Below the pieces are notes generated by a model that worked only from the letters and a program-made list of their open reading frames with translations, was not told the origin of the DNA and searched no databases. A DNA stretch of 64,000 bases from Campylobacterales bacterium (lineage in GTDB: Bacteria > Campylobacterota > Campylobacteria > Campylobacterales > Sulfurovaceae). The DNA is taken from the NCBI GenBank assembly GCA_014763895.1, contig JACXUM010000008.1, forward strand, positions 1 through 64,000. Reading direction: 5' to 3'. This document shows, in pieces, positions 1-64,000 of this stretch. Every line of letters starts with the position of its first letter. The stretch's first letter is position 1. Position numbers and translations under genes: made by a program.

Positions 1-942
1 GGTTAGAGTATAGGTTCCTACCGTATTGGTATTGACCGTACCGCTTACTTTAACATCAACGCTTCCGTCCACATCATCTGTTGCACTCGCGCCAGGATCT
101 ACAAATGCCGCTCCCTTATTTACACTCATAGGATTGGCTCCATTAAGCGTAATAACCGGCGGCGTTGTATCTACGGCTTTTACTATAATTGTTCTGATTG
201 CACTAGCGCTATTGCCTGCTTTATCTGTCGCAGTATAGGTATAGTGATACGTACCTGCTACTGTAGTATTGACCGTTCCGGTTCTTTTAACTTCCAATGC
301 ACCTTCAAACGCATCATAAGCAGTAGCCCCGGCATCCATATAATCCGTAGTCGAATTGGCAGTTACATTAATAGTCACTGTACTTTCACCTAAAAGTGTA
401 ACCACCGGCGGTTCCGTATCTGATGCGTGCAAGTGATTTTTTGCCGTGGCAGCATTCACCAATGCCAAATTATCCTTGTCCAGAAGTGCTTGTACATCTT
501 CTTCAAAAGTTGTACTGCCAAAATCAATGTTCTCTGTAATAATTTCTTTAAGCTTATTTAGATCAAGCGTAATAAACTCATCATAATTCCCATCATCATC
601 TAAAGACAACAGCAACTGTGCCAATCTAATCGCTTTTTGCTCATCTTTCGGGAAAAGCTTATAAGGCGTAACCGGATCGTTAGCTTTAGCTTCGATAGGG
701 CCTAGTATTGTAGAACCCAACTGAAAAGATACTTGGTCTCCCTCATTGCATGTAAATTCACCATTTTGGTTTGTTTGGCCACTTTTATTTGATGGACTAC
801 AAGTATAAGGAAGGTTTTGAACCAGTGCATCTTCAAAGACACTGGTTACCTCTTTTTCACTACTGCTCCCTCCGCCACATGCTGAAAGCATCAGTGCGGT
901 TGAAACAGTACATATCGACAAAACAATATTTTTGTACGCCAT
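1..942 (-). CDS. Ig-like repeat surface lipoprotein (3' part beyond the window)
   Basis: The frame opens with ATG at 942, has AAGGA a few bases upstream, and stays open to the window edge, so at least 314 residues are seen and the C-terminus is missing. Residues 1-20 are a lipoprotein signal ending in LSAC followed by GGGSSS, which predicts lipid anchoring in the envelope. A unique domain of about 150 residues follows, with repeated acidic and leucine stretches. Then come tandem Ig-like repeats of the DUF5011/HYR kind, recognised by DTEPPVVTLLG and DTTPPVITLNG openings and YTATDKAGN endings. Such repeats usually form extended stalks on adhesins or surface enzymes. No catalytic domain is visible in this part. 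The function is unknown; cell-surface binding is an inference. Confidence 0.85.
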   Translation of the reverse strand, partial: MAYKNIVLSICTVSTALMLSACGGGSSSEKEVTSVFEDALVQNLPYTCSPSNKSGQTNQNGEFTCNEGDQVSFQLGSTILGPIEAKANDPVTPYKLFPKDEQKAIRLAQLLLSLDDDGNYDEFITLDLNKLKEIITENIDFGSTTFEEDVQALLDKDNLALVNAATAKNHLHASDTEPPVVTLLGESTVTINVTANSTTDYMDAGATAYDAFEGALEVKRTGTVNTTVAGTYHYTYTATDKAGNSASAIRTIIVKAVDTTPPVITLNGANPMSVNKGAAFVDPGASATDDVDGSVDVKVSGTVNTNTVGTYTLT

Positions 943-1143
943 TTACTATCCTTGATTTGATTTTTCAAAACGAATAGTAAATCAAACCCATTACAATTTG
1001 ATAACAATTTACATAAACGTATGGTAGATTTGATGATCAAAAATTAAATGTCAAACTCGGAAAGAGACTTCATTCAAAGAAAATATGAAGTCTGATAGAA
1101 GCTATTTTTTATAAATACGTTGAATAAGATTTTTTGAAGAACT

Positions 1144-1677
1144 TTACTTTTCTTCAGGGTAGAGGTTGAACTTCGCCCCCTTGGCATCCAAAAACTCAAC
1201 CACTTTTTTCTGCCCGAGTTTTTTGGCATAATCTTTGGCGCTTGCCCCCATCTTGTCCGTGATATCGAGTTTGGCTCCCGCATTGATCAAAAGCTCGATC
1301 ATTTCAAGATCACTGAAGCAAGAAGCCAGCATTAGCGGCAATATCCCGCTTTTACGTTTGGTTTGATTAAGATCTATCCCTTGATCGATACAAAATTTGG
1401 CAACATCTTTTCGCTTAAACTTGATCGCCACGTCCAAAGCACTGATTCCGTCACTATCCACTGAAAGAATATCAGCACCATGTTCAAGAAGGAGTTCGAT
1501 CATATCAATAGAAGCATACTTGCGTATCGCATAAAATAAAGGGCTTATTTCATCATACTCTTCAAGATCATACTCTTCCCCAATCAATATAGATTTGGTG
1601 GCGCTTGCACCGTTTTGCAGCAATGATCTCATCTTGACAACAGAATCATTGACTATGGCTTGTGCTATCTCATTCAT
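1144..1677 (-). CDS. Ankyrin-repeat protein
   Basis: A 177-residue cytoplasmic protein without signal peptide. It is almost entirely ankyrin repeats, about four: the pattern ISPLFYAIRKY..MIELLLEHGADI is followed by GISALDVAIKF and then GILPLMLASCF..MIELLINAGAKL. Ankyrin arrays bind other proteins; the partner cannot be inferred here. The ATG at 1677 has AAGGAAA about six bases upstream. It stands alone between an outward-facing lipoprotein gene and the panD/ybaB pair. Confidence 0.85.
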   Translation of the reverse strand: MNEIAQAIVNDSVVKMRSLLQNGASATKSILIGEEYDLEEYDEISPLFYAIRKYASIDMIELLLEHGADILSVDSDGISALDVAIKFKRKDVAKFCIDQGIDLNQTKRKSGILPLMLASCFSDLEMIELLINAGAKLDITDKMGASAKDYAKKLGQKKVVEFLDAKGAKFNLYPEEK

Positions 1678-1765
1678 CTTTTTCCTTTGTAACCGTTTGG
1701 TAACCTAAATCATTTATGATTTCATATCTCTAACGAGAAATACATTAAAAAAAGGAGAGATCAAG

Positions 1766-1894
1766 ATGAAAATAAGCAATATACTTAAAAAAGTGATCAA
1801 ACAGGACGGTTGTAGATCTTTAACATCAAGAAAGATCGCAAAATTACACTCATCCAAAGAGTTTAATTATCTAGTTGATATCAAAAAGATCTAA
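1766..1894 (+). CDS. Candidate 42-residue basic small protein
   Basis: ATG at 1766 follows a strong ribosome-binding site (AAAGGAGAGA at 1751-1760), and the frame closes with TAA at 1892-1894. The product begins MKISNILKKV, is rich in lysine, and contains one cysteine in QDGCRS. It has no membrane segment. It is convergent with ybaB, whose stop lies two bases away. I do not recognise a family. The ribosome-binding site is the main support; a chance ORF remains possible. Confidence 0.45.
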   Translation: MKISNILKKVIKQDGCRSLTSRKIAKLHSSKEFNYLVDIKKI

Positions 1895-1896
1895 AT

Positions 1897-2211
1897 TCAA
1901 TTATTCCCGAAAGGGTTAAACCCGCCCATCATATTCATTGCTTGGGATTTTTTATTATCCTCTACCATCTTCCACACATCATTCATCGCACTCATCAGTA
2001 ATATCTGCAATGATTCCTTATCATCCATCAAACTATTATCAATCAGGATATCAATGATCTCTCCAGCCCCATTGGCCTTGACTTCAACCATACCACCGCC
2101 GCTTTTGGCAGTCAGTTCAACCTTTTTAGCCTGCTCTTGCATCTCTTTGGCTTTTTCCTGCATCTGCTCCATGAGTTTGCCCATGTTGCCAAGATTCAAC
2201 CCCTCGAACAT
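1897..2211 (-). CDS. ebfC: YbaB/EbfC family nucleoid-associated protein
   Basis: A 104-residue protein with the family layout: an amphipathic N-terminal helix (MGKLMEQMQEKAKEMQEQAKK), the TAKSGGGMVEVKANGAGEI core, and a methionine/glycine C-terminus (MNMMGGFNPF). Family members are dimeric DNA-binding proteins; in many bacteria they sit beside dnaX-recR, but here the neighbour is panD. Its ATG overlaps the panD stop by one base (TAATG), so translation is probably coupled. Confidence 0.93.
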   Translation of the reverse strand: MFEGLNLGNMGKLMEQMQEKAKEMQEQAKKVELTAKSGGGMVEVKANGAGEIIDILIDNSLMDDKESLQILLMSAMNDVWKMVEDNKKSQAMNMMGGFNPFGNN

Positions 2212-2579
2212 TATTTCAAACCTTCAAATGTTTGTGCGATCGTATTGTCATCTTCCAAGATAACAATCTTTGGCCGATAGCTGTCCGCTTCTTCTTCGCT
2301 CATCGTTACATACGCAATGATAATGATCTTATCCCCTTTATGAACCAACCTTGCCGCCGCCCCGTTAAGACAGATGTCCCCTTTACCCGGCTCACCTGCG
2401 ATGATATAGGTAGAAAAGCGCTCGCCGTTATTGATATTGACGATATCGATCTTTTGACCTACGCGCATATTCGCGGCATCCAGCAAATTCTGATCGATCG
2501 TAATGGACCCGACATAATTCAAGTTTGCATCCGTAACGGTTGCTCTATGAATTTTACTATAGAGCATGGTAATGTTCAT
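2211..2579 (-). CDS. panD: Aspartate 1-decarboxylase precursor
   Basis: A 122-residue pyruvoyl enzyme that converts L-aspartate to beta-alanine for pantothenate and CoA synthesis. The self-cleavage site Gly24-Ser25 is present in NYVGSITID; cleavage there gives the pyruvoyl group on the alpha chain. Lys9 ([10 protein letters not shown]) and the NGAAARL stretch are also conserved. Length is normal. AAGGAGAAAAAG precedes the ATG at 2579, and a TATAAT box lies about 55 bases upstream. It is the first gene of a two-gene operon with ybaB/ebfC. Confidence 0.96.
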
Positions 2580-2634
2580 CTCTTTTTCTCCTTAAGATAA
2601 GCAAAACTTTACTTTATTCAAAAATTTATTTGGA

Positions 2635-2640
2635 ATTATA
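2635..2640 (-). promoter_or_regulatory. -10 box for panD-ebfC
   Basis: The minus strand reads GGTATAATTCC here, about 55 bases before the panD start. No convincing -35 is seen, as is usual for sigma-70 promoters of Campylobacterota. Confidence 0.65.
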
Positions 2641-2700
2641 CCAAAATCCGTTCCTATATCCTATTATACTTAAAATTGTGTAGAAATTGAACAGGGAAGA

Positions 2701-2719
2701 AGAGAGGAAAACCCTCTCT
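2701..2719 (-). terminator. Stem-loop after the [2Fe-2S] protein gene
   Basis: AGAGAGG (2701-2707) and CCTCTCT (2713-2719) form a perfect 7-bp stem with a 5-base loop, eight bases beyond the stop of the minus-strand gene. The following minus-strand sequence TCTTCC is only moderately T-rich, so termination is likely but not certain. Confidence 0.5.
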
Positions 2720-2726
2720 GTAAACG

Positions 2727-3107
2727 CTAGCGAGCAAGACTTGCAGGAGGAACCGGTTCACCCCACATTGCTTCCGGGATTACATACTCCTGAACGACAT
2801 TTCCACCAAGAATATGTTCTTCGATGATACGATCGATCTTCTCTTTGGTCAATCCTACATACATTGTATGACCCGGTTCAACCAACATGACCGGTCCCTG
2901 CTGGCAACGGTTAAGACACCCTGTTTGGATCGGCTGCACTGTACCAATGATCCCTTTCATCATCAACTGCTGTGCCAAGTACTGGAATAGCTGCTGGGAT
3001 TCGGGGTTATTTTGACTTACACAGCTTGGTTTTGGCATTCCCGGGGGTGCACTCTGCTGACACTTGAAAATGTAAAATGCTGGTTGTGGTACACCATTAA
3101 TCATCAT
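2727..3107 (-). CDS. Thioredoxin-like [2Fe-2S] ferredoxin
   Basis: A 126-residue protein with cysteine spacing C16-X12-C29 and C64-X3-C68, the pattern of thioredoxin-fold [2Fe-2S] ferredoxins (Shethna type; also the NuoE C-terminal fold). YIFKCQQSAPPGMPKPSC and TGCLNRCQQGPVMLVEP are the cluster-binding segments. It is probably a soluble electron carrier; its partner is not evident from the neighbours. There are two adjacent ATGs. AAGGA lies only three bases from the first and six from the second, so translation may begin at 3104. A TAAAAT box lies about 30 bases upstream. Confidence 0.88.
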   Translation of the reverse strand: MMINGVPQPAFYIFKCQQSAPPGMPKPSCVSQNNPESQQLFQYLAQQLMMKGIIGTVQPIQTGCLNRCQQGPVMLVEPGHTMYVGLTKEKIDRIIEEHILGGNVVQEYVIPEAMWGEPVPPASLAR

Positions 3108-3217
3108 ACGTCCTTTTTTTATTTAATTAGGAGTATTTTACTCTTATTTACTTAATGACAGATTAAACCGGCATTTTCTTTCTTTAACATAAGTGGTTTG
3201 ATAACATTTCGAATAGA

Positions 3218-4513
3218 TCATTCATGATGTTTCAAAAGTTCCCTAACAACTTCCCTGTCATCAAAATGATGTTTTACCCCTTTGATCTCCTGGTAATCCT
3301 CATCCCCTTTACCCAGGATCATCAGCACTTCATCTTTTCCCAGCTCTTCCAGTGCCATTTTTATGGCCCGTTTCCGGTCCGGCGTCGCAACGACATGATC
3401 CTTCCCGACCAGCCCTACCAGAATATCTTCCAAGATCATCTCGGGAACTTCATCTCTTGGATTGTCACTGGTCACATAGATCTTCTTGGCAAATTTTCCT
3501 GCAACGGCCCCCATCCGAGGGCGCTTGCTCTTATCGCGGTTTCCACCTGCTCCAAACACAACAGAAATGTCCCTGTCTTTAATACTGTCAAGCACCTGGT
3601 ACATCCCGTCATCCGTATGCGCAAAATCAACGATTACCAACGGATCTCGGCTTACTACTTCCATTCTTCCAGCCACCCCGGCAAAATTCTCTACGACTTC
3701 ACAAACCTCTTCGAGTTTTCTGCCTGTCAACATAACCACAGCACCGATTGCCGCCATGAGGTTAAAGAGATTGAAAAGCCCTACCATCGGAGAATAGAAT
3801 GTCGCTTCCTCTTTAAGGTATTTGATACCTGCCGTGATGCCGTGCAAAAGTGAAAATGCCTGAACTTTGAAAGTTGCGGGTTGATCCACACCATAGCTTA
3901 ACGCATTGATGGGATTATACGTAATGTGTTGAATATCATCTTTGTTAAGCAGTTTAGGGGTTTCATCTGCAAAGAAAAGACTCTTCACTCTTCTATACTC
4001 TTCCACCGTACCGTGATAGTCCAGATGGTCGCTGGTAACATTCGTATGTACCTTTAATGCAAACTTCAAACCTTCGATACGCTTCTGATCGATGGCATGG
4101 GAACTGACTTCCATGACAAAATAGTTACAGCCCAGATCCTTGGCCTGCTTCATATTGTAAAGCGTTTCAAAGATGGAGGGGGTTGTCATACTTTTTTCTT
4201 CCAACCGCTTTTCATGTGCGAAAAGACCTCTTGTCCCCTGCAATGCCGGCATCTCACCAAGATCGATCAAGAAAGAATAGATGGCCGCGGTTACCGTTGT
4301 CTTGCCGTTTGTTCCTGTCACACCAACCACTTTAAGTTGATCCAGCCCCCAAAATGCCATGAGTTCCCCTGGCGTGATAAAAGCCTTTTCACCCTCTAAT
4401 GCATCATAATATCGGCTGTTTTGTGATGTCGCAAAGAATAACGTCTCATGATCCAATCGCTTTGTATCATCGGTAAGAAAATGATACCCATTTTTTTCAA
4501 AAGGTATTTTCAC
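3218..4513 (-). CDS. murE: UDP-MurNAc-L-Ala-D-Glu:meso-DAP ligase
   Basis: A 431-residue Mur ligase that adds the third amino acid to the peptidoglycan stem peptide in the cytoplasm. The P-loop GVTGTNGKTTVTAA is clear, and the C-terminal DNPRDE motif matches enzymes specific for meso-diaminopimelate rather than lysine; dapF elsewhere in the window agrees. The N-terminal domain is shorter than in E. coli MurE (about 495 residues), as is usual in Campylobacterota. Its ATG overlaps the stop of the upstream TPR gene by four bases, so it is the last gene of a three-gene operon. Confidence 0.95.
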   Translation of the reverse strand: MKIPFEKNGYHFLTDDTKRLDHETLFFATSQNSRYYDALEGEKAFITPGELMAFWGLDQLKVVGVTGTNGKTTVTAAIYSFLIDLGEMPALQGTRGLFAHEKRLEEKSMTTPSIFETLYNMKQAKDLGCNYFVMEVSSHAIDQKRIEGLKFALKVHTNVTSDHLDYHGTVEEYRRVKSLFFADETPKLLNKDDIQHITYNPINALSYGVDQPATFKVQAFSLLHGITAGIKYLKEEATFYSPMVGLFNLFNLMAAIGAVVMLTGRKLEEVCEVVENFAGVAGRMEVVSRDPLVIVDFAHTDDGMYQVLDSIKDRDISVVFGAGGNRDKSKRPRMGAVAGKFAKKIYVTSDNPRDEVPEMILEDILVGLVGKDHVVATPDRKRAIKMALEELGKDEVLMILGKGDEDYQEIKGVKHHFDDREVVRELLKHHE

Positions 4514-5091
4514 GATTTTGCCTCTTTTACGACATGATAAAGCGCCAATATATCCTGGTCATTTCCAAAAAGCGATGCACTCGCATCCAGATAGCCAAGC
4601 GCCATCTCATCAAAGCCCTCTTGTGAGAGTTTTCTCACGAAATCAATAAATTCATCTTTATTCGTAATCACAACTTTAGTAGAGAACATGATGTCTTCAA
4701 ATGCTTTTTTAAAACTGCCTCGAGCTTTAACCAATTCCAAGAAATCATTGTAACGGATACCTTCGCCGTATTCAACCTCTTCCTCCAATGAACCGGTAAG
4801 AAGATCCTCTAACTTTCGTGCACTGTTATCCAATGAAGAGATCAGGCCATCAATAATCTGCACCGCATTCTCTTTTTCAGATTTGATAATCTGATAATAG
4901 TCAAACAAGGCTTGGGCTTCTTCTTCTCTTTCTACCCCTAGGTCACTGAGATAGACTCCTACTTTTGCTTCATCAAGAGTAGGATAATCTTTCAATATAA
5001 GGCTGTAGCTTCTTAATGCATCGGCATATTCACCTTTTAGAAATTGGCTCTCTGCCCGTTCTAATAAAATTGCTTTATTGATTTTGGCCAT
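4510..5091 (-). CDS. TPR-like protein between nifU-like gene and murE
   Basis: A 193-residue cytoplasmic protein. Residues 5-60 (AILLERAESQFLKGEYADALRSY) look like one or two TPR helix pairs; the remainder is helical and acidic, ending LALYHVVKEAKS. I see no enzyme motif. It lies one base after the NifU-like gene and overlaps murE by four bases. The same trio occurs in Helicobacter (HP1492-HP1494 by recollection), so it is a lineage-specific conserved gene of unknown function. Confidence 0.8.
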   Translation of the reverse strand: MAKINKAILLERAESQFLKGEYADALRSYSLILKDYPTLDEAKVGVYLSDLGVEREEEAQALFDYYQIIKSEKENAVQIIDGLISSLDNSARKLEDLLTGSLEEEVEYGEGIRYNDFLELVKARGSFKKAFEDIMFSTKVVITNKDEFIDFVRKLSQEGFDEMALGYLDASASLFGNDQDILALYHVVKEAKS

Positions 5092-5092
5092 T

Positions 5093-5371
5093 TTAGTTCA
5101 ATTGATCCAATTTATCTTCAAAACCTAGCGGTACGTTGATCACTTTAAGTTCCGGGTGTATCAAGGTCTGCATTTGTCTCTCTACACCAAATTTAAGTGT
5201 TGTATTGCTGCTGGCACATCCTACACAGGCACCTTGCAACTGTATATAAATAACACCGTCTTTAATGTCGATCAATTTAATATCTCCACCATCCAACTTA
5301 ATCGATGGTCTAACCCGTTCGATCACACTTTGAACCGCTGGCTGTAATTCCTTATCTGTAAAAGGGATCAA
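5093..5371 (-). CDS. NifU C-terminal-type Fe-S scaffold protein
   Basis: A 92-residue protein consisting only of the NifU C-terminal (Nfu) domain: RPSIKLDGGDIKLID, then GACVGCASS with Cys49 and Cys52, which bind a transferable Fe-S cluster in this family. It probably delivers clusters to apoproteins. Initiation appears to use TTG at 5371, five bases after AGGAG; no ATG is available nearby. It heads the operon with the TPR gene and murE. Confidence 0.92.
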   Translation of the reverse strand: MIPFTDKELQPAVQSVIERVRPSIKLDGGDIKLIDIKDGVIYIQLQGACVGCASSNTTLKFGVERQMQTLIHPELKVINVPLGFEDKLDQLN

Positions 5372-5420
5372 TATCTCTCCTTTATTTTTGTTTGATTTTC
5401 TATCATATATATTTTCTATA

Positions 5421-5426
5421 ATTATA
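5421..5426 (-). promoter_or_regulatory. -10 box for the nifU-like/TPR/murE operon
   Basis: The minus strand reads TGTTATAATTATAG, about 50 bases ahead of the TTG start. The T-G before TATAAT resembles an extended -10. Confidence 0.6.
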
Positions 5427-5542
5427 ACAAATGCACGGTAAATTTATGACTATTCTTTGATACATCATGTTATACAAAAAAAGGGTAAGCTTGTCAATAG
5501 AAGAATGTTAGAGAAAATGAAGTATGTATAAAATATGCAAAG

Positions 5543-5560
5543 AAGGCAATGAGATGCCTT
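5543..5560 (-). terminator. Probable terminator of the S10-spc-alpha cluster
   Basis: AAGGCA and TGCCTT form a 6-bp stem with a 6-base loop, 26 bases past the rplQ stop. On the minus strand it is followed by CTTTG. The stem is short and the T-tract weak, so the call is tentative. Confidence 0.45.
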
Positions 5561-5585
5561 ACAATGCTGAATCATTGCAGAGTGA

Positions 5586-5936
5586 TTATACCAGTTCGAT
5601 AATCGCCATAGGTGCTGCATCACCTTTTCTGATACGTGTTTTAATGATTCTTGTATATCCACCGTTTCTCTCTTTGTAGCTCGGTGCGATCTCTTCTACA
5701 AGTTTCTTTGTACATTCTTTGTCTTGCAACATAGAAAAAATAGCTCTATGCGCATTAAAATCACCAGCTGCCGCTTTTGTGATCAATTTTTCATAATAGC
5801 TTCTAAGCTCTTTTGCTTTTGGCAAAGTAGTCTCAATTTTACCTTCTTTTGTTAATGCAATAGAAAGGTTTTTTAGCAATGCTGCTCTGTGAGAAGAAGT
5901 TCTTCCCAATTTGCGGTAACCATGCTTATGTCTCAT
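5586..5936 (-). CDS. rplQ: 50S ribosomal protein L17
   Basis: 116 residues, starting [20 protein letters not shown], the universal L17 opening that contacts 23S rRNA near the exit tunnel. Length is normal for the short bacterial form. Last gene of the alpha operon, 24 bases after rpoA, with a stem-loop downstream. Confidence 0.98.
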
Positions 5937-5960
5937 GTCAATCCTTTATAATCTGTACAA

Positions 5961-6962
5961 CTATGCTTTAAGTTGATCTAATTTCTTTACAAGAGCTGCT
6001 CTTGTGTTGTCTGGAAGCTCAAAATCCGATCCAAATCCATGCTCTACTAGGCACTCATTGATTTCATCTAAAGATTTTTTACCGAGATTTTTGATATTTT
6101 TGATCTCTGTTTCACTCATCAATACAAGTTCACCGAGATATTTCAATCCTGCCCTGTCAAGAGAGTTGAATGATCTTGCGCTCAATCCCAAACTGTCTAC
6201 TGTTTGAAGATATGGTTTTAGTTCACCCTCGTCACTGTTTCTTTTAACAGGCGTTGTACTGATATCAACATCCAGTACGCCACCAAATACAGAAAGCTGT
6301 TTGTTCATTACTTCTAGCGCATTCGTAAATGCTTCGACCGGCCCGATCTGACCGTCTGTTGCAATATCAAATGTGATCTTTTCATAATTTGGATTATCTT
6401 CTACCAATACCGGATCGATCTTATAGTTTGCTTTTCTTACAGGCGTAAAGAAAGCATCCAATGCAATAGCATCTCTCTCCACTTCGTCTCTGAGGTCTTC
6501 ACTTGGTACATATCCGATACCTTTAGCGATCACCACTGTAAACTTCAATTCTGCATCTTCGTTAAGTATTGCAAGAGGAAGATCTCCGTTCACCACTTCA
6601 ATTTGATCGTTATTAAGATCAAAGGCAGTTACTTCTTTATGTCCACTGAAACTGTATTTAAGCTCTACTCTATCGCTTTCGTCTTTGATTTTAAAACGAA
6701 TGTTTTTTAGGTTGATAATAAATACGGCAACATCTTCATGCATCCCTCTGATATTATCAAACTCATGGGCAGCACCCTCTATCTTAACAGAAATCGGAGC
6801 ATAACCGATAGAGCTCCCCAAGATAAGTCTTCTAAGTGGATGTGCAAATGTAACAGCATAACCGTTTTCAAAAGGGTAGGCAATGATCTCCGCTCTATTT
6901 GCATCGATCTCTTTGACTTCAACCTCTGTCGGCATATATGGTGCAACTTTAATTTTTCTCAT
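5961..6962 (-). CDS. rpoA: RNA polymerase alpha subunit
   Basis: 333 residues. The N-terminal dimerisation domain spans about residues 1-230 (FAHPLRRLILGSSIG) and the C-terminal helix-hairpin-helix domain about 255-330 (SLDRAGLKYLGELVLMSE, then NLGKKSLDEI), which contacts UP elements and activators. The ATG is 19 bases after rpsD. Compared with E. coli the opening is short and charged (MRKIKVAPYMPTEVE), as in other Campylobacterota. Confidence 0.98.
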   Translation of the reverse strand: MRKIKVAPYMPTEVEVKEIDANRAEIIAYPFENGYAVTFAHPLRRLILGSSIGYAPISVKIEGAAHEFDNIRGMHEDVAVFIINLKNIRFKIKDESDRVELKYSFSGHKEVTAFDLNNDQIEVVNGDLPLAILNEDAELKFTVVIAKGIGYVPSEDLRDEVERDAIALDAFFTPVRKANYKIDPVLVEDNPNYEKITFDIATDGQIGPVEAFTNALEVMNKQLSVFGGVLDVDISTTPVKRNSDEGELKPYLQTVDSLGLSARSFNSLDRAGLKYLGELVLMSETEIKNIKNLGKKSLDEINECLVEHGFGSDFELPDNTRAALVKKLDQLKA

Positions 6963-6981
6963 TAGCTAGCCTTTACTAAGA

Positions 6982-7608
6982 TTATTTAGAATAAAGCTCG
7001 ACGATTAGACGCTCTTCAACTGGAATTGAAACTTCTTCTCTCTCTGGAACTCTTGTGAAGATTCCGAAAAGTTTTTCTTTATCCACATCAACCCATTCAA
7101 CCATACCGGTTTGGTTAGTCAATTCGATTGCTCTGATGATTTGAGGATTGCTTTTGCTTTTCTCTTGGATTTCGATTTTCTGACCTGCTTTGATTCTGCA
7201 TGAAGGGATGTTTACTCTTTTCCCGTCAACCAGTACATGCCCGTGGTTAACAAATTGTCTTGCAGACGCTCTTGTTGTTGCAAATCCCATTCTGTATACA
7301 ATATTGTCAAGTCTCTGCTCAAGAAGTTGGATCAATACGTTACCTGTATTTCCTTCTTTTGCATGCGCTTCATTAAATAGTGTTCTGAATTGTTTTTCAC
7401 TTACACCATACATAAATTTAGCTTTTTGCTTCTCCCTCAATTGGAGACCATAACCGCTAATTTTTGTTCTTCTTTGTCCATGTTGTCCTGGTGCATATGG
7501 TCTTTTTTCCAATGCGCTTTTACCGGCAAGCTTTCTCTCACCTTTCAATCCAAGATCAACACCAAGTCTTCTTTCTAGTTTTTCAACCGGACCTCTATAT
7601 CTTGCCAT
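6982..7608 (-). CDS. rpsD: 30S ribosomal protein S4
   Basis: 208 residues. The sequence begins [16 protein letters not shown] and has the S4 RNA-binding domain at about residues 95-160 ([21 protein letters not shown], then [12 protein letters not shown]). It lacks the N-terminal zinc cysteines of the C+ form. S4 nucleates the 30S body and represses the alpha operon in E. coli; a 96-base gap after rpsK could hold a regulatory leader. Confidence 0.98.
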
Positions 7609-7704
7609 CTCTATACCTTTTTATTTTTTCTATTTCAAAAAATAATAGTTTTGTAAAGTGATTCTTAATCTTATTCGTCACCCTACACTATTCACGCTAC
7701 TGTC

Positions 7705-8079
7705 TTATACTCTTCTCTTCTTAGGAGGTCTACATCCATTGTGCGGAAGCGGAGTAATATCTTTTAGGAATGTTACACGGATACCTTCTGTACTACCGAT
7801 AGATTTTACTGCAGTATCTCTTCCTGATCCAGGGCCCTGAACTTTGATTCCGACTTCTTTGATTCCATTCTCTTTTGCTTTTTCCATAGCATCCGCTACT
7901 GCTTCAGCTGCTGCAAAAGGAGTTGATTTCTTACTACCTTTGAATCCCAATGAACCGGCACTGCTCCATGAAATAACATTTCCCATTTCATCTGTTACAG
8001 TAACTACAGTGTTGTTGAATGTCGCAGCAACGTAAACGATACCTTTAGCAATATTCTTTTTAACTTTTTTCTTAGCCAT
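7705..8079 (-). CDS. rpsK: 30S ribosomal protein S11
   Basis: 124 residues, with the platform-protein core [19 protein letters not shown] and the basic tail [12 protein letters not shown] that contacts 16S rRNA near the E site. It begins 13 bases after rpsM. Confidence 0.98.
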
Positions 8080-8092
8080 ATTTCTCTACTCC

Positions 8093-8455
8093 TTACGCTG
8101 CGCCAACAGTTTTACGCTTACCTTTTCTAGTACGCGCATTTGTTTTTGTGCTTTGTCCACGAACAGGCAATCCTCTTCTATGTCTAAGGCCTCTATAGTT
8201 ACCTAGATCCATAAGTGCTTTGATATCAAGTGCCACTTTCTTACGAAGGTCACCTTCCACCATAACATTGTCTTGAATGTCATTACGGATTGTTGCCGCT
8301 TCAGCGTCTGTCAATTCGTGAACTCTTTTGTTGTAGTCAATACCTGTTCTATCTAGAATCTGTCTTGACGTTGTAAGCCCGATACCGTAAATATAAGTAA
8401 GAGCATACTCCATTCTTTTCTTTTTAGGTAAATCAACACCTGCTATACGTGCCAT
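8093..8455 (-). CDS. rpsM: 30S ribosomal protein S13
   Basis: 120 residues, [21 protein letters not shown] at the start, helix-two-turn-helix core, and the tail [18 protein letters not shown] that reaches the tRNAs. It follows rpmJ by two bases. Confidence 0.98.
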
Positions 8456-8457
8456 AC

Positions 8458-8571
8458 TTATCCTTGTCTCTGTTTATGTTTTGGATTTTTACAAATCACG
8501 CGTACGATACCTTTGCGCTTGATTACTTTACAATCATCGCACATTTTTTTAACTGATGGTCTAACCTTCAT
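8458..8571 (-). CDS. rpmJ: 50S ribosomal protein L36
   Basis: A 37-residue protein, [20 protein letters not shown], with C11, C14, C27 and H32 as likely zinc ligands (the C+ form). GGAG lies six bases before the ATG. The gene is preceded by a 250-base gap with its own likely promoter, which separates it from infA. Confidence 0.97.
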
Positions 8572-8718
8572 TGGTTACTCCTACGATATTTTTGCACCTC
8601 GAGTGAAACACCCTTTGTTTGCGTGGATTATTGAGCAAAATAATCCAATCCTTGAGTAATCGGTGCTATTTAATCAAAGATTCTTCACGCAGTTTATTCC
8701 CAAATTAAAGGGAGGAGT

Positions 8719-8724
8719 ATTATA
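8719..8724 (-). promoter_or_regulatory. Internal -10 box before rpmJ
   Basis: The minus strand reads GGGTATAATACTCC about 150 bases upstream of rpmJ, in the only large gap (8572-8821) of the ribosomal cluster. It suggests that rpmJ-rpsM-rpsK-rpsD-rpoA-rplQ can be transcribed from a second promoter. Confidence 0.6.
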
Positions 8725-8821
8725 CCCAAGCAATTATTAAATAATACTTATAATTTTCTTTGGATTTCAAGCATGTTCCTACTCGTTTGCCGCAGGAACA
8801 GTCAAATTAAAAAACTCTGAA

Positions 8822-9040
8822 TCACTTATATCTAAAAGTGATACGACCTTTATCCAAACTATATGGGGTCAACTCAACTTTTACTTTGTCTCCAGGAAGG
8901 ATCTTGATATAGTGCATTCTCATTTTACCTGCAATGTGGCAAAGTACAATATGCCCATTATCAAGTTCCACTCTGAAAGTTGCATTCGGAAGGGCTTCAA
9001 CTACTTTACCGTCAATTTCGATCACATCATCTTTTGCCAT
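8822..9040 (-). CDS. infA: Translation initiation factor IF-1
   Basis: 72 residues, a single OB-fold domain: [20 protein letters not shown], then [26 protein letters not shown]. It binds the 30S A site during initiation. Located between map and rpmJ. Confidence 0.98.
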
Positions 9041-9098
9041 TGTATTCCTTATTTATCGATTAACTTCTATATATGATACTTGTTACTTGACTTTTGCA

Positions 9099-9854
9099 TT
9101 ACGCTTCTGTCAAGATGATCGCTTTACCGTCAACTACTGCAACCTGGTGCTCATAGTGGCTAGATCTAAGTCCATCCTCACTGACAACAGACCAATCATC
9201 ATCCAAGATCACAGGTTTACCACTTTTGCGACATACCATCGGTTCCAGACAAAAAACCATACCATTCTTGATCTTTGGTCCCTGATTGGGCTTTCCTTCA
9301 AGATAATTTGGGATATTCGGTTCATCATGCGGTTTCGTACCGATACCGTGCCCACAATAATCTCTCAAAGGAACAAATCCACGGGATGTAATAAAATCCT
9401 CAAGAATTTTTGTCAACTCTTTAAAACGCATTCCCTCTTTGATCGAAGCGATCGCATGGTAAAGTGCATCTTTAGAACAGGCGATCAACGCCTCATCTTC
9501 TCTTGAGATTTTACCGATTGGCATGGTGATTGCTGCATCACCATAATAGCCATCCACCTTTGCACCAATGTCAAGACCGAGGATATCACCTTCTTTAACG
9601 ATGGTGTCATCGGGTACACCATGAATACATACTTCATTAAGAGAAGTACACACCGAACCGGTAAAACCGTAAAGACCCTTAAAGGAAGGTTCTGCCCCAT
9701 GCTCCCTGATGAAAGCTTCGCCTAAAGCATCGATCTCTTTGAGTGTCATTCCCGGCTTGATAGTATTTTGAAGATATTGAAGTGTTTTACCGACAATCTC
9801 GCCAGCTTTTCTAAGCTTGGCGATCTCGTTTGGTTTTCTAATAGCAATAGCCAT
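9099..9854 (-). CDS. map: Methionine aminopeptidase type I
   Basis: 251 residues. It removes the initiator methionine from nascent proteins. Metal ligands are seen in LGLDIGAKVDGYYGDAA (two Asp), GHGIGTKPHDEPNIPNY (His), CLEPM (Glu) and YEHQVAV (Glu). The ATG overlaps the secY stop by one base. No N-terminal extension is present. Confidence 0.98.
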   Translation of the reverse strand: MAIAIRKPNEIAKLRKAGEIVGKTLQYLQNTIKPGMTLKEIDALGEAFIREHGAEPSFKGLYGFTGSVCTSLNEVCIHGVPDDTIVKEGDILGLDIGAKVDGYYGDAAITMPIGKISREDEALIACSKDALYHAIASIKEGMRFKELTKILEDFITSRGFVPLRDYCGHGIGTKPHDEPNIPNYLEGKPNQGPKIKNGMVFCLEPMVCRKSGKPVILDDDWSVVSEDGLRSSHYEHQVAVVDGKAIILTEA

Positions 9855-11116
9855 TATAGACCTACATTGCCCAATATATCATACTGGTTCATCGTTCTTT
9901 GTGCTTCAATCTTTCTCATCGTATCAAGAGCAACTTGTACGATAATCAGAACCGAAACACCGCCGAAATAAAAGCTCGCACCCATTCCGCTGATTAGCAA
10001 GAACGGTACCGTTGAAACGATCGCAAGATAAACCGCGCCCGATCCTGTCAGCCTGCTTGCCACTTCATTCAAGAACTCTTTGGTGTGTTCTCCAGGTCTT
10101 ACACCCGGAATGAATCCACCCTGTCTCTTTAAATTGTCGGCGATATCTTTTGCATTAAATGCAATCGACGCATAAAAGAATGCAAAGAACATGACCAAAA
10201 TAAATGTAGCTACGTTAAATACGATTCCACCCGGTGACAATGCATCGGCAATCGCGGTCATCCAAGGATGCGTGCTTGCCTGAAGCATTGTCAACGGAAA
10301 CATCAAAATAGCAGAAGCAAAGATCGGAGGGATAACCCCAGAAAGGTTTACTTTGATTGGGATATAGTTCATCACTCTTTTGCTCTGATTTTGCATAATC
10401 GTCTTCCTGGAATACGAGATAGGTACCCTTCTCTCTCCCAGTTCAACATAGATAATAGCGAGTATCGTAACCAAAATGATGGCCAAAATACCCAATACAA
10501 CCAAGAAATTGATCTCCCCTGCATTCAATGCTTTGACCGTATTAGAGATCGCTGAAGGCAATCCTGATACGATACCTGCAAAAATAATCAAAGAGATACC
10601 GTTACCGATACCTTTTTGCGTGATCTGTTCACCGATCCACATCAATAGCATGGTACCTGTCAACATCGAGAAGGTTGCCAATAATGTAAACATCATCGGA
10701 TCGATCATTACCGCACTTTCACCTGCACGTCCGGTCATGCTCTGAAGCCCCATTGAAACCCCGACAGCCTGTACAACGGTGATAAAAATTGTAAAATAAC
10801 GAATGATCTGCATATATTTTTGCATACCGTCACGTTCTTTTTTCATTTGTCCGAGTGCTGGGAATGTAGCTGCAAGAAGTTCCATAACGATGGAAGCAGT
10901 AATGTAAGGCATAATACCTAGGGAGATGATACTTAAACGCTCTACAGCGCCGCCACTGAACATATTGGCCAATCCCAAAGCATTGTTTGAATTGTTATCA
11001 AAGAATTCCTTGATAACATTCAAATCAACACCAGGTGTCGGGATGTAAGCTAAAACTCTATACGCAAAAAGGAATCCTAATGTGATCAGGATTTTTTGAG
11101 TTAAAGCGTTTCCCAT
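9854..11116 (-). CDS. secY: Preprotein translocase channel subunit SecY
   Basis: 420 residues from MGNALTQKILITLGFLF; the frame is open for 23 more codons upstream, but these overlap rplO and lack family similarity, while the chosen ATG lies one base after the rplO stop. Ten membrane segments can be traced. The plug region, AYIPTPGVD, and the cytoplasmic loop GGFIPGVRPGE are conserved. It forms the inner-membrane protein-conducting pore with SecE and SecG. Confidence 0.97.
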   Translation of the reverse strand: MGNALTQKILITLGFLFAYRVLAYIPTPGVDLNVIKEFFDNNSNNALGLANMFSGGAVERLSIISLGIMPYITASIVMELLAATFPALGQMKKERDGMQKYMQIIRYFTIFITVVQAVGVSMGLQSMTGRAGESAVMIDPMMFTLLATFSMLTGTMLLMWIGEQITQKGIGNGISLIIFAGIVSGLPSAISNTVKALNAGEINFLVVLGILAIILVTILAIIYVELGERRVPISYSRKTIMQNQSKRVMNYIPIKVNLSGVIPPIFASAILMFPLTMLQASTHPWMTAIADALSPGGIVFNVATFILVMFFAFFYASIAFNAKDIADNLKRQGGFIPGVRPGEHTKEFLNEVASRLTGSGAVYLAIVSTVPFLLISGMGASFYFGGVSVLIIVQVALDTMRKIEAQRTMNQYDILGNVGL

Positions 11117-11117
11117 C

Positions 11118-11516
11118 TTATTTTCCGCTTGTTGTAACAGCTTCGTCTTTGATTTTAGAAGCAAGATCTCTCGCGCTTGCACCAATCAATTTAACTCTCG
11201 TTACTGTTTTTTGTAACTTGTGTACTGATTTGATACTTTCTAGAGTGATCTCTGAAAGTTCAGCAATCGCTTTGATTCTCTCAACATTAATTACATAAGG
11301 TTTTTCGATATGAGATACGAAACCTACCTTTGGCAATCTTCTGTAAAGTGGCTGCTGTCCACCTTCAAAACCTCTTTTGTGGTTGTAACCAGCCCTTGCT
11401 TTTTGACCTTTGTTACCTTTTCCTGCAGTTTTACCTGTTCCAGAACCTTGACCACGTCCAATTCTTTTTCTTTCTTTAATTGAACCCGGAGCAGGTTGTA
11501 AATTATGTAAACTCAT
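11118..11516 (-). CDS. rplO: 50S ribosomal protein L15
   Basis: 132 residues. The glycine/arginine-rich N-terminal extension ([20 protein letters not shown]) and [18 protein letters not shown] are typical. rpmD (L30), which lies between rpsE and rplO in many bacteria, is absent here: rpsE ends ten bases upstream. Confidence 0.98.
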
Positions 11517-11526
11517 ATTTTACCCC

Positions 11527-11970
11527 TTACGCTTTAATTCTAGTAAGTGCTTGGATTGTTGCTCTTACTAGGTTGTTTGGATTGTTTGAACCGATTGATT
11601 TGCTAAGAACATCTTGGATCCCTGCAAGTTCAAGTACTGGTCTCGCAGCACCGCCGGCGATGATCCCTGTACCTTCGCTTGCCGGTCTAAGTACGATTCT
11701 GCTTGCATTGAATTTATGTTCAATGTCATGAGCAATAGTTGTACCCTTGATGTTTACCGTTACAAGGTTCTTATGTGCATCATCCACAGCTTTTTTGATC
11801 GCATCAGGAACTTCTTTGGCTTTACCAAATCCGTATCCTACTGTACCGTTTTTGTCACCGATAACGACAAGAGCAGTAAATCTAAATCTTCTACCGCCCT
11901 TTACAACTTTAGTAACACGCCCGATGTTTACGATTACTTCTTCAAATTCTCTTTCAATAGTTTCCATCAT
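11527..11970 (-). CDS. rpsE: 30S ribosomal protein S5
   Basis: 147 residues. N-terminal dsRNA-binding-like domain ([20 protein letters not shown]) and C-terminal half with [19 protein letters not shown]. Two consecutive ATGs are available; AAGGA is three bases from the first and six from the second, so the real start may be at 11967. Confidence 0.98.
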
Positions 11971-11976
11971 GCTTCC

Positions 11977-12333
11977 TTAAAACTTAATTCCAGCTTCTCT
12001 AAGTGCATCTGCAAAAGAGGCAACAACACCGTGGTAAAGGTAACCATTTCTGTCAAATACAACGCTGTCGATATTTTTAGAAGCAAGATTTTTAGCCATC
12101 TCTGCAGCTACTTTCTTCACATCTTCTTTGTTCGCTTTAAGTCCAAGCTTTCTTCCATCGGCAGATGCCAATGTTGCACCAGCGTTGTCATCGATCGCTT
12201 GTGCATAGAAATGCTTATTAGACTTGAATACAGTCAATCTTGGCATCTCTGCAGAACCGAAGATCTTTCCTCTAACTCTAGCTTTTCTTTGAGTGCGAAG
12301 TTGATTTTTTCTTTTCTGAATACTTTTTAACAT
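11977..12333 (-). CDS. rplR: 50S ribosomal protein L18
   Basis: 118 residues, beginning with a basic tail ([21 protein letters not shown]) and continuing [18 protein letters not shown]; binds 5S rRNA with L5. Usual position between rplF and rpsE. Confidence 0.98.
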
Positions 12334-12342
12334 CTCTCACTC

Positions 12343-12882
12343 CTACTTTTTACCAGCTGATTTACCAGCTTTTCTGATAATAGTCTCATCAGAATATTTA
12401 ACACCTTTACCTTTGTATGGTTCTGGCGGTCTGAATCCTCTGATCTCTGCAGCAACTTGACCCACTACTTGTTTGTCTGTACCTTCTACCGTGATGACGT
12501 TCTTTTCAACGCTGATGTTAATACCTGCCGGGATTTCATAAGGAACTTCGTGAGAGAATCCAAGCTGAAGTGTAAGTACATTTCCAGCTACAGCTGCTCT
12601 GTAACCAACACCGTTGATCTCCAAAGATTTTTTGAATCCTTGATCCAACCCGGTAATGATATTGTCAAAAAGCGCTCTGTATGTTCCCCAGAACGCTGAA
12701 TCTTGTTTACCATCGCCGATCTTTGAGAAAGTTACTTCGTTACCATCGATACTGATTCCTACTCTTCCGTAAGTCTCAAGTCTTTTCTCAAGATTGCCTT
12801 TTTTAGCGATGAGAGTCGTACCGTCCAGTGATACTTCGATACCACTTGCCACAGTTACTGGTCTTTTTCCTATTCTTGACAT
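12343..12882 (-). CDS. rplF: 50S ribosomal protein L6
   Basis: 179 residues, [17 protein letters not shown] at the start and the diagnostic [15 protein letters not shown] near the C-terminus; two repeated L6 domains. It sits near the sarcin-ricin loop at the factor-binding site. Confidence 0.98.
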
Positions 12883-12892
12883 TCTTTCTTCC

Positions 12893-13288
12893 TTACCAAA
12901 TACTACAGATTACTTCGCCACCGATACCACGTTTGAACGCTTCATCGTTTGCAAGTATACCTTGGCTTGTAGATACAACCAAAGTACCATATCCGTTTTT
13001 AAATGTTTTAATTTCATCTTTACCTTTGTGAATACGTCTACCAGGCTTAGATATTCTTTTGATCTCATTGATCACGCTTTTTTCTTTGTCATCGTATTTA
13101 AGAACAACTTGGATCGTTTTTTTGTTCCCGTCTTCCAATACTTTATAGCTATCAATATAACCTTTGTTGGCAAAGATAGCTACAGTTGCTTCAATCGTGT
13201 TAGAGTGAAGAAGTGTGGTTACGTCTAGTCTTCTTTGAGCAGCATTTCTTAAACGAGTAAGAGAGTCTGCAATAATATCTGTCATCAT
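12893..13288 (-). CDS. rpsH: 30S ribosomal protein S8
   Basis: 131 residues: [17 protein letters not shown] at the start and GGEVICSIW at the end. A second ATG three bases in could serve as start. In E. coli S8 represses the spc operon at the rplE start; no equivalent RNA fold was checked here. Confidence 0.98.
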
Positions 13289-13303
13289 CTTTTATTCTCC
13301 TCC

Positions 13304-13489
13304 TTACCAGCTAGCTTTACGTAGACCAGGGATTAATCCCTCGTTAGCCATTTTTCTTAGACACACACGGCAAATACCGAAATCTCTATATACAGAATGT
13401 GGTCTACCGCAAATGCTACATCTTGTATAAGCCTGTGTAGAGAACTTTGGTTTTCTCTTCTGCTTAGCGATCATTGATTTCTTTGCCAT
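13304..13489 (-). CDS. rpsN: 30S ribosomal protein S14, zinc-binding short form
   Basis: 61 residues (type Z). [20 protein letters not shown] carries the four zinc cysteines. Its ATG overlaps the rplE stop by one base. Confidence 0.98.
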
Positions 13490-14034
13490 TAGTTTCTCCC
13501 TTTAGCGAAAGGCATACCAAGCTTTTCTAAAAGCGTGAATGCTTGTTTGTCATCTTCAACGTTTGTAACGATCGTGATGTTCATGCCGTGTGTTTTGATA
13601 ATTTTATCATACACAACTTCCGGGAACATCAATTGCTCTTGAAGACCGAAGTTATAGTTACCTCTACCGTCAAACCCTTTTCTTGGCACACCTCTAAAGT
13701 CTTTCACTCTTGGAAGTGCGATAGAAACAAGTTTGTCTAAGAAGTTATACATATTTGCACCTCTAAGTGTTACCTTGATACCACTTGGGCTTCCTTCTCT
13801 TGCTTTAAAACCAGCAACTGACTTTTTCGCGTTTACGATCACTGCTTTTTGTCCTGCGATCAAAGAGATAGTGTCTGCCATATTCTGGATCAGTTTACTA
13901 TCTTTACCTTCTTCACCGGCACCGACAGAGATAACGATTTTTTCAAGCTTCGGAGTCTGCATCGCATTCACAATTCCGCACTCTTCTCTAAGTGCAGGAG
14001 CGATGTCATTGTACTTTTGCTTCATTCTATTCAT
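13489..14034 (-). CDS. rplE: 50S ribosomal protein L5
   Basis: 181 residues, with [37 protein letters not shown] and [16 protein letters not shown]; 5S rRNA binding. A second ATG (MKQKYND) three codons in is an alternative start. Confidence 0.98.
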
Positions 14035-14038
14035 AGGA

Positions 14039-14272
14039 TTAGCCCTCTACTTTTTTTACGTTAGAAACATGGATCGGCATCTCTTTGTTGACAAATCCAC
14101 CCTCTTTATTTTGTTCGCTTGGCTTAACAGCTTTTTTAACCATTTTACAGCCTGCAACGATTACGGCATCTTTTTTAGGCAATACTTGGAGAACTTCTCC
14201 TGTTTTACCTTTGTCATCACCCGCGATGACCAATACTTTGTCACCTTTTTTGATTTTCAATTTTGTTGCCAT
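14039..14272 (-). CDS. rplX: 50S ribosomal protein L24
   Basis: 77 residues from [18 protein letters not shown], with the KOW motif [17 protein letters not shown]. The frame also has an ATG six bases earlier, but GGAGG is only one base from that codon and seven from the chosen one, which overlaps the rplN stop (TAATG). Confidence 0.96.
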
Positions 14273-14640
14273 TACCATACCTCCGGTGCAAGTGATACAA
14301 TTTTCATAAAACCTGCATATCTTGTTTCACGACTTACTGGGCCGAAGATACGAGTACCTATTGGCTCTCTTTTGTCATCGATGATTACTGCTGCGTTGTC
14401 GTCAAATCTAATCAAAGATCCGTTTTCTCTTTGGATCTCTTTTTTTGTTCTTACAACAACTGCTTTAACCACTTTCCCTTTTTTTACTTTACCTGTAGGA
14501 AGCGCTTTTTTAACAGATGCGATAATAACATCACCTACTGAAGCGTATCTTCTTTTTGATCCGCCCAATACTTTAATACACATTACTTCTTTTGCTCCGC
14601 TGTTGTCAGCGACATTCAATCTTGTAAACGCCTGAATCAT
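14272..14640 (-). CDS. rplN: 50S ribosomal protein L14
   Basis: 122 residues, [20 protein letters not shown] at the start and [21 protein letters not shown] near the end. Start overlaps the rpsQ stop by one base. Confidence 0.98.
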
Positions 14641-14888
14641 TAGATTTCTCCTCTCTTGACAACTTCAAGAAGTCTGAAACTTTTGGTTTTAGATAGCGGT
14701 CTACACTCGATCGCGCTAATCGTATCACCAACATTCACAACATTTGATTCATCATGAACAAGATATTTTTTAAATCTTTTTACTGTTTTGTGATATCTTG
14801 GGTGAAGAACTCTTCTCTCAACCAAAACAGTCGCTGTTTTATCACCAGCCTTTTTAATCACTGTTCCTGTAATTTGTCTTTTTGGCAT
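14640..14888 (-). CDS. rpsQ: 30S ribosomal protein S17
   Basis: 82 residues, OB fold: [35 protein letters not shown] and [16 protein letters not shown]. Binds 16S rRNA early in assembly. Confidence 0.98.
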
Positions 14889-14898
14889 AATTAACCCT

Positions 14899-15090
14899 TT
14901 ACTTCGATCTCACAGCGGTTAATGCTGTTTGGATTCTTGCGATATCTTTTTTCGCTGCTCTCAACTCTGCAGTATTTGTCAACTGCATTGTTTTCAATTT
15001 TGCATTGAGCGTAAATATTTCAAGCTTTTTCTCTTTTAGCATAGCCAAAAGTTCTGCTTCGCTCTTATCTTTAATATCAATATAATTCAT
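14899..15090 (-). CDS. rpmC: 50S ribosomal protein L29
   Basis: 63 residues, helical hairpin; [22 protein letters not shown] is the conserved second helix region. The ATG lies inside the end of rplP (14-base overlap) with AAAGGATAGTA ahead of it. Confidence 0.97.
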
Positions 15091-15502
15091 TACTATCCTT
15101 TGCAGTGATGATTTTACATTTGAACGGCATTTTATGAATTGCTAGTGTCAACGCTTCTCTTGCTAGAGATTCTTCAACTCCCGCCATTTCAAAGATGATT
15201 CTTCCAGGCTTAACGTTCATAACCCACTTCTCAACACCACCTTTACCTTTACCCATTCTGGTTTCTAGCGGCTTTGCAGTCAATGGTTTGTCTGGGAATA
15301 CTCTGATCCAAGTTTTACCTTGTCTACTGATTCTACGTGTCATTGTGATACGTGCTGCTTCGATCTGTCTAGAATCGATTCTACCAGCTTCTACAGCTTT
15401 GATTGCGATCTCACCGAACTCGATCTTGTTACCTCTGAAAGACATACCGCGGTTACGGCCTTTTTGCTGCTTTCTCCATTTGGTTCTTTTAGGCATCAAC
15501 AT
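15077..15502 (-). CDS. rplP: 50S ribosomal protein L16
   Basis: 141 residues: [17 protein letters not shown], then [17 protein letters not shown], lining the A site. The family start is MLMPKR.; ATG at 15502 follows the rpsC stop by two bases. Confidence 0.98.
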
Positions 15503-15504
15503 GA

Positions 15505-16203
15505 TTATTCACCTCTTTTTCTAGATGGTCTTTTACCACCTTTTTTCTCTTCTTGTGGCTCTGCCTGGATACCTTTTGCAAGGACTTCACCTTTAAATAT
15601 CCATACTTTAACACCGATGATTCCGTATGTAGTATGAGCTTCTGCAAAACCATAATCAATTTTAGCTCTAAGTGTATGTAGAGGCACTCTACCCTCTAGG
15701 TACCACTCAGTTCTTGCCATTTCAGCTCCACCAAGACGTCCAGATACAGAGATCTTAATCCCTTTTGCACCAGATTTCAATGCACCCTGGATTACTTTTT
15801 TCATCGCTCTTCTGAAAGCTACCCTTCTTTCAAGCTGAGTTGCTACGTTTTCAGCAGCCAATTGCGCTGAAGCTTGTGGACGCTTCTCTTCTTTGATGTT
15901 AAGCGCTACTTCTTTGCTAAGCATGTTTGACAATGTAGTCTTTAGTTTTTCGATATCTGCACCTTTTTTACCGATGATGATACCAGGACGAGCAGTTACG
16001 ATACTAACTCTTAGTTTTTTAGCTGTTCTTTCGATGATGATATTAGAAACACCTGCGTAGAAAAGCTCTTTTTTCAAGTACTTTCTGATTTTGTAATCTT
16101 CAGCAATGAACTCAGACGCTCTACCTTTAGCCGGGAACCATCTTGACTCCCAGTTTCTGTTGATTCCAAGTCTAAGACCTATTGGATTGACTTTTTGTCC
16201 CAT
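15505..16203 (-). CDS. rpsC: 30S ribosomal protein S3
   Basis: 232 residues from [16 protein letters not shown]. The open frame runs nine codons further upstream into rplV, but the universal S3 start and the one-base gap to rplV fix the start at 16203. KH domain [14 protein letters not shown] and C-terminal domain [20 protein letters not shown] are present; S3 forms part of the mRNA entry helicase. Confidence 0.97.
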
Positions 16204-16204
16204 A

Positions 16205-16534
16205 TTAAGCGTCCTCCCCTTTTTTACCAACTTCTACCAAAATGTGTGATGTTGGCTTCATGATTCTAGATGCAGTACCTCTTGCTCTTGGTCTGAATCT
16301 TTTCATTACTGCTGCTTTGTCTACTCTACAAGAAGTGATCACAACTTCCTCTGGTTCATAGTCACCGTTTGCAACTGCAGAAGCAATCACTTTAGAGATG
16401 ATTCCAGCTGCTTTGTTCGGCATAAATTCAAGACTTGCAAGTGCAAGCTCTGCATTCATCCCTTGAACTTCTTTCGCAATCAATCTCGCTTTTGTAGGTG
16501 ATACTCTAACGAATCTTAATAGTGCTCTACTCAT
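16205..16534 (-). CDS. rplV: 50S ribosomal protein L22
   Basis: 109 residues, [20 protein letters not shown] and the tunnel-lining hairpin [17 protein letters not shown]. One base separates it from rpsS. Confidence 0.98.
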
Positions 16535-16535
16535 C

Positions 16536-16814
16536 TTAACCTACCTTCTTCTGAACTGAGCCTTTGTGGCCCTTGAATGTTCTTGTTGGCGCAAATTCAC
16601 CAAGTTTGTAACCTACGTGGTTTTCGGTTACGAATACTGGTACGAATTGTCTACCATTATGTACATTGATAGTCAAACCGATGAACTCAGGGAAAATCAC
16701 AGATCTTCTTGACCAAGTTTTGATTGGTTTGTTCGAACCTTCTTCTTTTGCTTTCAATACTTTTTTCATTAGGTGACCATCAATAAATGGACCTTTTTTT
16801 GTCGATCTTGCCAT
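16536..16814 (-). CDS. rpsS: 30S ribosomal protein S19
   Basis: 92 residues: [55 protein letters not shown]. 30S head protein near the 50S bridge. Confidence 0.98.
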
Positions 16815-16823
16815 TTTAGCCCC

Positions 16824-17651
16824 TTATTTCTTTCTTCTTGAGATAATAAGCTTATCGCTAGCTTTTTTCTTACGTGTCTTATAACCTTTAGTTGGCATAC
16901 CCCAAGGAGAAACCGGATGTCCTGAAGAACCTGTTTTACCTTCACCACCACCATGCGGGTGATCTACCGGGTTCATCGCCGAACCTCTTGTCTGAGGTCT
17001 GATACCAAGGTGTCTGCTTCTTCCTGCTTTACCGATAACGATGTTCGCGAAATCCTCGTTTCCAACGGCACCAATTGTTGCAAGACATTCACCAAGGATA
17101 TATCTCATTTCACCAGATGGGAGTCTAAGAGAAACGTATTTACCATCTCTACCCATAATCTGAGCATAACCACCAGCTGATCTTGCCATTTGACCACCAC
17201 GGCCAGGGTTAATTTCGATGTTGTGTACCAATGTACCAACAGGAATGCTTTTAAGTTTCATTGCATTACCCGTTTTGATATCAAGTCCAGCTTCTGCTGA
17301 CATGATCTTATCACCAACGTTCAAACCTTTTGGCTGAAGAACATATCTTCTATCGCCATCTGCATATTTAACAAGACAGATTCTACAGTTTCTGTATGGA
17401 TCGTATTCGACTGTTGCTACTGTCCCTTCGATACCGAATTTGTTTCTTTTGAAATCGATAATTCTGTAAAGTTTTTTCGCACCGGCTTCTTTATGTCTTG
17501 ACGTGATTCTACCGTTGTTATTTCTACCTGCTGCTGCCGGTAATTTTACAAGTAGACTTCTTACACTTGCTTTAGCCGTGATGTCACCGCTATCAAGGTT
17601 TGTCATATAACGACGCGAAGGTGTGGTTGGTTTATATGATTTAATTGCCAT
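16824..17651 (-). CDS. rplB: 50S ribosomal protein L2
   Basis: 275 residues. Contains the peptidyl-transferase-proximal [18 protein letters not shown] motif with the conserved histidine, and the N-terminal [16 protein letters not shown] region. Normal length. Confidence 0.99.
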
Positions 17652-17660
17652 CTTCTATCC

Positions 17661-17942
17661 TTATACCGCTAAACTTTCGATTTTAGCATCTTCAGGAAGC
17701 TTTACATAGAACTTTTTAAGATCAGCCCTTTTACCTTCGATACCTTTAAATCTTTTTACTTTTCCGTTTACTCTCATAGAGTTCACTCTTACCGGGTTAA
17801 TCCCGAAAAACTCTTTGAAAACTTCTTTAAGACCGTTTTTAGTCATTCTTGGAGTTGTTTGAACAACGATGACACCCTCTTCTTGAAGAGTCAAACTCTT
17901 CTCTGTATACATAATTGATTTAATATCTGTAATATCTGCCAT
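17661..17942 (-). CDS. rplW: 50S ribosomal protein L23
   Basis: 93 residues: [38 protein letters not shown]. Docking site for trigger factor and SRP at the tunnel exit. Confidence 0.97.
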
Positions 17943-17943
17943 C

Positions 17944-18537
17944 TTAACTCTCTTTAGTCAATTTTTCAAATACTGCTTTTTCGATTACGATTGCATGATA
18001 AGCCGCCGCAAGGTAAGCATTAAGCTCATTCTCTTCTACAAGGTATGCATTCTGAAGGTTTCTGAACGCCAAGAAGCTCTTGTCATCGATCATCTCTTTA
18101 ACAACTAAAACATCTCTCTGACCCAAACCGTTTACAAATGCCAATGCGTCTTTTGTCTTACCTGATTCGATAGTAATGTTGTCCACTACAAACAGTTTTT
18201 CATTTGCCACTTTTTCTGCTATTGCATGATAAAGAGCCAATTTCTTTTGTTTTTTGTTCACCTTAAGGTCATAGTTTCTGTTTGTACTTGGACCGAATGC
18301 AACTGCACCACCTGTATAGTGTGGAGCACGAATCGAACCTTGTCTTGCTCTACCGCCGCCTTTTTGTGCAAATGGTTTTTTACCGCCACCGCTAACAGCA
18401 GATCTGTTTTTTACTGCAGCTGTATTTGCTCTCAAGCTTGAAGCATACGCTTTGCAATAAAGATAAAGGTTATGTGGGTGAACTTCCAAGAATGCTTTTG
18501 GTAGGTCACTTGTTTTAATTACTACTGTTTTACTCAT
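17944..18537 (-). CDS. rplD: 50S ribosomal protein L4
   Basis: 197 residues; the tunnel loop carries [20 protein letters not shown]. The ATG overlaps the rplC stop by four bases. In enterobacteria L4 autoregulates the S10 operon; whether it does so here is not shown. Confidence 0.98.
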
Positions 18538-19115
18538 TTAACAATCCTTACCAATCCTCTTGCACCATTGTGTCCAGGGATTGAACCTTTTAATACTAGG
18601 ATGCCGTTTTCAGCGTCGAAAGAAACAACATCATTTTTTACAGTGATTTGCGTGTTACCGTATTGCCCTGGCATTTTTTTACCTGGCTGTACACGACCTG
18701 GCCATTCAGCGTTACCGATAGAACCGATTCTTCTACCGAATCTGTGTCCGTGCTCAGCTGGACCACCACCAAATCCGTGACGTTTCATACCACCCTGGAA
18801 ACCTCTACCTTTAGTGTTCAATGAAGTTTTTACTACAGTTGCTTCAGCAAGTGCTGCAGGATTCAATTCGCCTGCTTCTGTACCTTCAGCTACTTCGATA
18901 GTCATAAACTTGTTGAACTCTTTAGAAACACCGTACTTAGTCTGCTGACCTTCGATGCTCTTGTTTAGTTTTTTACTGCTGTTATACGCTACAAGTGCTT
19001 TTCCGTCTTCTCTCACTTCGCAAACTTTCGCTTCAACGACCTTTAGAAGTGTAACTGGAACACTTGGTACATCAACAGTTCTACTCATACCAATTTTTTC
19101 AACGATAAATTCCAT
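18534..19115 (-). CDS. rplC: 50S ribosomal protein L3
   Basis: 193 residues: [15 protein letters not shown] at the start and the extended loop [20 protein letters not shown], then [15 protein letters not shown], which reaches the peptidyl transferase centre. Confidence 0.98.
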
Positions 19116-19124
19116 ACTTTACTC

Positions 19125-19436
19125 CTATTTGTCCATTGATCTGATTTCAACTTCGATTTCCGGAGCAAGATCCAACTTCATAAGTGAATCAATAGTATCC
19201 GAAGTCGCTGAAACGATGTCGATCATTCTTCCATGAATTCTGATCTCAAATTGCTCACGGCTGTCTTTGTTGACGTGTGGCGATCTAAGAACAGTATAAC
19301 GCTTAAGTTTAGTTGGCATTGGAATCGGCCCTCTAATCTCAGCACCTGTACGTTTAACTGCATCTACGATTGCAGCAACTGATCTGTCTAAAACACGATG
19401 ATCATAAGCTTTAAGCTTCAATCTGATTTTTTCCAT
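19125..19436 (-). CDS. rpsJ: 30S ribosomal protein S10
   Basis: 103 residues: [20 protein letters not shown], then [20 protein letters not shown]. First gene of the 29-gene S10-spc-alpha cluster; the ATG lies about 75 bases after a TATAAT box. Confidence 0.98.
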
Positions 19437-19516
19437 TTTTACCCTTTAAAAGAACTCGTTAGCTTAGGTGCCTATACACAGGGCTTAATGCCCCCTAACA
19501 TAATTTAGGAACGCGA

Positions 19517-19522
19517 ATTATA
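19517..19522 (-). promoter_or_regulatory. Main -10 box of the S10-spc-alpha cluster
   Basis: The minus strand reads GGATATAATTCGCG about 80 bases ahead of rpsJ. The leader contains a small GGGC/GCCC stem-loop near 19475-19490. No -35 is evident. The divergent ATPase gene begins about 90 bases away. Confidence 0.7.
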
Positions 19523-19610
19523 TCCAAACTTTTCTCCACAGACAATACTTTTTAATTCAAAAATGGTACAATTTCTAAAAAATATTTCCTTTTAAAAAGG
19601 AATGGTTGAG

Positions 19611-20684
19611 ATGCTTTTACTTGAATATTACCAAAACCAGCACTATTTCAATGAACTCTATGTGCCCAGAAAGATACAAATCCCTGATCAAGGCAATATC
19701 AATCTTTACGGAGTGAGGGGGTCAGGGAAAAGTGCCATGGTCCTGGACTTTATCAAGGAACAGGATCCCACAAAAACCCTCTATATCGATATGGAAGATC
19801 CCAATCTGCTCTTTGCACCCCTGACAGTGGAAATCCTGCAGAACTATATCAATAAAAGCCAAATTACCCTACTCGTACTGGACCACTATACGCAAGATGC
19901 CCTGGAGCGTTTTCCCTTGATCGACAGGTTGATCGTTATCACGCGTACCAAACTGGAAGGGACGGCACTTGAAGGGGTAGAGCTTTTCCCGTTGGACTAT
20001 GAAGAGTTCTTGGCGTTTGAAAGCTCCGTTTCGGCAACGCACTCGTTCAACCATTTTCTTAAAACCGGTACCCTGCCGCAAATAGCAAGACTCCATAAGT
20101 CCAATATCTCTGCCATAAAGACATTTATGCAAAGCAAATTTGATACCAGCGAACACAAACTGCTCTGGGTCCTTGCACAGCATCATACCAAACATCTGAC
20201 CGTCCATCAGATCTATACCTATGCCAAGGAAAAATTCAAGGTATCCAAAGACTGGCTTTACCGCACCATCAAACTCTTCAGCGATGAGAAACTGCTCTTT
20301 TTCATAGAGGACAGATACCAAAAAAGCGGGAAGAAAATGATCCTCTTTGATTTTGCATTTGCCAAATACTTTACGACGGGCCAGCCATTCATCATACAGT
20401 TTGACACGATGATCGCCTTGGCCTTGATCAAACATCACATTAGCTTTGAAACCTTGGGAATCCATGGATATATTACTTCTGAGTCCGAACTGGTTATTCC
20501 TGCCCCTTTCGAAAGCGAAGAAAGCCTTTGGGCAAAATCACAAAGCAAATTTTCTCTTTATAAACAATACGGCGTTAAAAAAGTTACGATTGTCACGGTA
20601 GCAAACCAATATGAATATGATATACAAAACATCCATTTTGAAGCATTGCCGTTTTATGAATGGAGTATATTAAATGAAGAATAA
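19611..20684 (+). CDS. P-loop ATPase divergent from rpsJ
   Basis: A 357-residue AAA/STAND-type ATPase. Walker A is GVRGSGKS at residues 34-41; LLVLDH about 55 residues later is a likely Walker B. The middle (LTVHQIYTYAKEKFKVSKDWLYRTIKLFSDEKLLFF) resembles a winged helix, and a DUF4143-like nuclease-type fold may follow. The frame has an ATG nine bases earlier, but AAGGA abuts it and is correctly spaced from the ATG at 19611. A homologue sits in the same place next to rpsJ in Helicobacter (HP1321, by recollection). Its role is unknown. Confidence 0.85.
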   Translation: MLLLEYYQNQHYFNELYVPRKIQIPDQGNINLYGVRGSGKSAMVLDFIKEQDPTKTLYIDMEDPNLLFAPLTVEILQNYINKSQITLLVLDHYTQDALERFPLIDRLIVITRTKLEGTALEGVELFPLDYEEFLAFESSVSATHSFNHFLKTGTLPQIARLHKSNISAIKTFMQSKFDTSEHKLLWVLAQHHTKHLTVHQIYTYAKEKFKVSKDWLYRTIKLFSDEKLLFFIEDRYQKSGKKMILFDFAFAKYFTTGQPFIIQFDTMIALALIKHHISFETLGIHGYITSESELVIPAPFESEESLWAKSQSKFSLYKQYGVKKVTIVTVANQYEYDIQNIHFEALPFYEWSILNEE

Positions 20685-20689
20685 GTAGT

Positions 20690-20793
20690 ACCTCCCCCCA
20701 GATCCCTGCGGCACACGGTAAAGAAAGGTGGGCTGCTATGTTCCCATCCTGACCCGCTGTCTCTCAGTACTGTTGCACAGGTCTAAGAAGAGG
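20690..20793 (-). ncRNA. ffs: Signal recognition particle RNA, small bacterial form
   Basis: On the minus strand GGGTCAGGATGGGAACATAG followed by CAGCCCACC is helix 8 of SRP RNA: the GGAA tetraloop closed by AUG/CAU and the asymmetric CAG/AGCAG internal loop that binds Ffh. Further on, GTGTGCCGCAGGGATCTGG matches the 3' arm of the E. coli 4.5S RNA. The ends pair as CCTCTTC with GGGGAGG. A TATAAT box lies just upstream. Ends are estimates. Confidence 0.85.
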
Positions 20794-20800
20794 CAGGCGA

Positions 20801-20806
20801 ATTATA
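20801..20806 (-). promoter_or_regulatory. -10 box of the SRP RNA gene
   Basis: The minus strand reads CGTTATAATTCGCC, placing the transcription start near 20793, where the terminal SRP stem begins. Confidence 0.7.
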
Positions 20807-20859
20807 ACGGAAAAGAGCTTATAGGTGATTAAATTTAGTCTATTTTAAAAACGATTGGA

Positions 20860-20865
20860 TATAAT
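20860..20865 (+). promoter_or_regulatory. -10 box of tRNA-Ser(GGA)
   Basis: GGATATAATTTC, 18 bases before the mature 5' end of the tRNA. Confidence 0.65.
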
Positions 20866-20882
20866 TTCATTCTAAACTTTAT

Positions 20883-20970
20883 AGACAGGTGGCCGAGCGG
20901 TTGAAGGCGCACGCCTGGAACGCGTGTATAGTTAACGCTATCGAGGGTTCGAATCCCTTCCTGTCTGCCA
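20883..20970 (+). tRNA. tRNA-Ser (anticodon GGA)
   Basis: 88 nt class II tRNA. Acceptor AGACAGG pairs with CCTGTCT, followed by G and an encoded CCA. The anticodon loop reads CTGGAAC, and a long variable arm of serine type follows. The T-arm has GGTTCGAATCC. Confidence 0.95.
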
Positions 20971-21347
20971 TGTAATATCTATAAAAATCCAAACTATGAT
21001 TTGTCTTTCCAATAATCTACTCTTTTTTTAATAAAAATATTTCACAACCATATGCCATTTTTTAGATCCAGACAACTTTTGGGAAAAATTAATCGCCAAT
21101 TCTAACGCTACACTATTGTGATTAAAAACAAGCAGTTAGATATATTGGCTTGCCAAGCCGAAGATCTTATCCCAATTAAATCTAATCATTTGTAAGTTAT
21201 ACTGTAATCAGATTTATACTTTGAGAAAAGAGTAGCAAAATAGTTATTGACTATCCTTTTAAGAGTAAGCGTGTGGGTGAGGGATAGAGGCTTTTTATGA
21301 GGATTTTTAAGCGTTACTCATATATTTTTGTCAAAAAGGCATAATTT
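20971..21347 (+). other. AT-rich intergenic stretch before the GGDEF gene
   Basis: No gene or RNA that I can support. The last 120 bases probably hold the promoter of the cyclase gene, but no clear -10 stands out. A 15-codon ORF at 21297 ends just before the cyclase start and lacks support. Confidence 0.5.
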
Positions 21348-22880
21348 ATGTTTTCAAAGAAGTCATTATCTTCACATTTTCTGAATACAAAACAATATCC
21401 GGACACTTCGGATAATCTTGAATTTCAGCAGCTTCTCGAGGCAGGGCATAGCCTTGATTATGTCATTTTTGGTAATTTGATTATAGGCTCTATAACCATT
21501 TTCATAATGTTGAACGATCTGCCCAAAACGCTTCTTGGCTTTTGGATAGCACTGCTTGCTATTTCAATTTTACTAAGAATTGTACTTGCATCAACTTATC
21601 AAAAAGCCCGACCTGAAACACTGCGGCGATGGAAAGGCTATTTCATATCCAGCTCTTTATTTTCTGGCATCATATGGGGGATAGGTGCCCTTTTTATTGA
21701 ATTCCATACCGGCCCTTTCTATCATGGTATTGAAGCTTTTATTCTTGGGGGATTGTCAGCTGGGGCCATCGTATCCAACAGTTTTATTCGTTGGAATTAC
21801 CCGGCTTTTATGCTACCGATGCTCTCGCTTCTGACGATATCCTACCTTTACCAAAATGATATCGAATACTCTCTTATGGCTATGATGGTTGTAACCTTTA
21901 TGATCATTATGGGGGTATCCGCTGCGAATTTTAGAAAACTTCACTTTGAAAAACAAAAAATGCTTCAAATAGCAAATGAAACACTCGATCAGCTTCAGGT
22001 TTCTGAACAACGGCTAAAAGATATTACTTCCAGCATGGGAGAAGGTGTATTTGTTGTGGATAAAACAGGACATTTGACTTTCATCAATAATGAAACAGAA
22101 CGGCTGTTGGGCTGGCATTTCGAAGAATTAAATGGGGATCTGGAAGATATACACTCTAAAATTCATGTTCATATGCAAGAGGACCAAGAAGATTGTCCAG
22201 TAAAAAGAGCATTAGCCTATGGCCTGACTTTGCGCTCAGATAACGAGTTGTTCAAACGCAAAGATGGTACGCTGTTTCCCGTCCTATTGACCGTTGCACC
22301 TCTGCATTCAAAAGATGGTACCCATGAGGGCGCCGTTGTCCTGTTTCAAGACAATACCAGGCAAAAGGAATTGGAAAATAAATTGGCCAAACTCGCACTT
22401 CATGATGCATTGACAGGTCTGTATAACCGTGGGCATTTTGATCAAAAACTGCAAGAAGAGCTCAATCGAACCCTACGATACGGCAGAAGCCTCTCCCTTT
22501 TGATGCTCGATATCGACTTCTTCAAAAAGGTCAATGACACCTATGGACATCAAGCAGGAGATGAAGTCTTGAAAAATATCGCACATATCATTTTAAGCTC
22601 CATTCGAAACAGTGATTATGCTGCGCGATACGGCGGTGAAGAATTTGCTATCATTTTACCAGAAACTGACCCTACAGAGGCTGTTCAGCTGGCCGAAAGA
22701 ATTAGGACGGCTATTGAACAGAACAAATTTAAAACTTCTGAAAACGATATCCCTATCACTATTAGTATAGGTGTTGGAACCAGTAAAAAAGAGACAACCC
22801 CAGAACTTCTGATAGAAGCTGCTGATAGTGCCCTTTATCAAGCAAAAGAAAACGGGCGCAATCAAGTGGTTTGCGCCTGA
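21348..22880 (+). CDS. Membrane PAS-GGDEF diguanylate cyclase
   Basis: 510 residues. Five or six hydrophobic segments lie between about residues 32 and 195 (an unclassified membrane sensor). A short linker leads to a PAS domain at about 218-335 (GEGVFVVDKTGHLTFINNE) and a GGDEF domain at about 345-510. The active-site loop is GGEEF, an active variant, and RNSD lies five residues ahead of it, which is a canonical inhibitory I-site for c-di-GMP. It should make c-di-GMP from two GTP in response to a membrane or PAS signal and be subject to product inhibition. No EAL domain. Monocistronic. Confidence 0.93.
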   Translation: MFSKKSLSSHFLNTKQYPDTSDNLEFQQLLEAGHSLDYVIFGNLIIGSITIFIMLNDLPKTLLGFWIALLAISILLRIVLASTYQKARPETLRRWKGYFISSSLFSGIIWGIGALFIEFHTGPFYHGIEAFILGGLSAGAIVSNSFIRWNYPAFMLPMLSLLTISYLYQNDIEYSLMAMMVVTFMIIMGVSAANFRKLHFEKQKMLQIANETLDQLQVSEQRLKDITSSMGEGVFVVDKTGHLTFINNETERLLGWHFEELNGDLEDIHSKIHVHMQEDQEDCPVKRALAYGLTLRSDNELFKRKDGTLFPVLLTVAPLHSKDGTHEGAVVLFQDNTRQKELENKLAKLALHDALTGLYNRGHFDQKLQEELNRTLRYGRSLSLLMLDIDFFKKVNDTYGHQAGDEVLKNIAHIILSSIRNSDYAARYGGEEFAIILPETDPTEAVQLAERIRTAIEQNKFKTSENDIPITISIGVGTSKKETTPELLIEAADSALYQAKENGRNQVVCA

Positions 22881-23020
22881 TCATGCTTTTTGCAAAAAAG
22901 TTTTTTACACAGTAAATAATGAAATAAAGGAAATACCCTATCCTCCGTCTTCCTTTTACAAAGCATTTTCGTTGTATACTATTTTTCTATTCATTTACTT
23001 TCATAAAAATGGAGCACACA

Positions 23021-23479
23021 ATGCGAACTTTAAAAAAATTTTTATCTTTATCATTTGTCGCTTTGACGTTGATCCTAAGCGGTTGTAATTCACCAGGATT
23101 ATCAGGAGGGAAAGTCCAAAGGGAATACTTTACAGGAGGACAGATCCGTTCAGAATTTATCATGAGCGACAGTACCGGAAGGAACGGGATCTTAAAAAAA
23201 TACGGTTATGATGGGAAAGTGACCTCTGCTGCCCAGATCCAAAATGGCAAAAAAAACGGTACAGAAACCTGGTACGATACCCAAGGCAACGTTATTATGA
23301 CCGTACCCTACCTAAACGGGAGAAAAGAAGGTATTCAAAAAGTCTTTTATCCTGATGGTAAGCTCATGGTATACACAACCTATCGCAATGATAGCAAAGA
23401 GGGCAAAGCGGTCAAATATAATATGGATGGAAGCATTAACGAAGAAGCCTACTTTAGAAATGGGGAGAGAGTACGCTAA
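23021..23479 (+). CDS. YwqK-like repeat lipoprotein
   Basis: 152 residues. The signal ends LILSGC, predicting a lipoprotein. After it are MORN-variant repeats of the YwqK type: LKKYGYDGKVTSAAQIQNGKKNG, ETWYDTQGNVIMTVPYLNGRKEG, KVFYPDGKLMVYTTYRNDSKEG. GGAG lies six bases ahead of the ATG at 23021; an in-frame ATG four codons earlier has no such site. Annotations often call these antitoxin-like, but a secreted lipoprotein with no toxin beside it makes that unlikely. Confidence 0.85.
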   Translation: MRTLKKFLSLSFVALTLILSGCNSPGLSGGKVQREYFTGGQIRSEFIMSDSTGRNGILKKYGYDGKVTSAAQIQNGKKNGTETWYDTQGNVIMTVPYLNGRKEGIQKVFYPDGKLMVYTTYRNDSKEGKAVKYNMDGSINEEAYFRNGERVR

Positions 23480-23483
23480 ACAA

Positions 23484-24155
23484 ATGTCTTCTCTTCTTCC
23501 CTCTTATACCCATATTGTCAATCCCAGACTCAAGCATGTCTATCTAAAACTTGATGCCAAAGGCAACCTCATCATCAAATCCCCAAAGATCAAACCTGAG
23601 CAGTTAGAGCGTATCTTGCTTAAAAAAGCAGATTGGATCAATCGTTCCAAAAATAAGCTTCAACATAAAAAAGGCAAACCTTTGGAGTTTAACGGCAAGG
23701 ATATGCTGTACTTTTTAGGCAAAGCGTATGACATAGAACTTATCTTCCATTCTATGAAAAAAACGGTTTTTGTATTTGAAAAAGATCGGTTTACACTCTA
23801 TTACCACAGACATGATCCGGTTTTGTTCCAAAAACATATCGACCGCTTCTATGCTCAAAAGGCACAGGAGCTCTTGCCTACATTAATCAATAAATGGTCT
23901 CAAAGAATGGAACTATACCCCTCTGCCCTAAAGTTTCAAAAGACCAAGAGGCAGTGGGGGAGCTGCAGCGGCAAAAATATCCTGAGTTTCAACACCATGG
24001 CCATGAAACTTCCTCTTGAAGTGATCGAGTATATCATTGTTCATGAACTTTCTCATATCCAACATAAACACCATCAAAAAGCATTCTGGGATTGTGTCGC
24101 AAGCTATATACCAAACTACAAAACCCATATTGCAGAACTCAAAACCTACCATTAA
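23484..24155 (+). CDS. YgjP-like zinc metallopeptidase (M48-type HELSH)
   Basis: 223 residues from MSSLLPSYTHIV. The zinc motif HELSHIQHKHH and the upstream WGSCS motif define the YgjP/DUF45 family (SprT/M48-like gluzincin fold). No signal peptide, so cytoplasmic. The frame extends 43 codons upstream inside the lipoprotein gene, but that part looks like a shadow of its coding sequence; the chosen ATG lies five bases after the preceding stop. Its substrate is not known. Confidence 0.88.
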   Translation: MSSLLPSYTHIVNPRLKHVYLKLDAKGNLIIKSPKIKPEQLERILLKKADWINRSKNKLQHKKGKPLEFNGKDMLYFLGKAYDIELIFHSMKKTVFVFEKDRFTLYYHRHDPVLFQKHIDRFYAQKAQELLPTLINKWSQRMELYPSALKFQKTKRQWGSCSGKNILSFNTMAMKLPLEVIEYIIVHELSHIQHKHHQKAFWDCVASYIPNYKTHIAELKTYH

Positions 24156-24167
24156 GTAAGGAAAACT

Positions 24168-24428
24168 ATGAACACCCTTTATCTGATCCTCTTTTTGCTC
24201 ATTATTTTGATCGGCTCTGTAGCCACCTATATTTACTATCTGAAAGAAAAGAACCATGAACTGGAAAGTATCAAACGGGGCTTTTGCCCCAAATGCGGCC
24301 AAAAAGGCATCATGCTGACAGATCAAAGATCCGCCGGCTGCTGCGGTCCCAAGATACTTACCTTTACCTGCCCCCACTGCGAATATACCAACAGCTTCTC
24401 TATAGAAACACCAAGCTGTAGCAGTTGA
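24168..24428 (+). CDS. Small single-span membrane protein with zinc ribbon
   Basis: 86 residues. Residues 4-25 form a membrane anchor, and the soluble tail contains CPKCG and CPHCE, a likely zinc ribbon, plus an extra CCG. AAGGAAAACT precedes the ATG, 12 bases after the metallopeptidase gene, so the two are probably co-transcribed. No named family recognised. Confidence 0.75.
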   Translation: MNTLYLILFLLIILIGSVATYIYYLKEKNHELESIKRGFCPKCGQKGIMLTDQRSAGCCGPKILTFTCPHCEYTNSFSIETPSCSS

Positions 24429-24477
24429 CAAAAAAATATTCTGATATAACATGGCCAAAACACCGTCAACCCCAGAG

Positions 24478-25416
24478 TTAATCAAACCTCTTGATGCGTC
24501 TGTGACAATAGGGAGTTGTCCCTCTGCGTTCATAATGATCCTGGTGGGAAGCTTCCGCTTTGTAGAACGGTTTGGCCTCCAGTACTTGTGTCGCGATCTT
24601 CAATCCTTTCCTCTCCAATATCGCTATCAGCTTTTCTATCGTCTGCCTCTCCTGTATATTGTTCACAAAGACAGCTGATCTGTACTGACTGCCGAGATCT
24701 GGACCCTGCCCGTCAGTCTGGGTAGGGTCGTGTATCTCAAAGAACATCTTTGCCAAAGTCTCATAAGAGATGACAGCAGGATCATATACCACTTCTACTG
24801 CTTCATAATGTCCTGTTTTATGTGAAGAGACCAGTTCATACGTAGGGTTTTGTTCGTCCCCGCCCATGTAGCCTGAGGCCACCTCTTTCACACCTTTCAA
24901 TTTTTCAAGATAATACTCTACTCCCCAAAAACAGCCGCCGGCAAAATAAGCCTTTGCCAAAGGCTGTTGTGTGGCATTATCCTCTTTTTTGTCAAACTGC
25001 AACGACACGGAGTTGACACAATAACGCACGTTCTTGGCTGTCAATCCCTCGCCCCTAAAAACATGTCCCAAATGCGCCCCGCATCTGGAACAGACGATCT
25101 CTATGCGTTGACCATCCGGATCGGGAAGTTCTTTAATGGCCCCCGAGACCGCGTCATCAAAACTGGGCCATCCGCAATGTGAACTGAATTTGTCCGAAGA
25201 TCTGTAAAGTACCTGGCCACACACTTTGCATCGGTAGACACCCTCCTGGGCCATATTGACATATTGACCAGAAAAAGGCATCTCTGTACCTTTATCAACG
25301 ATCACGTGGCGTTCTTGTGGTGTAAGTTTTTCAAGCGCCTTGGACCAGGGTTTTACATCCATTCCAAAAAGAAAAGCTATCCCAAAGAATACGTACATTA
25401 TCGCAATTCTTTTCAT
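24478..25416 (-). CDS. msrAB: Exported MsrB-MsrA methionine sulfoxide reductase fusion
   Basis: 312 residues. An N-terminal hydrophobic segment (residues 5-18) suggests export or membrane anchoring. MsrB comes first (about 30-145): zinc cysteines 63, 66, 109 and 112, with catalytic Cys133 in RYCVNS. MsrA follows (about 155-305) with catalytic Cys162 in GGCFWGVE and GSQYRSAVF. The enzyme reduces both R and S forms of methionine sulfoxide, protecting envelope proteins from oxidation. The electron donor is not encoded nearby. AAAAAGGAATCAAT precedes the ATG. Confidence 0.95.
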   Translation of the reverse strand: MKRIAIMYVFFGIAFLFGMDVKPWSKALEKLTPQERHVIVDKGTEMPFSGQYVNMAQEGVYRCKVCGQVLYRSSDKFSSHCGWPSFDDAVSGAIKELPDPDGQRIEIVCSRCGAHLGHVFRGEGLTAKNVRYCVNSVSLQFDKKEDNATQQPLAKAYFAGGCFWGVEYYLEKLKGVKEVASGYMGGDEQNPTYELVSSHKTGHYEAVEVVYDPAVISYETLAKMFFEIHDPTQTDGQGPDLGSQYRSAVFVNNIQERQTIEKLIAILERKGLKIATQVLEAKPFYKAEASHQDHYERRGTTPYCHRRIKRFD

Positions 25417-25469
25417 ATTGATTCCTTTTTTTAGGGTACTTTACCATATCCCTGTGCATTGAATGTGCA

Positions 25470-25853
25470 CTAATCATGCAGTATGGCATATCTCCCTGAT
25501 CCCAAAAAGACAATAGCCAAGGCTCCCATCCCGAAGAGTAAAGGGAGTTCGATACTCCATCCTCCCTGTGGATTTAAAGTAAACAGAGTACCCCATTTTG
25601 TCAGATAGATTGCTACGGACATATTGAAAACCACGATAGCTGCCCACCATCTGCTTTTCCATCCGATCAATAGAAATATCGGGGCAAGAACTTCCCCCAC
25701 ATAGACACCATATGCAAATATTTCGGGTAGATGCCCAGCTGCCAGCATCCCTTTGATCGGTGCTATGCCATAAAGCGCTTTATGTACCCCATGAAATAAC
25801 AACAACCCTCCGACCATCAACCGAATGATCAATTTCCCGATACTCTCAGACAT
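25470..25853 (-). CDS. DoxX family membrane protein
   Basis: 127 residues and four membrane segments: IIRLMVGGLLLFHGVHKAL, then GEVLAPIFLLIGW, then IVVFNMSVAIYL, and a final LLFGMGALAIVFLGSGRYA. The family is small membrane proteins of uncertain role, sometimes in redox or metal stress. It lies 54 bases upstream of msrAB on the same strand. A second DoxX gene is at 43489. Confidence 0.85.
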   Translation of the reverse strand: MSESIGKLIIRLMVGGLLLFHGVHKALYGIAPIKGMLAAGHLPEIFAYGVYVGEVLAPIFLLIGWKSRWWAAIVVFNMSVAIYLTKWGTLFTLNPQGGWSIELPLLFGMGALAIVFLGSGRYAILHD

Positions 25854-25889
25854 ACTACACTCCTTCTAAAAAGATTATTAGACTATATT

Positions 25890-27020
25890 TCATGATTTGG
25901 AAAACCGCCTTTTAAACTGGGTGATCCATGGCGAAATGACCTGCACAGCTTTGATGACTATTAACCCCGATACCATCCCGATACACATCTGAAGGATGAA
26001 AATTACCAGCCATGCCAAACCAAAATCTTCCAATACCTCTTCAATACGATGCAAAATCCCAAGCTGATGATCCAGAATACCGCCTCCAACGGCCAGCATG
26101 GCAACCGTACCGATCACACCGATACCTCCGATCAGCCAGGGAACCGAAACGACCAGACCATCCCCCATGCGCTTAAGCAAAGTCAATTTACTCTTTTGTA
26201 AAAAGAACCCGATATCATCCAGTTTGATGATCACCGCTACAATGCCATAAACTCCCACTGTTGCAATCAGGGCAACGGCAAACAAGACACTCATTTTGAC
26301 ACCAAAACCTGCATCAGAGACCAGGCTCAAAGCCAATACCATAATCTCCAAAGAGAGGATAAAGTCCGTTTTTATCGCACTTGCGACCCTTTGAGACTCG
26401 AAATGCTCAACACTCAACTCCGCTATCGTCTCCTGGGCAGATGCATGTTCTTCCTCTCTATGCCAAAATCTCTCTATCACGCTCTCTGTCCCCTCATAAG
26501 CCAGATAAAGCCCTCCTGCGATCAAGATCGGGCTCATCAGCCATGGTACAAATGCACTGACAATGAGAATAAGCGGAATAATAATCAGCTTATTCTTGGC
26601 ACTTCCCTTCGCGATCTTCCAGACTATCGGCAGTTCCCTCTTTGCCGCATTTCGCTTCAGCTCCACCAGCACTGCTTCACGCATCGCTGAGACCTCTTCA
26701 AAAAGCTTCTGCTGTTCATCAGAAGGAAGTTTGGCAATATGCGATTTAAATTCACTCAGGGAATGGGCATTCTGCAGTTCTTTTTTGAGAATATCGGAAG
26801 TCGTTTCATTGGTCATGCTCGATATGGCCGCCAAGTCATCGATCACCACGCCAGAAGACTTCACACTGGCAACCTTGGTATAAGTAGCGATATCATCGAG
26901 CATCAAGGTCATATCATCCAAAGAGGTAGCCATACTTTTGGATGCGGTCACCATCGTTTTGGAGGCAAGAGAACTAATATCATCCGCCAATGCTGCCAAA
27001 TACCCTAATATCCCTGCCAT
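25890..27020 (-). CDS. DUF808 family inner-membrane protein
   Basis: 376 residues. MAGILGYLAALADDISS and DDMTLMLDDIATYTKVA match the family start, with about 20 extra residues between them. A second insertion (about 65-125, SSMTNETTSDILKKEL to LVELKRN) precedes the conserved RELPIVWKIAKGSAKNKLIIIP. Six or more membrane segments follow. The family (YedI-like) is uncharacterised. Confidence 0.85.
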   Translation of the reverse strand: MAGILGYLAALADDISSLASKTMVTASKSMATSLDDMTLMLDDIATYTKVASVKSSGVVIDDLAAISSMTNETTSDILKKELQNAHSLSEFKSHIAKLPSDEQQKLFEEVSAMREAVLVELKRNAAKRELPIVWKIAKGSAKNKLIIIPLILIVSAFVPWLMSPILIAGGLYLAYEGTESVIERFWHREEEHASAQETIAELSVEHFESQRVASAIKTDFILSLEIMVLALSLVSDAGFGVKMSVLFAVALIATVGVYGIVAVIIKLDDIGFFLQKSKLTLLKRMGDGLVVSVPWLIGGIGVIGTVAMLAVGGGILDHQLGILHRIEEVLEDFGLAWLVIFILQMCIGMVSGLIVIKAVQVISPWITQFKRRFSKS

Positions 27021-27175
27021 TTTTATTACCTCATTTCTAATCTTAACCCATACATAATGATACGATTTTTTAACTTTAGATTGTAGCGTGGCTTTTGTTG
27101 AAAAAAGATTTGAACTTTTTATAAAAATTGAGGAAAATAGTTAATTGCAAGAAAACCCATGAACTCTTTTGTACA

Positions 27176-27384
27176 ATGTACGAACGAAAAAGAATTTACT
27201 GGACAGACAAGATGGGTTCTGAGATACACAAAACGGTTTTTAATGAACAGGATTATGAAGCGTTTGAACAGGCATGTCTAGCAGAACTTGATTTTGTCAA
27301 AAAGCTCTTTGCGCAAGGCGACAAATATTTCAGCGAAGCTTACCGCATAGGCTATGAAGGGAGCGTAAATCTAACTGTGTAAAT
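27176..27384 (+). pseudogene. Small gene cut off by the IS256-type element
   Basis: The reading frame MYERKRIYWTDKMGSEIH continues to about residue 66 (YRIGYEGSVNL), where it runs into the left inverted repeat of the insertion sequence and stops. The composition (charged, aromatic, GSEIHKTVF) looks like real coding sequence. I could not name the family. No convincing ribosome-binding site precedes ATG 27176; a TTG 16 codons earlier is an alternative. Probably the 5' part of a larger gene. Confidence 0.5.
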
Positions 27385-28693
27385 TCTAAAAATTAAATTT
27401 ATTTGATATAGTGGTCAAGTAAATTATTGGAAAAAGGATTTACATATGAGCTTGCTAAATACAGAAGAGTTAAAAAGACAGATCAAAGAGGGGGCCTTTA
27501 CCTCTTTGGATGATATTACCAATGAGTTCAAGGCGATACTTAAAGAGGTTATCCAGACAGCTTCAGGAGAAGAACTGACTTCTCACCTCGGTTACGATAA
27601 ACACCAAACTTCAAACAATTCAAATTCCCGTAACGGATATAATGATAAAACGATCAACTCCAAATACGGACAATTTGATGTATCTATCCCCAGAGACAGA
27701 GAGTCTACCTTTGAGCCGCAGTTGGTTAAAAAGAGAGAAGTACTTTTAGATGGCAGTGAAGACCTCATTCTTTCACTCTATACCAAAGGTATGAGCGTAA
27801 GGGATATACAGCATCATCTTGATGATCTATACGGCTATGAGCTCTCAACAGAGACAATCTCTAATATCACTTCCAAGATCATCGAAAAAGCCAATGAGTG
27901 GCAATCTCGTCCACTTGAACCGATATACCCCATTATCTTTATGGATGCCACTGTACTCAAGATAAGAGTAGACAGAGTGGTTAAAAATATTGCTGCATAT
28001 ATTATGCTGGGTATCACACTTGAAGGCAAGAAAGAGATCATCGGCATTTGGATAGGAGAGAATGAAACATCCAAATACTGGCTCACTGTTTTAAACGATA
28101 TTCAAAAGCGTGGCATACAAGATGTCCTGATCTTTGCGATTGATGGTTTAAATGGCTTTAATGAAGCCATACAGGCGGTGTATCCTAAAGCTGAGATACA
28201 AAGATGTATCGTACATCAGATCAGAAGCTCTTTAAAATTTGTATCATGGAAAGACAGAAAAGCAGTTGCAAAAGATCTTAGATCTGTTTATGCTGCACAC
28301 AATGAAGAGGACGCACAAATTGCCCTGACTGAGTTCAATGAAATATGGGGTAAAAAATACCCCAATATCACCGCTTCCTGGACAACCCACTGGAATGAAC
28401 TTGCCACGTTCTTCAAATATCCGGATTCTGTCAGAAAGCTCATTTATACAACGAATCCCATAGAGTCGCTCAATGCAGCTATTAAAAGAAAAACGAAATC
28501 AAAAGGCTCATTCCCTACTACGGAGTCTGCTTTTAAAATGCTCTACTTATCAACACAGGAGGTTCAGGAAAAATGGAATGCTAACAGTTTGAGAAATTGG
28601 CATGAGATATACCCTCAGCTTAGTATATTTTTTAGTGAAATTATGTCAAAATATACCAAGTGACTAAGGGATAGAAGGTGGATTTACACAGTT
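27373..28693 (+). mobile_element. IS256-family insertion sequence
   Basis: About 1.32 kb with one transposase gene. Ends carry the inverted repeat AACTGTGTAAAT (27373-27384) and ATTTACACAGTT (28682-28693), a 12-bp perfect match extended by imperfect pairing. The flanks GTAAATCT and TATTTTAC do not form the expected 8-9 bp target duplication. Confidence 0.88.
27446..28663 (+). CDS. IS256-family DDE transposase (mutator type)
   Basis: 405 residues, full length. The catalytic acids are visible in IIFMDATVLKI (D), LIFAIDGLNGF (D) and YTTNPIESLN (E). The conserved C/H block IQRCIVHQIRSSLKFV is present. AAAAAGGATTTACAT lies ahead of ATG. The gene appears intact, so the element may be active. Confidence 0.96.
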   Translation: MSLLNTEELKRQIKEGAFTSLDDITNEFKAILKEVIQTASGEELTSHLGYDKHQTSNNSNSRNGYNDKTINSKYGQFDVSIPRDRESTFEPQLVKKREVLLDGSEDLILSLYTKGMSVRDIQHHLDDLYGYELSTETISNITSKIIEKANEWQSRPLEPIYPIIFMDATVLKIRVDRVVKNIAAYIMLGITLEGKKEIIGIWIGENETSKYWLTVLNDIQKRGIQDVLIFAIDGLNGFNEAIQAVYPKAEIQRCIVHQIRSSLKFVSWKDRKAVAKDLRSVYAAHNEEDAQIALTEFNEIWGKKYPNITASWTTHWNELATFFKYPDSVRKLIYTTNPIESLNAAIKRKTKSKGSFPTTESAFKMLYLSTQEVQEKWNANSLRNWHEIYPQLSIFFSEIMSKYTK

Positions 28694-28776
28694 TATTTTA
28701 CACTCTCTCCTGCACCTGCTATAACAACTTTTTTTCATCAAAAACTCCTCTGTTTTATCTAATTTGTAAAGAGATA

Positions 28777-29139
28777 CTAACTCTCAAAAGTTTCAAATGC
28801 AGCTTTTGCACTGCCCATGACTGCACTTGTATGTGCATGCTTTACAATTCTTACCAGATAGGCAAGCTCCTCTTTTGTGATGCCCATTTTTTTAAGCATT
28901 CTTGTTTGCTCCATCACGCATTCATCACTACTAAGTGTTATGGATGTTGCCAATGCAATCATCATTGATGTTTTTGGATCAAACGGATTGGCTTCACTTT
29001 GCACACTCATTTTAGAACTGATAGCTTGATCAACTAAAAATTCTGGATCAATCGCTTTTGCTGCATTTAAAGAGCTTGGGAGTGCTCCCATCTTCTCAGT
29101 CATCATCGCTTCTACTTGTTGAGGTGTTGGTTTTTGCAT
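28777..29139 (-). CDS. Carboxymuconolactone decarboxylase/AhpD-like protein
   Basis: 120 residues. The segment SSDECVMEQTRMLKKMGITKEEL fits the CMD/AhpD helical fold, but the usual CXXC of AhpD is reduced to one Cys, so a peroxidase-type thiol cycle is doubtful. AAAGGATAACAAC lies ahead of the ATG. It follows the RND pump gene on the same strand and lies between it and the IS256 element. Confidence 0.75.
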   Translation of the reverse strand: MQKPTPQQVEAMMTEKMGALPSSLNAAKAIDPEFLVDQAISSKMSVQSEANPFDPKTSMMIALATSITLSSDECVMEQTRMLKKMGITKEELAYLVRIVKHAHTSAVMGSAKAAFETFES

Positions 29140-29219
29140 TGTTGTTATCCTTTAGTTTCTTTTTTTGATGAGTAACTCATCTTCAAAGTACCCCCAAGGA
29201 TACTTCAAAGAGGGGTTTT

Positions 29220-29291
29220 TTAATCGTTTTTCTTCTTCTCTTTATCAAAGATGTAAGCATACATCGGTACATAGATTAAAGTGAGTAAAGA
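29220..29291 (-). other. Out-of-frame 3' remnant of the RND pump gene
   Basis: In the frame offset from the main gene, 24 codons read SLLTLIYVPMYAYIFDKEKK and end in TAA. That is the normal last helix and basic tail of an RND pump. It begins exactly where the main frame leaves the family pattern (after GIIIKN) and shows that an internal segment was deleted rather than a gene end lost. Confidence 0.75.
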
Positions 29292-32077
29292 TTCTTAATG
29301 ATAATACCAAATAGCAGCAAAATACCAAGCAGGCTCGGCATACAGCTTGGTTTCTCAAAGAGCAGCATACCCCAGCTTGCTCCTATCATGGAGAGCGGCA
29401 GTACAAGTATCATAATAAATGCCAGCCTGACCGACCTGTAGATGGCGATCAGTGCCATGAGCAGTATGACAATACCCAGACCTATGGCTTTTGTCATACG
29501 TTCGAAACTGTCATCTATCTGTGCCTTATCGCCTGTCTGAGTAAGCACAAAACTGTCATTCTTGATATTTTTGAGTGCCTCAAGCGTATCATCGGTTAAG
29601 TGCGTTACCGGTCTTTTAGCCCTGTATCCGTTCACATCCAAACTGTAGAGCATTTTGTCTCGTTCTATTTTTGCGTAGGTCAGTTCTTTTTTGATCGTCG
29701 CCATTTGAGAGAGTGGTATATCACCGAACTTGGTATGAATAGGCAGCAATTTCAGTGTCTCCAGATTTTTGGTGAATTTGTCTTTGAGATAGATGCGCAC
29801 AAACTGTGTATTCATGGATTCAAGATTGGCATTAAGTGATGCCACTTGCCCTTTGATAGGGATCTGCATAGCAATATTGTATGGCGTAATACCATAACGC
29901 AACGCTTTGTTTCTGTCTATCTCTATAACATACTCGCTAAAGTCTTTGTCCCAGCTTGTAGAGACGGAAGTAAGTCCTTTGACTGTTTTCATCACTTCGG
30001 CGATCTCTTTGGAATAGTCACTCAAACCCTCGATCCCAGAGGAAGATATCCGTGTATCAACGGTTGCTTTGATGGAGGAGAGTGCCGTTGCCCCAAAATC
30101 AAAGACATCATTACGTTTGATCCCTTCTATATGTGAAATCCTGTCTCTGATCTCATTTTCAAGCTCCCAGATCGATTGGTCACGCTCAAAACGGTTCACA
30201 CTGTTGATGGTAATCGTTGCTTCTGTCGGAAGATTTCCGCTTCCAAGACTCAATACACCCATTTCCCCTCCAAAGGCAACAGAGCTTTTTGCCGCCCAAG
30301 GCTGTTTGTGAAGCCAGGTTAAAAAAGGTTTGAGTTTCTCTTCTGCATGATCAACCGTCTCATTGGCAGAAAAAGCGATCTGTGCTTTAATGATACCCGT
30401 GTCCATAGGGGGCATTGCATCTTTACCGATGGTCGGCATGATATTTTTCAAAGAGAAGATCAAAAAGAGAAGTACACCAAGTGTCAAAATGACTCTTCTA
30501 GTTCTCTTCCATCCGTTGTTTGAAAACCTGATGACCCCCTCATAAGGGGCAACAAGCTTTCCGATGGTATGGCCATAGAACCACTTAAAGCCTTCCTCTA
30601 TTTTGCTCTTTTTGACGCCATTCCTGTAGAGCCATGCCGAGAGCAGCGGAATGAAGGTAATGGACAAAAACCAACTCACCAGCAATGCAATGATCAGTGT
30701 TTCGATCAGCGGTTTGAAGATCTTTTGCGGGAAGCCACCTACGAACATCAGCGGAAACAAGATCGCGATCGTAGCGACCGTCCCTGCAAAAACAGGATTT
30801 AAGACCTCTTTGGTGCCGTTCTTGATGGCTGTTTGCAGGTCTTCTTTGGTCTCGATGAGGTGGCGTTCTATATTCTCCAGAACCACTACCGCATCATCAG
30901 TCAACATTCCAAGTGCCAGGATGATCGCTGTGTAAATAACGATATTGAGCTCTCCGCCTGTCATCCATATGATAGCGATCGTTGAAAAAAATACCATAGG
31001 TATAGAGAGCCCTGCGGCGATGATCGCTCTGAAGTTTCCCAGAAATATCATGATGACCAAAAGTGTATAGAGTATCGCATCTCTCAAGGCTTCGAGCATA
31101 TTATCGTTGGCCTGTTCGATCAGGTCTCTTTGCGTATCGGAAATTTCAAACCGAATATTGGGATATTTTTGTTGCAGTTTTGCCATCTCGGCACGTGCTG
31201 CCTTTGAAACATCAAGTACACTTCCTCCAGGTGCTCTTTGCACCGCCATTGCGATAGATGCTTTACCGTTACCTATATAACCGCTGGTACGTTTTTGGTG
31301 CCCCCATTTTACATCAGCAATATCTTTGAGTCTGACATTGGGATGTATGAGCAGATTTTGAAGTGCCAGTACATTGTCTTTCTCGCCATAAATGGTCACT
31401 GTATAAAAACTGTTGTCACCTTTGATGAACCCTACCGGAATATCTTTGTTCTGAGCCATGATGACTTTGGAGATCGTCTCAAAATCCACCCCGTACTTTT
31501 TGGCTTTGAAAGGGTCTATCTCTACATTGATGGCACTTTGATACCCACCGAATACTTCAACATTTCCGATATTTTCGTTGCCAAGAAGAGAGGGTTTAAT
31601 GAAAGAGTCCGCGATCTTTCTGATCTGATCGAGGTCGATCGTATCATTCTTGGGACTGAGTGCTATCACATCCACTGGAAGTGTAAAATCCCCCGCTGTA
31701 TAAATGGCAGGATTTAGCCCGGAAGGGATCTTCGCTTTGGCAACATTAAGAGCATTGGCAACATCTACAGCCGCTTCATTCAGACTTTTTTTGTAACCGA
31801 ATTCCGCAGAGACAATAGAGAAGTTGGCTACATTGATACTGCTTACATCTGTGACAAGACCAAGCCTTGCGATCTCCTCTTCGATCGGTTTGGAGACTGT
31901 ACTGGCTACCACTTTTGCCGTAGCCCCAGGTACAGAAGTGATCACAACGACTTTTGGCGGGTTGGCATCGGGAAAGAGGTTTTTGGGCATTGTGGTCAAT
32001 CCGACGATACCCATAATAAAAAAACCTGCGATCAACGCGTAAAGAAGATAGGGGCGTTTATAGAAAAATTCAAACAT
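29276..32077 (-). CDS. RND efflux permease, C-terminally truncated
   Basis: 933 residues are read. The first membrane helix, two periplasmic porter lobes, and TM helices 2-10 follow the AcrB/MmpL-like heavy RND pattern. GMLTDDAVVVLENIERH carries the proton-relay aspartates in TM4. After LLFGIIIKN the frame gives only LYSL and stops, where the family continues with about 75 residues (TM11-TM12). The missing end reappears in another frame just downstream. The pump is therefore probably inactive. It is the last gene of tetR-tolC-MFP-RND and begins four bases after the adaptor stop. Confidence 0.9.
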   Translation of the reverse strand: MFEFFYKRPYLLYALIAGFFIMGIVGLTTMPKNLFPDANPPKVVVITSVPGATAKVVASTVSKPIEEEIARLGLVTDVSSINVANFSIVSAEFGYKKSLNEAAVDVANALNVAKAKIPSGLNPAIYTAGDFTLPVDVIALSPKNDTIDLDQIRKIADSFIKPSLLGNENIGNVEVFGGYQSAINVEIDPFKAKKYGVDFETISKVIMAQNKDIPVGFIKGDNSFYTVTIYGEKDNVLALQNLLIHPNVRLKDIADVKWGHQKRTSGYIGNGKASIAMAVQRAPGGSVLDVSKAARAEMAKLQQKYPNIRFEISDTQRDLIEQANDNMLEALRDAILYTLLVIMIFLGNFRAIIAAGLSIPMVFFSTIAIIWMTGGELNIVIYTAIILALGMLTDDAVVVLENIERHLIETKEDLQTAIKNGTKEVLNPVFAGTVATIAILFPLMFVGGFPQKIFKPLIETLIIALLVSWFLSITFIPLLSAWLYRNGVKKSKIEEGFKWFYGHTIGKLVAPYEGVIRFSNNGWKRTRRVILTLGVLLFLIFSLKNIMPTIGKDAMPPMDTGIIKAQIAFSANETVDHAEEKLKPFLTWLHKQPWAAKSSVAFGGEMGVLSLGSGNLPTEATITINSVNRFERDQSIWELENEIRDRISHIEGIKRNDVFDFGATALSSIKATVDTRISSSGIEGLSDYSKEIAEVMKTVKGLTSVSTSWDKDFSEYVIEIDRNKALRYGITPYNIAMQIPIKGQVASLNANLESMNTQFVRIYLKDKFTKNLETLKLLPIHTKFGDIPLSQMATIKKELTYAKIERDKMLYSLDVNGYRAKRPVTHLTDDTLEALKNIKNDSFVLTQTGDKAQIDDSFERMTKAIGLGIVILLMALIAIYRSVRLAFIMILVLPLSMIGASWGMLLFEKPSCMPSLLGILLLFGIIIKNLYSL

Positions 32078-32081
32078 CCGT

Positions 32082-33092
32082 TTACTCCTTCACTTTAACT
32101 GCGATACCAGTCAGGAGTTTTAACAGAATGTCCGGTTTGGCAACAACGATCTTCTCTTTTTGAAGCGTCTCTTTTATGACAACTCCTTCTTCCCCTTTTT
32201 GTATGATATATACCTCTTTTGGAACTGCCTTGTCCTTTTTGACTACGAGTACATAGCTTTTGCCATTTCTGTCCAAAATGGCATCAAACGGTAATTTTGT
32301 CGCTTCACCTTCAAATACAACAACACGGATATCTACTGTCTCACCGACAGTCAGACCGGATGCATCAACATAAGCTTTATACTCGTTGAGTCCCTGGAAA
32401 GTGCTTCCAAGAGGATGGATCAGATACTGTTTCTGTTGAAAAATGATCGATTTGGGATTGATGGTGTCAGGAAGTCTTACGATCATGGAAAAACCTTTGG
32501 TTGCAGAGATATTGAGCAGCGGTTTGCCTGGCATTGCAATACTTCCATTTGAAACAAATGTTTTTGTGATCACACCTGATACCGGAGAGACAAGTGTCGC
32601 ATAGCTCAACTGGCTCTCAAGTGTCCTGAGTTTTGCCTGGAGTGTCGCGATACCAGACTCCTCTTTTTGCAGCTGCTCGATAGAAGCCCCTTTAACCCTG
32701 TAAAGCGCTTGTGTTCTTTTGTAGGTTTTCCTCAAATTCGACAGAGAGACCTTTACTGAGTCGATATTGGCGGTCAGCTCATCTGTGTCAAGCTTGACAA
32801 GAAGATCACCTTTTTGTACTTTTTCCCCGCTGTTTTTGATCATGAGTACCCGTGCAGGCATACGTGAGGAGAGCATGACATTCTCATCGTTCTCAACCTG
32901 TGCAAGATAGGGAAGTGTCAATTGTACCTTTGAAGGTGTCGCATTCACTGTTTTAACCACGATCGGATACACTTTGGCTACAGGTGCCTGTGCCTCTTTT
33001 GCTTTTTTGGCTTGGATGACCTTCATCCCTCCGACTACAATGGCTGCGATCACCAACACTATAAGCAATGTTTTAACTATTTTTTTTATCAT
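32082..33092 (-). CDS. RND periplasmic adaptor (membrane fusion protein)
   Basis: 336 residues. An N-terminal membrane anchor (residues 5-25) precedes a lipoyl/barrel-sandwich half (VMLSSRMPARVLMIKNSGEKVQKGDLLVKLD), an alpha-helical hairpin, and the second half (YATLVSPVSGVITKTFVSNG). It links the inner-membrane pump to the outer-membrane channel. Its ATG overlaps the tolC-like stop by four bases. Confidence 0.93.
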   Translation of the reverse strand: MIKKIVKTLLIVLVIAAIVVGGMKVIQAKKAKEAQAPVAKVYPIVVKTVNATPSKVQLTLPYLAQVENDENVMLSSRMPARVLMIKNSGEKVQKGDLLVKLDTDELTANIDSVKVSLSNLRKTYKRTQALYRVKGASIEQLQKEESGIATLQAKLRTLESQLSYATLVSPVSGVITKTFVSNGSIAMPGKPLLNISATKGFSMIVRLPDTINPKSIIFQQKQYLIHPLGSTFQGLNEYKAYVDASGLTVGETVDIRVVVFEGEATKLPFDAILDRNGKSYVLVVKKDKAVPKEVYIIQKGEEGVVIKETLQKEKIVVAKPDILLKLLTGIAVKVKE

Positions 33093-34363
33093 TTTACTAT
33101 TCCTTTCAGATCATTTCCATAGATGACGGCAAGCTGTGCAATATCCTGCCATTTTTGTGCATCTATTTTGTAAAGGTTTGCTTTGGCATTGGCCAGCGCA
33201 TCTTCATAGCGCAGGTACTCCTCCTGTGTGATCACTTCATTTTCCAAAGAGACTTTGGCAACTTTCAGTAATGCTTTTTGATCCTTTATATTTTTTTTCG
33301 CCAGTTTGACAGAACGCTTGAGCAGTGTTATCTCACGGCTGAGTTCTTTGGCTTTGACACTCAGTGTGTCACGTGTGTCATCCACAAGGGACTTCTCTTT
33401 ATAGTAGTTTAGTTTTGCTTCTTCCACTGCCGTGGACTTGCTGCTGTCGTAAAGAGGAATGTTCACATAAAGACCAATCATGCCATACTCTGTATTTATC
33501 GTATCATCATTATTGTAGGCATCGGCATGGCTGTAGGTATAGTTCCCCTTCATAACAAGCGTAGGGTAGTAGCCTTCTTTTGCAGCTTTAATACCTTTCT
33601 TGTTTGCCTGAAGTTTCTTTTCCAAAGGAAACAGGGCAAAGATCTTGCCTTTTTTGATAGGTCGTTTTTGATGCATAGGTACACTGTGCCTAAGTGCAAT
33701 GCCTGTCAGTGTCTCCACCTTGGCAAAAAGGGTGTTCTTCTGACGGTCAATGTCGATGATATTTATTTTTAGTGCATTGATATGTGTATCAAGCGTAAGA
33801 AGCGCGCTTTGGGCGGTGCGTCCTTCTTTGACCATGAGTGCGATCTTCTTCCTGGTTGCAAGTATGGATCTCTCTTTGGCAAGAAGCGCGCCCTTGAGCG
33901 ACTCCATGTAATGCAGGTATGCTACAGCGCCCACAACACCTGCTTCTCTTTGTATGAGATTGAGCCTTTTTTTGTCTTTGGCAGCCAGATGCATGAGAGA
34001 GGCTTTCTCTTTGAGGGTATAGAGGGACTTGACAAATACCGGCCAGCTGAACTGCGCACCCAGTCGGCTGATATTTTTACTAAAAGGAAATGCTGCATTT
34101 TGATTTTGCATTTCGGTTGGCAGCACAGGTCTCAGGTTCGAAGGCCGGTTGTAAACCTCATATCCGACAAAAGCATCAAACTTGGGCATGAGTTTGTCTG
34201 AGATCTTGCGTTCTCCCAGGGCTCCTCTTTGTACTTCGAGTGCATCGAGTGTGCTTTGCGGTCGGTGTTTGACTGCATCAAGCAAGGTGGTGATATTTGC
34301 AGCATGGACGAAGTGACCCGCCAGAAGCAACGATATTCCCATCTTCAAAGTATTATTTTTCAT
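33089..34363 (-). CDS. TolC-family outer-membrane channel
   Basis: 424 residues with a signal peptide ending near HAA (residue 21). Two repeats of long helices are seen (KEKASLMHLAAKDKKRL and YYKEKSLVDDTRDTLSVKA), separated by beta-strands such as GLYVNIPLYDSSKS. It forms the exit duct of the efflux system. Its ATG directly follows the tetR stop. Confidence 0.92.
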   Translation of the reverse strand: MKNNTLKMGISLLLAGHFVHAANITTLLDAVKHRPQSTLDALEVQRGALGERKISDKLMPKFDAFVGYEVYNRPSNLRPVLPTEMQNQNAAFPFSKNISRLGAQFSWPVFVKSLYTLKEKASLMHLAAKDKKRLNLIQREAGVVGAVAYLHYMESLKGALLAKERSILATRKKIALMVKEGRTAQSALLTLDTHINALKINIIDIDRQKNTLFAKVETLTGIALRHSVPMHQKRPIKKGKIFALFPLEKKLQANKKGIKAAKEGYYPTLVMKGNYTYSHADAYNNDDTINTEYGMIGLYVNIPLYDSSKSTAVEEAKLNYYKEKSLVDDTRDTLSVKAKELSREITLLKRSVKLAKKNIKDQKALLKVAKVSLENEVITQEEYLRYEDALANAKANLYKIDAQKWQDIAQLAVIYGNDLKGIVK

Positions 34364-35002
34364 TTATTCTCCTCGTAGCATGAGTTTGATCTTTTTGATA
34401 ATATACGCTGCGATCTCATCTATGTCACACTGCGCGCAGGTGTTGACTTCTATATCTTCCAATTGTGCGGCTTTGAGACGCAGAGGCTTGGTTGTGACCA
34501 TAAGGTTGAGTGTTCCAAGGACCATGAAGTAAAGTATCATGGGGATGGCATCATGAAAGCAGCCTTTTTTTTCTCCGCGTTTGAGTATATCACTAAAGAG
34601 TGCAAAAAGCTGCCGCATGGAAGTAAAGAGCAGTTCAGGTACGACCGCACCGCTGTCACTGAGCTCTCTAAGCAACAGTGCAGGGAGATACGGATGAGAG
34701 CAGGCGAACTTCGCATAGGTACGGATGAACCCCTCAAGCTCCTGTTCTGGTGTCCTGTGGGTCTTGTTTTCTTCTATAATAGTTCTTTGTATCTCTTCAA
34801 GGACTTCACGCATGACTGCTTCATAGAGTCCTTTTTTGTTCTTGAAGTAGTAAAAGACCATCGCCTTGTTTAGACCGCACATACCTGCCAACTCATCCAT
34901 AGATGCAGAAGCATAGCCTTTGCAGGAAAAGAGCTGTATGGCATTGGCGACAATGAGTGCCTTGGAGGCTTCGGCATCTCTTTTTTGTATTTTTTTGGAC
35001 AT
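34364..35002 (-). CDS. TetR-family repressor of the efflux operon
   Basis: 212 residues. The DNA-binding helix-turn-helix spans about residues 14-58 (IVANAIQLFSCKGYASASMDELAGMCG, then FYYFKNKKGLYEAVM). The C-terminal domain is a ligand-binding helical bundle ending with CAQCD. It is the first gene of the operon. A 9-bp palindrome lies over its ribosome-binding region, so it likely represses itself and the pump genes; inducer unknown. Confidence 0.92.
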   Translation of the reverse strand: MSKKIQKRDAEASKALIVANAIQLFSCKGYASASMDELAGMCGLNKAMVFYYFKNKKGLYEAVMREVLEEIQRTIIEENKTHRTPEQELEGFIRTYAKFACSHPYLPALLLRELSDSGAVVPELLFTSMRQLFALFSDILKRGEKKGCFHDAIPMILYFMVLGTLNLMVTTKPLRLKAAQLEDIEVNTCAQCDIDEIAAYIIKKIKLMLRGE

Positions 35003-35012
35003 GCTGTTCCTT

Positions 35013-35034
35013 ATTAATTAACTGGTTAATTAAT
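35013..35034 (-). promoter_or_regulatory. Palindromic operator upstream of tetR
   Basis: A perfect inverted repeat, ATTAATTAA and TTAATTAAT, around CTGG. It ends 11 bases before the tetR start, next to AAGGA. Size and symmetry fit TetR-family operators; binding is inferred. Confidence 0.65.
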
Positions 35035-35131
35035 TATATTCTTTTGTTCTTATTATTTTCTTAAAGTGTTGGTTCTCTATTGTGTATCTATTTTTGAATG
35101 CAGATATTCTCTAATTGCCTCTTTATCACTT

Positions 35132-35146
35132 ATCGCTGTAAGCGAT
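35132..35146. repeat. Short perfect hairpin
   Basis: ATCGCT, GTA, AGCGAT: a 6-bp stem with a 3-base loop between tetR and the GH114 fragment. About 20 bases further on, an imperfect inverted repeat built on AGAGAGA/TCTCTCT (35163-35199) may end transcription of the GH114 fragment. Confidence 0.4.
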
Positions 35147-35211
35147 CGGAGTGTGGAGTGAGGTGATAGAGAGATATTTTAAATCTTTCTCTCTAATCAT
35201 TTATAAACATA

Positions 35212-35544
35212 CTACTCACAGCTATATCTAAAACTATCGTCTAGATCTAATGGCAAAACCAATGTTTGAAATTGTGATGCAATAGCCTCTGCACACATAG
35301 CATCTCGTTGACCATTGCTATTGTCTACATATTCTTGTTTATACTCCGCATTGAATACAGATTTGTTTGCATCTATAAAGGGTTGTATTTTGACACACTC
35401 CTTATATGCATGACATTCTTCATTGACACTAAAATCATAATAGGGTTCAAGTTCTATGATCTGATCCAGATCATTTTTAAGCGCGACACTCAGTCCTCTT
35501 TTATGTGCTTCGTTGGCTATAAAAATATTCAACAATTCTTCCAT
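35212..35544 (-). pseudogene. C-terminal fragment of a GH114-type glycosidase
   Basis: 110 residues. ANEAHKRGLSVALKNDLDQI, then DFSVNEECHAYKECVKIQPF and KSVFNAEYKQEY, resemble the C-terminal third of GH114 (endo-alpha-1,4-polygalactosaminidase / DUF297) TIM barrels, including the LKND and VNEECF-like motifs. Upstream, the same frame soon reaches transposase-end sequence, so the N-terminal two thirds and the usual signal peptide are missing. The original enzyme would act on extracellular amino-sugar polymers. Non-functional as it stands. Confidence 0.7.
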
Positions 35545-35558
35545 TTTCAGCAGAAAAG

Positions 35559-36640
35559 TCGAGTGAATATTACGTTTTGATAGTAAAACTCACTCAATCT
35601 TTCTCATTTTCCAGATCATTTTGACCTTTTGTAGCCTTACTAACTGTTCATACCTAAAAAGGTTGTAGGTCAAGTTCAGCAAGCCGATAGCTGATTTGAT
35701 CCTCTCTTTACCGATACACCGCATATGCAATGCGTTATGCATAGAGTTTGTCATGAAACCAAAGACGTGTTCTACCCTTGCTCTTATTTTGGATTTGATT
35801 GTATTGGATTCTCTTTGCTGTTGTGTTAAAGGATTGGCTCTATAGCCTTTCTCATGAATGAAGCTTTCGCAGTCTTTGTCTTGCAGATACTTCTCTATTT
35901 TTTCACTTCTATAGGCACTGTCTGCGTGCAATTGTTTATCTGTTTCATCGATAAGGTTCTCAAGTTCTGTAGAATCATGAGGAGAAGCACCGCTGACACT
36001 GTATTTGGTGATCAGTTTTGTTTTACTGTCTACATTCACATGGTCTTTATAGCCAAAGTGTCTTTCTCCGCCTTTTGTCATCCAGCTTGCGTCGGTATCT
36101 TTTTGTGAGAGTTTGCTGTGTTTACCATTTTTATCTTTTTTGCCAAATGCTAATGGTACGGCACCTTTTTTGACATCTGCATTCTCTTCTCTTGTGTTAT
36201 GCTGTCTTGGCACATCAACAAAGGAAGCATCAACAGTACTTCCTTCTTTGGCAACGATGCCGTGACCCATAAGCTGCCCCGCAAAGAGAGCAAACAGTTC
36301 TTGTGAAAGGTTTTTTTCTTTGAGTTGTTCTTTAAAGAGCCGGATCGTCTTCTCGTCTGGTACTTTATCTCCGATCTGTAATCCAAGGAATTGCAAGAAA
36401 GAGAGTCTGTCTTTGATCTGGAATTCTGTTTGTTCATCTGAGAGATTATAGTATTTTTGGAGTATAAGGATTTTAAACATCATTACCCTGTCAAACGATG
36501 GTCTTCCACCAGGAGCTTTTGCTTCAACATAGAGTGCTTCTTCTATCGGCTTGCGGAATATCTCCCAGTCAATCACTTTATCCAGCTTATTCAGTGGTGG
36601 CTGATGGGCATTGATCTTTGCTAATTGATTCTCGTAGTGG
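35559..36640 (-). mobile_element. 5'-truncated IS5-family element
   Basis: The transposase frame lacks its start and left terminal repeat; at about 36637-36650 the sequence changes to an integrase fragment on the other strand. At the opposite end an imperfect inverted repeat (GAGTGA...TCACTC, 35559-35593) follows the transposase stop. A matching terminal repeat on the other side is not found. Confidence 0.75.
35590..36576 (-). pseudogene. IS5-family transposase, missing its N-terminus
   Basis: 328 residues are counted from a GTG, but the coding sequence goes on upstream in frame for about 20 more codons (YENQLAKINAHQPPLNKLDK) until a TGA at 36643, with no start codon. About ten residues of the family start are therefore missing. 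The DDE residues are in GSTVDASFVD, HADSAYRS and RARVEHVFGF. DUF772 N-terminal domain present. Probably not expressed. Confidence 0.85.
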
Positions 36641-36642
36641 GG

Positions 36643-37255
36643 TCATTCCACTTCCCATACACCAAAAGAGGTAGAGCCTTTCTTGGAGGAAGAGGTAAAG
36701 CTTTTAATTAATAATGCTCAAAGTGAGTTCTTAAAGCTATATTTAGCAGTTGGTTTTTATACTGGTTTAAGGACTGGTGAGATTTTAGGAATTATGCACG
36801 GTGATATTGACTTTGATAATAAAGTGATTAACATTAAAAGATCCATATCAGAGGGTAAAATTACCACACCGAAAACCCGAGGAAGTATCAGACAAGTACC
36901 TTTACTCGATGACCTTGTACCATACCTAAAGAAGCCCACTAAATCATTGTGGCTCTTTAGTAAAGATACTGGGTCTAATTTAGGTAGGTTTGGTGAAAAC
37001 CGATATAGAGAGTGGAGGGCACTTTTAAAAGCGTGTAATCTTGCATATAGAAAACCTTATGTAACACGTCATACATTCATTGTGACGATGTTGAAAAATA
37101 GTGATCTATCTATCATGCAGATAGCACAGATGACAGGACATACTACAACACAGATGATTATCCAGAATTACGCTAAGTATATCAAGGGTGAACATTTAAA
37201 AGTTGATAGGAATTTAAAATTGTTTACTGACAAATCAGCTGACAGTACGGCTTAG
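36643..37255 (+). pseudogene. Tyrosine recombinase (phage-type integrase), C-terminal fragment
   Basis: The frame starts without ATG near HTPKEVEPFLEEEVKLL and gives the whole catalytic domain: R in TGLRTGEILG, HxxR-type YVTRHTFIVTML, GHTTTQM and the nucleophile Tyr in IIQNYAKY. The N-terminal SAM-like and Arm-binding domains are missing, replaced by the IS5 element. It ends 14 bases from the 3' end of tRNA-Ser(UGA), the usual kind of integration site for such enzymes. Confidence 0.8.
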
Positions 37256-37268
37256 AGTGCCTATTTTA

Positions 37269-37356
37269 TGGCCGGGAGAGGGGGATTCGAACCCCCGGAG
37301 GTGTTACCCTCACCGGTTTTCAAGACCGGCACATTCAACCGCTCTGACATCTCCCG
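37269..37356 (-). tRNA. tRNA-Ser (anticodon UGA)
   Basis: 88 nt class II tRNA; acceptor CGGGAGA pairs with TCTCCCG, encoded CCA. Anticodon loop CTTGAAA, long variable arm, T-arm GGTTCGAATCC. The 3' end faces the integrase fragment. Confidence 0.95.
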
Positions 37357-37426
37357 ACATTGAAGAAAAGAATTTTATCTTAAAAAAGATAAAAAATGAT
37401 TGAAAAAAAACATTTTTCTTTAAAAA

Positions 37427-37500
37427 TGGAGGAGCCACCCGGATTTGAACCGGGGATAGCAGCTTTGCAGGCTGCGGCCTTACCGCTTGGCGATGGCTCC
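37427..37500 (-). tRNA. tRNA-Cys (anticodon GCA)
   Basis: 74 nt; acceptor GGAGCCA/TGGCTCC, anticodon loop CTGCAAA, T-arm GGTTCAAATCC, encoded CCA. Confidence 0.95.
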
Positions 37501-37508
37501 AAATAAGG

Positions 37509-37596
37509 TGGTGCCCGGAGCCGGACTCGAACCGGCACAGCTGCAATAGCCGGGGGATTTTAAGTCCCCTGTGTCTACCAATTTCACCATCCGGGC
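37509..37596 (-). tRNA. tRNA-Leu (anticodon UAA)
   Basis: 88 nt class II; acceptor GCCCGGA/TCCGGGC, anticodon loop CTTAAAA, long variable arm, encoded CCA. Confidence 0.95.
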
Positions 37597-37668
37597 ATTA
37601 TAGGGCACCATTTTGTTCTAAACATTATAAAAATTTACTATTTTATCAAAATAATCGATTTTCGACTA

Positions 37669-37743
37669 TGGAGCGGGCGAAGGGATTCGAACCCTCGACC
37701 CTAACCTTGGCAAGGTTATGCTCTACCCCTGAGCTACGCCCGC
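37669..37743 (-). tRNA. tRNA-Gly (anticodon GCC)
   Basis: 75 nt; acceptor GCGGGCG/CGCCCGC, anticodon loop TTGCCAA, T-arm GGTTCGAATCC, encoded CCA. First gene of the Gly-Leu-Cys-Ser array. Confidence 0.95.
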
Positions 37744-37773
37744 ATCCTGGCATTGTCCTAAAATAGGAGTGAG

Positions 37774-37779
37774 ATTATA
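37774..37779 (-). promoter_or_regulatory. -10 box of the tRNA array
   Basis: The minus strand reads GGCTATAATCTC, about 30 bases before tRNA-Gly. Confidence 0.65.
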
Positions 37780-37864
37780 GCCAAAAAATATCTTAAAGTA
37801 AAGAAAAACCCGATGATTTTCTTTAAAAAAATCATTCCTCTGCTTTTTTTGAGCGCGAAAGTGT

Positions 37865-37870
37865 TATAAT
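37865..37870 (+). promoter_or_regulatory. -10 box of ilvD
   Basis: GTGTTATAATCTTG, 31 bases before the ilvD start. Confidence 0.65.
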
Positions 37871-37900
37871 CTTGAAAAATTATTTATAAGGTTTTGAATT

Positions 37901-39589
37901 ATGAGAAGTGACGAGATAAAACAGGGGTTTAGTAGAGCGCCTCATAGAAGTTTGCTCCGTGCAACCGGCCTCAAAGATGAAGATTTCAACAAACCGTTCA
38001 TCGGGGTTGCCAATTCATTCATCGAAATTATCCCGGGGCACTTTTTTCTTAACAAAGTTGCCGAAGTTATCAAAGAAGAAATCCGTGCAAATGGTTGCGT
38101 TCCTTTTGAATTCAACACAATCGGTGTGGATGACGGTATCGCCATGGGTCATGATGGAATGCTCTATTCCCTTCCAAGCAGAGAGCTAATCGCCAATTCA
38201 GTTGAAACAGTGATGAATGCACACAAGCTGGATGCCATGATCGCTATCCCTAACTGTGACAAGATCGTACCAGGGATGATCATGGGTGCGTTGCGTGTCA
38301 ATGTTCCAACCATCTTTGTCTCAGGCGGACCGATGGAGAAAGGGTACACACAAGACGGTAGACCGATCGACTTAGCAAGCGCATTCGAAGCGGTAGGCAA
38401 ACATGAGACCGGAGAGATCACTGACGAAGAACTCTATGACATCGAATGTCATGCCTGCCCAAGCGGCGGGTCTTGCTCTGGAATGTTCACGGCAAATTCA
38501 ATGAACACGCTGATGGAGGCTATGGGTATCGCACTTCCTGGAAATGGGACTATCCTCGCGTTAACACCTGAAAGAACGGAACTTTATAAAAAAGCTGCGC
38601 GCCGCATCTGTGAGATCGCCAAAATGGAACCATCGCAAAGAGATGGGTATAAACTCAAAAACATATTGAATGAAAACGCCGTTCGCAATGCATTTGCCGT
38701 GGATATGGCAATGGGGGGAAGTTCCAACACGGTTCTTCATATGTTGGCTATCGCCAAAGAGGCAGGCGTGGATTTCAACTTGGAAGATATCAACACCATC
38801 AGTAAAAATGTCTCACACATTGCCAAGATCTCTCCATCGCTGTCAACTGTTCATATGGAAGATATCAACAAAGCCGGCGGTGTTAATGCCGTTATGCACG
38901 AGATGCAAAAAAGAGGCAAGGATATCCTTATCGATAATCCAACGATCTCAGGAGAATCACTCTATGAGAAGATTACAGATGCAAAGATCCTTGATACCAA
39001 TATCATCCACACGATCGACAACCCTTACTCTCAAGTAGGCGGACTCGCGATCCTCTATGGAAACCTTGCTGAGCAAGGAGCGGTTATCAAAACGGCTGGT
39101 ATCACAGGAGATCGTGTTTTCACGGGGAAAGCAATCTGCTTTAACTCTCAGGATGAAGCAATTGAAGGTATTCTCAAAGGAAAGGTAAAAGCCGGCTGTG
39201 TCGTTGTTATCCGCTATGAAGGTCCCAAAGGCGGTCCGGGAATGCAAGAGATGCTAAGCCCTACAAGCTTGATCATGGGTATGGGTTTAGGCGATAAGGT
39301 AGCGTTGATAACTGACGGCAGATTCTCAGGTGCAACCAGAGGGGCAAGTATCGGGCATGTCAGTCCGGAAGCTGCCGAAGGAGGACTGATAGGATTGCTT
39401 GAAGACGGAGATGAGATCTTTATCGATGTTGATAATTATATCCTGGAAGCAAAACTTACATTTGAAGAGATAGCAAAAAGAAAAGACGATTTCAAACCTA
39501 TCGTAAAACCATTGGAGAGCAAATGGCTGAAACAATACCGTGCCCTTGTAACCAATGCAAGTTCAGGAGCTGTTTTAGAAGCGGAATAA
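37901..39589 (+). CDS. ilvD: Dihydroxy-acid dehydratase
   Basis: 562 residues. Dehydrates 2,3-dihydroxy acids to 2-keto acids in isoleucine and valine synthesis (and for CoA). Fe-S ligands are in [10 protein letters not shown] and [20 protein letters not shown]; the C-terminal catalytic serine region is [33 protein letters not shown] precedes the ATG. Monocistronic, with promoter and terminator visible. Confidence 0.98.
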
Positions 39590-39597
39590 ACTATAGA

Positions 39598-39620
39598 ACC
39601 CTCTTTGCAAGAGGGGTTTC
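39598..39620 (+). terminator. ilvD terminator
   Basis: CCCTCTT (39599-39605), a 3-base loop, and AAGAGGG (39609-39615), then GTTTC. Starts ten bases past the stop. Confidence 0.75.
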
Positions 39621-39638
39621 TTAGAGAAGAAAAAAAGA

Positions 39639-40691
39639 TTAGATATGAGAAGCGGGGACTACTCTTCTAGCCCCTTTAAATCTCTCACCGTAGAATGTTT
39701 TGTCAAGATTTGTAATGATCACTTTATGCTTTGCAGAACTTGCATGGATGAACTTTCCATCTCCGATATAGATACCCACATGGTTAACATACCCTCTTCT
39801 GCTTTTTGAGGTATCAAAGAAGACTAGATCTCCTTTTTTCAATTCATCTCTACTAACTTTCTTACCTACTTTAGACTGGGCAATAGCTCGTCTTGGCAGA
39901 CAAATCCCATTTTGCTTACATACATATGTTGTCAAGCCTGAACAATCAAAAGCACCTTGATTTCCTGTAGCGCCCCAAACATATCTATGTCCCAACTTTG
40001 TTTTAGCAAGCTCAACGATTTTTGTTGATTTTGAATTTGGTGTATTTCTTGAAAGCATTTTCTTTTTTGAAGATGATTTAAAAAGAATATCTTTTAGACT
40101 GAATTTTTCAGATTTTGGTTTCGCATGCTGTGCAGCCAGCGGTGCAGAATGAGAAGCAATCGCCTTTTTCAGAGCATGGTTTTCCTGCTTCGCCTTCATG
40201 GCCAATGCTTTAATCGCTTTACGCTCATTTTGCAGAGTTTGAGATTTTTTTGCTATGAGAACCTGCTTGCTCCTAGATGCATTTTGAGGTATCTTGATCA
40301 CTTCACCAAGTTTCAAGGCCTGACCTTTTTTGATACCGTTCATCTCGCTTAAAGTACCAATACTCGTTTGATGTTTACGAGCAATCCCAAAAAGAGTATC
40401 TCCTTTTTTGATCACATAAGAAACTGGTTTAGCATTCACTTTCTTTACATTCTTAACGATTTTTTGATTGGCCGAAGATGACGGGATAGTCAATACACGT
40501 CCCAATTTGAGAACTTCACCTTTTTTGACATGGTTGGATTGTTGGATTTTTTCTACGGAAGTGTGATACTTATGGGCAATTGTATAGAGAGAATCCCCAC
40601 TTTTAATCGTATGTTTGACCGTGCTTGGTGCGGCGTGCAGTGTCATTGCCGAAAGCGACATAGTGAGCAATAAGGTCTGAAACTTATTCAA
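39639..40691 (-). CDS. LysM-NlpC/P60 cell-wall hydrolase
   Basis: 350 residues. Signal peptide ends near LHAAPS. Two LysM domains follow (about 26-70, HTIKSGDSLYTIAHKYH, and 91-134, YVIKKGDTLFGIARKHQ), which bind peptidoglycan; then a lysine-rich linker, and an NlpC/P60 domain (about 222-345) with catalytic Cys in GAFDCSGLTTYVC and His in NHVGIYIGDG. Likely a periplasmic D-Glu-mDAP endopeptidase (Spr/MepS type) active in wall growth or cell separation. Confidence 0.94.
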   Translation of the reverse strand: MNKFQTLLLTMSLSAMTLHAAPSTVKHTIKSGDSLYTIAHKYHTSVEKIQQSNHVKKGEVLKLGRVLTIPSSSANQKIVKNVKKVNAKPVSYVIKKGDTLFGIARKHQTSIGTLSEMNGIKKGQALKLGEVIKIPQNASRSKQVLIAKKSQTLQNERKAIKALAMKAKQENHALKKAIASHSAPLAAQHAKPKSEKFSLKDILFKSSSKKKMLSRNTPNSKSTKIVELAKTKLGHRYVWGATGNQGAFDCSGLTTYVCKQNGICLPRRAIAQSKVGKKVSRDELKKGDLVFFDTSKSRRGYVNHVGIYIGDGKFIHASSAKHKVIITNLDKTFYGERFKGARRVVPASHI

Positions 40692-40804
40692 AAATACTCC
40701 TTGTTTCGTTTTTAGACTTTAACATTAAAATCTATAGTAATTAATATTTCAACTATTCTATCGAGCTTCCATTAACAAAAAATAAACACGAATTGAAATT
40801 TAAC

Positions 40805-42499
40805 TTAAATTTTACGGCTTGCCAAATGGCTAAATCGCTTTACGATATGATCAGCGACCCTTAATGCATTGGCATAAATTGTCCAGGTATATGCTACAGA
40901 GCCCCCTGTAGGCATAAAGCTGGCATCGGCGACAAAAAGATTTTGAATATCATGGGATCGGCAATATTTATTTAAAACCGATTTTTGGGGATCATCTCCG
41001 AACCTGCATCCTCCTGCAATTAAATTTTGAGGGGGTGCGGCAGAGATCGAAGAGTAGATATTTTTTGCTCCCATCTCTTCAAGAATTTTTTCACAATACT
41101 TGGCGATATAATGCCCTACCTTCAGATCATGGGGATGCCCTTTGATGCGCAATTTCCCCACAGGCATTCCGTGCTTGTCTTTATGATCAGGGTCCACGCT
41201 GATAAAACAATCATCATGCGGCAACCAATCAGTAAATATTTCAAACCGAATGCTTTTGGTTTGCCTAAAACGTTTCAGCAGTCGTTTTGCCAATGCATCT
41301 CCCCAGAGCATCTTGCCCTCTTTATCTTCGGTATGTTTCCGGGCTCTTGAGATAATATTTTGATGTTCGAACATGAATTCAACCGATCCTCCCTTGAAGC
41401 GTCCACTCCACCAATCATCGATAAAATACCAATCCAACACCGACCGGTTCACAAACAACCCTCGTTGCATCAAGGCATCAAAAGTAATCTCTTTGAGATT
41501 ATCTGCATGCAATTCTCCCTGTCCTGAACCTCCGGCCGAGAAGATGAGATTCTTCCCGAGTTCTCCGCTGCTGTTTGCCAGCCCTTTGGGATGATAGCCG
41601 TTTGCAGAATTCAACAGCAGCCTTACGCTCTCATGTGCCTGTGCAGCCACGATAAAAAGTTTGGCATATATCTTTTTTTCTTTCCCGGTCACGGTATCCA
41701 CTACAACCGCACAATGCACCTCATCTTTGCCTGACTCAAGCGATTTGACATGGGTTTTTGTCATCAGTGTCAGATTGCCTGTTGCCAAAGCCGGGATAAT
41801 AAATGCCTCTCTGGAACTTCCTTTTGCCCCTGAACTGCATCCATAGCTTCCACAGAAATTGGAATAGTAGCAAGCCTGCCGATACCCTTTATCTTTGGAT
41901 AGCACCGCCCTTGGCGTCACCAACGGGCTGATGCCAAGACCTTTACAGCTTTTTTCAAACAGCTTGACTACCTCGTTTTCCTTGGTAGGTGGCTGCGGAA
42001 AATCTCTTGTGCTTCGTGGGGGCTCAAAAGGATGGGGGATCACTTTCCCGGATATCCCTACCAGTTCTTCAACTAACGTATAATAGGGTTCCAATTCATC
42101 ATAACTGATAGGCCAATCCGCTACATTGGCATCACCGATCTGGCCGTATTTGCTCAAAAGCCTGAAATCATCCGGATGCAGACGATGGAACATGCCGCTC
42201 ATGAGATTGGATGAGCCTCCAACCAAAGAACCATTCCAAAAGCTCCATCCCGACTCATAGGTAGGCGTTGAAACCCATTTGCCGTCAATCTCTTCTTCGA
42301 TGATATGATACTCATCAAAAAGATTGGGTGTGATGATATCCCTTCGACAGTAGGCCAGTTCATCTTTACTGAACTCCTCCCGGTTAATCAATTTTCCTTT
42401 TTCAACCATAGCCACATCAAATCCAGCCTGTGTCAAGGTATAGGCGACCGCTCCCCCACTGGCCCCGGAACCGATGATGAGCGCATCATAGATCTTCAT
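40805..42499 (-). CDS. GMC-family FAD oxidoreductase (gluconate 2-dehydrogenase large-subunit type)
   Basis: 564 residues from MKIYDALIIGSGASGG. The FAD-binding motif GSGASGGAVAYTLTQAGFDV is at the N-terminus, and the C-terminal GMC signature is ADASFMPTGGSVAYTW. The frame extends 27 codons upstream into the previous gene, but AAAAGG lies eight bases from the chosen ATG. Similar enzymes oxidise sugars or sugar acids with a haem c subunit; no such subunit is coded here. Confidence 0.9.
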   Translation of the reverse strand: MKIYDALIIGSGASGGAVAYTLTQAGFDVAMVEKGKLINREEFSKDELAYCRRDIITPNLFDEYHIIEEEIDGKWVSTPTYESGWSFWNGSLVGGSSNLMSGMFHRLHPDDFRLLSKYGQIGDANVADWPISYDELEPYYTLVEELVGISGKVIPHPFEPPRSTRDFPQPPTKENEVVKLFEKSCKGLGISPLVTPRAVLSKDKGYRQACYYSNFCGSYGCSSGAKGSSREAFIIPALATGNLTLMTKTHVKSLESGKDEVHCAVVVDTVTGKEKKIYAKLFIVAAQAHESVRLLLNSANGYHPKGLANSSGELGKNLIFSAGGSGQGELHADNLKEITFDALMQRGLFVNRSVLDWYFIDDWWSGRFKGGSVEFMFEHQNIISRARKHTEDKEGKMLWGDALAKRLLKRFRQTKSIRFEIFTDWLPHDDCFISVDPDHKDKHGMPVGKLRIKGHPHDLKVGHYIAKYCEKILEEMGAKNIYSSISAAPPQNLIAGGCRFGDDPQKSVLNKYCRSHDIQNLFVADASFMPTGGSVAYTWTIYANALRVADHIVKRFSHLASRKI

Positions 42500-42989
42500 C
42501 GATATACCTTTTACGAGGTCTTGGCAATCCTCCTGAGGTTTCCAGGGCCTTCCAAGCTGCTCCATCTTGGTTCGACCCATAGATGGGATCGCTCAAAAGC
42601 CCTTCCATGCCAAGTGTCATCACCCGTGACAACCAAGATCTACCATAATTCGTTGCTTCATATGCACGTAAAGCCTTTTCTCTCATTTTCTCATCATAGC
42701 TGCAAAACGTTCCATCCGTTCTACGCTCAAGCTCTTTTGCTCCATCGATCACAAATGCTCTGATCTCCTGATCGAAACTTGGATGTGCCATAGTTTTCTG
42801 TACAAACCCGGACAACCTCATTTTCTTGGCTGAAGGAAGGAGCCCTCCCTCAGGAAAAAAATGTGCTAAAACCGCATCGATCGTTTCTCTGACCGATTCA
42901 AAGGCTTTATCTTTCACAATGGTTTCAGCTTTTAAACAGGAAGCAATACCTATCATGCTTCCCAATATCAAAAATCTTCTTCTTTTCAT
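42486..42989 (-). CDS. Gluconate 2-dehydrogenase subunit 3-like protein
   Basis: 167 residues. The start MKRRRFLILGSMIGIASC is Tat-like or lipoprotein-like. The body (IDAVLAHFFPEGGLLPSAKKM, GTFCSYDEKMREKALRAYEA) fits the GADH subunit 3 family, which helps export the FAD subunit through Tat. Its stop overlaps the GMC gene start by 14 bases. Confidence 0.85.
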   Translation of the reverse strand: MKRRRFLILGSMIGIASCLKAETIVKDKAFESVRETIDAVLAHFFPEGGLLPSAKKMRLSGFVQKTMAHPSFDQEIRAFVIDGAKELERRTDGTFCSYDEKMREKALRAYEATNYGRSWLSRVMTLGMEGLLSDPIYGSNQDGAAWKALETSGGLPRPRKRYIDEDL

Positions 42990-43103
42990 CTTTTCATAGC
43001 CATTTTGTTTCGTTTTTATTTTATATCTTTAAATAATTTATCGTTCATCACAAAAAATTATACTTTGATTGCCATAAAATATCCTAAATAACTTTTTCTG
43101 TGC

Positions 43104-43109
43104 TATACT
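43104..43109 (+). promoter_or_regulatory. -10 box of the GKC lipoprotein
   Basis: TGCTATACTGC, about 35 bases before the preferred ATG. Confidence 0.5.
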
Positions 43110-43142
43110 GCTTTTTACAAATATATGAAAAGGATGAAAAGG

Positions 43143-43331
43143 ATGAAAAAAGTTATAGTTGCCATCTTATTGGGAATCGGGCTGTTAAGCATGACCGGAT
43201 GTACGGAATCATCACAAAAGAGCGATACACCTGCGGGTAAATGCGAATCGGGAAAATGTCAGGCCGGAAAATGTGAATCAGGAAAATGCGATTTCGGTAA
43301 AAACGCTTCAGAAAAAAATAATACAAATTAA
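43143..43331 (+). CDS. Small GKC-repeat lipoprotein (bufferin-like)
   Basis: 62 residues from the third of three ATGs (43125, 43134, 43143); AAAAGG is spaced nine bases from the third and abuts the second. The signal MKKVIVAILLGIGLLSMTGC suggests a lipoprotein at Cys20. The mature part has four (A/S)GKC(E/Q/D) units, five residues apart: GKCESGKCQAGKCESGKC, then a charged tail. EGKCG-type repeats characterise bufferins, copper-binding peptides modified by MNIO (DUF692) enzymes, and DoxX proteins are frequent partners. A DoxX gene follows 157 bases later, but no MNIO or DUF2063 gene is in this window. Confidence 0.75.
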   Translation: MKKVIVAILLGIGLLSMTGCTESSQKSDTPAGKCESGKCQAGKCESGKCDFGKNASEKNNTN

Positions 43332-43361
43332 GTTTAACTGCAACCAAGTTGCTTTATCTAT

Positions 43362-43386
43362 ACCACAGGGGGCATCCCCTGTAGGT
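43362..43386. repeat. Stem-loop between GKC lipoprotein and DoxX genes
   Basis: ACAGGGG (43365-43371), loop GCAT, CCCCTGT (43376-43382), lengthened by ACC/GGT with one bulge. A second inverted repeat TATTCTC/GAGAATA follows within 30 bases. Could be an attenuating terminator or an mRNA-stabilising structure. Confidence 0.6.
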
Positions 43387-43488
43387 ATTCTCTTTTCATT
43401 CCACAGAGAATACACATCTTTCAAGTTATACTCTTTCTCAATAAACTTCTATACTGAATATTGGATATTTCCTAAAAAGGAGAGAAAT

Positions 43489-43926
43489 ATGTTATTCACA
43501 CTTTATGTTACCCTCAAACGAATTTTAAGTCATCTTCAAAGTGTAGCGTTGTTAGGTGCCAGGCTTGTTGTCGCCTACGGATTTTATGGGCCGGCAATGA
43601 TGAAATGGTCAGATATCCATGCAATTGCTGTATGGTTTGGCACATTAGGTATCCCTTTACCCACGCTAAATGCCTATATGGCTGCAAGTACTGAACTCTC
43701 AGGAGTGATTCTCCTCTCCTTAGGGTTATTTACACGGCTTATCTCTATCCCTTTGATCATCGTCATGATTGTGGCTATTATTACGGTACACCTTCCCAAC
43801 GGTTTCAATGCGGGCAACAACGGCTTTGAAATTCCGCTTTACTATATGCTTTTTTTAACCATCTTTGCCAGTTTCGGCGCAGGTAAATGGAGTTTGGACC
43901 ACCTTTTGTTCGGGCAAGAGCAGTAA
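43489..43926 (+). CDS. DoxX family membrane protein
   Basis: 145 residues from MLFTLYVTLKRIL; AAAAAGGAGAG lies five bases ahead, overruling a longer in-frame start at 43273 that overlaps the lipoprotein gene. Four membrane segments: ARLVVAYGFYGPAMMKW, LSGVILLSLGLFTRLIS, IPLIIVMIVAIITVHLP, and YYMLFLTIFASFGAGKW. In bufferin operons the DoxX member (HvfD/BufD-like) is a partner of the secreted peptide; that role here is an inference. Confidence 0.88.
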   Translation: MLFTLYVTLKRILSHLQSVALLGARLVVAYGFYGPAMMKWSDIHAIAVWFGTLGIPLPTLNAYMAASTELSGVILLSLGLFTRLISIPLIIVMIVAIITVHLPNGFNAGNNGFEIPLYYMLFLTIFASFGAGKWSLDHLLFGQEQ

Positions 43927-44053
43927 CATCTACTGCTATAGCTGCCTTCTGTTCTAAGGAAGAAGGGATCAGAGCGGCCGTTCTGCTTCCCTTTTCACAT
44001 TTCTATCACAAATTCTTTGTATAATATAAAATCTTATCAAAGAAAGGGCGATC

Positions 44054-44560
44054 ATGAGACAGTTGATGAGTGTTATTGCATTGATAGTTGCACTGAACGG
44101 ATGCCAAGATGCGAAAGAAAAACAGGCAGAGCATGATGCTGAAGTAGCACAAGAGGCCAGAGAACAATTGCTTAAAGAGCTAAAAGAAAAAGAACTTGAA
44201 GAACAAAAAGCCCAAGAGGAAGCACAAAAAAACTCCAAGCTTTCGAAGATCGGTATCACTGCAGATCAAGGTGTTATCACGATAGATACCAATAAAACCC
44301 AAGGTTTTTTTAAACATATCGGCAAACAAATCGATACTAAAATGAAAGAGATCAACGAAGACCTTGAGGACGGGATATTCCGCCATGAAGAAGCCGGAAT
44401 AGAGTTCAATAATACCCATATCAATATCGATCTTAATCAAACAAAAAGCTTTTTAGATGAATGGAGCAGAAGGATGGAGGGATTTGTGCGTGAATTTGAC
44501 GAAATGGCAAAAGAGTTGGAAGAAAAAACGGATAATCCCCCAGATCAATCAGATGAATAA
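44054..44560 (+). CDS. Coiled-coil lipoprotein
   Basis: 168 residues. Signal ends ALNGC (Cys17). Residues 20-60 are a charged coiled coil (KEKQAEHDAEVAQEAREQLL). The remainder is acidic with repeated NTHINIDLNQTK and VITIDTNKTQG segments. No family recognised; AAAGGGCGATC precedes ATG. Confidence 0.75.
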   Translation: MRQLMSVIALIVALNGCQDAKEKQAEHDAEVAQEAREQLLKELKEKELEEQKAQEEAQKNSKLSKIGITADQGVITIDTNKTQGFFKHIGKQIDTKMKEINEDLEDGIFRHEEAGIEFNNTHINIDLNQTKSFLDEWSRRMEGFVREFDEMAKELEEKTDNPPDQSDE

Positions 44561-44605
44561 AATAATTTCAGGGATTGTATGCAGTTAATTTGTTAAAAAT
44601 AAGAG

Positions 44606-44623
44606 GTCACGCTTTTGCGTGAC
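44606..44623 (-). terminator. rpmI-rplT terminator
   Basis: On the minus strand GTCACGC, loop AAAA, GCGTGAC, then CTCTTATTTTT. Twelve bases after the rplT stop. Confidence 0.8.
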
Positions 44624-44635
44624 TCTCAAAAGGCG

Positions 44636-44992
44636 TTATTGTGCCAAAGCAGCTTTTGAGGCAGCTGCTACTTTTGCGAAAGCTTCAGGAGCATTCATCG
44701 CCATATCGGCAAGAATTTTTCTATCCAGTTCGATATTTGCGACTTTAAGACCATGCATGAATCTTGAGTAGTTCATGTCGTTTAGTCTTGCAGCAGCATT
44801 GATACGAACGATCCAAAGTCTTCTGAAGTCTCTTTTTTTCTGTCTTCTGTCTCTGTAAGCATATACCAATGATCTTTCAAGCTGTTCTTTCGCTTTTCTG
44901 AAGTGTTTTCTTCTTCCGCTATAGAAACCTTTAGCTTGCTTTAATAGTCTTTTGTGTCTTCTTCTTCTTACAACACCAGTTTTTACTCTCAT
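44636..44992 (-). CDS. rplT: 50S ribosomal protein L20
   Basis: 118 residues: [23 protein letters not shown], then [20 protein letters not shown]. 23S rRNA assembly protein; in E. coli it represses rpmI-rplT translation. Confidence 0.98.
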
Positions 44993-45103
44993 AAATTTTC
45001 CTTTACCTTATCTTGTACCCTGTGGGTTTTAGTAGGTGTCAAACCATTTGATTTGAACTTGCCTCTGGATGATCAGAGGGAATACTACTTTACTGGATCA
45101 ACC

Positions 45104-45295
45104 TTAGTTGATCATCTCTTTGACTCTATGCACATCTGTTGGATCAACATGCTTCGGACTTCTCATGCTTCTGTGGTGTTTTCCGTCCACTTTAGTAAGG
45201 ATGTGGCTTCTAAAAGCTGTTCCTCTTTTGATTTTACCGCTTTTTTTGATCTTAAAACGCTTTACAGCGCCTTTAACACTTTTCATTTTTGGCAT
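45104..45295 (-). CDS. rpmI: 50S ribosomal protein L35
   Basis: 63 residues, [20 protein letters not shown]. Has its own promoter because mutS7 separates it from infC, its usual upstream neighbour. Confidence 0.97.
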
Positions 45296-45348
45296 ATGCT
45301 TACTCCCTGTTGGATTTTTTCTATAGTTTTCACAGAAAATGGGACGAT

Positions 45349-45354
45349 ATTATA
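45349..45354 (-). promoter_or_regulatory. -10 box of rpmI-rplT
   Basis: The minus strand reads GGGTATAATATCG, about 55 bases upstream of rpmI. Confidence 0.65.
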
Positions 45355-45415
45355 CCCAAATTTTCTAAAAAAATTCTAAAATTAAAAAACGGTACTTCTC
45401 TAACCCTACTTGTGG

Positions 45416-45421
45416 TAAAAT
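45416..45421 (+). promoter_or_regulatory. Possible -10 box of mutS7
   Basis: GTGGTAAAATCTATCC, 33 bases ahead of the proposed GTG start at 45454; faces away from the rpmI promoter. Confidence 0.45.
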
Positions 45422-45453
45422 CTATCCAACTAGAAAAAGGACAGGCAGCAACG

Positions 45454-48383
45454 GTGGACAAGGTCACTCAGATACTTTCAGACAAAAAAAGCTTTTAACC
45501 GAGATCTATTTTGATCTTCAGCGCCATTTTGAAAAAAAGTACGGTAAAGATGCCCTCATACTAATGGAGATCGGAAGCTTTTTTGAAGTTTATGAAGTCA
45601 ATAATGATGACCTCAAAATCGGAAAGGCCAAAGAGATCGCCGAACTGCTCAACATTCAGCTTACGCGTAAGAATAAAGCTGTTTTGGAAAACTCCATTTC
45701 CAATCCTCTCCTTGCAGGAGTCCCTTCCGTATCGATCGAACGCTATCTTTCCCGACTTATCGCAACCAAAAAATACACGATCATTCTGGTCAAACAAAAA
45801 GGCGAAATGCCCAACGTCAAACGCTATGTGGCCAATATCATCTCTCCTGGCACCAATTTCGAATACCTCAGTGAACCTAACGAAAACAATATCGTCTCCC
45901 TCATCATCGACGAAAACATGGGTATCTACTCCGTAGGCTATGCCGCGATCGATGTCAGCACAGGCAAAACGATCACGAACGAGATACATTCTACCAGGGA
46001 TGATAAAACCTATGCGCTGGATGAGGCATTCAATCTTTTACAGACCTATTCAACCGCGGAGGTGATCCTTACTTTTGAAAGCAAAGATATCGATCCTGAG
46101 TGGATCATCCACTATCTTGAGCTGGGAAGTATGCACTACAGTATCAACAGCAAACGTTTCAAAATCAACTTTCAAAATGAACTCTTCACACGCATCTTTC
46201 AGATCAACTCGTTTCTCTCAACAATCGAATTTTTAGATCTTGAACGCTATCCCTATACGACTGAAGCCTTAAGCATCCTGATAGATTTTATCATCGAACA
46301 TGACGAAAGTATCATCGAGAAGATGAACCGTCCTCATTTCCTAGGTTCCAGCCGTTTTATGTATATCGGCAACAATGCCATGGAACAGCTCTCTGTAATC
46401 TCGAGAGACCCGACAGAAATGACCCTGCTTGACCTCATCGATAAAACCTCAACGGCATTCGGAAAGCGCCTTCTTAAAGAGCGTCTTCTCAATCCCGTAT
46501 GCGACAGAGCACTGCTGGAAACACGCTATGATCTGAGCGAACGCCTTCTTCCCAATGTCGATCGTTTTGAAACACACCTCAAACAGATCTATAATCTTGA
46601 ACGGATCGCAAGACGGATCAAACTGCATAAACTCCATCCTGTTGAACTCACCTACATTGCCATGTCACTTGAATCGATCCTAAGACTTTTAGATGATGCC
46701 AAAGCAAATGGTCTCGAAGTGGAGGAATCCCTCTTTGATGCGGCGAGTGAAATACTTAGGGTGATTCAAGAAACTTTTGAACTGGACATGTGTGCCAGAT
46801 TCCGGATCGAACAGATCAATGACAATATTTTTAAACGCGGAGTCTATCCGACGATCGATACGATCGTTAGATCACAACAAAAAGAGGTTGATAAGCTTGA
46901 TAATGTCGCTGTACATGTAGACTCGCTCTTTGAAAAAGACAAACTCATTTCTGGCAGTACACGCTATACCACGGTCAACTACCTCGAGAGCGAAGGATAT
47001 TTCCTCAATCTGACCAAAAACCGTTTTACCCTTATTAAAAAAACACTCAAAGACTCTTTTGTCACGATAGAGAACCAGCATCATTTCTTTAAGGATTTTT
47101 CCTATAAGTACCTCAAAAATGCGGTTAAGATCCATGCTCCGCTTTTTGATGAGATCACCCAAACCTATGAAGCCTCACAGGTCAAACTAATCTCTCTTGT
47201 CAAACAGCGCTACCTAGAAAGTCTCGATATGCTTGAAAAGCGTTTCTCCCTTTTATTGGATAAGCTGATAGAGTTTATCGCGGGTATCGATGTAGCCATC
47301 TCCAATGCAAAATGTGCCAAGAGTATGAACCTTACCCGGCCGATCATTGAAAAAGGAAACTTTTATGAGGCCATAGGACTAAGACGCCCCATCATCGAAT
47401 CCAATGAAGAGCGTGGTATCTATGTGCCAAATGATATCTTTTTAGGAGAGAATACCCTCCCTTCGCATAACCACATCACACTCAATGCCAGTAACGAAGA
47501 AGATGTTCTGGGTGTTTTGCTTTATGGGATCAACTCTTCTGGGAAATCCTCTTTGATGAAAAGTATTGGGCTTTCAGTGATCCTTGCCCAAGCGGGTTTC
47601 TTTGTCCCGGCAGCCGAATTGCGTTTTGGACTCTACGATAAGCTCTTCACCCGTATCGTCTCTAAGGACAACCTCTATAAAGGTTTGTCAACCTTCAGCG
47701 TGGAGATGATGGAACTCAAAAATATTTTCAACCATGCCAACGCACGTTCGCTGATCCTGGGTGATGAGATCAGCCAGGGGACTGAAACACAGTCTGCTCT
47801 TGCAATCGTCTCTTCAACGATCCTCAAACTCCTCTCATTAAAATCGACCTTTATTTTTGCGACACATCTGCATCAGCTTGGCGACATTTCACAGCTACAG
47901 AATGTCAAACACCTTATCTTCCTGCATCTTGGGGTACGGTATGATGAATCCAGTGATCAACTGATCTATAACCGGGTACTGCAATTAGGCAAAGGAGACA
48001 GCCTCTATGGCCTTGAATTTGCCCGTTCTTTGCATATGGATAAAGAGTTTTTGCAGACAGCCAAAATCATTCGTGAGGATCTCAGCCATTCCCAAAGCGA
48101 TATTAAAATGATGAGCAATCAAAAAAGAAGCAAATACCATAAAGAGCTTTACATCGGCAAATGTGCGTTATGTGAAGAGCCTGTCGAGGAGGTACACCAT
48201 ATCGTCCAGCAAAAAGACGCTGATGAGAACGGCAACATAGACCACTTTCACAAAAACCACAAATACAATCTCATCCCACTATGCAAAAAACACCATCAGT
48301 TGGTGCATGAAAAGAAGATCGTAATCTCTGGATTTGTGATGACATCTGGAGGATTAAAACTGCATTATGAGATAAATGAGTGA
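45454..48383 (+). CDS. mutS: MutS7-type mismatch-repair ATPase fused to HNH nuclease, with A7 frameshift near the start
   Basis: The body (from ATG 45564, 939 residues) has the mismatch-recognition domain [16 protein letters not shown], connector, lever and clamp domains, an ATPase with Walker [10 protein letters not shown] (about residue 655) and [10 protein letters not shown], and a C-terminal HNH nuclease (about 867-925: [24 protein letters not shown]). This MutS-HNH layout is that of octocoral mitochondrial mtMutS and Campylobacterota MutS7. The open frame extends upstream of 45564 as [20 protein letters not shown], clearly coding, but without a start. GTG 45454 ([12 protein letters not shown]) leads into A7 (45484-45490) in a frame that stops at TAA 45496; one added A or a -1 slip joins the two. 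Possible decay, sequencing error, slippage or phase variation. Confidence 0.88.
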
Positions 48384-48460
48384 TCAATCTTTTCGTTTAA
48401 AAGATAGAATAAAAAGCAACAACCCTACTTTATGCAAGACGGGTGCTTGATAGTTGAAGA

Positions 48461-49006
48461 TTATTTCTTCGGTGTGACATACATATTGATATAACGCCCT
48501 TCTTGATGTGCATCTTTTTCAAGATGTCCCACATCCTGAAGCATCGGCCAGACACGCTGCAATACTTCAATTCCCCATTCAGGGTTTGCCATTTCACGAC
48601 CGCGTAAGAACACTCGAAGCTTAACATGCTTCCCTGCTTCAAGGAATTCTCTAGCATGTTTGACTTTATAATTAATGTCGTTTTCTGCTATTTTACAAGA
48701 AAATTTAACCTCTTTGACTTCAATTTTCTTCTGGTTCTTTTTAGCTTCTTTTTTCTTTTTTTCGATTTCGTATTTATGTTTTCCATAATCCATAATCTTA
48801 GCAACAGGAGGCTTGGCATCCGCAGACATCAGTACCAGATCCAAACTTTTTGACTCAGCTATACTAAGTGCTTCTGCTTTGGAAATGATCCCGAACTGCT
48901 CGCCATCTTCACTAAGCACTCTTAGTTCATTTGCACGGATCTCATCATTCATGATGACATCATCGCCCTTTTTTCTACCTCTGTTTCTATCGTTTTGTTT
49001 ACTCAA
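48461..49006 (-). CDS. infC: Translation initiation factor IF-3
   Basis: 181 residues. N-terminal domain [20 protein letters not shown], linker rich in lysine ([20 protein letters not shown]), C-terminal domain [18 protein letters not shown] and [10 protein letters not shown]. Initiation uses TTG at 49006, overlapping the thrS stop; AAGAAGG is six bases upstream. Non-ATG starts are usual for infC and allow IF-3 autoregulation. Confidence 0.96.
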
Positions 49007-50817
49007 ATTTTACCTTCTTGAAGTTGTTGTTTTAATTTTACCATAAATTCGTCTTTTGTAAGATTATATTGTTCTTTGGCTCTTCTGTCACGTATTGCAA
49101 CGCTTTGGGTATTGACCTCTTCATCCCCAAGTACCACTACATACGGCACTCTCTGCTTTTCTGCTGTTCTGATTCGCTTGTTAAGAGAGTCATTTTTATC
49201 ATATACCTCAACATCAATGTCTTCCATCATCAGCTCTTTCTTAAGCGTATTGGCATACGCTACATGACTCTCAGCGATCGGAACGAAGATCACTTGTGTC
49301 GGTGCCAAGAAGAAAGGGAACTCTCCGGCATAATGTTCTGTCAAGATAGCGATAAAACGCTCAAAAGAACCCAAGATCGCTCTGTGGATCATAACAGGCT
49401 GCTTCCGCGTGTTGTCTTCAGCGACATACTCCACCTCAAAACGCTGAGGGAGGTTAAAGTCAACCTGTACTGTACCACACTGCCACTTTCTTCCAAGCGC
49501 ATCCGTGATCTTCACATCGATCTTTGGCCCGTAGAATGCCCCCCCGCCTTCATCGATCGTATATGGAAGGTTATTGCCATCCAGTGCATCTTTCAAACCT
49601 TGTGTTGCCAGTTCCCACACGCTGTCTTCACCGATGGCTTTTTCCGGCTTCGTCGCGATCTCCATCGTATAGTTGAATCCAAAGAGCTTCATCACCGAAT
49701 CGACAAACTCAACCACCTCAAGAACCACACTGCTGATCTGTTCAGGGGTACAGAAAATATGGGCATCATCTTGCGTAAATTCTCGGACTCTTAGCAATCC
49801 GTGCAATACACCTGATTTTTCATGTCTATGCACAACACCGTATTCATAGAATTTTAACGGAAGATCACGGTAGCTTTTTTGTGTCTGCTTAAAAATCTGG
49901 ATATGTCCGATACAGTTCATCGGCTTGATACCGTATTCCTGTTCGTCAATTTCGGTTAGATACATATTTTCGCCGTAACATGCATAATGCCCCGATATTC
50001 TCCACATATCCGCCTTGAGTATCTCAGGGCCGCGTACCGGAACATAGCCTCTGATACGGTGTGCTTTATGGAGTATCTCTTCAAGCTTTACTCTTAGTTT
50101 TGCCCCTTTTGGCATCCAAAACGGCAATCCTGCACCTGCCTCTTCATTAAACATGAAGAGTTCCATTTCACTACCGATCTTTCTATGATCGCGTTTTTTA
50201 GCCTCTTCAAGCATCGTCAAATGCGCATTGAGAGACTCTTTATCCGCAAATGCGATCCCATAAATACGAGTCAGCATCTCAGCCTTCTCATCACCTCCGA
50301 GGTAAGCCCCTGCAACACGGGTCAACTTGAAGTTGTTGAGGAATCTCAAAGATGGTACATGCGGTCCCCTGCAAAGGTCTTCAAACTCCCCTTGCCTATA
50401 GATCGAAACTTTTTCATCCGGGATTCTGGAAAGAACTGCCTGCTTCAAGTCATCCTTGGCAAATTTTTCAAGCGCTTGGGCTTTGCTGATCTCATATTTT
50501 TCGATCGCATATTTCTTCTTGATCAGCTCTTTCATCTTTTTTTCGATCGTTTTGAGATCATCTTCGGATATTTTCTGATCTACCCTAAAGTCATAGTAGA
50601 ATCCTTCATCTACAACAGGCCCTACGAAGAACTGTGCATGAGGATAAAGCTCTTTGATCGCTTGCGCCATCAAATGGGCCGTTGAGTGACGGATAATCTC
50701 TAATGACTCATGAGAGTTGTCAAACTCTATAGGAGTTGCAGTGCTAGACTCCCCTGCACTTTGCGTGTCGATAATGTTACCCTGGTTGTCGATATAACCA
50801 ATAATATTTTCGCTCAA
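49003..50817 (-). CDS. thrS: Threonyl-tRNA synthetase
   Basis: 604 residues. The editing domain starts [16 protein letters not shown] with HxxxH; class II catalytic motifs are in [25 protein letters not shown] and [15 protein letters not shown], and the anticodon domain is at the C-terminus. The N-terminal TGS domain is reduced to about 30 residues, compared with about 60 in E. coli. Overlaps infC. Confidence 0.97.
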
Positions 50818-50908
50818 AATAAACCTTTAATCATAGTGGTATTTAACATAATGTTTAAAAATGGGGATATTATAACTAAAAGTTTGATAGAAATAAATTA
50901 AAAGAAGA

Positions 50909-50984
50909 TGGTGATCACGATTGGACTCGAACCAACGACCCCTACCATGTCAAGGTAGTGCTCTACCAACTGAGCTACGCGATC
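50909..50984 (-). tRNA. tRNA-Val (anticodon GAC)
   Basis: 76 nt; acceptor GATCGCG/CGTGATC with one G-U, anticodon loop TTGACAT, T-arm GGTTCGAGTCC, encoded CCA. Confidence 0.95.
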
Positions 50985-51005
50985 ATATTATCAAAAGCGG
51001 ATAGA

Positions 51006-51011
51006 AGTATA
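51006..51011 (-). promoter_or_regulatory. -10 box of tRNA-Val
   Basis: The minus strand reads GGCTATACTTC, 22 bases before the tRNA. Confidence 0.5.
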
Positions 51012-51029
51012 GCCTAGAGATGCTTAAAA

Positions 51030-51674
51030 TTAATTTTTGCATACCCACGGGCTTTCTTTGCATAGCTTGTCAAGATACATACTTGCTTCGCTTTTGCCGT
51101 TCTCCACCGCTTTTTGTAGATTTTCATAGGCTTTTAGCTTATCCTGCGGAATACCTTCGCCCCAAGCATATAGGACCGCAACATTGACCTGTGCATTGGC
51201 ATCTCCCATTTGTGCAGCTTTCTCAAAAAGCTCGAAGGCTTTTTGGACATCTTTTTGTACGCCTTTGCCCTCCATATAGAAAGACGCCAGATTGTTGTAG
51301 GCCTCTTTTATCCCGGACTCAACTGCTTTCTCATACCAATACTTTGCTTTTTCATAAGCATGGATATCCGCCTGATCATGTTCTTTCGCATGATAAAGCT
51401 GTGCCAAGTTATATTGGGCCTCCCCATTGCCTTGCTGTGCTGCTTTTTCATACCACCGAATCGCTTGCTGGATATCACGTTTTACGCCTTTGCCCTCTGC
51501 ATACATCATCGCGATATTGAACTGGGCTTTATCGTTCCCTTTCTTGGCATATTCATAAAATGCATTCAGTGCTTTGAGATAATTGCCTTGTTGATAATCT
51601 TCCACCGCATCAGAAAACTCAGCCGCAGACAGACTAAGACCTGCCAATAAAAAAAATACTGCTAATTTCTTCAT
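51030..51674 (-). CDS. Exported Sel1-repeat protein
   Basis: 214 residues. Signal peptide LAVFFLLAGLSLSAA. Four or five Sel1/TPR-like repeats follow, such as AQFNIAMMYAEGKGVKRDIQ and AYNNLASFYMEGKGVQKDVQ, ending with two cysteines (DKLCKESPWVCKN). It resembles the Hcp (Helicobacter cysteine-rich) proteins but with far fewer cysteines. Role unknown. Confidence 0.9.
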   Translation of the reverse strand: MKKLAVFFLLAGLSLSAAEFSDAVEDYQQGNYLKALNAFYEYAKKGNDKAQFNIAMMYAEGKGVKRDIQQAIRWYEKAAQQGNGEAQYNLAQLYHAKEHDQADIHAYEKAKYWYEKAVESGIKEAYNNLASFYMEGKGVQKDVQKAFELFEKAAQMGDANAQVNVAVLYAWGEGIPQDKLKAYENLQKAVENGKSEASMYLDKLCKESPWVCKN

Positions 51675-51703
51675 CTCTATCCTGCTTCGAATTTTTACGA
51701 TTA

Positions 51704-52450
51704 TTATATCAGGGTCTCGGCAACAAACGTCTTAGTCACTTTGCCTCCGAACCGATAGACACCATTTTCATAACTGACATAAAGCTCATCCCCGCTTTTT
51801 GGATGAACTTTAACCTGGTTAGGAACCCTACCTTCGATATGATTACGGATGAAACAGGCAACCATCCCGGTTCCGCAGGCCAGGGTTTCATCTTCAACCC
51901 CCCGCTCATAGGTTCGTACATACATCGTATCGCCCTCTACCCTGCAGATATTCACATTAGCGTTGTATTTCTGGCGCAAAGCCCTGGCTTTTTGGATATC
52001 AAATTCATCAATACTCTCCCTAACGGCCACCAAATGAGGCACACCGGAATTGATCAGCCACCATTGTTCTCCGTCTTCTTGGATATTTTGATCCAATATT
52101 TTGGGCTGTACCATATCGCTGACAACATACATCCCGTTGATCGTTGCTCGTATGACACCGGCCCCTGTCAGAAATTCGGCCTTGCCATCTTTTGAAATCC
52201 CTTTTTCATGCGCAAAGTGTGCCACACAGCGAGAAGCATTCCCGCACATGTCTGCATGGCTTCCATCGGCATTATAGAACTCCCATTCAAAATCATACTC
52301 TGGATGAGGCAATACGACCACCATGCCATCTGCACCCACACCGTTTTGTCTATGGCATAACTTCCTGGCCAATTCGCTTCGGTCAGCCTTTTCCTGAGCG
52401 ATAAAAATAATAAAATCATTGCCATTACCAGAATATTTGGTCACCGTCAT
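51704..52450 (-). CDS. dapF: Diaminopimelate epimerase
   Basis: 248 residues from MTVTKYSGNGNDF; the 13 codons before it are inside coaE and overlap by more than the usual four bases. Converts LL- to meso-diaminopimelate for lysine and peptidoglycan. Catalytic cysteines are in MCGNASRC and TLACGTGMVA. Overlaps the coaE stop by four bases. Confidence 0.95.
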   Translation of the reverse strand: MTVTKYSGNGNDFIIFIAQEKADRSELARKLCHRQNGVGADGMVVVLPHPEYDFEWEFYNADGSHADMCGNASRCVAHFAHEKGISKDGKAEFLTGAGVIRATINGMYVVSDMVQPKILDQNIQEDGEQWWLINSGVPHLVAVRESIDEFDIQKARALRQKYNANVNICRVEGDTMYVRTYERGVEDETLACGTGMVACFIRNHIEGRVPNQVKVHPKSGDELYVSYENGVYRFGGKVTKTFVAETLI

Positions 52451-53040
52451 GAAAAATCCTTTAAAATTGCTTCTTTGACACGCTCGCACTCATGCTGTAA
52501 TTGTTTCAGATCACCGCTATTATCGATCACATAGGTTGCTTTTTGGCGTTTGAGCTCGATATCCATCTGCAGGTCGATCCGCTTTCTTGCCTCAGCCTCA
52601 TCGTAACCGTCTCTGCGCATTAAACGTTTAAGCTGCTCTTCTTTTGGAGTATAGATCACCAGAGACTTTTCGATCGGATAACGCTCTCCTTCAAAGAAAA
52701 GAGGAATATCGATGATATAAGGTTTGCGAAATTCTTCCTGTATGAGGGCCTGACATTCGATCTCTTCATAGATCAGGGGATGAAGAAACGCTTCCAGTTC
52801 TTTTCGTTTTACAGGATCGGAAAAGACGATCTTGCCCAACGCTTTCCTGTCGACTTTGCCTTCATAAACCAACTCTTTGCCAAACATTTCACCGATAGCG
52901 AATGATTGCTCATCAAGGATCTGATGAGCAATCTTGTCTGCATCGATAAAACGGAAACCGTATAAAGAGAGGATAATGGTTGCTGAGCTCTTGCCTGTGG
53001 CTATCCCGCCGGTGAGTGCTATCGCGTATTTGAAGGCCAT
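52447..53040 (-). CDS. coaE: Dephospho-CoA kinase
   Basis: 197 residues. P-loop GGIATGKSS at residues 11-19; the CoA-binding region is DADKIAHQIL and the lid contains RLMRRDGYDEAEARKRI. Last step of CoA synthesis. Follows the speE-like gene directly. Confidence 0.96.
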   Translation of the reverse strand: MAFKYAIALTGGIATGKSSATIILSLYGFRFIDADKIAHQILDEQSFAIGEMFGKELVYEGKVDRKALGKIVFSDPVKRKELEAFLHPLIYEEIECQALIQEEFRKPYIIDIPLFFEGERYPIEKSLVIYTPKEEQLKRLMRRDGYDEAEARKRIDLQMDIELKRQKATYVIDNSGDLKQLQHECERVKEAILKDFS

Positions 53041-53041
53041 T

Positions 53042-53632
53042 TTAAAACTTGATCAATCCTGCGAATCTCTTTTTGCTAACCGTTGGAACCTGAAAAGTTC
53101 CGATAGCAATATCGGAGTTATAATATGCCATCCCTTCTGTCAGATCCGCTCTTTGAAGGTTGATATCTGCCGTAGGGTGGTAAAATTTACTTGCCAATAG
53201 AAGATTTTTGCAAACCAGGTGCCCATCATGTGCCAGAGCCTCATAATGATAAGGCATTACGATCTTGAAGAGCTCCCCCAGCGTTTTGAGCTGTGCTTCA
53301 AAAACATTCTCTTGCGTCAGCATCGTACTCGCCATTGCGGAAACGACACCTTTTACATTGAGTGCTTTATTGAGCAAGCCCCAAAAGAGACGATCCACTT
53401 CGAATCCTTCAATCGCAACGATAGCCACATCAAAAAAGTTTTCTTCAAGCTGTGCCATTTGATCGGCGATATTGTCTGTGATCACAACAACCTTATCAAT
53501 CCCCTTATGCTTCAGCACTTCCCCTTTAAGATTTTCACATCCGCCGATGATCAATATATTCTTAGGGTCGGCATGTGTACACATCGGCACATGTGCTAGC
53601 ATTTCGTCTTTGATATAGTGTAGTTTTTCCAT
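53042..53632 (-). CDS. Spermidine synthase-like protein lacking the N-terminal barrel
   Basis: 196 residues. LHYIKDEMLAHVPMCTHADPKNILIIGGCE matches the SpeE catalytic domain entrance, and later YYNSDIAIGTFQVPTV matches its C-terminal substrate loop. The N-terminal beta-barrel domain of about 70 residues is missing, and the gatekeeper and SAM/dcSAM acidic motifs are not clear (GGCENLKGEV). A speE gene lies next to coaE in Helicobacter, which supports orthology. Enzyme activity is uncertain. Confidence 0.75.
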   Translation of the reverse strand: MEKLHYIKDEMLAHVPMCTHADPKNILIIGGCENLKGEVLKHKGIDKVVVITDNIADQMAQLEENFFDVAIVAIEGFEVDRLFWGLLNKALNVKGVVSAMASTMLTQENVFEAQLKTLGELFKIVMPYHYEALAHDGHLVCKNLLLASKFYHPTADINLQRADLTEGMAYYNSDIAIGTFQVPTVSKKRFAGLIKF

Positions 53633-53712
53633 AATTATTTCCTTCTTACTTTGATATCAATGCAAAGCGATTGTATCAAAAAAGTATCCAAATAAGATTA
53701 AATTAGTCTTAT

Positions 53713-55380
53713 TTACCAATTTCTAAACGACGAGAGTTGCATTTTGTCATATCCGTAGATATCATCTCTAAACTGCAATTGCCCATCATAATCAACCCAT
53801 GCGGTTAAATAAACGACATCGATTGGCACTGTGTTATTCAAGTTCAAAAAGGTTCTGCTCTTTCCTTTCAGAATCTGTTGGGATTTATCAAAATCCACCG
53901 TTGAATTAAACGTGGAGAATGTTTTTAGCAGATCGATCGGTTTTGAAAGCCTGATACATCCGTGGCTGAATGCCCTGACACTTCTAGCAAACAAATGTTT
54001 TGTCGGCGTATCATGCATATAGACCGAAAATTCGTTCGGAAACAGGAACTTCACTTTTCCCAACGCATTATCGGCTCCAGGCCGCTGAGCAAACCTAAAA
54101 GGTACGGTTTTACTATAGCGGTATTGTCTCCAATCTACGGTTGAAGGATCTATTTTCGCGTCATTTTCTCCCCAGCCGTTACGAATCTCTATGTGCTCTC
54201 TTGCCATTGCATTGGAATTACGTAAAAGTTTTGGTATCATCTCTTTTTGTATGATGCTCTCCGGTACATTCCAATACGGATTAAGTACGATTTGCCTTAC
54301 CCGGTTACTGAAAACTGGCGTAGGATTTGTCGGTTTCCCCGTGATGACACCCATTTGCAAGCGCAATCTACCGTCTTCTTCAAGATAGAATGTAAATGCT
54401 GGAATATTGATCATGATATGACGTTTTTCATTGCGTTCGTTAAGCCATTTGATACGATCAAGATTCAATCTGATCATCTCAATACGCTGTTGTACACTTA
54501 CATTCAATGCTTTGGTCGTTGAAGGGCCCAAAATACCCTTTGCTTCAAGGCCGTTTCTTGCCTGGAATCTGATCACAGCCTCTTTAAGACATTTATCATA
54601 AACAGTTCCTTCTCTTGTTCCGCACGACTGATAATCACCGGTTGCTCTCAATCTTTCTCGAAGCATCGGCACCGCGCTATAGGATTGCCCCAAAGAGAGC
54701 GTTCCTTTTAACGGTACAGGCGACCATCCACCGCTCTCTTGTATCTTCAGGTATCTGATCAATGCTTCTTTAAGCTGCTTATAGTGATACTCTTTGGGTT
54801 CAGCATTTTCAAATTCTTCTTCGAGGCTTCCGTTGATCACCGCATTCTCAACAAGCGAGACAGGACTCTCTTTTGGTTTATAGGTTACCCAACCTGCATG
54901 AACATCACTACCCTTAAGATTGGAAAGCCTTGCCTTAAATGCACCCCAGTTGATACTACCATAAAGATTATAGTTCGCATATCCCTCATAAAGCTGCGCG
55001 ATTTTAAACTCCAGATCTACTTTCTGGGCAATCGTACTTGAAGATGCGTATATCTCATTCGCTTTTTCTTCCAAGGCTATAGCATCACGATAAAGTTTGG
55101 TATGATGACCCAAGGTTTCATCGGACTTGATTATTTCAAAAAGCTCATGAGAAAAACTTGAAAGCGAATTTTCATTTACCCAAACCGGTACAAAAAAAAG
55201 CTTCGTATACATCTGCCTCAAAAAATTCTTTTTGGGCTGCGTCTGAAGTGAATTGATCATGATATCCGAAGCAGCTTCATGAAACTGGACTCCCGTGATA
55301 CTTGCTGCCGCATGAGGAGCTGTCGACAACATGACCGCCGTAATCAATCCCATCATTTTATTTTTTAATTGTGTTCCCAT
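53713..55380 (-). CDS. L,D-transpeptidase of the YcbB type
   Basis: 555 residues. Signal peptide (LITAVMLSTAPHAAA). A scaffold domain of about 200 residues is followed by a PG_binding_1 domain (LKEAVIRFQARNGLEAKGIL) and a YkuD catalytic domain with SHGCIRLSKP, holding the active Cys and His, at about residue 475. It likely makes meso-DAP to meso-DAP crosslinks or attaches outer-membrane proteins. An ATG eight codons in is an alternative start. Confidence 0.95.
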   Translation of the reverse strand: MGTQLKNKMMGLITAVMLSTAPHAAASITGVQFHEAASDIMINSLQTQPKKNFLRQMYTKLFFVPVWVNENSLSSFSHELFEIIKSDETLGHHTKLYRDAIALEEKANEIYASSSTIAQKVDLEFKIAQLYEGYANYNLYGSINWGAFKARLSNLKGSDVHAGWVTYKPKESPVSLVENAVINGSLEEEFENAEPKEYHYKQLKEALIRYLKIQESGGWSPVPLKGTLSLGQSYSAVPMLRERLRATGDYQSCGTREGTVYDKCLKEAVIRFQARNGLEAKGILGPSTTKALNVSVQQRIEMIRLNLDRIKWLNERNEKRHIMINIPAFTFYLEEDGRLRLQMGVITGKPTNPTPVFSNRVRQIVLNPYWNVPESIIQKEMIPKLLRNSNAMAREHIEIRNGWGENDAKIDPSTVDWRQYRYSKTVPFRFAQRPGADNALGKVKFLFPNEFSVYMHDTPTKHLFARSVRAFSHGCIRLSKPIDLLKTFSTFNSTVDFDKSQQILKGKSRTFLNLNNTVPIDVVYLTAWVDYDGQLQFRDDIYGYDKMQLSSFRNW

Positions 55381-55524
55381 TGGTGTTCATCCGAAAAAAA
55401 TTTTTTAAAGTATAGCTAAAAATATGTCAATCTATGCTATGAGTTCACCAGTAGAGAAGAAGAAAAGATGGGTTTAAAACAGGATTCTAAAAATCCTCTT
55501 TATTTTAATTTGACAGATAAACCA

Positions 55525-56184
55525 TTATGCCAAAATATCTTTATAATTTTCAGAAGGATCTATTTTAAGCTTTCCTTCTATCTTGGATAATCTCTTGTCA
55601 CCGTTTTTATAGGCTTTTTTCAGACGTTTCTGGGCCTGAGCAATCTCTTTATCTTTAGTAATACCCTGTGCTTTGAGAAATTTTTTCATCCCTACCCACT
55701 GATACTGCGGCCGCTGTGCTTCCAGAGGTGAAACCGGGGATACGTCTATTGTTTCTTTTGGCAATGATTTTGGTTTCATCTGCTCGATCTGGTTGACATA
55801 AAGTGTACGCATTTCATAAAAAGCCTGTTTGAGCAGATCAATCTCTCCTCTAAGGGTTTGGGACATCTGTTTATTGCTCTCTTTAAGATCATCTACCGTA
55901 TTTTTAAGCACCTGTATCGTTTCATCTTTTGCAGCCAAAAGCCGTTTATATTCCTGCTCATTGACCTGTTTTGGCAAAGTTTGTTTGGGCTGAGTGTTGG
56001 TTTGCAGTTTAGAAGCGAAGGTATCGACTGTAGGTTTTTCATTCGCTTCATCGGTAAGGACAAGATAGAGTTTCCCCTCTACCGTTTTGGTCTTGAGAAT
56101 CCCCCGTTTGATTTTTGCATAGACCGCCTGACGCGAAATACCGACTTCTTGCGCATATTCTGAGGGCTTCATTAGCTTTGCCAT
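55525..56184 (-). CDS. DUF3972-type helix-turn-helix protein
   Basis: 219 residues from MAKLMKPSEYAQEVG. Residues 5-35 form a MerR-like or phage-type helix-turn-helix (YAQEVGISRQAVYAKIKRG), then a region of coiled coil (about 75-140), and a lysine-rich end (WVGMKKFLKAQGITKDKEIAQAQKRLKKA). AAGGA is six bases from this ATG; the longer frame begins 11 codons earlier with no site. Known, as far as I recall, only in Campylobacterota; role unknown. Confidence 0.8.
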   Translation of the reverse strand: MAKLMKPSEYAQEVGISRQAVYAKIKRGILKTKTVEGKLYLVLTDEANEKPTVDTFASKLQTNTQPKQTLPKQVNEQEYKRLLAAKDETIQVLKNTVDDLKESNKQMSQTLRGEIDLLKQAFYEMRTLYVNQIEQMKPKSLPKETIDVSPVSPLEAQRPQYQWVGMKKFLKAQGITKDKEIAQAQKRLKKAYKNGDKRLSKIEGKLKIDPSENYKDILA

Positions 56185-56243
56185 CATCCTTCCTTTGCAC
56201 TTGTGATGGCCAATCATAACATAAAGTTAATGAAAAGTGTCAA

Positions 56244-56882
56244 CTACTTTTGCGTTCCATCCAAGATCGGAACAAAAAGACACGGCTCTATCGCTTCGGA
56301 GGTGATTCGCCCGTTACGTTTATAAAACCGGGTAATGATCTGCATTGGCCCCTCCTCTACCGGGGCAAGCAGTATCCCCCCTTCTGTCAACTGCTCGAAA
56401 AGAACGGGAGGTATCTCTTTGGCCGTGGCAGAGAAGATAATACGTTCAAACGGCGCATACTGTTTCCATCCCCTTTGCCCATCGTCAAAACGGGTAAATA
56501 TATTTTGCATTTCCAACGATGAAAATCTTGTTTTTGCCTGTTTAAGCAGCTCATCGATCCGTTCAATGGTAAAAACCCGTCGACTGATCTTGCTCAAAAT
56601 TGCAGCCTGATATCCGCTTCCGCAGCCGATCTCAAGTACTGAATCAATCCCTTTTAGCTCAAGGTGCTGAGTCATCTTGGCTACGGTAAGCGGTGAAGAT
56701 ATCCATTGGCTGGCTGCCAATGGCAATGCATCAAGCTGATAGGCAAGATGCTTAAATCCGCTGGGAACAAATGCCTCTCTGTCAACAGATAAAAAAGCTT
56801 CTTTAACATGCGGGTCCAATGGAAAATGGGTTTCTATCTGTTCTACCAAATGCTGCAGCTGTCTGGCTGTTGCTGTTGTCAT
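56244..56882 (-). CDS. pcm: Protein-L-isoaspartate O-methyltransferase
   Basis: 212 residues from MTTATARQLQHLV; AGAAGGG is five bases ahead, favouring it over an ATG 13 codons upstream. The SAM-binding motif is VLEIGCGSGYQAAIL, and the family motif ISSPLTVAKMTQHL precedes it. Repairs isoaspartyl damage in aged proteins. Confidence 0.94.
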   Translation of the reverse strand: MTTATARQLQHLVEQIETHFPLDPHVKEAFLSVDREAFVPSGFKHLAYQLDALPLAASQWISSPLTVAKMTQHLELKGIDSVLEIGCGSGYQAAILSKISRRVFTIERIDELLKQAKTRFSSLEMQNIFTRFDDGQRGWKQYAPFERIIFSATAKEIPPVLFEQLTEGGILLAPVEEGPMQIITRFYKRNGRITSEAIEPCLFVPILDGTQK

Positions 56883-56937
56883 ATATGCCCTTCTAAGGTA
56901 CTCTAGGGCAAATTCTATCAAAAATGTGATTAAATTA

Positions 56938-57666
56938 TCAGTTCATGACGATATAGCGGCGGATTTTTTTAATCTCCCGAAAATCAATACTGCCTTCGAT
57001 CCCATCGGCATCATCATTTTTGATCATATCCCCATTGGGTGAGATAATCGCAGAAGAACATGCCATATCTACATCACGGCTATCGGATACGACAACATAG
57101 CACTGGTTCATGACTGCCAATGCGCGTGAGAGGATCTCAAGATGTTGTTTCCGCGGTAATCCCCATCTTGCAGGGACTATGACGACATCCGCCCCTTCTA
57201 TCTGCTTCCATAAGGCCTTAAAACGCAGTTCAAAACAGATGAGTATCGCATAGGTAACCCCTTCTATCTGGAAAGGTTTGATCTGCTTTTTCTTCCCCGC
57301 TACAAAATAAAGGGTTTCATTCCCTAGGGCAAAGAGTTTGAATTTATCCTGTTTATGTACAATCTTATGCTTATGGATAACCACAGCGCGGTTGACAAAC
57401 CCCGCTTTCTCTTCCAAAACAACTGTCAACACAACAATCTGATCATTGACGATTTTTTTGAGGAGCTTCAGGGCTTTGGCAGAAAATCTTGCGGCTGTTT
57501 TAAGATGAATATAATCAAATCCGGTCAAACAGACCTCGGGTGCAATGACCAGATCTTTGTGAGGATTCTTTTCTATTTTATGTATCAGTGCATCAAGATT
57601 ATCTTGATAACGCTCTACACATTCAAGCTGAAGGGAGAGAACCTCCATGGTTTTGAAATTTCCCAT
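56938..57666 (-). CDS. Carbon-nitrogen hydrolase (nitrilase superfamily)
   Basis: About 242 residues from MGNFKTMEVLSLQ. The Glu-Lys-Cys triad is in IAPEVCLTG (E), KQDKFKLF (K) and AILICFELRF (C). Similar proteins hydrolyse small amides; the substrate here is not predictable. It lies between pcm and nrdB, and its frame begins close to the nrdB stop. Another ATG six codons in (MEVLSLQLE) is possible. Confidence 0.87.
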   Translation of the reverse strand: MGNFKTMEVLSLQLECVERYQDNLDALIHKIEKNPHKDLVIAPEVCLTGFDYIHLKTAARFSAKALKLLKKIVNDQIVVLTVVLEEKAGFVNRAVVIHKHKIVHKQDKFKLFALGNETLYFVAGKKKQIKPFQIEGVTYAILICFELRFKALWKQIEGADVVIVPARWGLPRKQHLEILSRALAVMNQCYVVVSDSRDVDMACSSAIISPNGDMIKNDDADGIEGSIDFREIKKIRRYIVMN

Positions 57667-57678
57667 GGGCAGAATCAA

Positions 57679-58698
57679 TTAGAAGTCATCTAGATTCAAA
57701 CTTCCTTTGGAATAGTTCGTCACGTTCCCTTCAAAGAAGTTTGTTTTCTGATCATTGAATTGGGAGAAATTATCCACCCATTTGATCGGATGTTCTACAT
57801 TGTACAGTTTTTTAAGTCCCACAGCATGAAGCCTTTTATCCGCAAGATACTGAATATACTGCTCAATAATCTTATCAGTAAGTCCGAGAATCTGTCCCTG
57901 TGTGATATAAGCCCCCCATTCACATTCAAGTTTCACTGCATTTTTAAACATCTCATAAACTTCTTCGATCAGCGCTTCCGTAAAGAGTTCCGGGCGCTCT
58001 TTTTTAGTCGAGTTGATCATATTCTGGAACAACAAAAGATGGGTTACCTCATCTCTTTGGATAAAACGGATCATCTGTGCCGATCCAAGCATTTTACCCG
58101 AACGCGCCAAAGTATAGATATAGGAAAAACCGCTATAAAAATAGATACCCTCCAAAATCTGGTTGGCAAACATCGCTTTGACGATATTGGTATCGGTAGG
58201 ATCTTTGGAAAGATCTTCATACACTTTGGCGATCGCATCATTCTTATGTTTGAGCATCATGTCCCGCCGCCACAACTGATAGATCTCCTGTGAGTTGGTA
58301 GAGATACTGTCCACCATGACTGCATAACTTTGTGAATGCAATGCCTCTTCAAATGCCTGTCTGACCAATACCAGGTTGATCTCCGGAGAAGTAATAAACG
58401 GGTTGAGATTATCAATGATGTTATTCGTTTGAAGTGAATCCATGAAGATAAGCTGTGCTAACACCTTGTCATAAGCCGTCTTTTCGGCATCTGTCAAGTG
58501 CTTATAGTCATTGACATCCCTGGTCATATCAACTTCTTTAGGGAACCAGGTATTGTTAAGCATCATTTCCCACAAATTATAGGCCCACTGGTACTTAATG
58601 TCATTGAGCTCGAATATCCCTGTCGGATCCCCGCCGAAGATCTTTCTCTGGCTTGTTTTTTCCTGAGATTCAGGGTTATATATTTTTTTACGTATCAT
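57679..58698 (-). CDS. nrdB: Ribonucleoside-diphosphate reductase beta subunit, class I
   Basis: 339 residues. Iron ligands occur in [13 protein letters not shown] and [10 protein letters not shown]; the radical tyrosine is likely in the helix [13 protein letters not shown]. The C-terminal tail SLNLDDF binds NrdA. Unusually for a class I operon, nrdA is about 1.4 kb away behind two other genes. Confidence 0.96.
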
Positions 58699-58739
58699 CT
58701 TTTCCCCTCACTGCAATTTTAATTCTGTAATTGAAAAAT

Positions 58740-58745
58740 ATTATA
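58740..58745 (-). promoter_or_regulatory. -10 box of nrdB
   Basis: The minus strand reads GTGTATAATATTT, 42 bases before nrdB. Confidence 0.6.
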
Positions 58746-58780
58746 CACTTTTAGCCTGATTTTTAGCTATTCTATCTCTT

Positions 58781-59302
58781 ATGAGAACATTAAATCAAGA
58801 AGCACTGATCAAACTTTTGGGAATGGTCGTACCCTATCCGGGAACACGTATTGCACATTTTAGCGACAGTGGGGAGATGATGTGTGAGGTTCTGGCTGAT
58901 TTTTGCATCCAGCATGACTATGACTATCAGCTTAACTGCACACAGAATGTATTCTACGAGAAAATGCGTTCATTTTATGCCGACAACCCGCATATTAACA
59001 CTGTTTTCTTTTCTCTAAAAAGACCTCGCTATATGACAGGTGGCGTTGAATATGAATATCTTTTTGTAACTGCTCAAATTCCCAAAGAAGAGAGAAGCGC
59101 TTTTATCGAAAAATGCTACCACATCATCAAAAATGCAGGCAATATCATCATCTTTTTACCTAAAAATGACTATATGACACGCTATGAGTGGATGGATCTG
59201 CTGCAGGAGCATTATTATGTGGCAAGCAACAAAATAGATGATCTTTTTGATGAATATGATGTCCTGATATCAAAGAAGATGCATGGATGGGGAAATAAAT
59301 AA
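58781..59302 (+). CDS. Conserved protein, methyltransferase-like fold possible
   Basis: 173 residues, cytoplasmic. VPYPGTRIAHFSDSGEMMCEVL and YEYLFVTAQIPKEERSAF followed by IIKNAGNIIIFLPKNDY have the shape of a reduced Rossmann methyltransferase: a final strand after IIKNAG, but no GxGxG loop. I could not name the family. It is divergent from nrdB, sharing an 82-base promoter region. Confidence 0.7.
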   Translation: MRTLNQEALIKLLGMVVPYPGTRIAHFSDSGEMMCEVLADFCIQHDYDYQLNCTQNVFYEKMRSFYADNPHINTVFFSLKRPRYMTGGVEYEYLFVTAQIPKEERSAFIEKCYHIIKNAGNIIIFLPKNDYMTRYEWMDLLQEHYYVASNKIDDLFDEYDVLISKKMHGWGNK

Positions 59303-59479
59303 CGTCTCTTTCCAGACTGGCTAACAGAGGAGTAAATCATCTCCATGCATCTGTTTGGGAAGGTGGTGCTCCATTCTGGGGCGCAGCATGTTAAAAAAAA
59401 GGGGGGGAGAAGGAAGGAAAAACACGCTGCAACCTTCTTACTAATCATTATAGACTTTTTTTGTGTATTGATCGTGTAA

Positions 59480-59791
59480 TTACAGATACGAACAACAGTA
59501 GTCAACCATACCATTCATTTTAACTTGAAACTTGCTGTTCGCAGGCACGTTGAACGACTCTCCGCCCCTAACCTTGATCCACTCATTACTTCCGGGAAGT
59601 TTCACTTCTATTTCACCGGATGTGATCTCCATCAATTCTGCAGCTGCTGTACCGAACTCATACTCACCCGGTTGCATAAATCCTAAAGTCTTTTTGCTTC
59701 CGTCAGCAAAAAGGATCGTACGGCTGGTCACCGCCCCCTCAAAATAGCTGTTGCCTTCAACTGCAACGGTTACGTTTTCAAATGTTTTCAT
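59480..59791 (-). CDS. ppnP: Pyrimidine/purine nucleoside phosphorylase
   Basis: 103 residues from MKTFENVTVAVEGNSYFEGA; AAGGA lies five bases ahead, so the longer frame (11 extra codons) is not the start. A cupin fold with the PpnP (DUF1255, YaiE) motifs TLGFMQPGEYEFGTAAAELM and NVPANSKFQVK. It phosphorolyses several nucleosides. Confidence 0.93.
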   Translation of the reverse strand: MKTFENVTVAVEGNSYFEGAVTSRTILFADGSKKTLGFMQPGEYEFGTAAAELMEITSGEIEVKLPGSNEWIKVRGGESFNVPANSKFQVKMNGMVDYCCSYL

Positions 59792-60009
59792 GCTCATCCT
59801 TGATTTTTGCGACATTATAACCAAATATCATTATACGCACAGCATCAGAAAAGCAGTTTCATAGTCTCTCACAGGAGCAAAAATGAGCGTATTTTTTAAA
59901 TTTATTAAGGGGTAAGGTTAAAAAAGTGATAAAAAGCGTTTATTTTTGATTTTAGATAGGATAATGAAGATTTTATACTTTTTACATGAAATAGATAAGA
60001 ATTTCTAAT

Positions 60010-60048
60010 CTTTTTTCACAAACGCCCTATGGCGTAACGTGAAAAAAG
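60010..60048 (-). terminator. nrdA terminator
   Basis: A 10-base stem CTTTTTTCAC/GTGAAAAAAG encloses a second small stem ACGCC/GGCGT around a central loop. It starts three bases from the nrdA stop. Because the arms are A/T-rich it would terminate in either direction. Confidence 0.8.
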
Positions 60049-60050
60049 AG

Positions 60051-62417
60051 TTATTGACACCCTACACACTCTTGACTTCTGTCTTCCACGTCACTTCTGC
60101 TTTCTGGTGACTGGCTTCTGAGATAGTATGTTGACTTGAGTCCGAACTTCCATGCATCCATATAGATATCATTGAGGTATTTACCGCTTGCTTTATCCAG
60201 GGTGATGAAGATATTCAAACTCTGCCCCTGATCGATCCATTTTTGCCTGATCGCAGCAGCACGGACAAGTATCCTTTGATCCAGGTCATAACTTGGCGTA
60301 TAGTATTGCCACGTATCCGCGGAGAGGTTCGGTGCAACAACAGGGATAAGTCCGGAGAGGTTTTCTTCAAACCACTTTCTTTTGTACACCGGTTCGATCG
60401 CCTGAGTGGTTCCTGTTAGGATAGAGATGGAACTGGTCGGTGCTACAGCCATCAGATATCCATTTCTCATCCCGTCGGTTTTCACCTTTTCCCTAAGCCC
60501 TTGCCAATCATGGAAATATCCAAAGAGCCCTCCTCTATCCACCAGTTTACAGGCATTTTCATTGGCTTTGTCGATCGGGAAGATCCCTTTGCTCCAGTCT
60601 GAGCCTTCATAGGTCGGATACTTGCCTTTTTCCAATGCAAGATCGCTTGAAGCACGAATCGCATAATAGGAGATCGATTCCATCACTTCATCAACTTTTG
60701 TAAAATGTTCATGACTTCCCCAGTGGATCTGTGCCTCTGCGAGCATCTGCGCTTCACCCATTACACCAAGTCCGATCGCTCTGGACTTATAGTTTGTCTT
60801 TTTCACTTTTGCAAGCGGATAAAAGTTTAGATCGATGACATTATCCAGCATACGGATAGCTGTCGGTACAACCCTTGCGATATCCTCTTGTGTATGGATC
60901 TTTGAAAGGTTGATGGATGCGAGGTTACAAACGGCCGTATCCCCGTCTATCTTCTCTTTGTCAACGATCCAGATCTGTTTACCGTTAAGGCTGTCAAGCG
61001 CGGTTATTTTTTTGGCCGGTTTCGTCATCCCGCTGTCAACAGTGAGCATCTTGTCTTCTTCATATGCTTCTGTTGTACCATCTTCAAAAGTAAAGCGTGT
61101 TTTATAATGGTTCGGTGCTGTATTTTGGAAGATCTCCGTACATAGGTTCGAACTTCTGATCACACCCACATGCTTATTCGGATTGGCTTTGTTTGCTGCA
61201 TCTTTAAAGGTCAAGAATGGGCTTCCTGATTCAAAATAGCTTCTAAGGATATCTTTCCAGAGTCCCTTTGCAGATATCTTCTCTTTTGTGATTCCTTCGG
61301 CCTGCTCAAGCTCAAGATAGCGCGCCTCAAATGCTTCACCGTAAAGCCCAGTCAATTCAGACACTTCGAATGGATCAAAAAGTGTCCACATGGCATCTTC
61401 TTCGACACGTTGCATAAACAGATCATTCAGCCATAATGCAGGGAAAAGATCGTGTGCTCTTCGTCTTTCTTCACCAGAGTTCTTTTTAAGATCGATAAAA
61501 TCCCTTACATCGATATGCCACGGCTCGATATATACCGCTATCGCACCTTTTCTGGTTCCAAGCTGGTCAACGGCGATCGCTACATCATTGGCGATTTTGA
61601 GGAAAGGGACGATACCGCCTGCAGCATGCTTATGACCATCGATAAAGGACCCCATCCCACGTACCAGTGACCAGTCCCATCCAATTCCGCCTCCGAATTT
61701 TGAAAGCAATGCCATCTCTTTGTATCCATCAAAGATCCCTTCGATATTATCCGGTGTGGAACCTATATAACAGGAACTGAGCTGATGTCTTGGAGTTCTT
61801 GCATTCGAGAGTGTCGGCGTTGCTGCCATCACCTCGAATTTGCTCAGGATATCATAGAATTTTTTTGCCCATGTCTGACAGTCAAACTCATTTTGCGCCA
61901 AAAACATCGCTACCGCCATAAAAAGCTGCTGCGGAAGCTCGATTGGAGTACCCGATCTGTCTTTGATAAGATATCGGTCATAAAGTGTACGAAGCCCCAG
62001 ATAATTAAACTGTAGGTCTCGTTCTGGTTTAATATAGTCATTCAGGTCATCCAGATCATACTTATCTTTCAATCCAAGTACAATTCGCCCTTCTTTCTCA
62101 CCGCGCACCAAATACTCTCTTAAATGGTTATAACCAGTAAATCCGCTTGCTTTATGATAGATGTCATACAAGAAAAGCCTTGCAGCAACAAAAGTCCAGT
62201 TTGGACGGTCGATGTCAATCTTGTCAACCGCTGTCTTGATCAATGTTTGCTGAATTTCTTCAGAGCTGATCATGTCTCTAAACTGAAGTTTCGCATCGAC
62301 CTCCAACTCACTTTGACTTACGCCATCAAGCCCCTCTACCGCAGCAGATGTGTATTTTTGAATCTTAGTGATATCTAATGTCTCCACTCTTCCGTTTCGT
62401 TTCACAACCCTGATCAT
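60051..62417 (-). CDS. nrdA: Ribonucleoside-diphosphate reductase alpha subunit, class I
   Basis: 788 residues. N-terminal ATP-cone (about 1-90, IRVVKRNGRVETLDITKIQK) gives overall allosteric control; substrate cysteine in LSSCYIG, catalytic NLCTEIF and Cys in AVCNLASINLS, and the redox tail ECVGCQ. Makes deoxynucleotides with NrdB. GGGAGGAAAGC lies ahead of the ATG. Confidence 0.98.
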   Translation of the reverse strand: MIRVVKRNGRVETLDITKIQKYTSAAVEGLDGVSQSELEVDAKLQFRDMISSEEIQQTLIKTAVDKIDIDRPNWTFVAARLFLYDIYHKASGFTGYNHLREYLVRGEKEGRIVLGLKDKYDLDDLNDYIKPERDLQFNYLGLRTLYDRYLIKDRSGTPIELPQQLFMAVAMFLAQNEFDCQTWAKKFYDILSKFEVMAATPTLSNARTPRHQLSSCYIGSTPDNIEGIFDGYKEMALLSKFGGGIGWDWSLVRGMGSFIDGHKHAAGGIVPFLKIANDVAIAVDQLGTRKGAIAVYIEPWHIDVRDFIDLKKNSGEERRRAHDLFPALWLNDLFMQRVEEDAMWTLFDPFEVSELTGLYGEAFEARYLELEQAEGITKEKISAKGLWKDILRSYFESGSPFLTFKDAANKANPNKHVGVIRSSNLCTEIFQNTAPNHYKTRFTFEDGTTEAYEEDKMLTVDSGMTKPAKKITALDSLNGKQIWIVDKEKIDGDTAVCNLASINLSKIHTQEDIARVVPTAIRMLDNVIDLNFYPLAKVKKTNYKSRAIGLGVMGEAQMLAEAQIHWGSHEHFTKVDEVMESISYYAIRASSDLALEKGKYPTYEGSDWSKGIFPIDKANENACKLVDRGGLFGYFHDWQGLREKVKTDGMRNGYLMAVAPTSSISILTGTTQAIEPVYKRKWFEENLSGLIPVVAPNLSADTWQYYTPSYDLDQRILVRAAAIRQKWIDQGQSLNIFITLDKASGKYLNDIYMDAWKFGLKSTYYLRSQSPESRSDVEDRSQECVGCQ

Positions 62418-62757
62418 TGTATGCTTTCCTCCCGAACTTGAAACAGCTAAAAAATATATGATGCTTTTTGAAAAACTTTAAAACTTTTAAGCTTTCTTTG
62501 TATAATAGCCTAAGAAACGCTCAAGTTTTTCATCATGCATTGCACTTCTAAAAATGCTGTTTATCTTTTAAAAATTAATTGATTTTACTCAAATTTTGCT
62601 TGTGTGTTTTTGAATTTCTGTATCATTTTTAGACAAGTTTTTTATAAGAAAAATAAATAGATTTAAAGCGACTGTTTGAATAAATAAAATCTAGTAAAAA
62701 GTTAGTTTCATTTGAAAACCTACAAGGTTTTGTTTTTTTAACCTTGTAGAAAAAAGA
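62418..62757. other. AT-rich intergenic stretch between nrdA and purB
   Basis: Holds the purB terminator at its far end. Near 62500, TATTATAC on the minus strand (TATAAT on plus) may be the nrdA promoter. No gene seen; no obvious DnaA or NrdR box. Confidence 0.5.
62720..62749 (-). terminator. purB terminator
   Basis: CTACAAGGTT and AACCTTGTAG (10-bp stem) around a 10-base loop, 9 bases after the purB stop; GTTTTC follows on the minus strand. Confidence 0.7.
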
Positions 62758-64000
62758 TTACTTAAAGACTCTTGCAAAGATCTTGTCAACGTTTTTAGTG
62801 TAATAATCATAGTTAAAACACTCTCTGATCTGTGCTTCGCTCAATGAAGCTCTTAACTCCTCATCAGCCAATAGATACTGAAGGTATAGTGATTCCCCTT
62901 TTTCGTTGGTAGTCGGTTTGCCCTGCTGGATCTCTTCCCATACTTTCATTGCATTTCTTTGAACGATCCTATAGGCATCTTCCCGGCTTACACCCGCTTT
63001 TGGCAGTTCAAGGAGCACTCTTTGCGAGAAGACAAGTCCGCCAGTCAGATTCAGGTTTTTCATCATATTCTTAGGCATAACAGTCAAATTTGCGATCACG
63101 TTGTTCATGCGGTGAAGCATAAAATCTGTCGTAATAAAAGAATCCGGCAGCCAGAACCTTTCTGTTGAAGAGTGGGATATATCTCTTTCATGCCATAGCG
63201 CCACATTTTCCATTGCCGGGATAGAATAAGCACGGATAATACGTGCAAGCCCCGTCACGTTTTCTGTCAAAATAGGATTTCTCTTATGAGGCATAGCCGA
63301 AGAACCTTTTTGCCCTTTTGCAAAATACTCTTCACACTCGTACACTTCTGTTCTCTGCCAGTGTCTAACCTGAACAGCAAATTTTTCGATACTGGAAGCA
63401 AGCAGTGCCAAGGCTGATGCCAATCTCGCATAACGGTCTCTTTGGATGACCTGGTTAGAAGCCGGAGCCGGCTTTAATCCTAGCTCTTCACATGCAAATT
63501 CTTCAAGTTCTAAAGGTGCATGGGCAAAGTTTCCCATTGCACCGCTGATCTGACCAACGCGGATCACTTCCATTGTCTGCTCGAGATTTTCAAGGTGTCT
63601 TGCCATCTCATCGTACCAAACTGCAAGAACTAGCCCAAATGTGATTGGCTCTCCGTGGATACCGTGGCTTCTTCCCACCATTAAGGTCATTTTGTGCTCC
63701 ATCGCTCTTTTTTTGATGGACTCCATGATCATTTTGACATCTTCAATGATCAGTTTCAATGAAGAGGTCATCTGTAAAGCAACTGCCGTATCTACCGTAT
63801 CAGAGCTGGTCATACCATAGTGAAACCAGCGACTCTCCTCACCAAGTGTCTCTGCAACAGAGGTTGTAAATGCGATCAGGTCATGTCTGGTTACTGCTTC
63901 GATCTCATCGATACGTTCAACGGAAAACCCTGCATTTTCTACGATTTTTTTCGCATCCTCATCCGGGATCAATCCAAGCTTGTTCCATGCTTTTACTACA
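62758..64000 (-). CDS. purB: Adenylosuccinate lyase (5' end beyond the window)
   Basis: About 413 residues are seen; the frame stays open to the edge as VVKAWNKLGLIPDEDA, so the first 30 or so residues are outside. The fumarase/ASL signature KGSSAMPHKRNPI and TVDTAVALQMT are present. Converts SAICAR and adenylosuccinate in purine synthesis. Confidence 0.96.
   Translation of the reverse strand, partial: VVKAWNKLGLIPDEDAKKIVENAGFSVERIDEIEAVTRHDLIAFTTSVAETLGEESRWFHYGMTSSDTVDTAVALQMTSSLKLIIEDVKMIMESIKKRAMEHKMTLMVGRSHGIHGEPITFGLVLAVWYDEMARHLENLEQTMEVIRVGQISGAMGNFAHAPLELEEFACEELGLKPAPASNQVIQRDRYARLASALALLASSIEKFAVQVRHWQRTEVYECEEYFAKGQKGSSAMPHKRNPILTENVTGLARIIRAYSIPAMENVALWHERDISHSSTERFWLPDSFITTDFMLHRMNNVIANLTVMPKNMMKNLNLTGGLVFSQRVLLELPKAGVSREDAYRIVQRNAMKVWEEIQQGKPTTNEKGESLYLQYLLADEELRASLSEAQIRECFNYDYYTKNVDKIFARVFK

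Follow-up and report, generated by a model that had tools for sequence, protein, structure and literature searches.

We interpret the mutS7 gene found in the window, a stretch of 64,000 nucleotides from contig C39, as a recent loss-of-function allele in this strain, a reading to which we assign a probability of about 0.5. The genome it comes from (1.77-Mb, 47 contigs, 99.8% complete), that of a sulfur-oxidising-type bacterium, has its closest relatives in Sulfurovum. In the assembly the reading frame of the allele is lost around codon 13, and the distribution described below places this defect, the loss of one base, on the terminal branch. We consider a recent real inactivation more likely than a sequencing error; this ranking and the probability attached to it reflect our judgement and were not computed.

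The gene opens with a GTG-started frame of 14 codons (45454..45498, + strand), the counterpart of the mutS7 N-terminus of relatives, cut off here by a TAA at 45496-45498. Its codons are GTG GAC AAG GTC ACT CAG ATA CTT TCA GAC AAA AAA AGC TTT TAA. In the leader of this start (45431..45453, + strand), reading of the sequence revealed a candidate ribosome site, AAAAAGGA, about 12 bases upstream. The body of the gene lies in another frame (45489..48383, + strand), which reads ...CAA AAA AAG CTT TTA ACC GAG ATC TAT TTT GAT... and is open from before the A7 tract (45484..45490, + strand) through 48383. The first ATG, GTG or TTG of the body frame is the ATG at 45564..45566 (+ strand), located inside domain I (MEIGSFFE), which is not the start used by intact relatives. 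Direct reading of 45454-45498 thus bears out the original prediction of a GTG start running through A7 into an in-frame TAA, and also its claim that the body itself lacks a usable start, given that initiation at ATG 45564 would lose conserved N-terminal residues. A downstream start backed by homologues and preserving the full domain I was not found, this ATG being already inside the domain. The proposal that one added A or a -1 slip would join both frames was correct insofar as -1 at A7 gives the exact conserved sequence and length; the A8 ancestor that it suggests is not required. The lost base may be either A or G, because A8 minus an A and AAA AAG AAG C minus its G both result in A7GC.

The 964-aa stretch that follows the tract matches the Pfam families MutS_I (residues 16-123, 42.7 bits), MutS_III (81.6 bits) and MutS_V (141.7 bits), each above its cut-off, while MutS_II stays below it. 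At the C-terminus no Pfam match to HNH was obtained at E 0.001, though the translated residues resemble the HHNH pattern described for MutS7 (PMC3166940). Elsewhere in the window, an Rfam match to the HPnc0260 antisense RNA (50798-50947, + strand) overlaps a tRNA-Val gene on the - strand (50909-50984).

Homologous joints were collected from mutS7 loci of the genus Sulfurovum and the order Campylobacterales, together with 80 loci from GTDB species; the resulting table had 107 rows, from which four were left out as spurious motif hits, leaving 103 distinct joints. Start and body are continuous in a single frame at all 103 of them, in Sulfurovum as well as in other Campylobacterales, and comparison at the tract found none of these relatives out of frame. 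Apart from separately broken genes, relatives have a start, GTG in most of them, the motif VDKxxEILSxKKKLLTE and the MEIGTFFE of domain I in one frame, so that the continuous frame from the conserved start, interrupted in the window by the stop at 45496-45498, is present in them. Since start and body form one protein everywhere else, the broken joint is not due to chance, and since the frame is broken only in the window assembly, where the tract is one base short (an A or an interrupting G) against all 103 joints, the loss is placed at the tip of the tree. The A run at the joint is 7 long in 28 rows, at least 8 in only 4 and shorter in all the others (below 8 in 99/103 joints), with the longest run ranging from 2 to 11 and many runs interrupted. 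These short runs arise because the lysines are coded by AAG as well as AAA, and several relatives carry the codon pattern AAA AAG AAG C. When viral contigs were searched with exact 20-mers for another copy of this joint, two matches came up, both in an unrelated gene.

The body of the gene shows how little time a real lesion could have had. Neither additional stops or indels nor a loosening of constraint, the expected signs of decay, were found there, and its 939 codons contain no stop. When 50 mutS7 proteins are aligned, the window sequence has only 4 changes at 514 otherwise near-invariant columns, and its tip branch measures 0.171 substitutions per site; drift without constraint over a large part of such a branch would be expected to leave many more. 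These figures do not support an old, decaying pseudogene, and the earlier idea of a decay scar is tenable only in the form of a very young lesion. Because the body lacks decay, the lesion is either very young or an error; in other words, either the loss of the frame is very recent or the cell still has it intact.

To what extent the assembly itself could be responsible was assessed by setting 736 kb of the window genome against 2.0 Mb of a closed, single-contig relative, G016, the lesions being called by eye on protein alignments. Five of the conserved genes sampled carry lesions that look real, mutS7 included. The others are a P-type ATPase broken at CAAAAAAAGG (about position 19100 of L143, contig C18), where an A7 stands in place of the A8 that the frame requires, the same lesion type as in mutS7, and three accessory genes: a NifX-like gene one base short at AAAAAG (C16, 57526-57956); a small protein that has both a nonsense codon and a frame-shifting additional A (L126, 12479-12740, contig C1); and an outer-membrane protein with more than one lesion (C2, 39288-40012). 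In the reverse comparison no real frameshift was detected in 551 genes of G016, the apparent ones having been rejected as spurious antisense or over-extended frames. The window genome contains 125 A8/T8 runs in the 736 kb, and 76 A/T runs of at least 8 fall inside its conserved-gene alignments. The ratio of A/T runs of at least 8 to runs of 7 is 0.25, close to the 0.29 of G016 (p = 0.23), and a global shortening of homopolymers was accordingly rejected. Of the 394 genes that reach 65% identity, no other than mutS7 was noted as broken, and a test of uniform error by gene conservation gave p = 0.12. Since long A/T runs are not generally short and mutS7 is the sole broken gene of the 394, a poor assembly is ruled out, while an isolated miscount is still compatible with the data.

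Such a miscount, with the consensus one base short and the cells carrying an in-frame tract in an ordinary intact mutS7, is the most serious competitor of a recent inactivation, and we regard it as a real though lesser likelihood. Sequencing error, one of the readings offered by the original prediction, survives on account of a body constrained right to the tip, of the second A7-for-A8 lesion and the one-base loss at AAAAAG, and of the clean result obtained for G016 with the same test. The P-type ATPase in particular counts against a real lesion in mutS7 because an undercalled homopolymer gives the same pattern, and the very youth that the intact body demands of a real lesion is perfectly mimicked by an error. 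What weighs on the other side is that A8 runs are not generally scarce in this assembly, that lesions are rare in it, and that each of two other broken genes carries multiple lesions, the pattern of a true pseudogene. A real lesion is further supported by the 103/103 joints in frame, by the lack of any broad shortage of long A/T runs and by the frequency with which mutS7 is hit in the genus (see below).

Three other explanations are much less likely. A reversible phase-variable switch, in which A7/A8 slippage toggles the gene off and on in the population, would fit a 5' A tract with an early stop when off and a frame restored by one added A, a genome without a MutL above the family cut-off, and the toggling of coding runs in MSH3 (A8) and MSH6 (C8) in mismatch-repair-deficient human tumours (PMC11250277). 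However, none of the 103 homologues is off, a run of at least 8 A occurs in only four and many are interrupted by AAG codons, and contingency tracts tend to be longer than A7/A8. As a conserved feature the mutator switch suggested originally is therefore not supported by the relatives, and we find it improbable; a private, reversible A7/A8 change may nevertheless occur in this strain. Still less probable is that the full protein arises at A7 from transcriptional slippage or a programmed -1 ribosomal frameshift, despite the exact conserved sequence and length that a -1 shift would produce and the precedent of Citrobacter tssM1, rescued via transcriptional slippage at A11 with an efficiency of about 20% (PMC4256274). 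The zero frame reads GAC AAA AAA AGC, where re-pairing of both tRNAs one base back is not possible at C_AAA_AAA or at A_AAA_AGC, and no X_XXY_YYZ slippery heptamer exists in that frame at the joint. Downstream of A7, pseudoknot-free folding was no better than for shuffled sequences (z -0.28 and -0.37), no relative (0/103) needs or uses recoding, and the tract is much shorter than A11; the slippery site of the original prediction found no backing in any of this. The least credible explanation is a shortened functional MutS7 started at ATG 45564, which does open a 939-codon frame but drops N-terminal residues kept in intact relatives and has no clear ribosome site ahead of it.

How often mutS7 is broken elsewhere in Sulfurovum was surveyed with the first third of the gene as query, starting after the A tract and hence no test of the joint itself. 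Matches were obtained in 58/78 species, or 31/40 among good genomes; G034 and G071, each 99% complete, had none. There is an in-frame TAG in the finished genome that we take as Sulfurovum NBC37-1 (G024; L008), with the remaining frame intact, and a frameshift in UBA4779 (G033). In G075 the gene is in two parts 23 kb apart on one contig (C1:2108534-2132871), the break being located at codons 25-29 counted from KLLTE, and a stretch of about 5 kb next to the first part contains three Phage_integrase matches, the insert having been located by search alone. At the same codons 25-29 the gene is split in G063 (L105, 1-2010; contig C20), where ahead of the mutS7 body stand a tyrosine recombinase and a protein of 187 aa that has no Pfam match. 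A further split, at about codon 65 from KLLTE, was found in G098 (L079, 394-2000; contig C11), adjoining a 494-aa protein on the opposite strand with a weak Phage_integrase match; the lacking N-terminal part sits on another contig of this genome, whose estimated contamination is 10%. For comparison, uvrA, a gene of similar length, had internal stops in 0 of 34 matches over the cut-off in 37 genomes searched, which partly overlap the genus. On this evidence mutS7 is dispensable in Sulfurovum and often broken, independently in several members of the genus, and because of this a real lesion is likelier than the error rate alone implies; the genus context mildly favours it.

If the recent loss of function is real, one base would have been lost in the 5' stretch of lysine codons, either because A8 slipped to A7 or because an interrupting G dropped out. 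Ribosomes starting at GTG 45454 would then halt after 14 codons, and no full MutS7 would be made, barring rare slippage or weak internal starts. We infer that the cells truly lack the base and have lost MutS7 function. Two MutS_V proteins were detected in this genome, mutS7 and one on C2. Should MutS7 perform mismatch correction here, alleles of this kind would be mutators, and their arising and then dying out would explain the young look of the lesions. A truly missing base would make this strain a natural mutS7 knock-out in an organism without recognisable MutL, and its mutation rate against that of an intact relative would bear on MutS7 as a self-contained mismatch-repair enzyme; if it is a sequencing error, the gene is an ordinary one. 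The more interesting lead is the recurrent breakage of mutS7 across the genus, mobile elements included. We would tentatively extend it, as an unlikely but worthwhile idea, to the 5' end of mutS7 being a recurrent inactivation target in Sulfurovum, through base loss in the tract, point lesions and insertions of recombinase elements at codons 25-29 and about 65, with lineages switching MutS7 off repeatedly, perhaps reversibly in the manner of SpyCI with mutL, and becoming transient mutators without MutL.

MutS7, a MutS with an HNH domain, occurs in Campylobacterota, in octocoral mitochondria and in giant viruses (PMC3166940). The window protein resembles it in domains I, III and V and in having close relatives throughout Campylobacterales, and its C-terminal residues may be of the HHNH type; its allele is out of frame in the assembly. 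With tssM1 of Citrobacter rodentium (PMC4256274) it shares an A-run followed by a premature stop, whereas the run is A7 against A11 and the rescue by slippage is a feature of tssM1. The silencing of MSH3 and MSH6 in mismatch-repair-deficient tumours by a one-base change in a coding homopolymer (PMC11250277) is similar in that a MutS homologue is affected, reversibly in principle; there, however, tumour clones were concerned, against one bacterial assembly here, in which the mutS7 tract is not conserved and a single tract length is known. The G075 insert, with about 23 kb and three integrase-family genes at one end, recalls in gene layout, the only level compared, the GInt islands, which have three consecutive tyrosine recombinases and ginD at one end (PMC5385486). 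Finally, SpyCI islands sit in the 5' end of mutL in Streptococcus pyogenes (PMC3430984, PMC4689407), and whereas the window has no such element, the inserts of G075 and G063, likened to them by gene layout, are in the same way recombinase-bearing sequences splitting the 5' end of a mismatch-repair-type gene.
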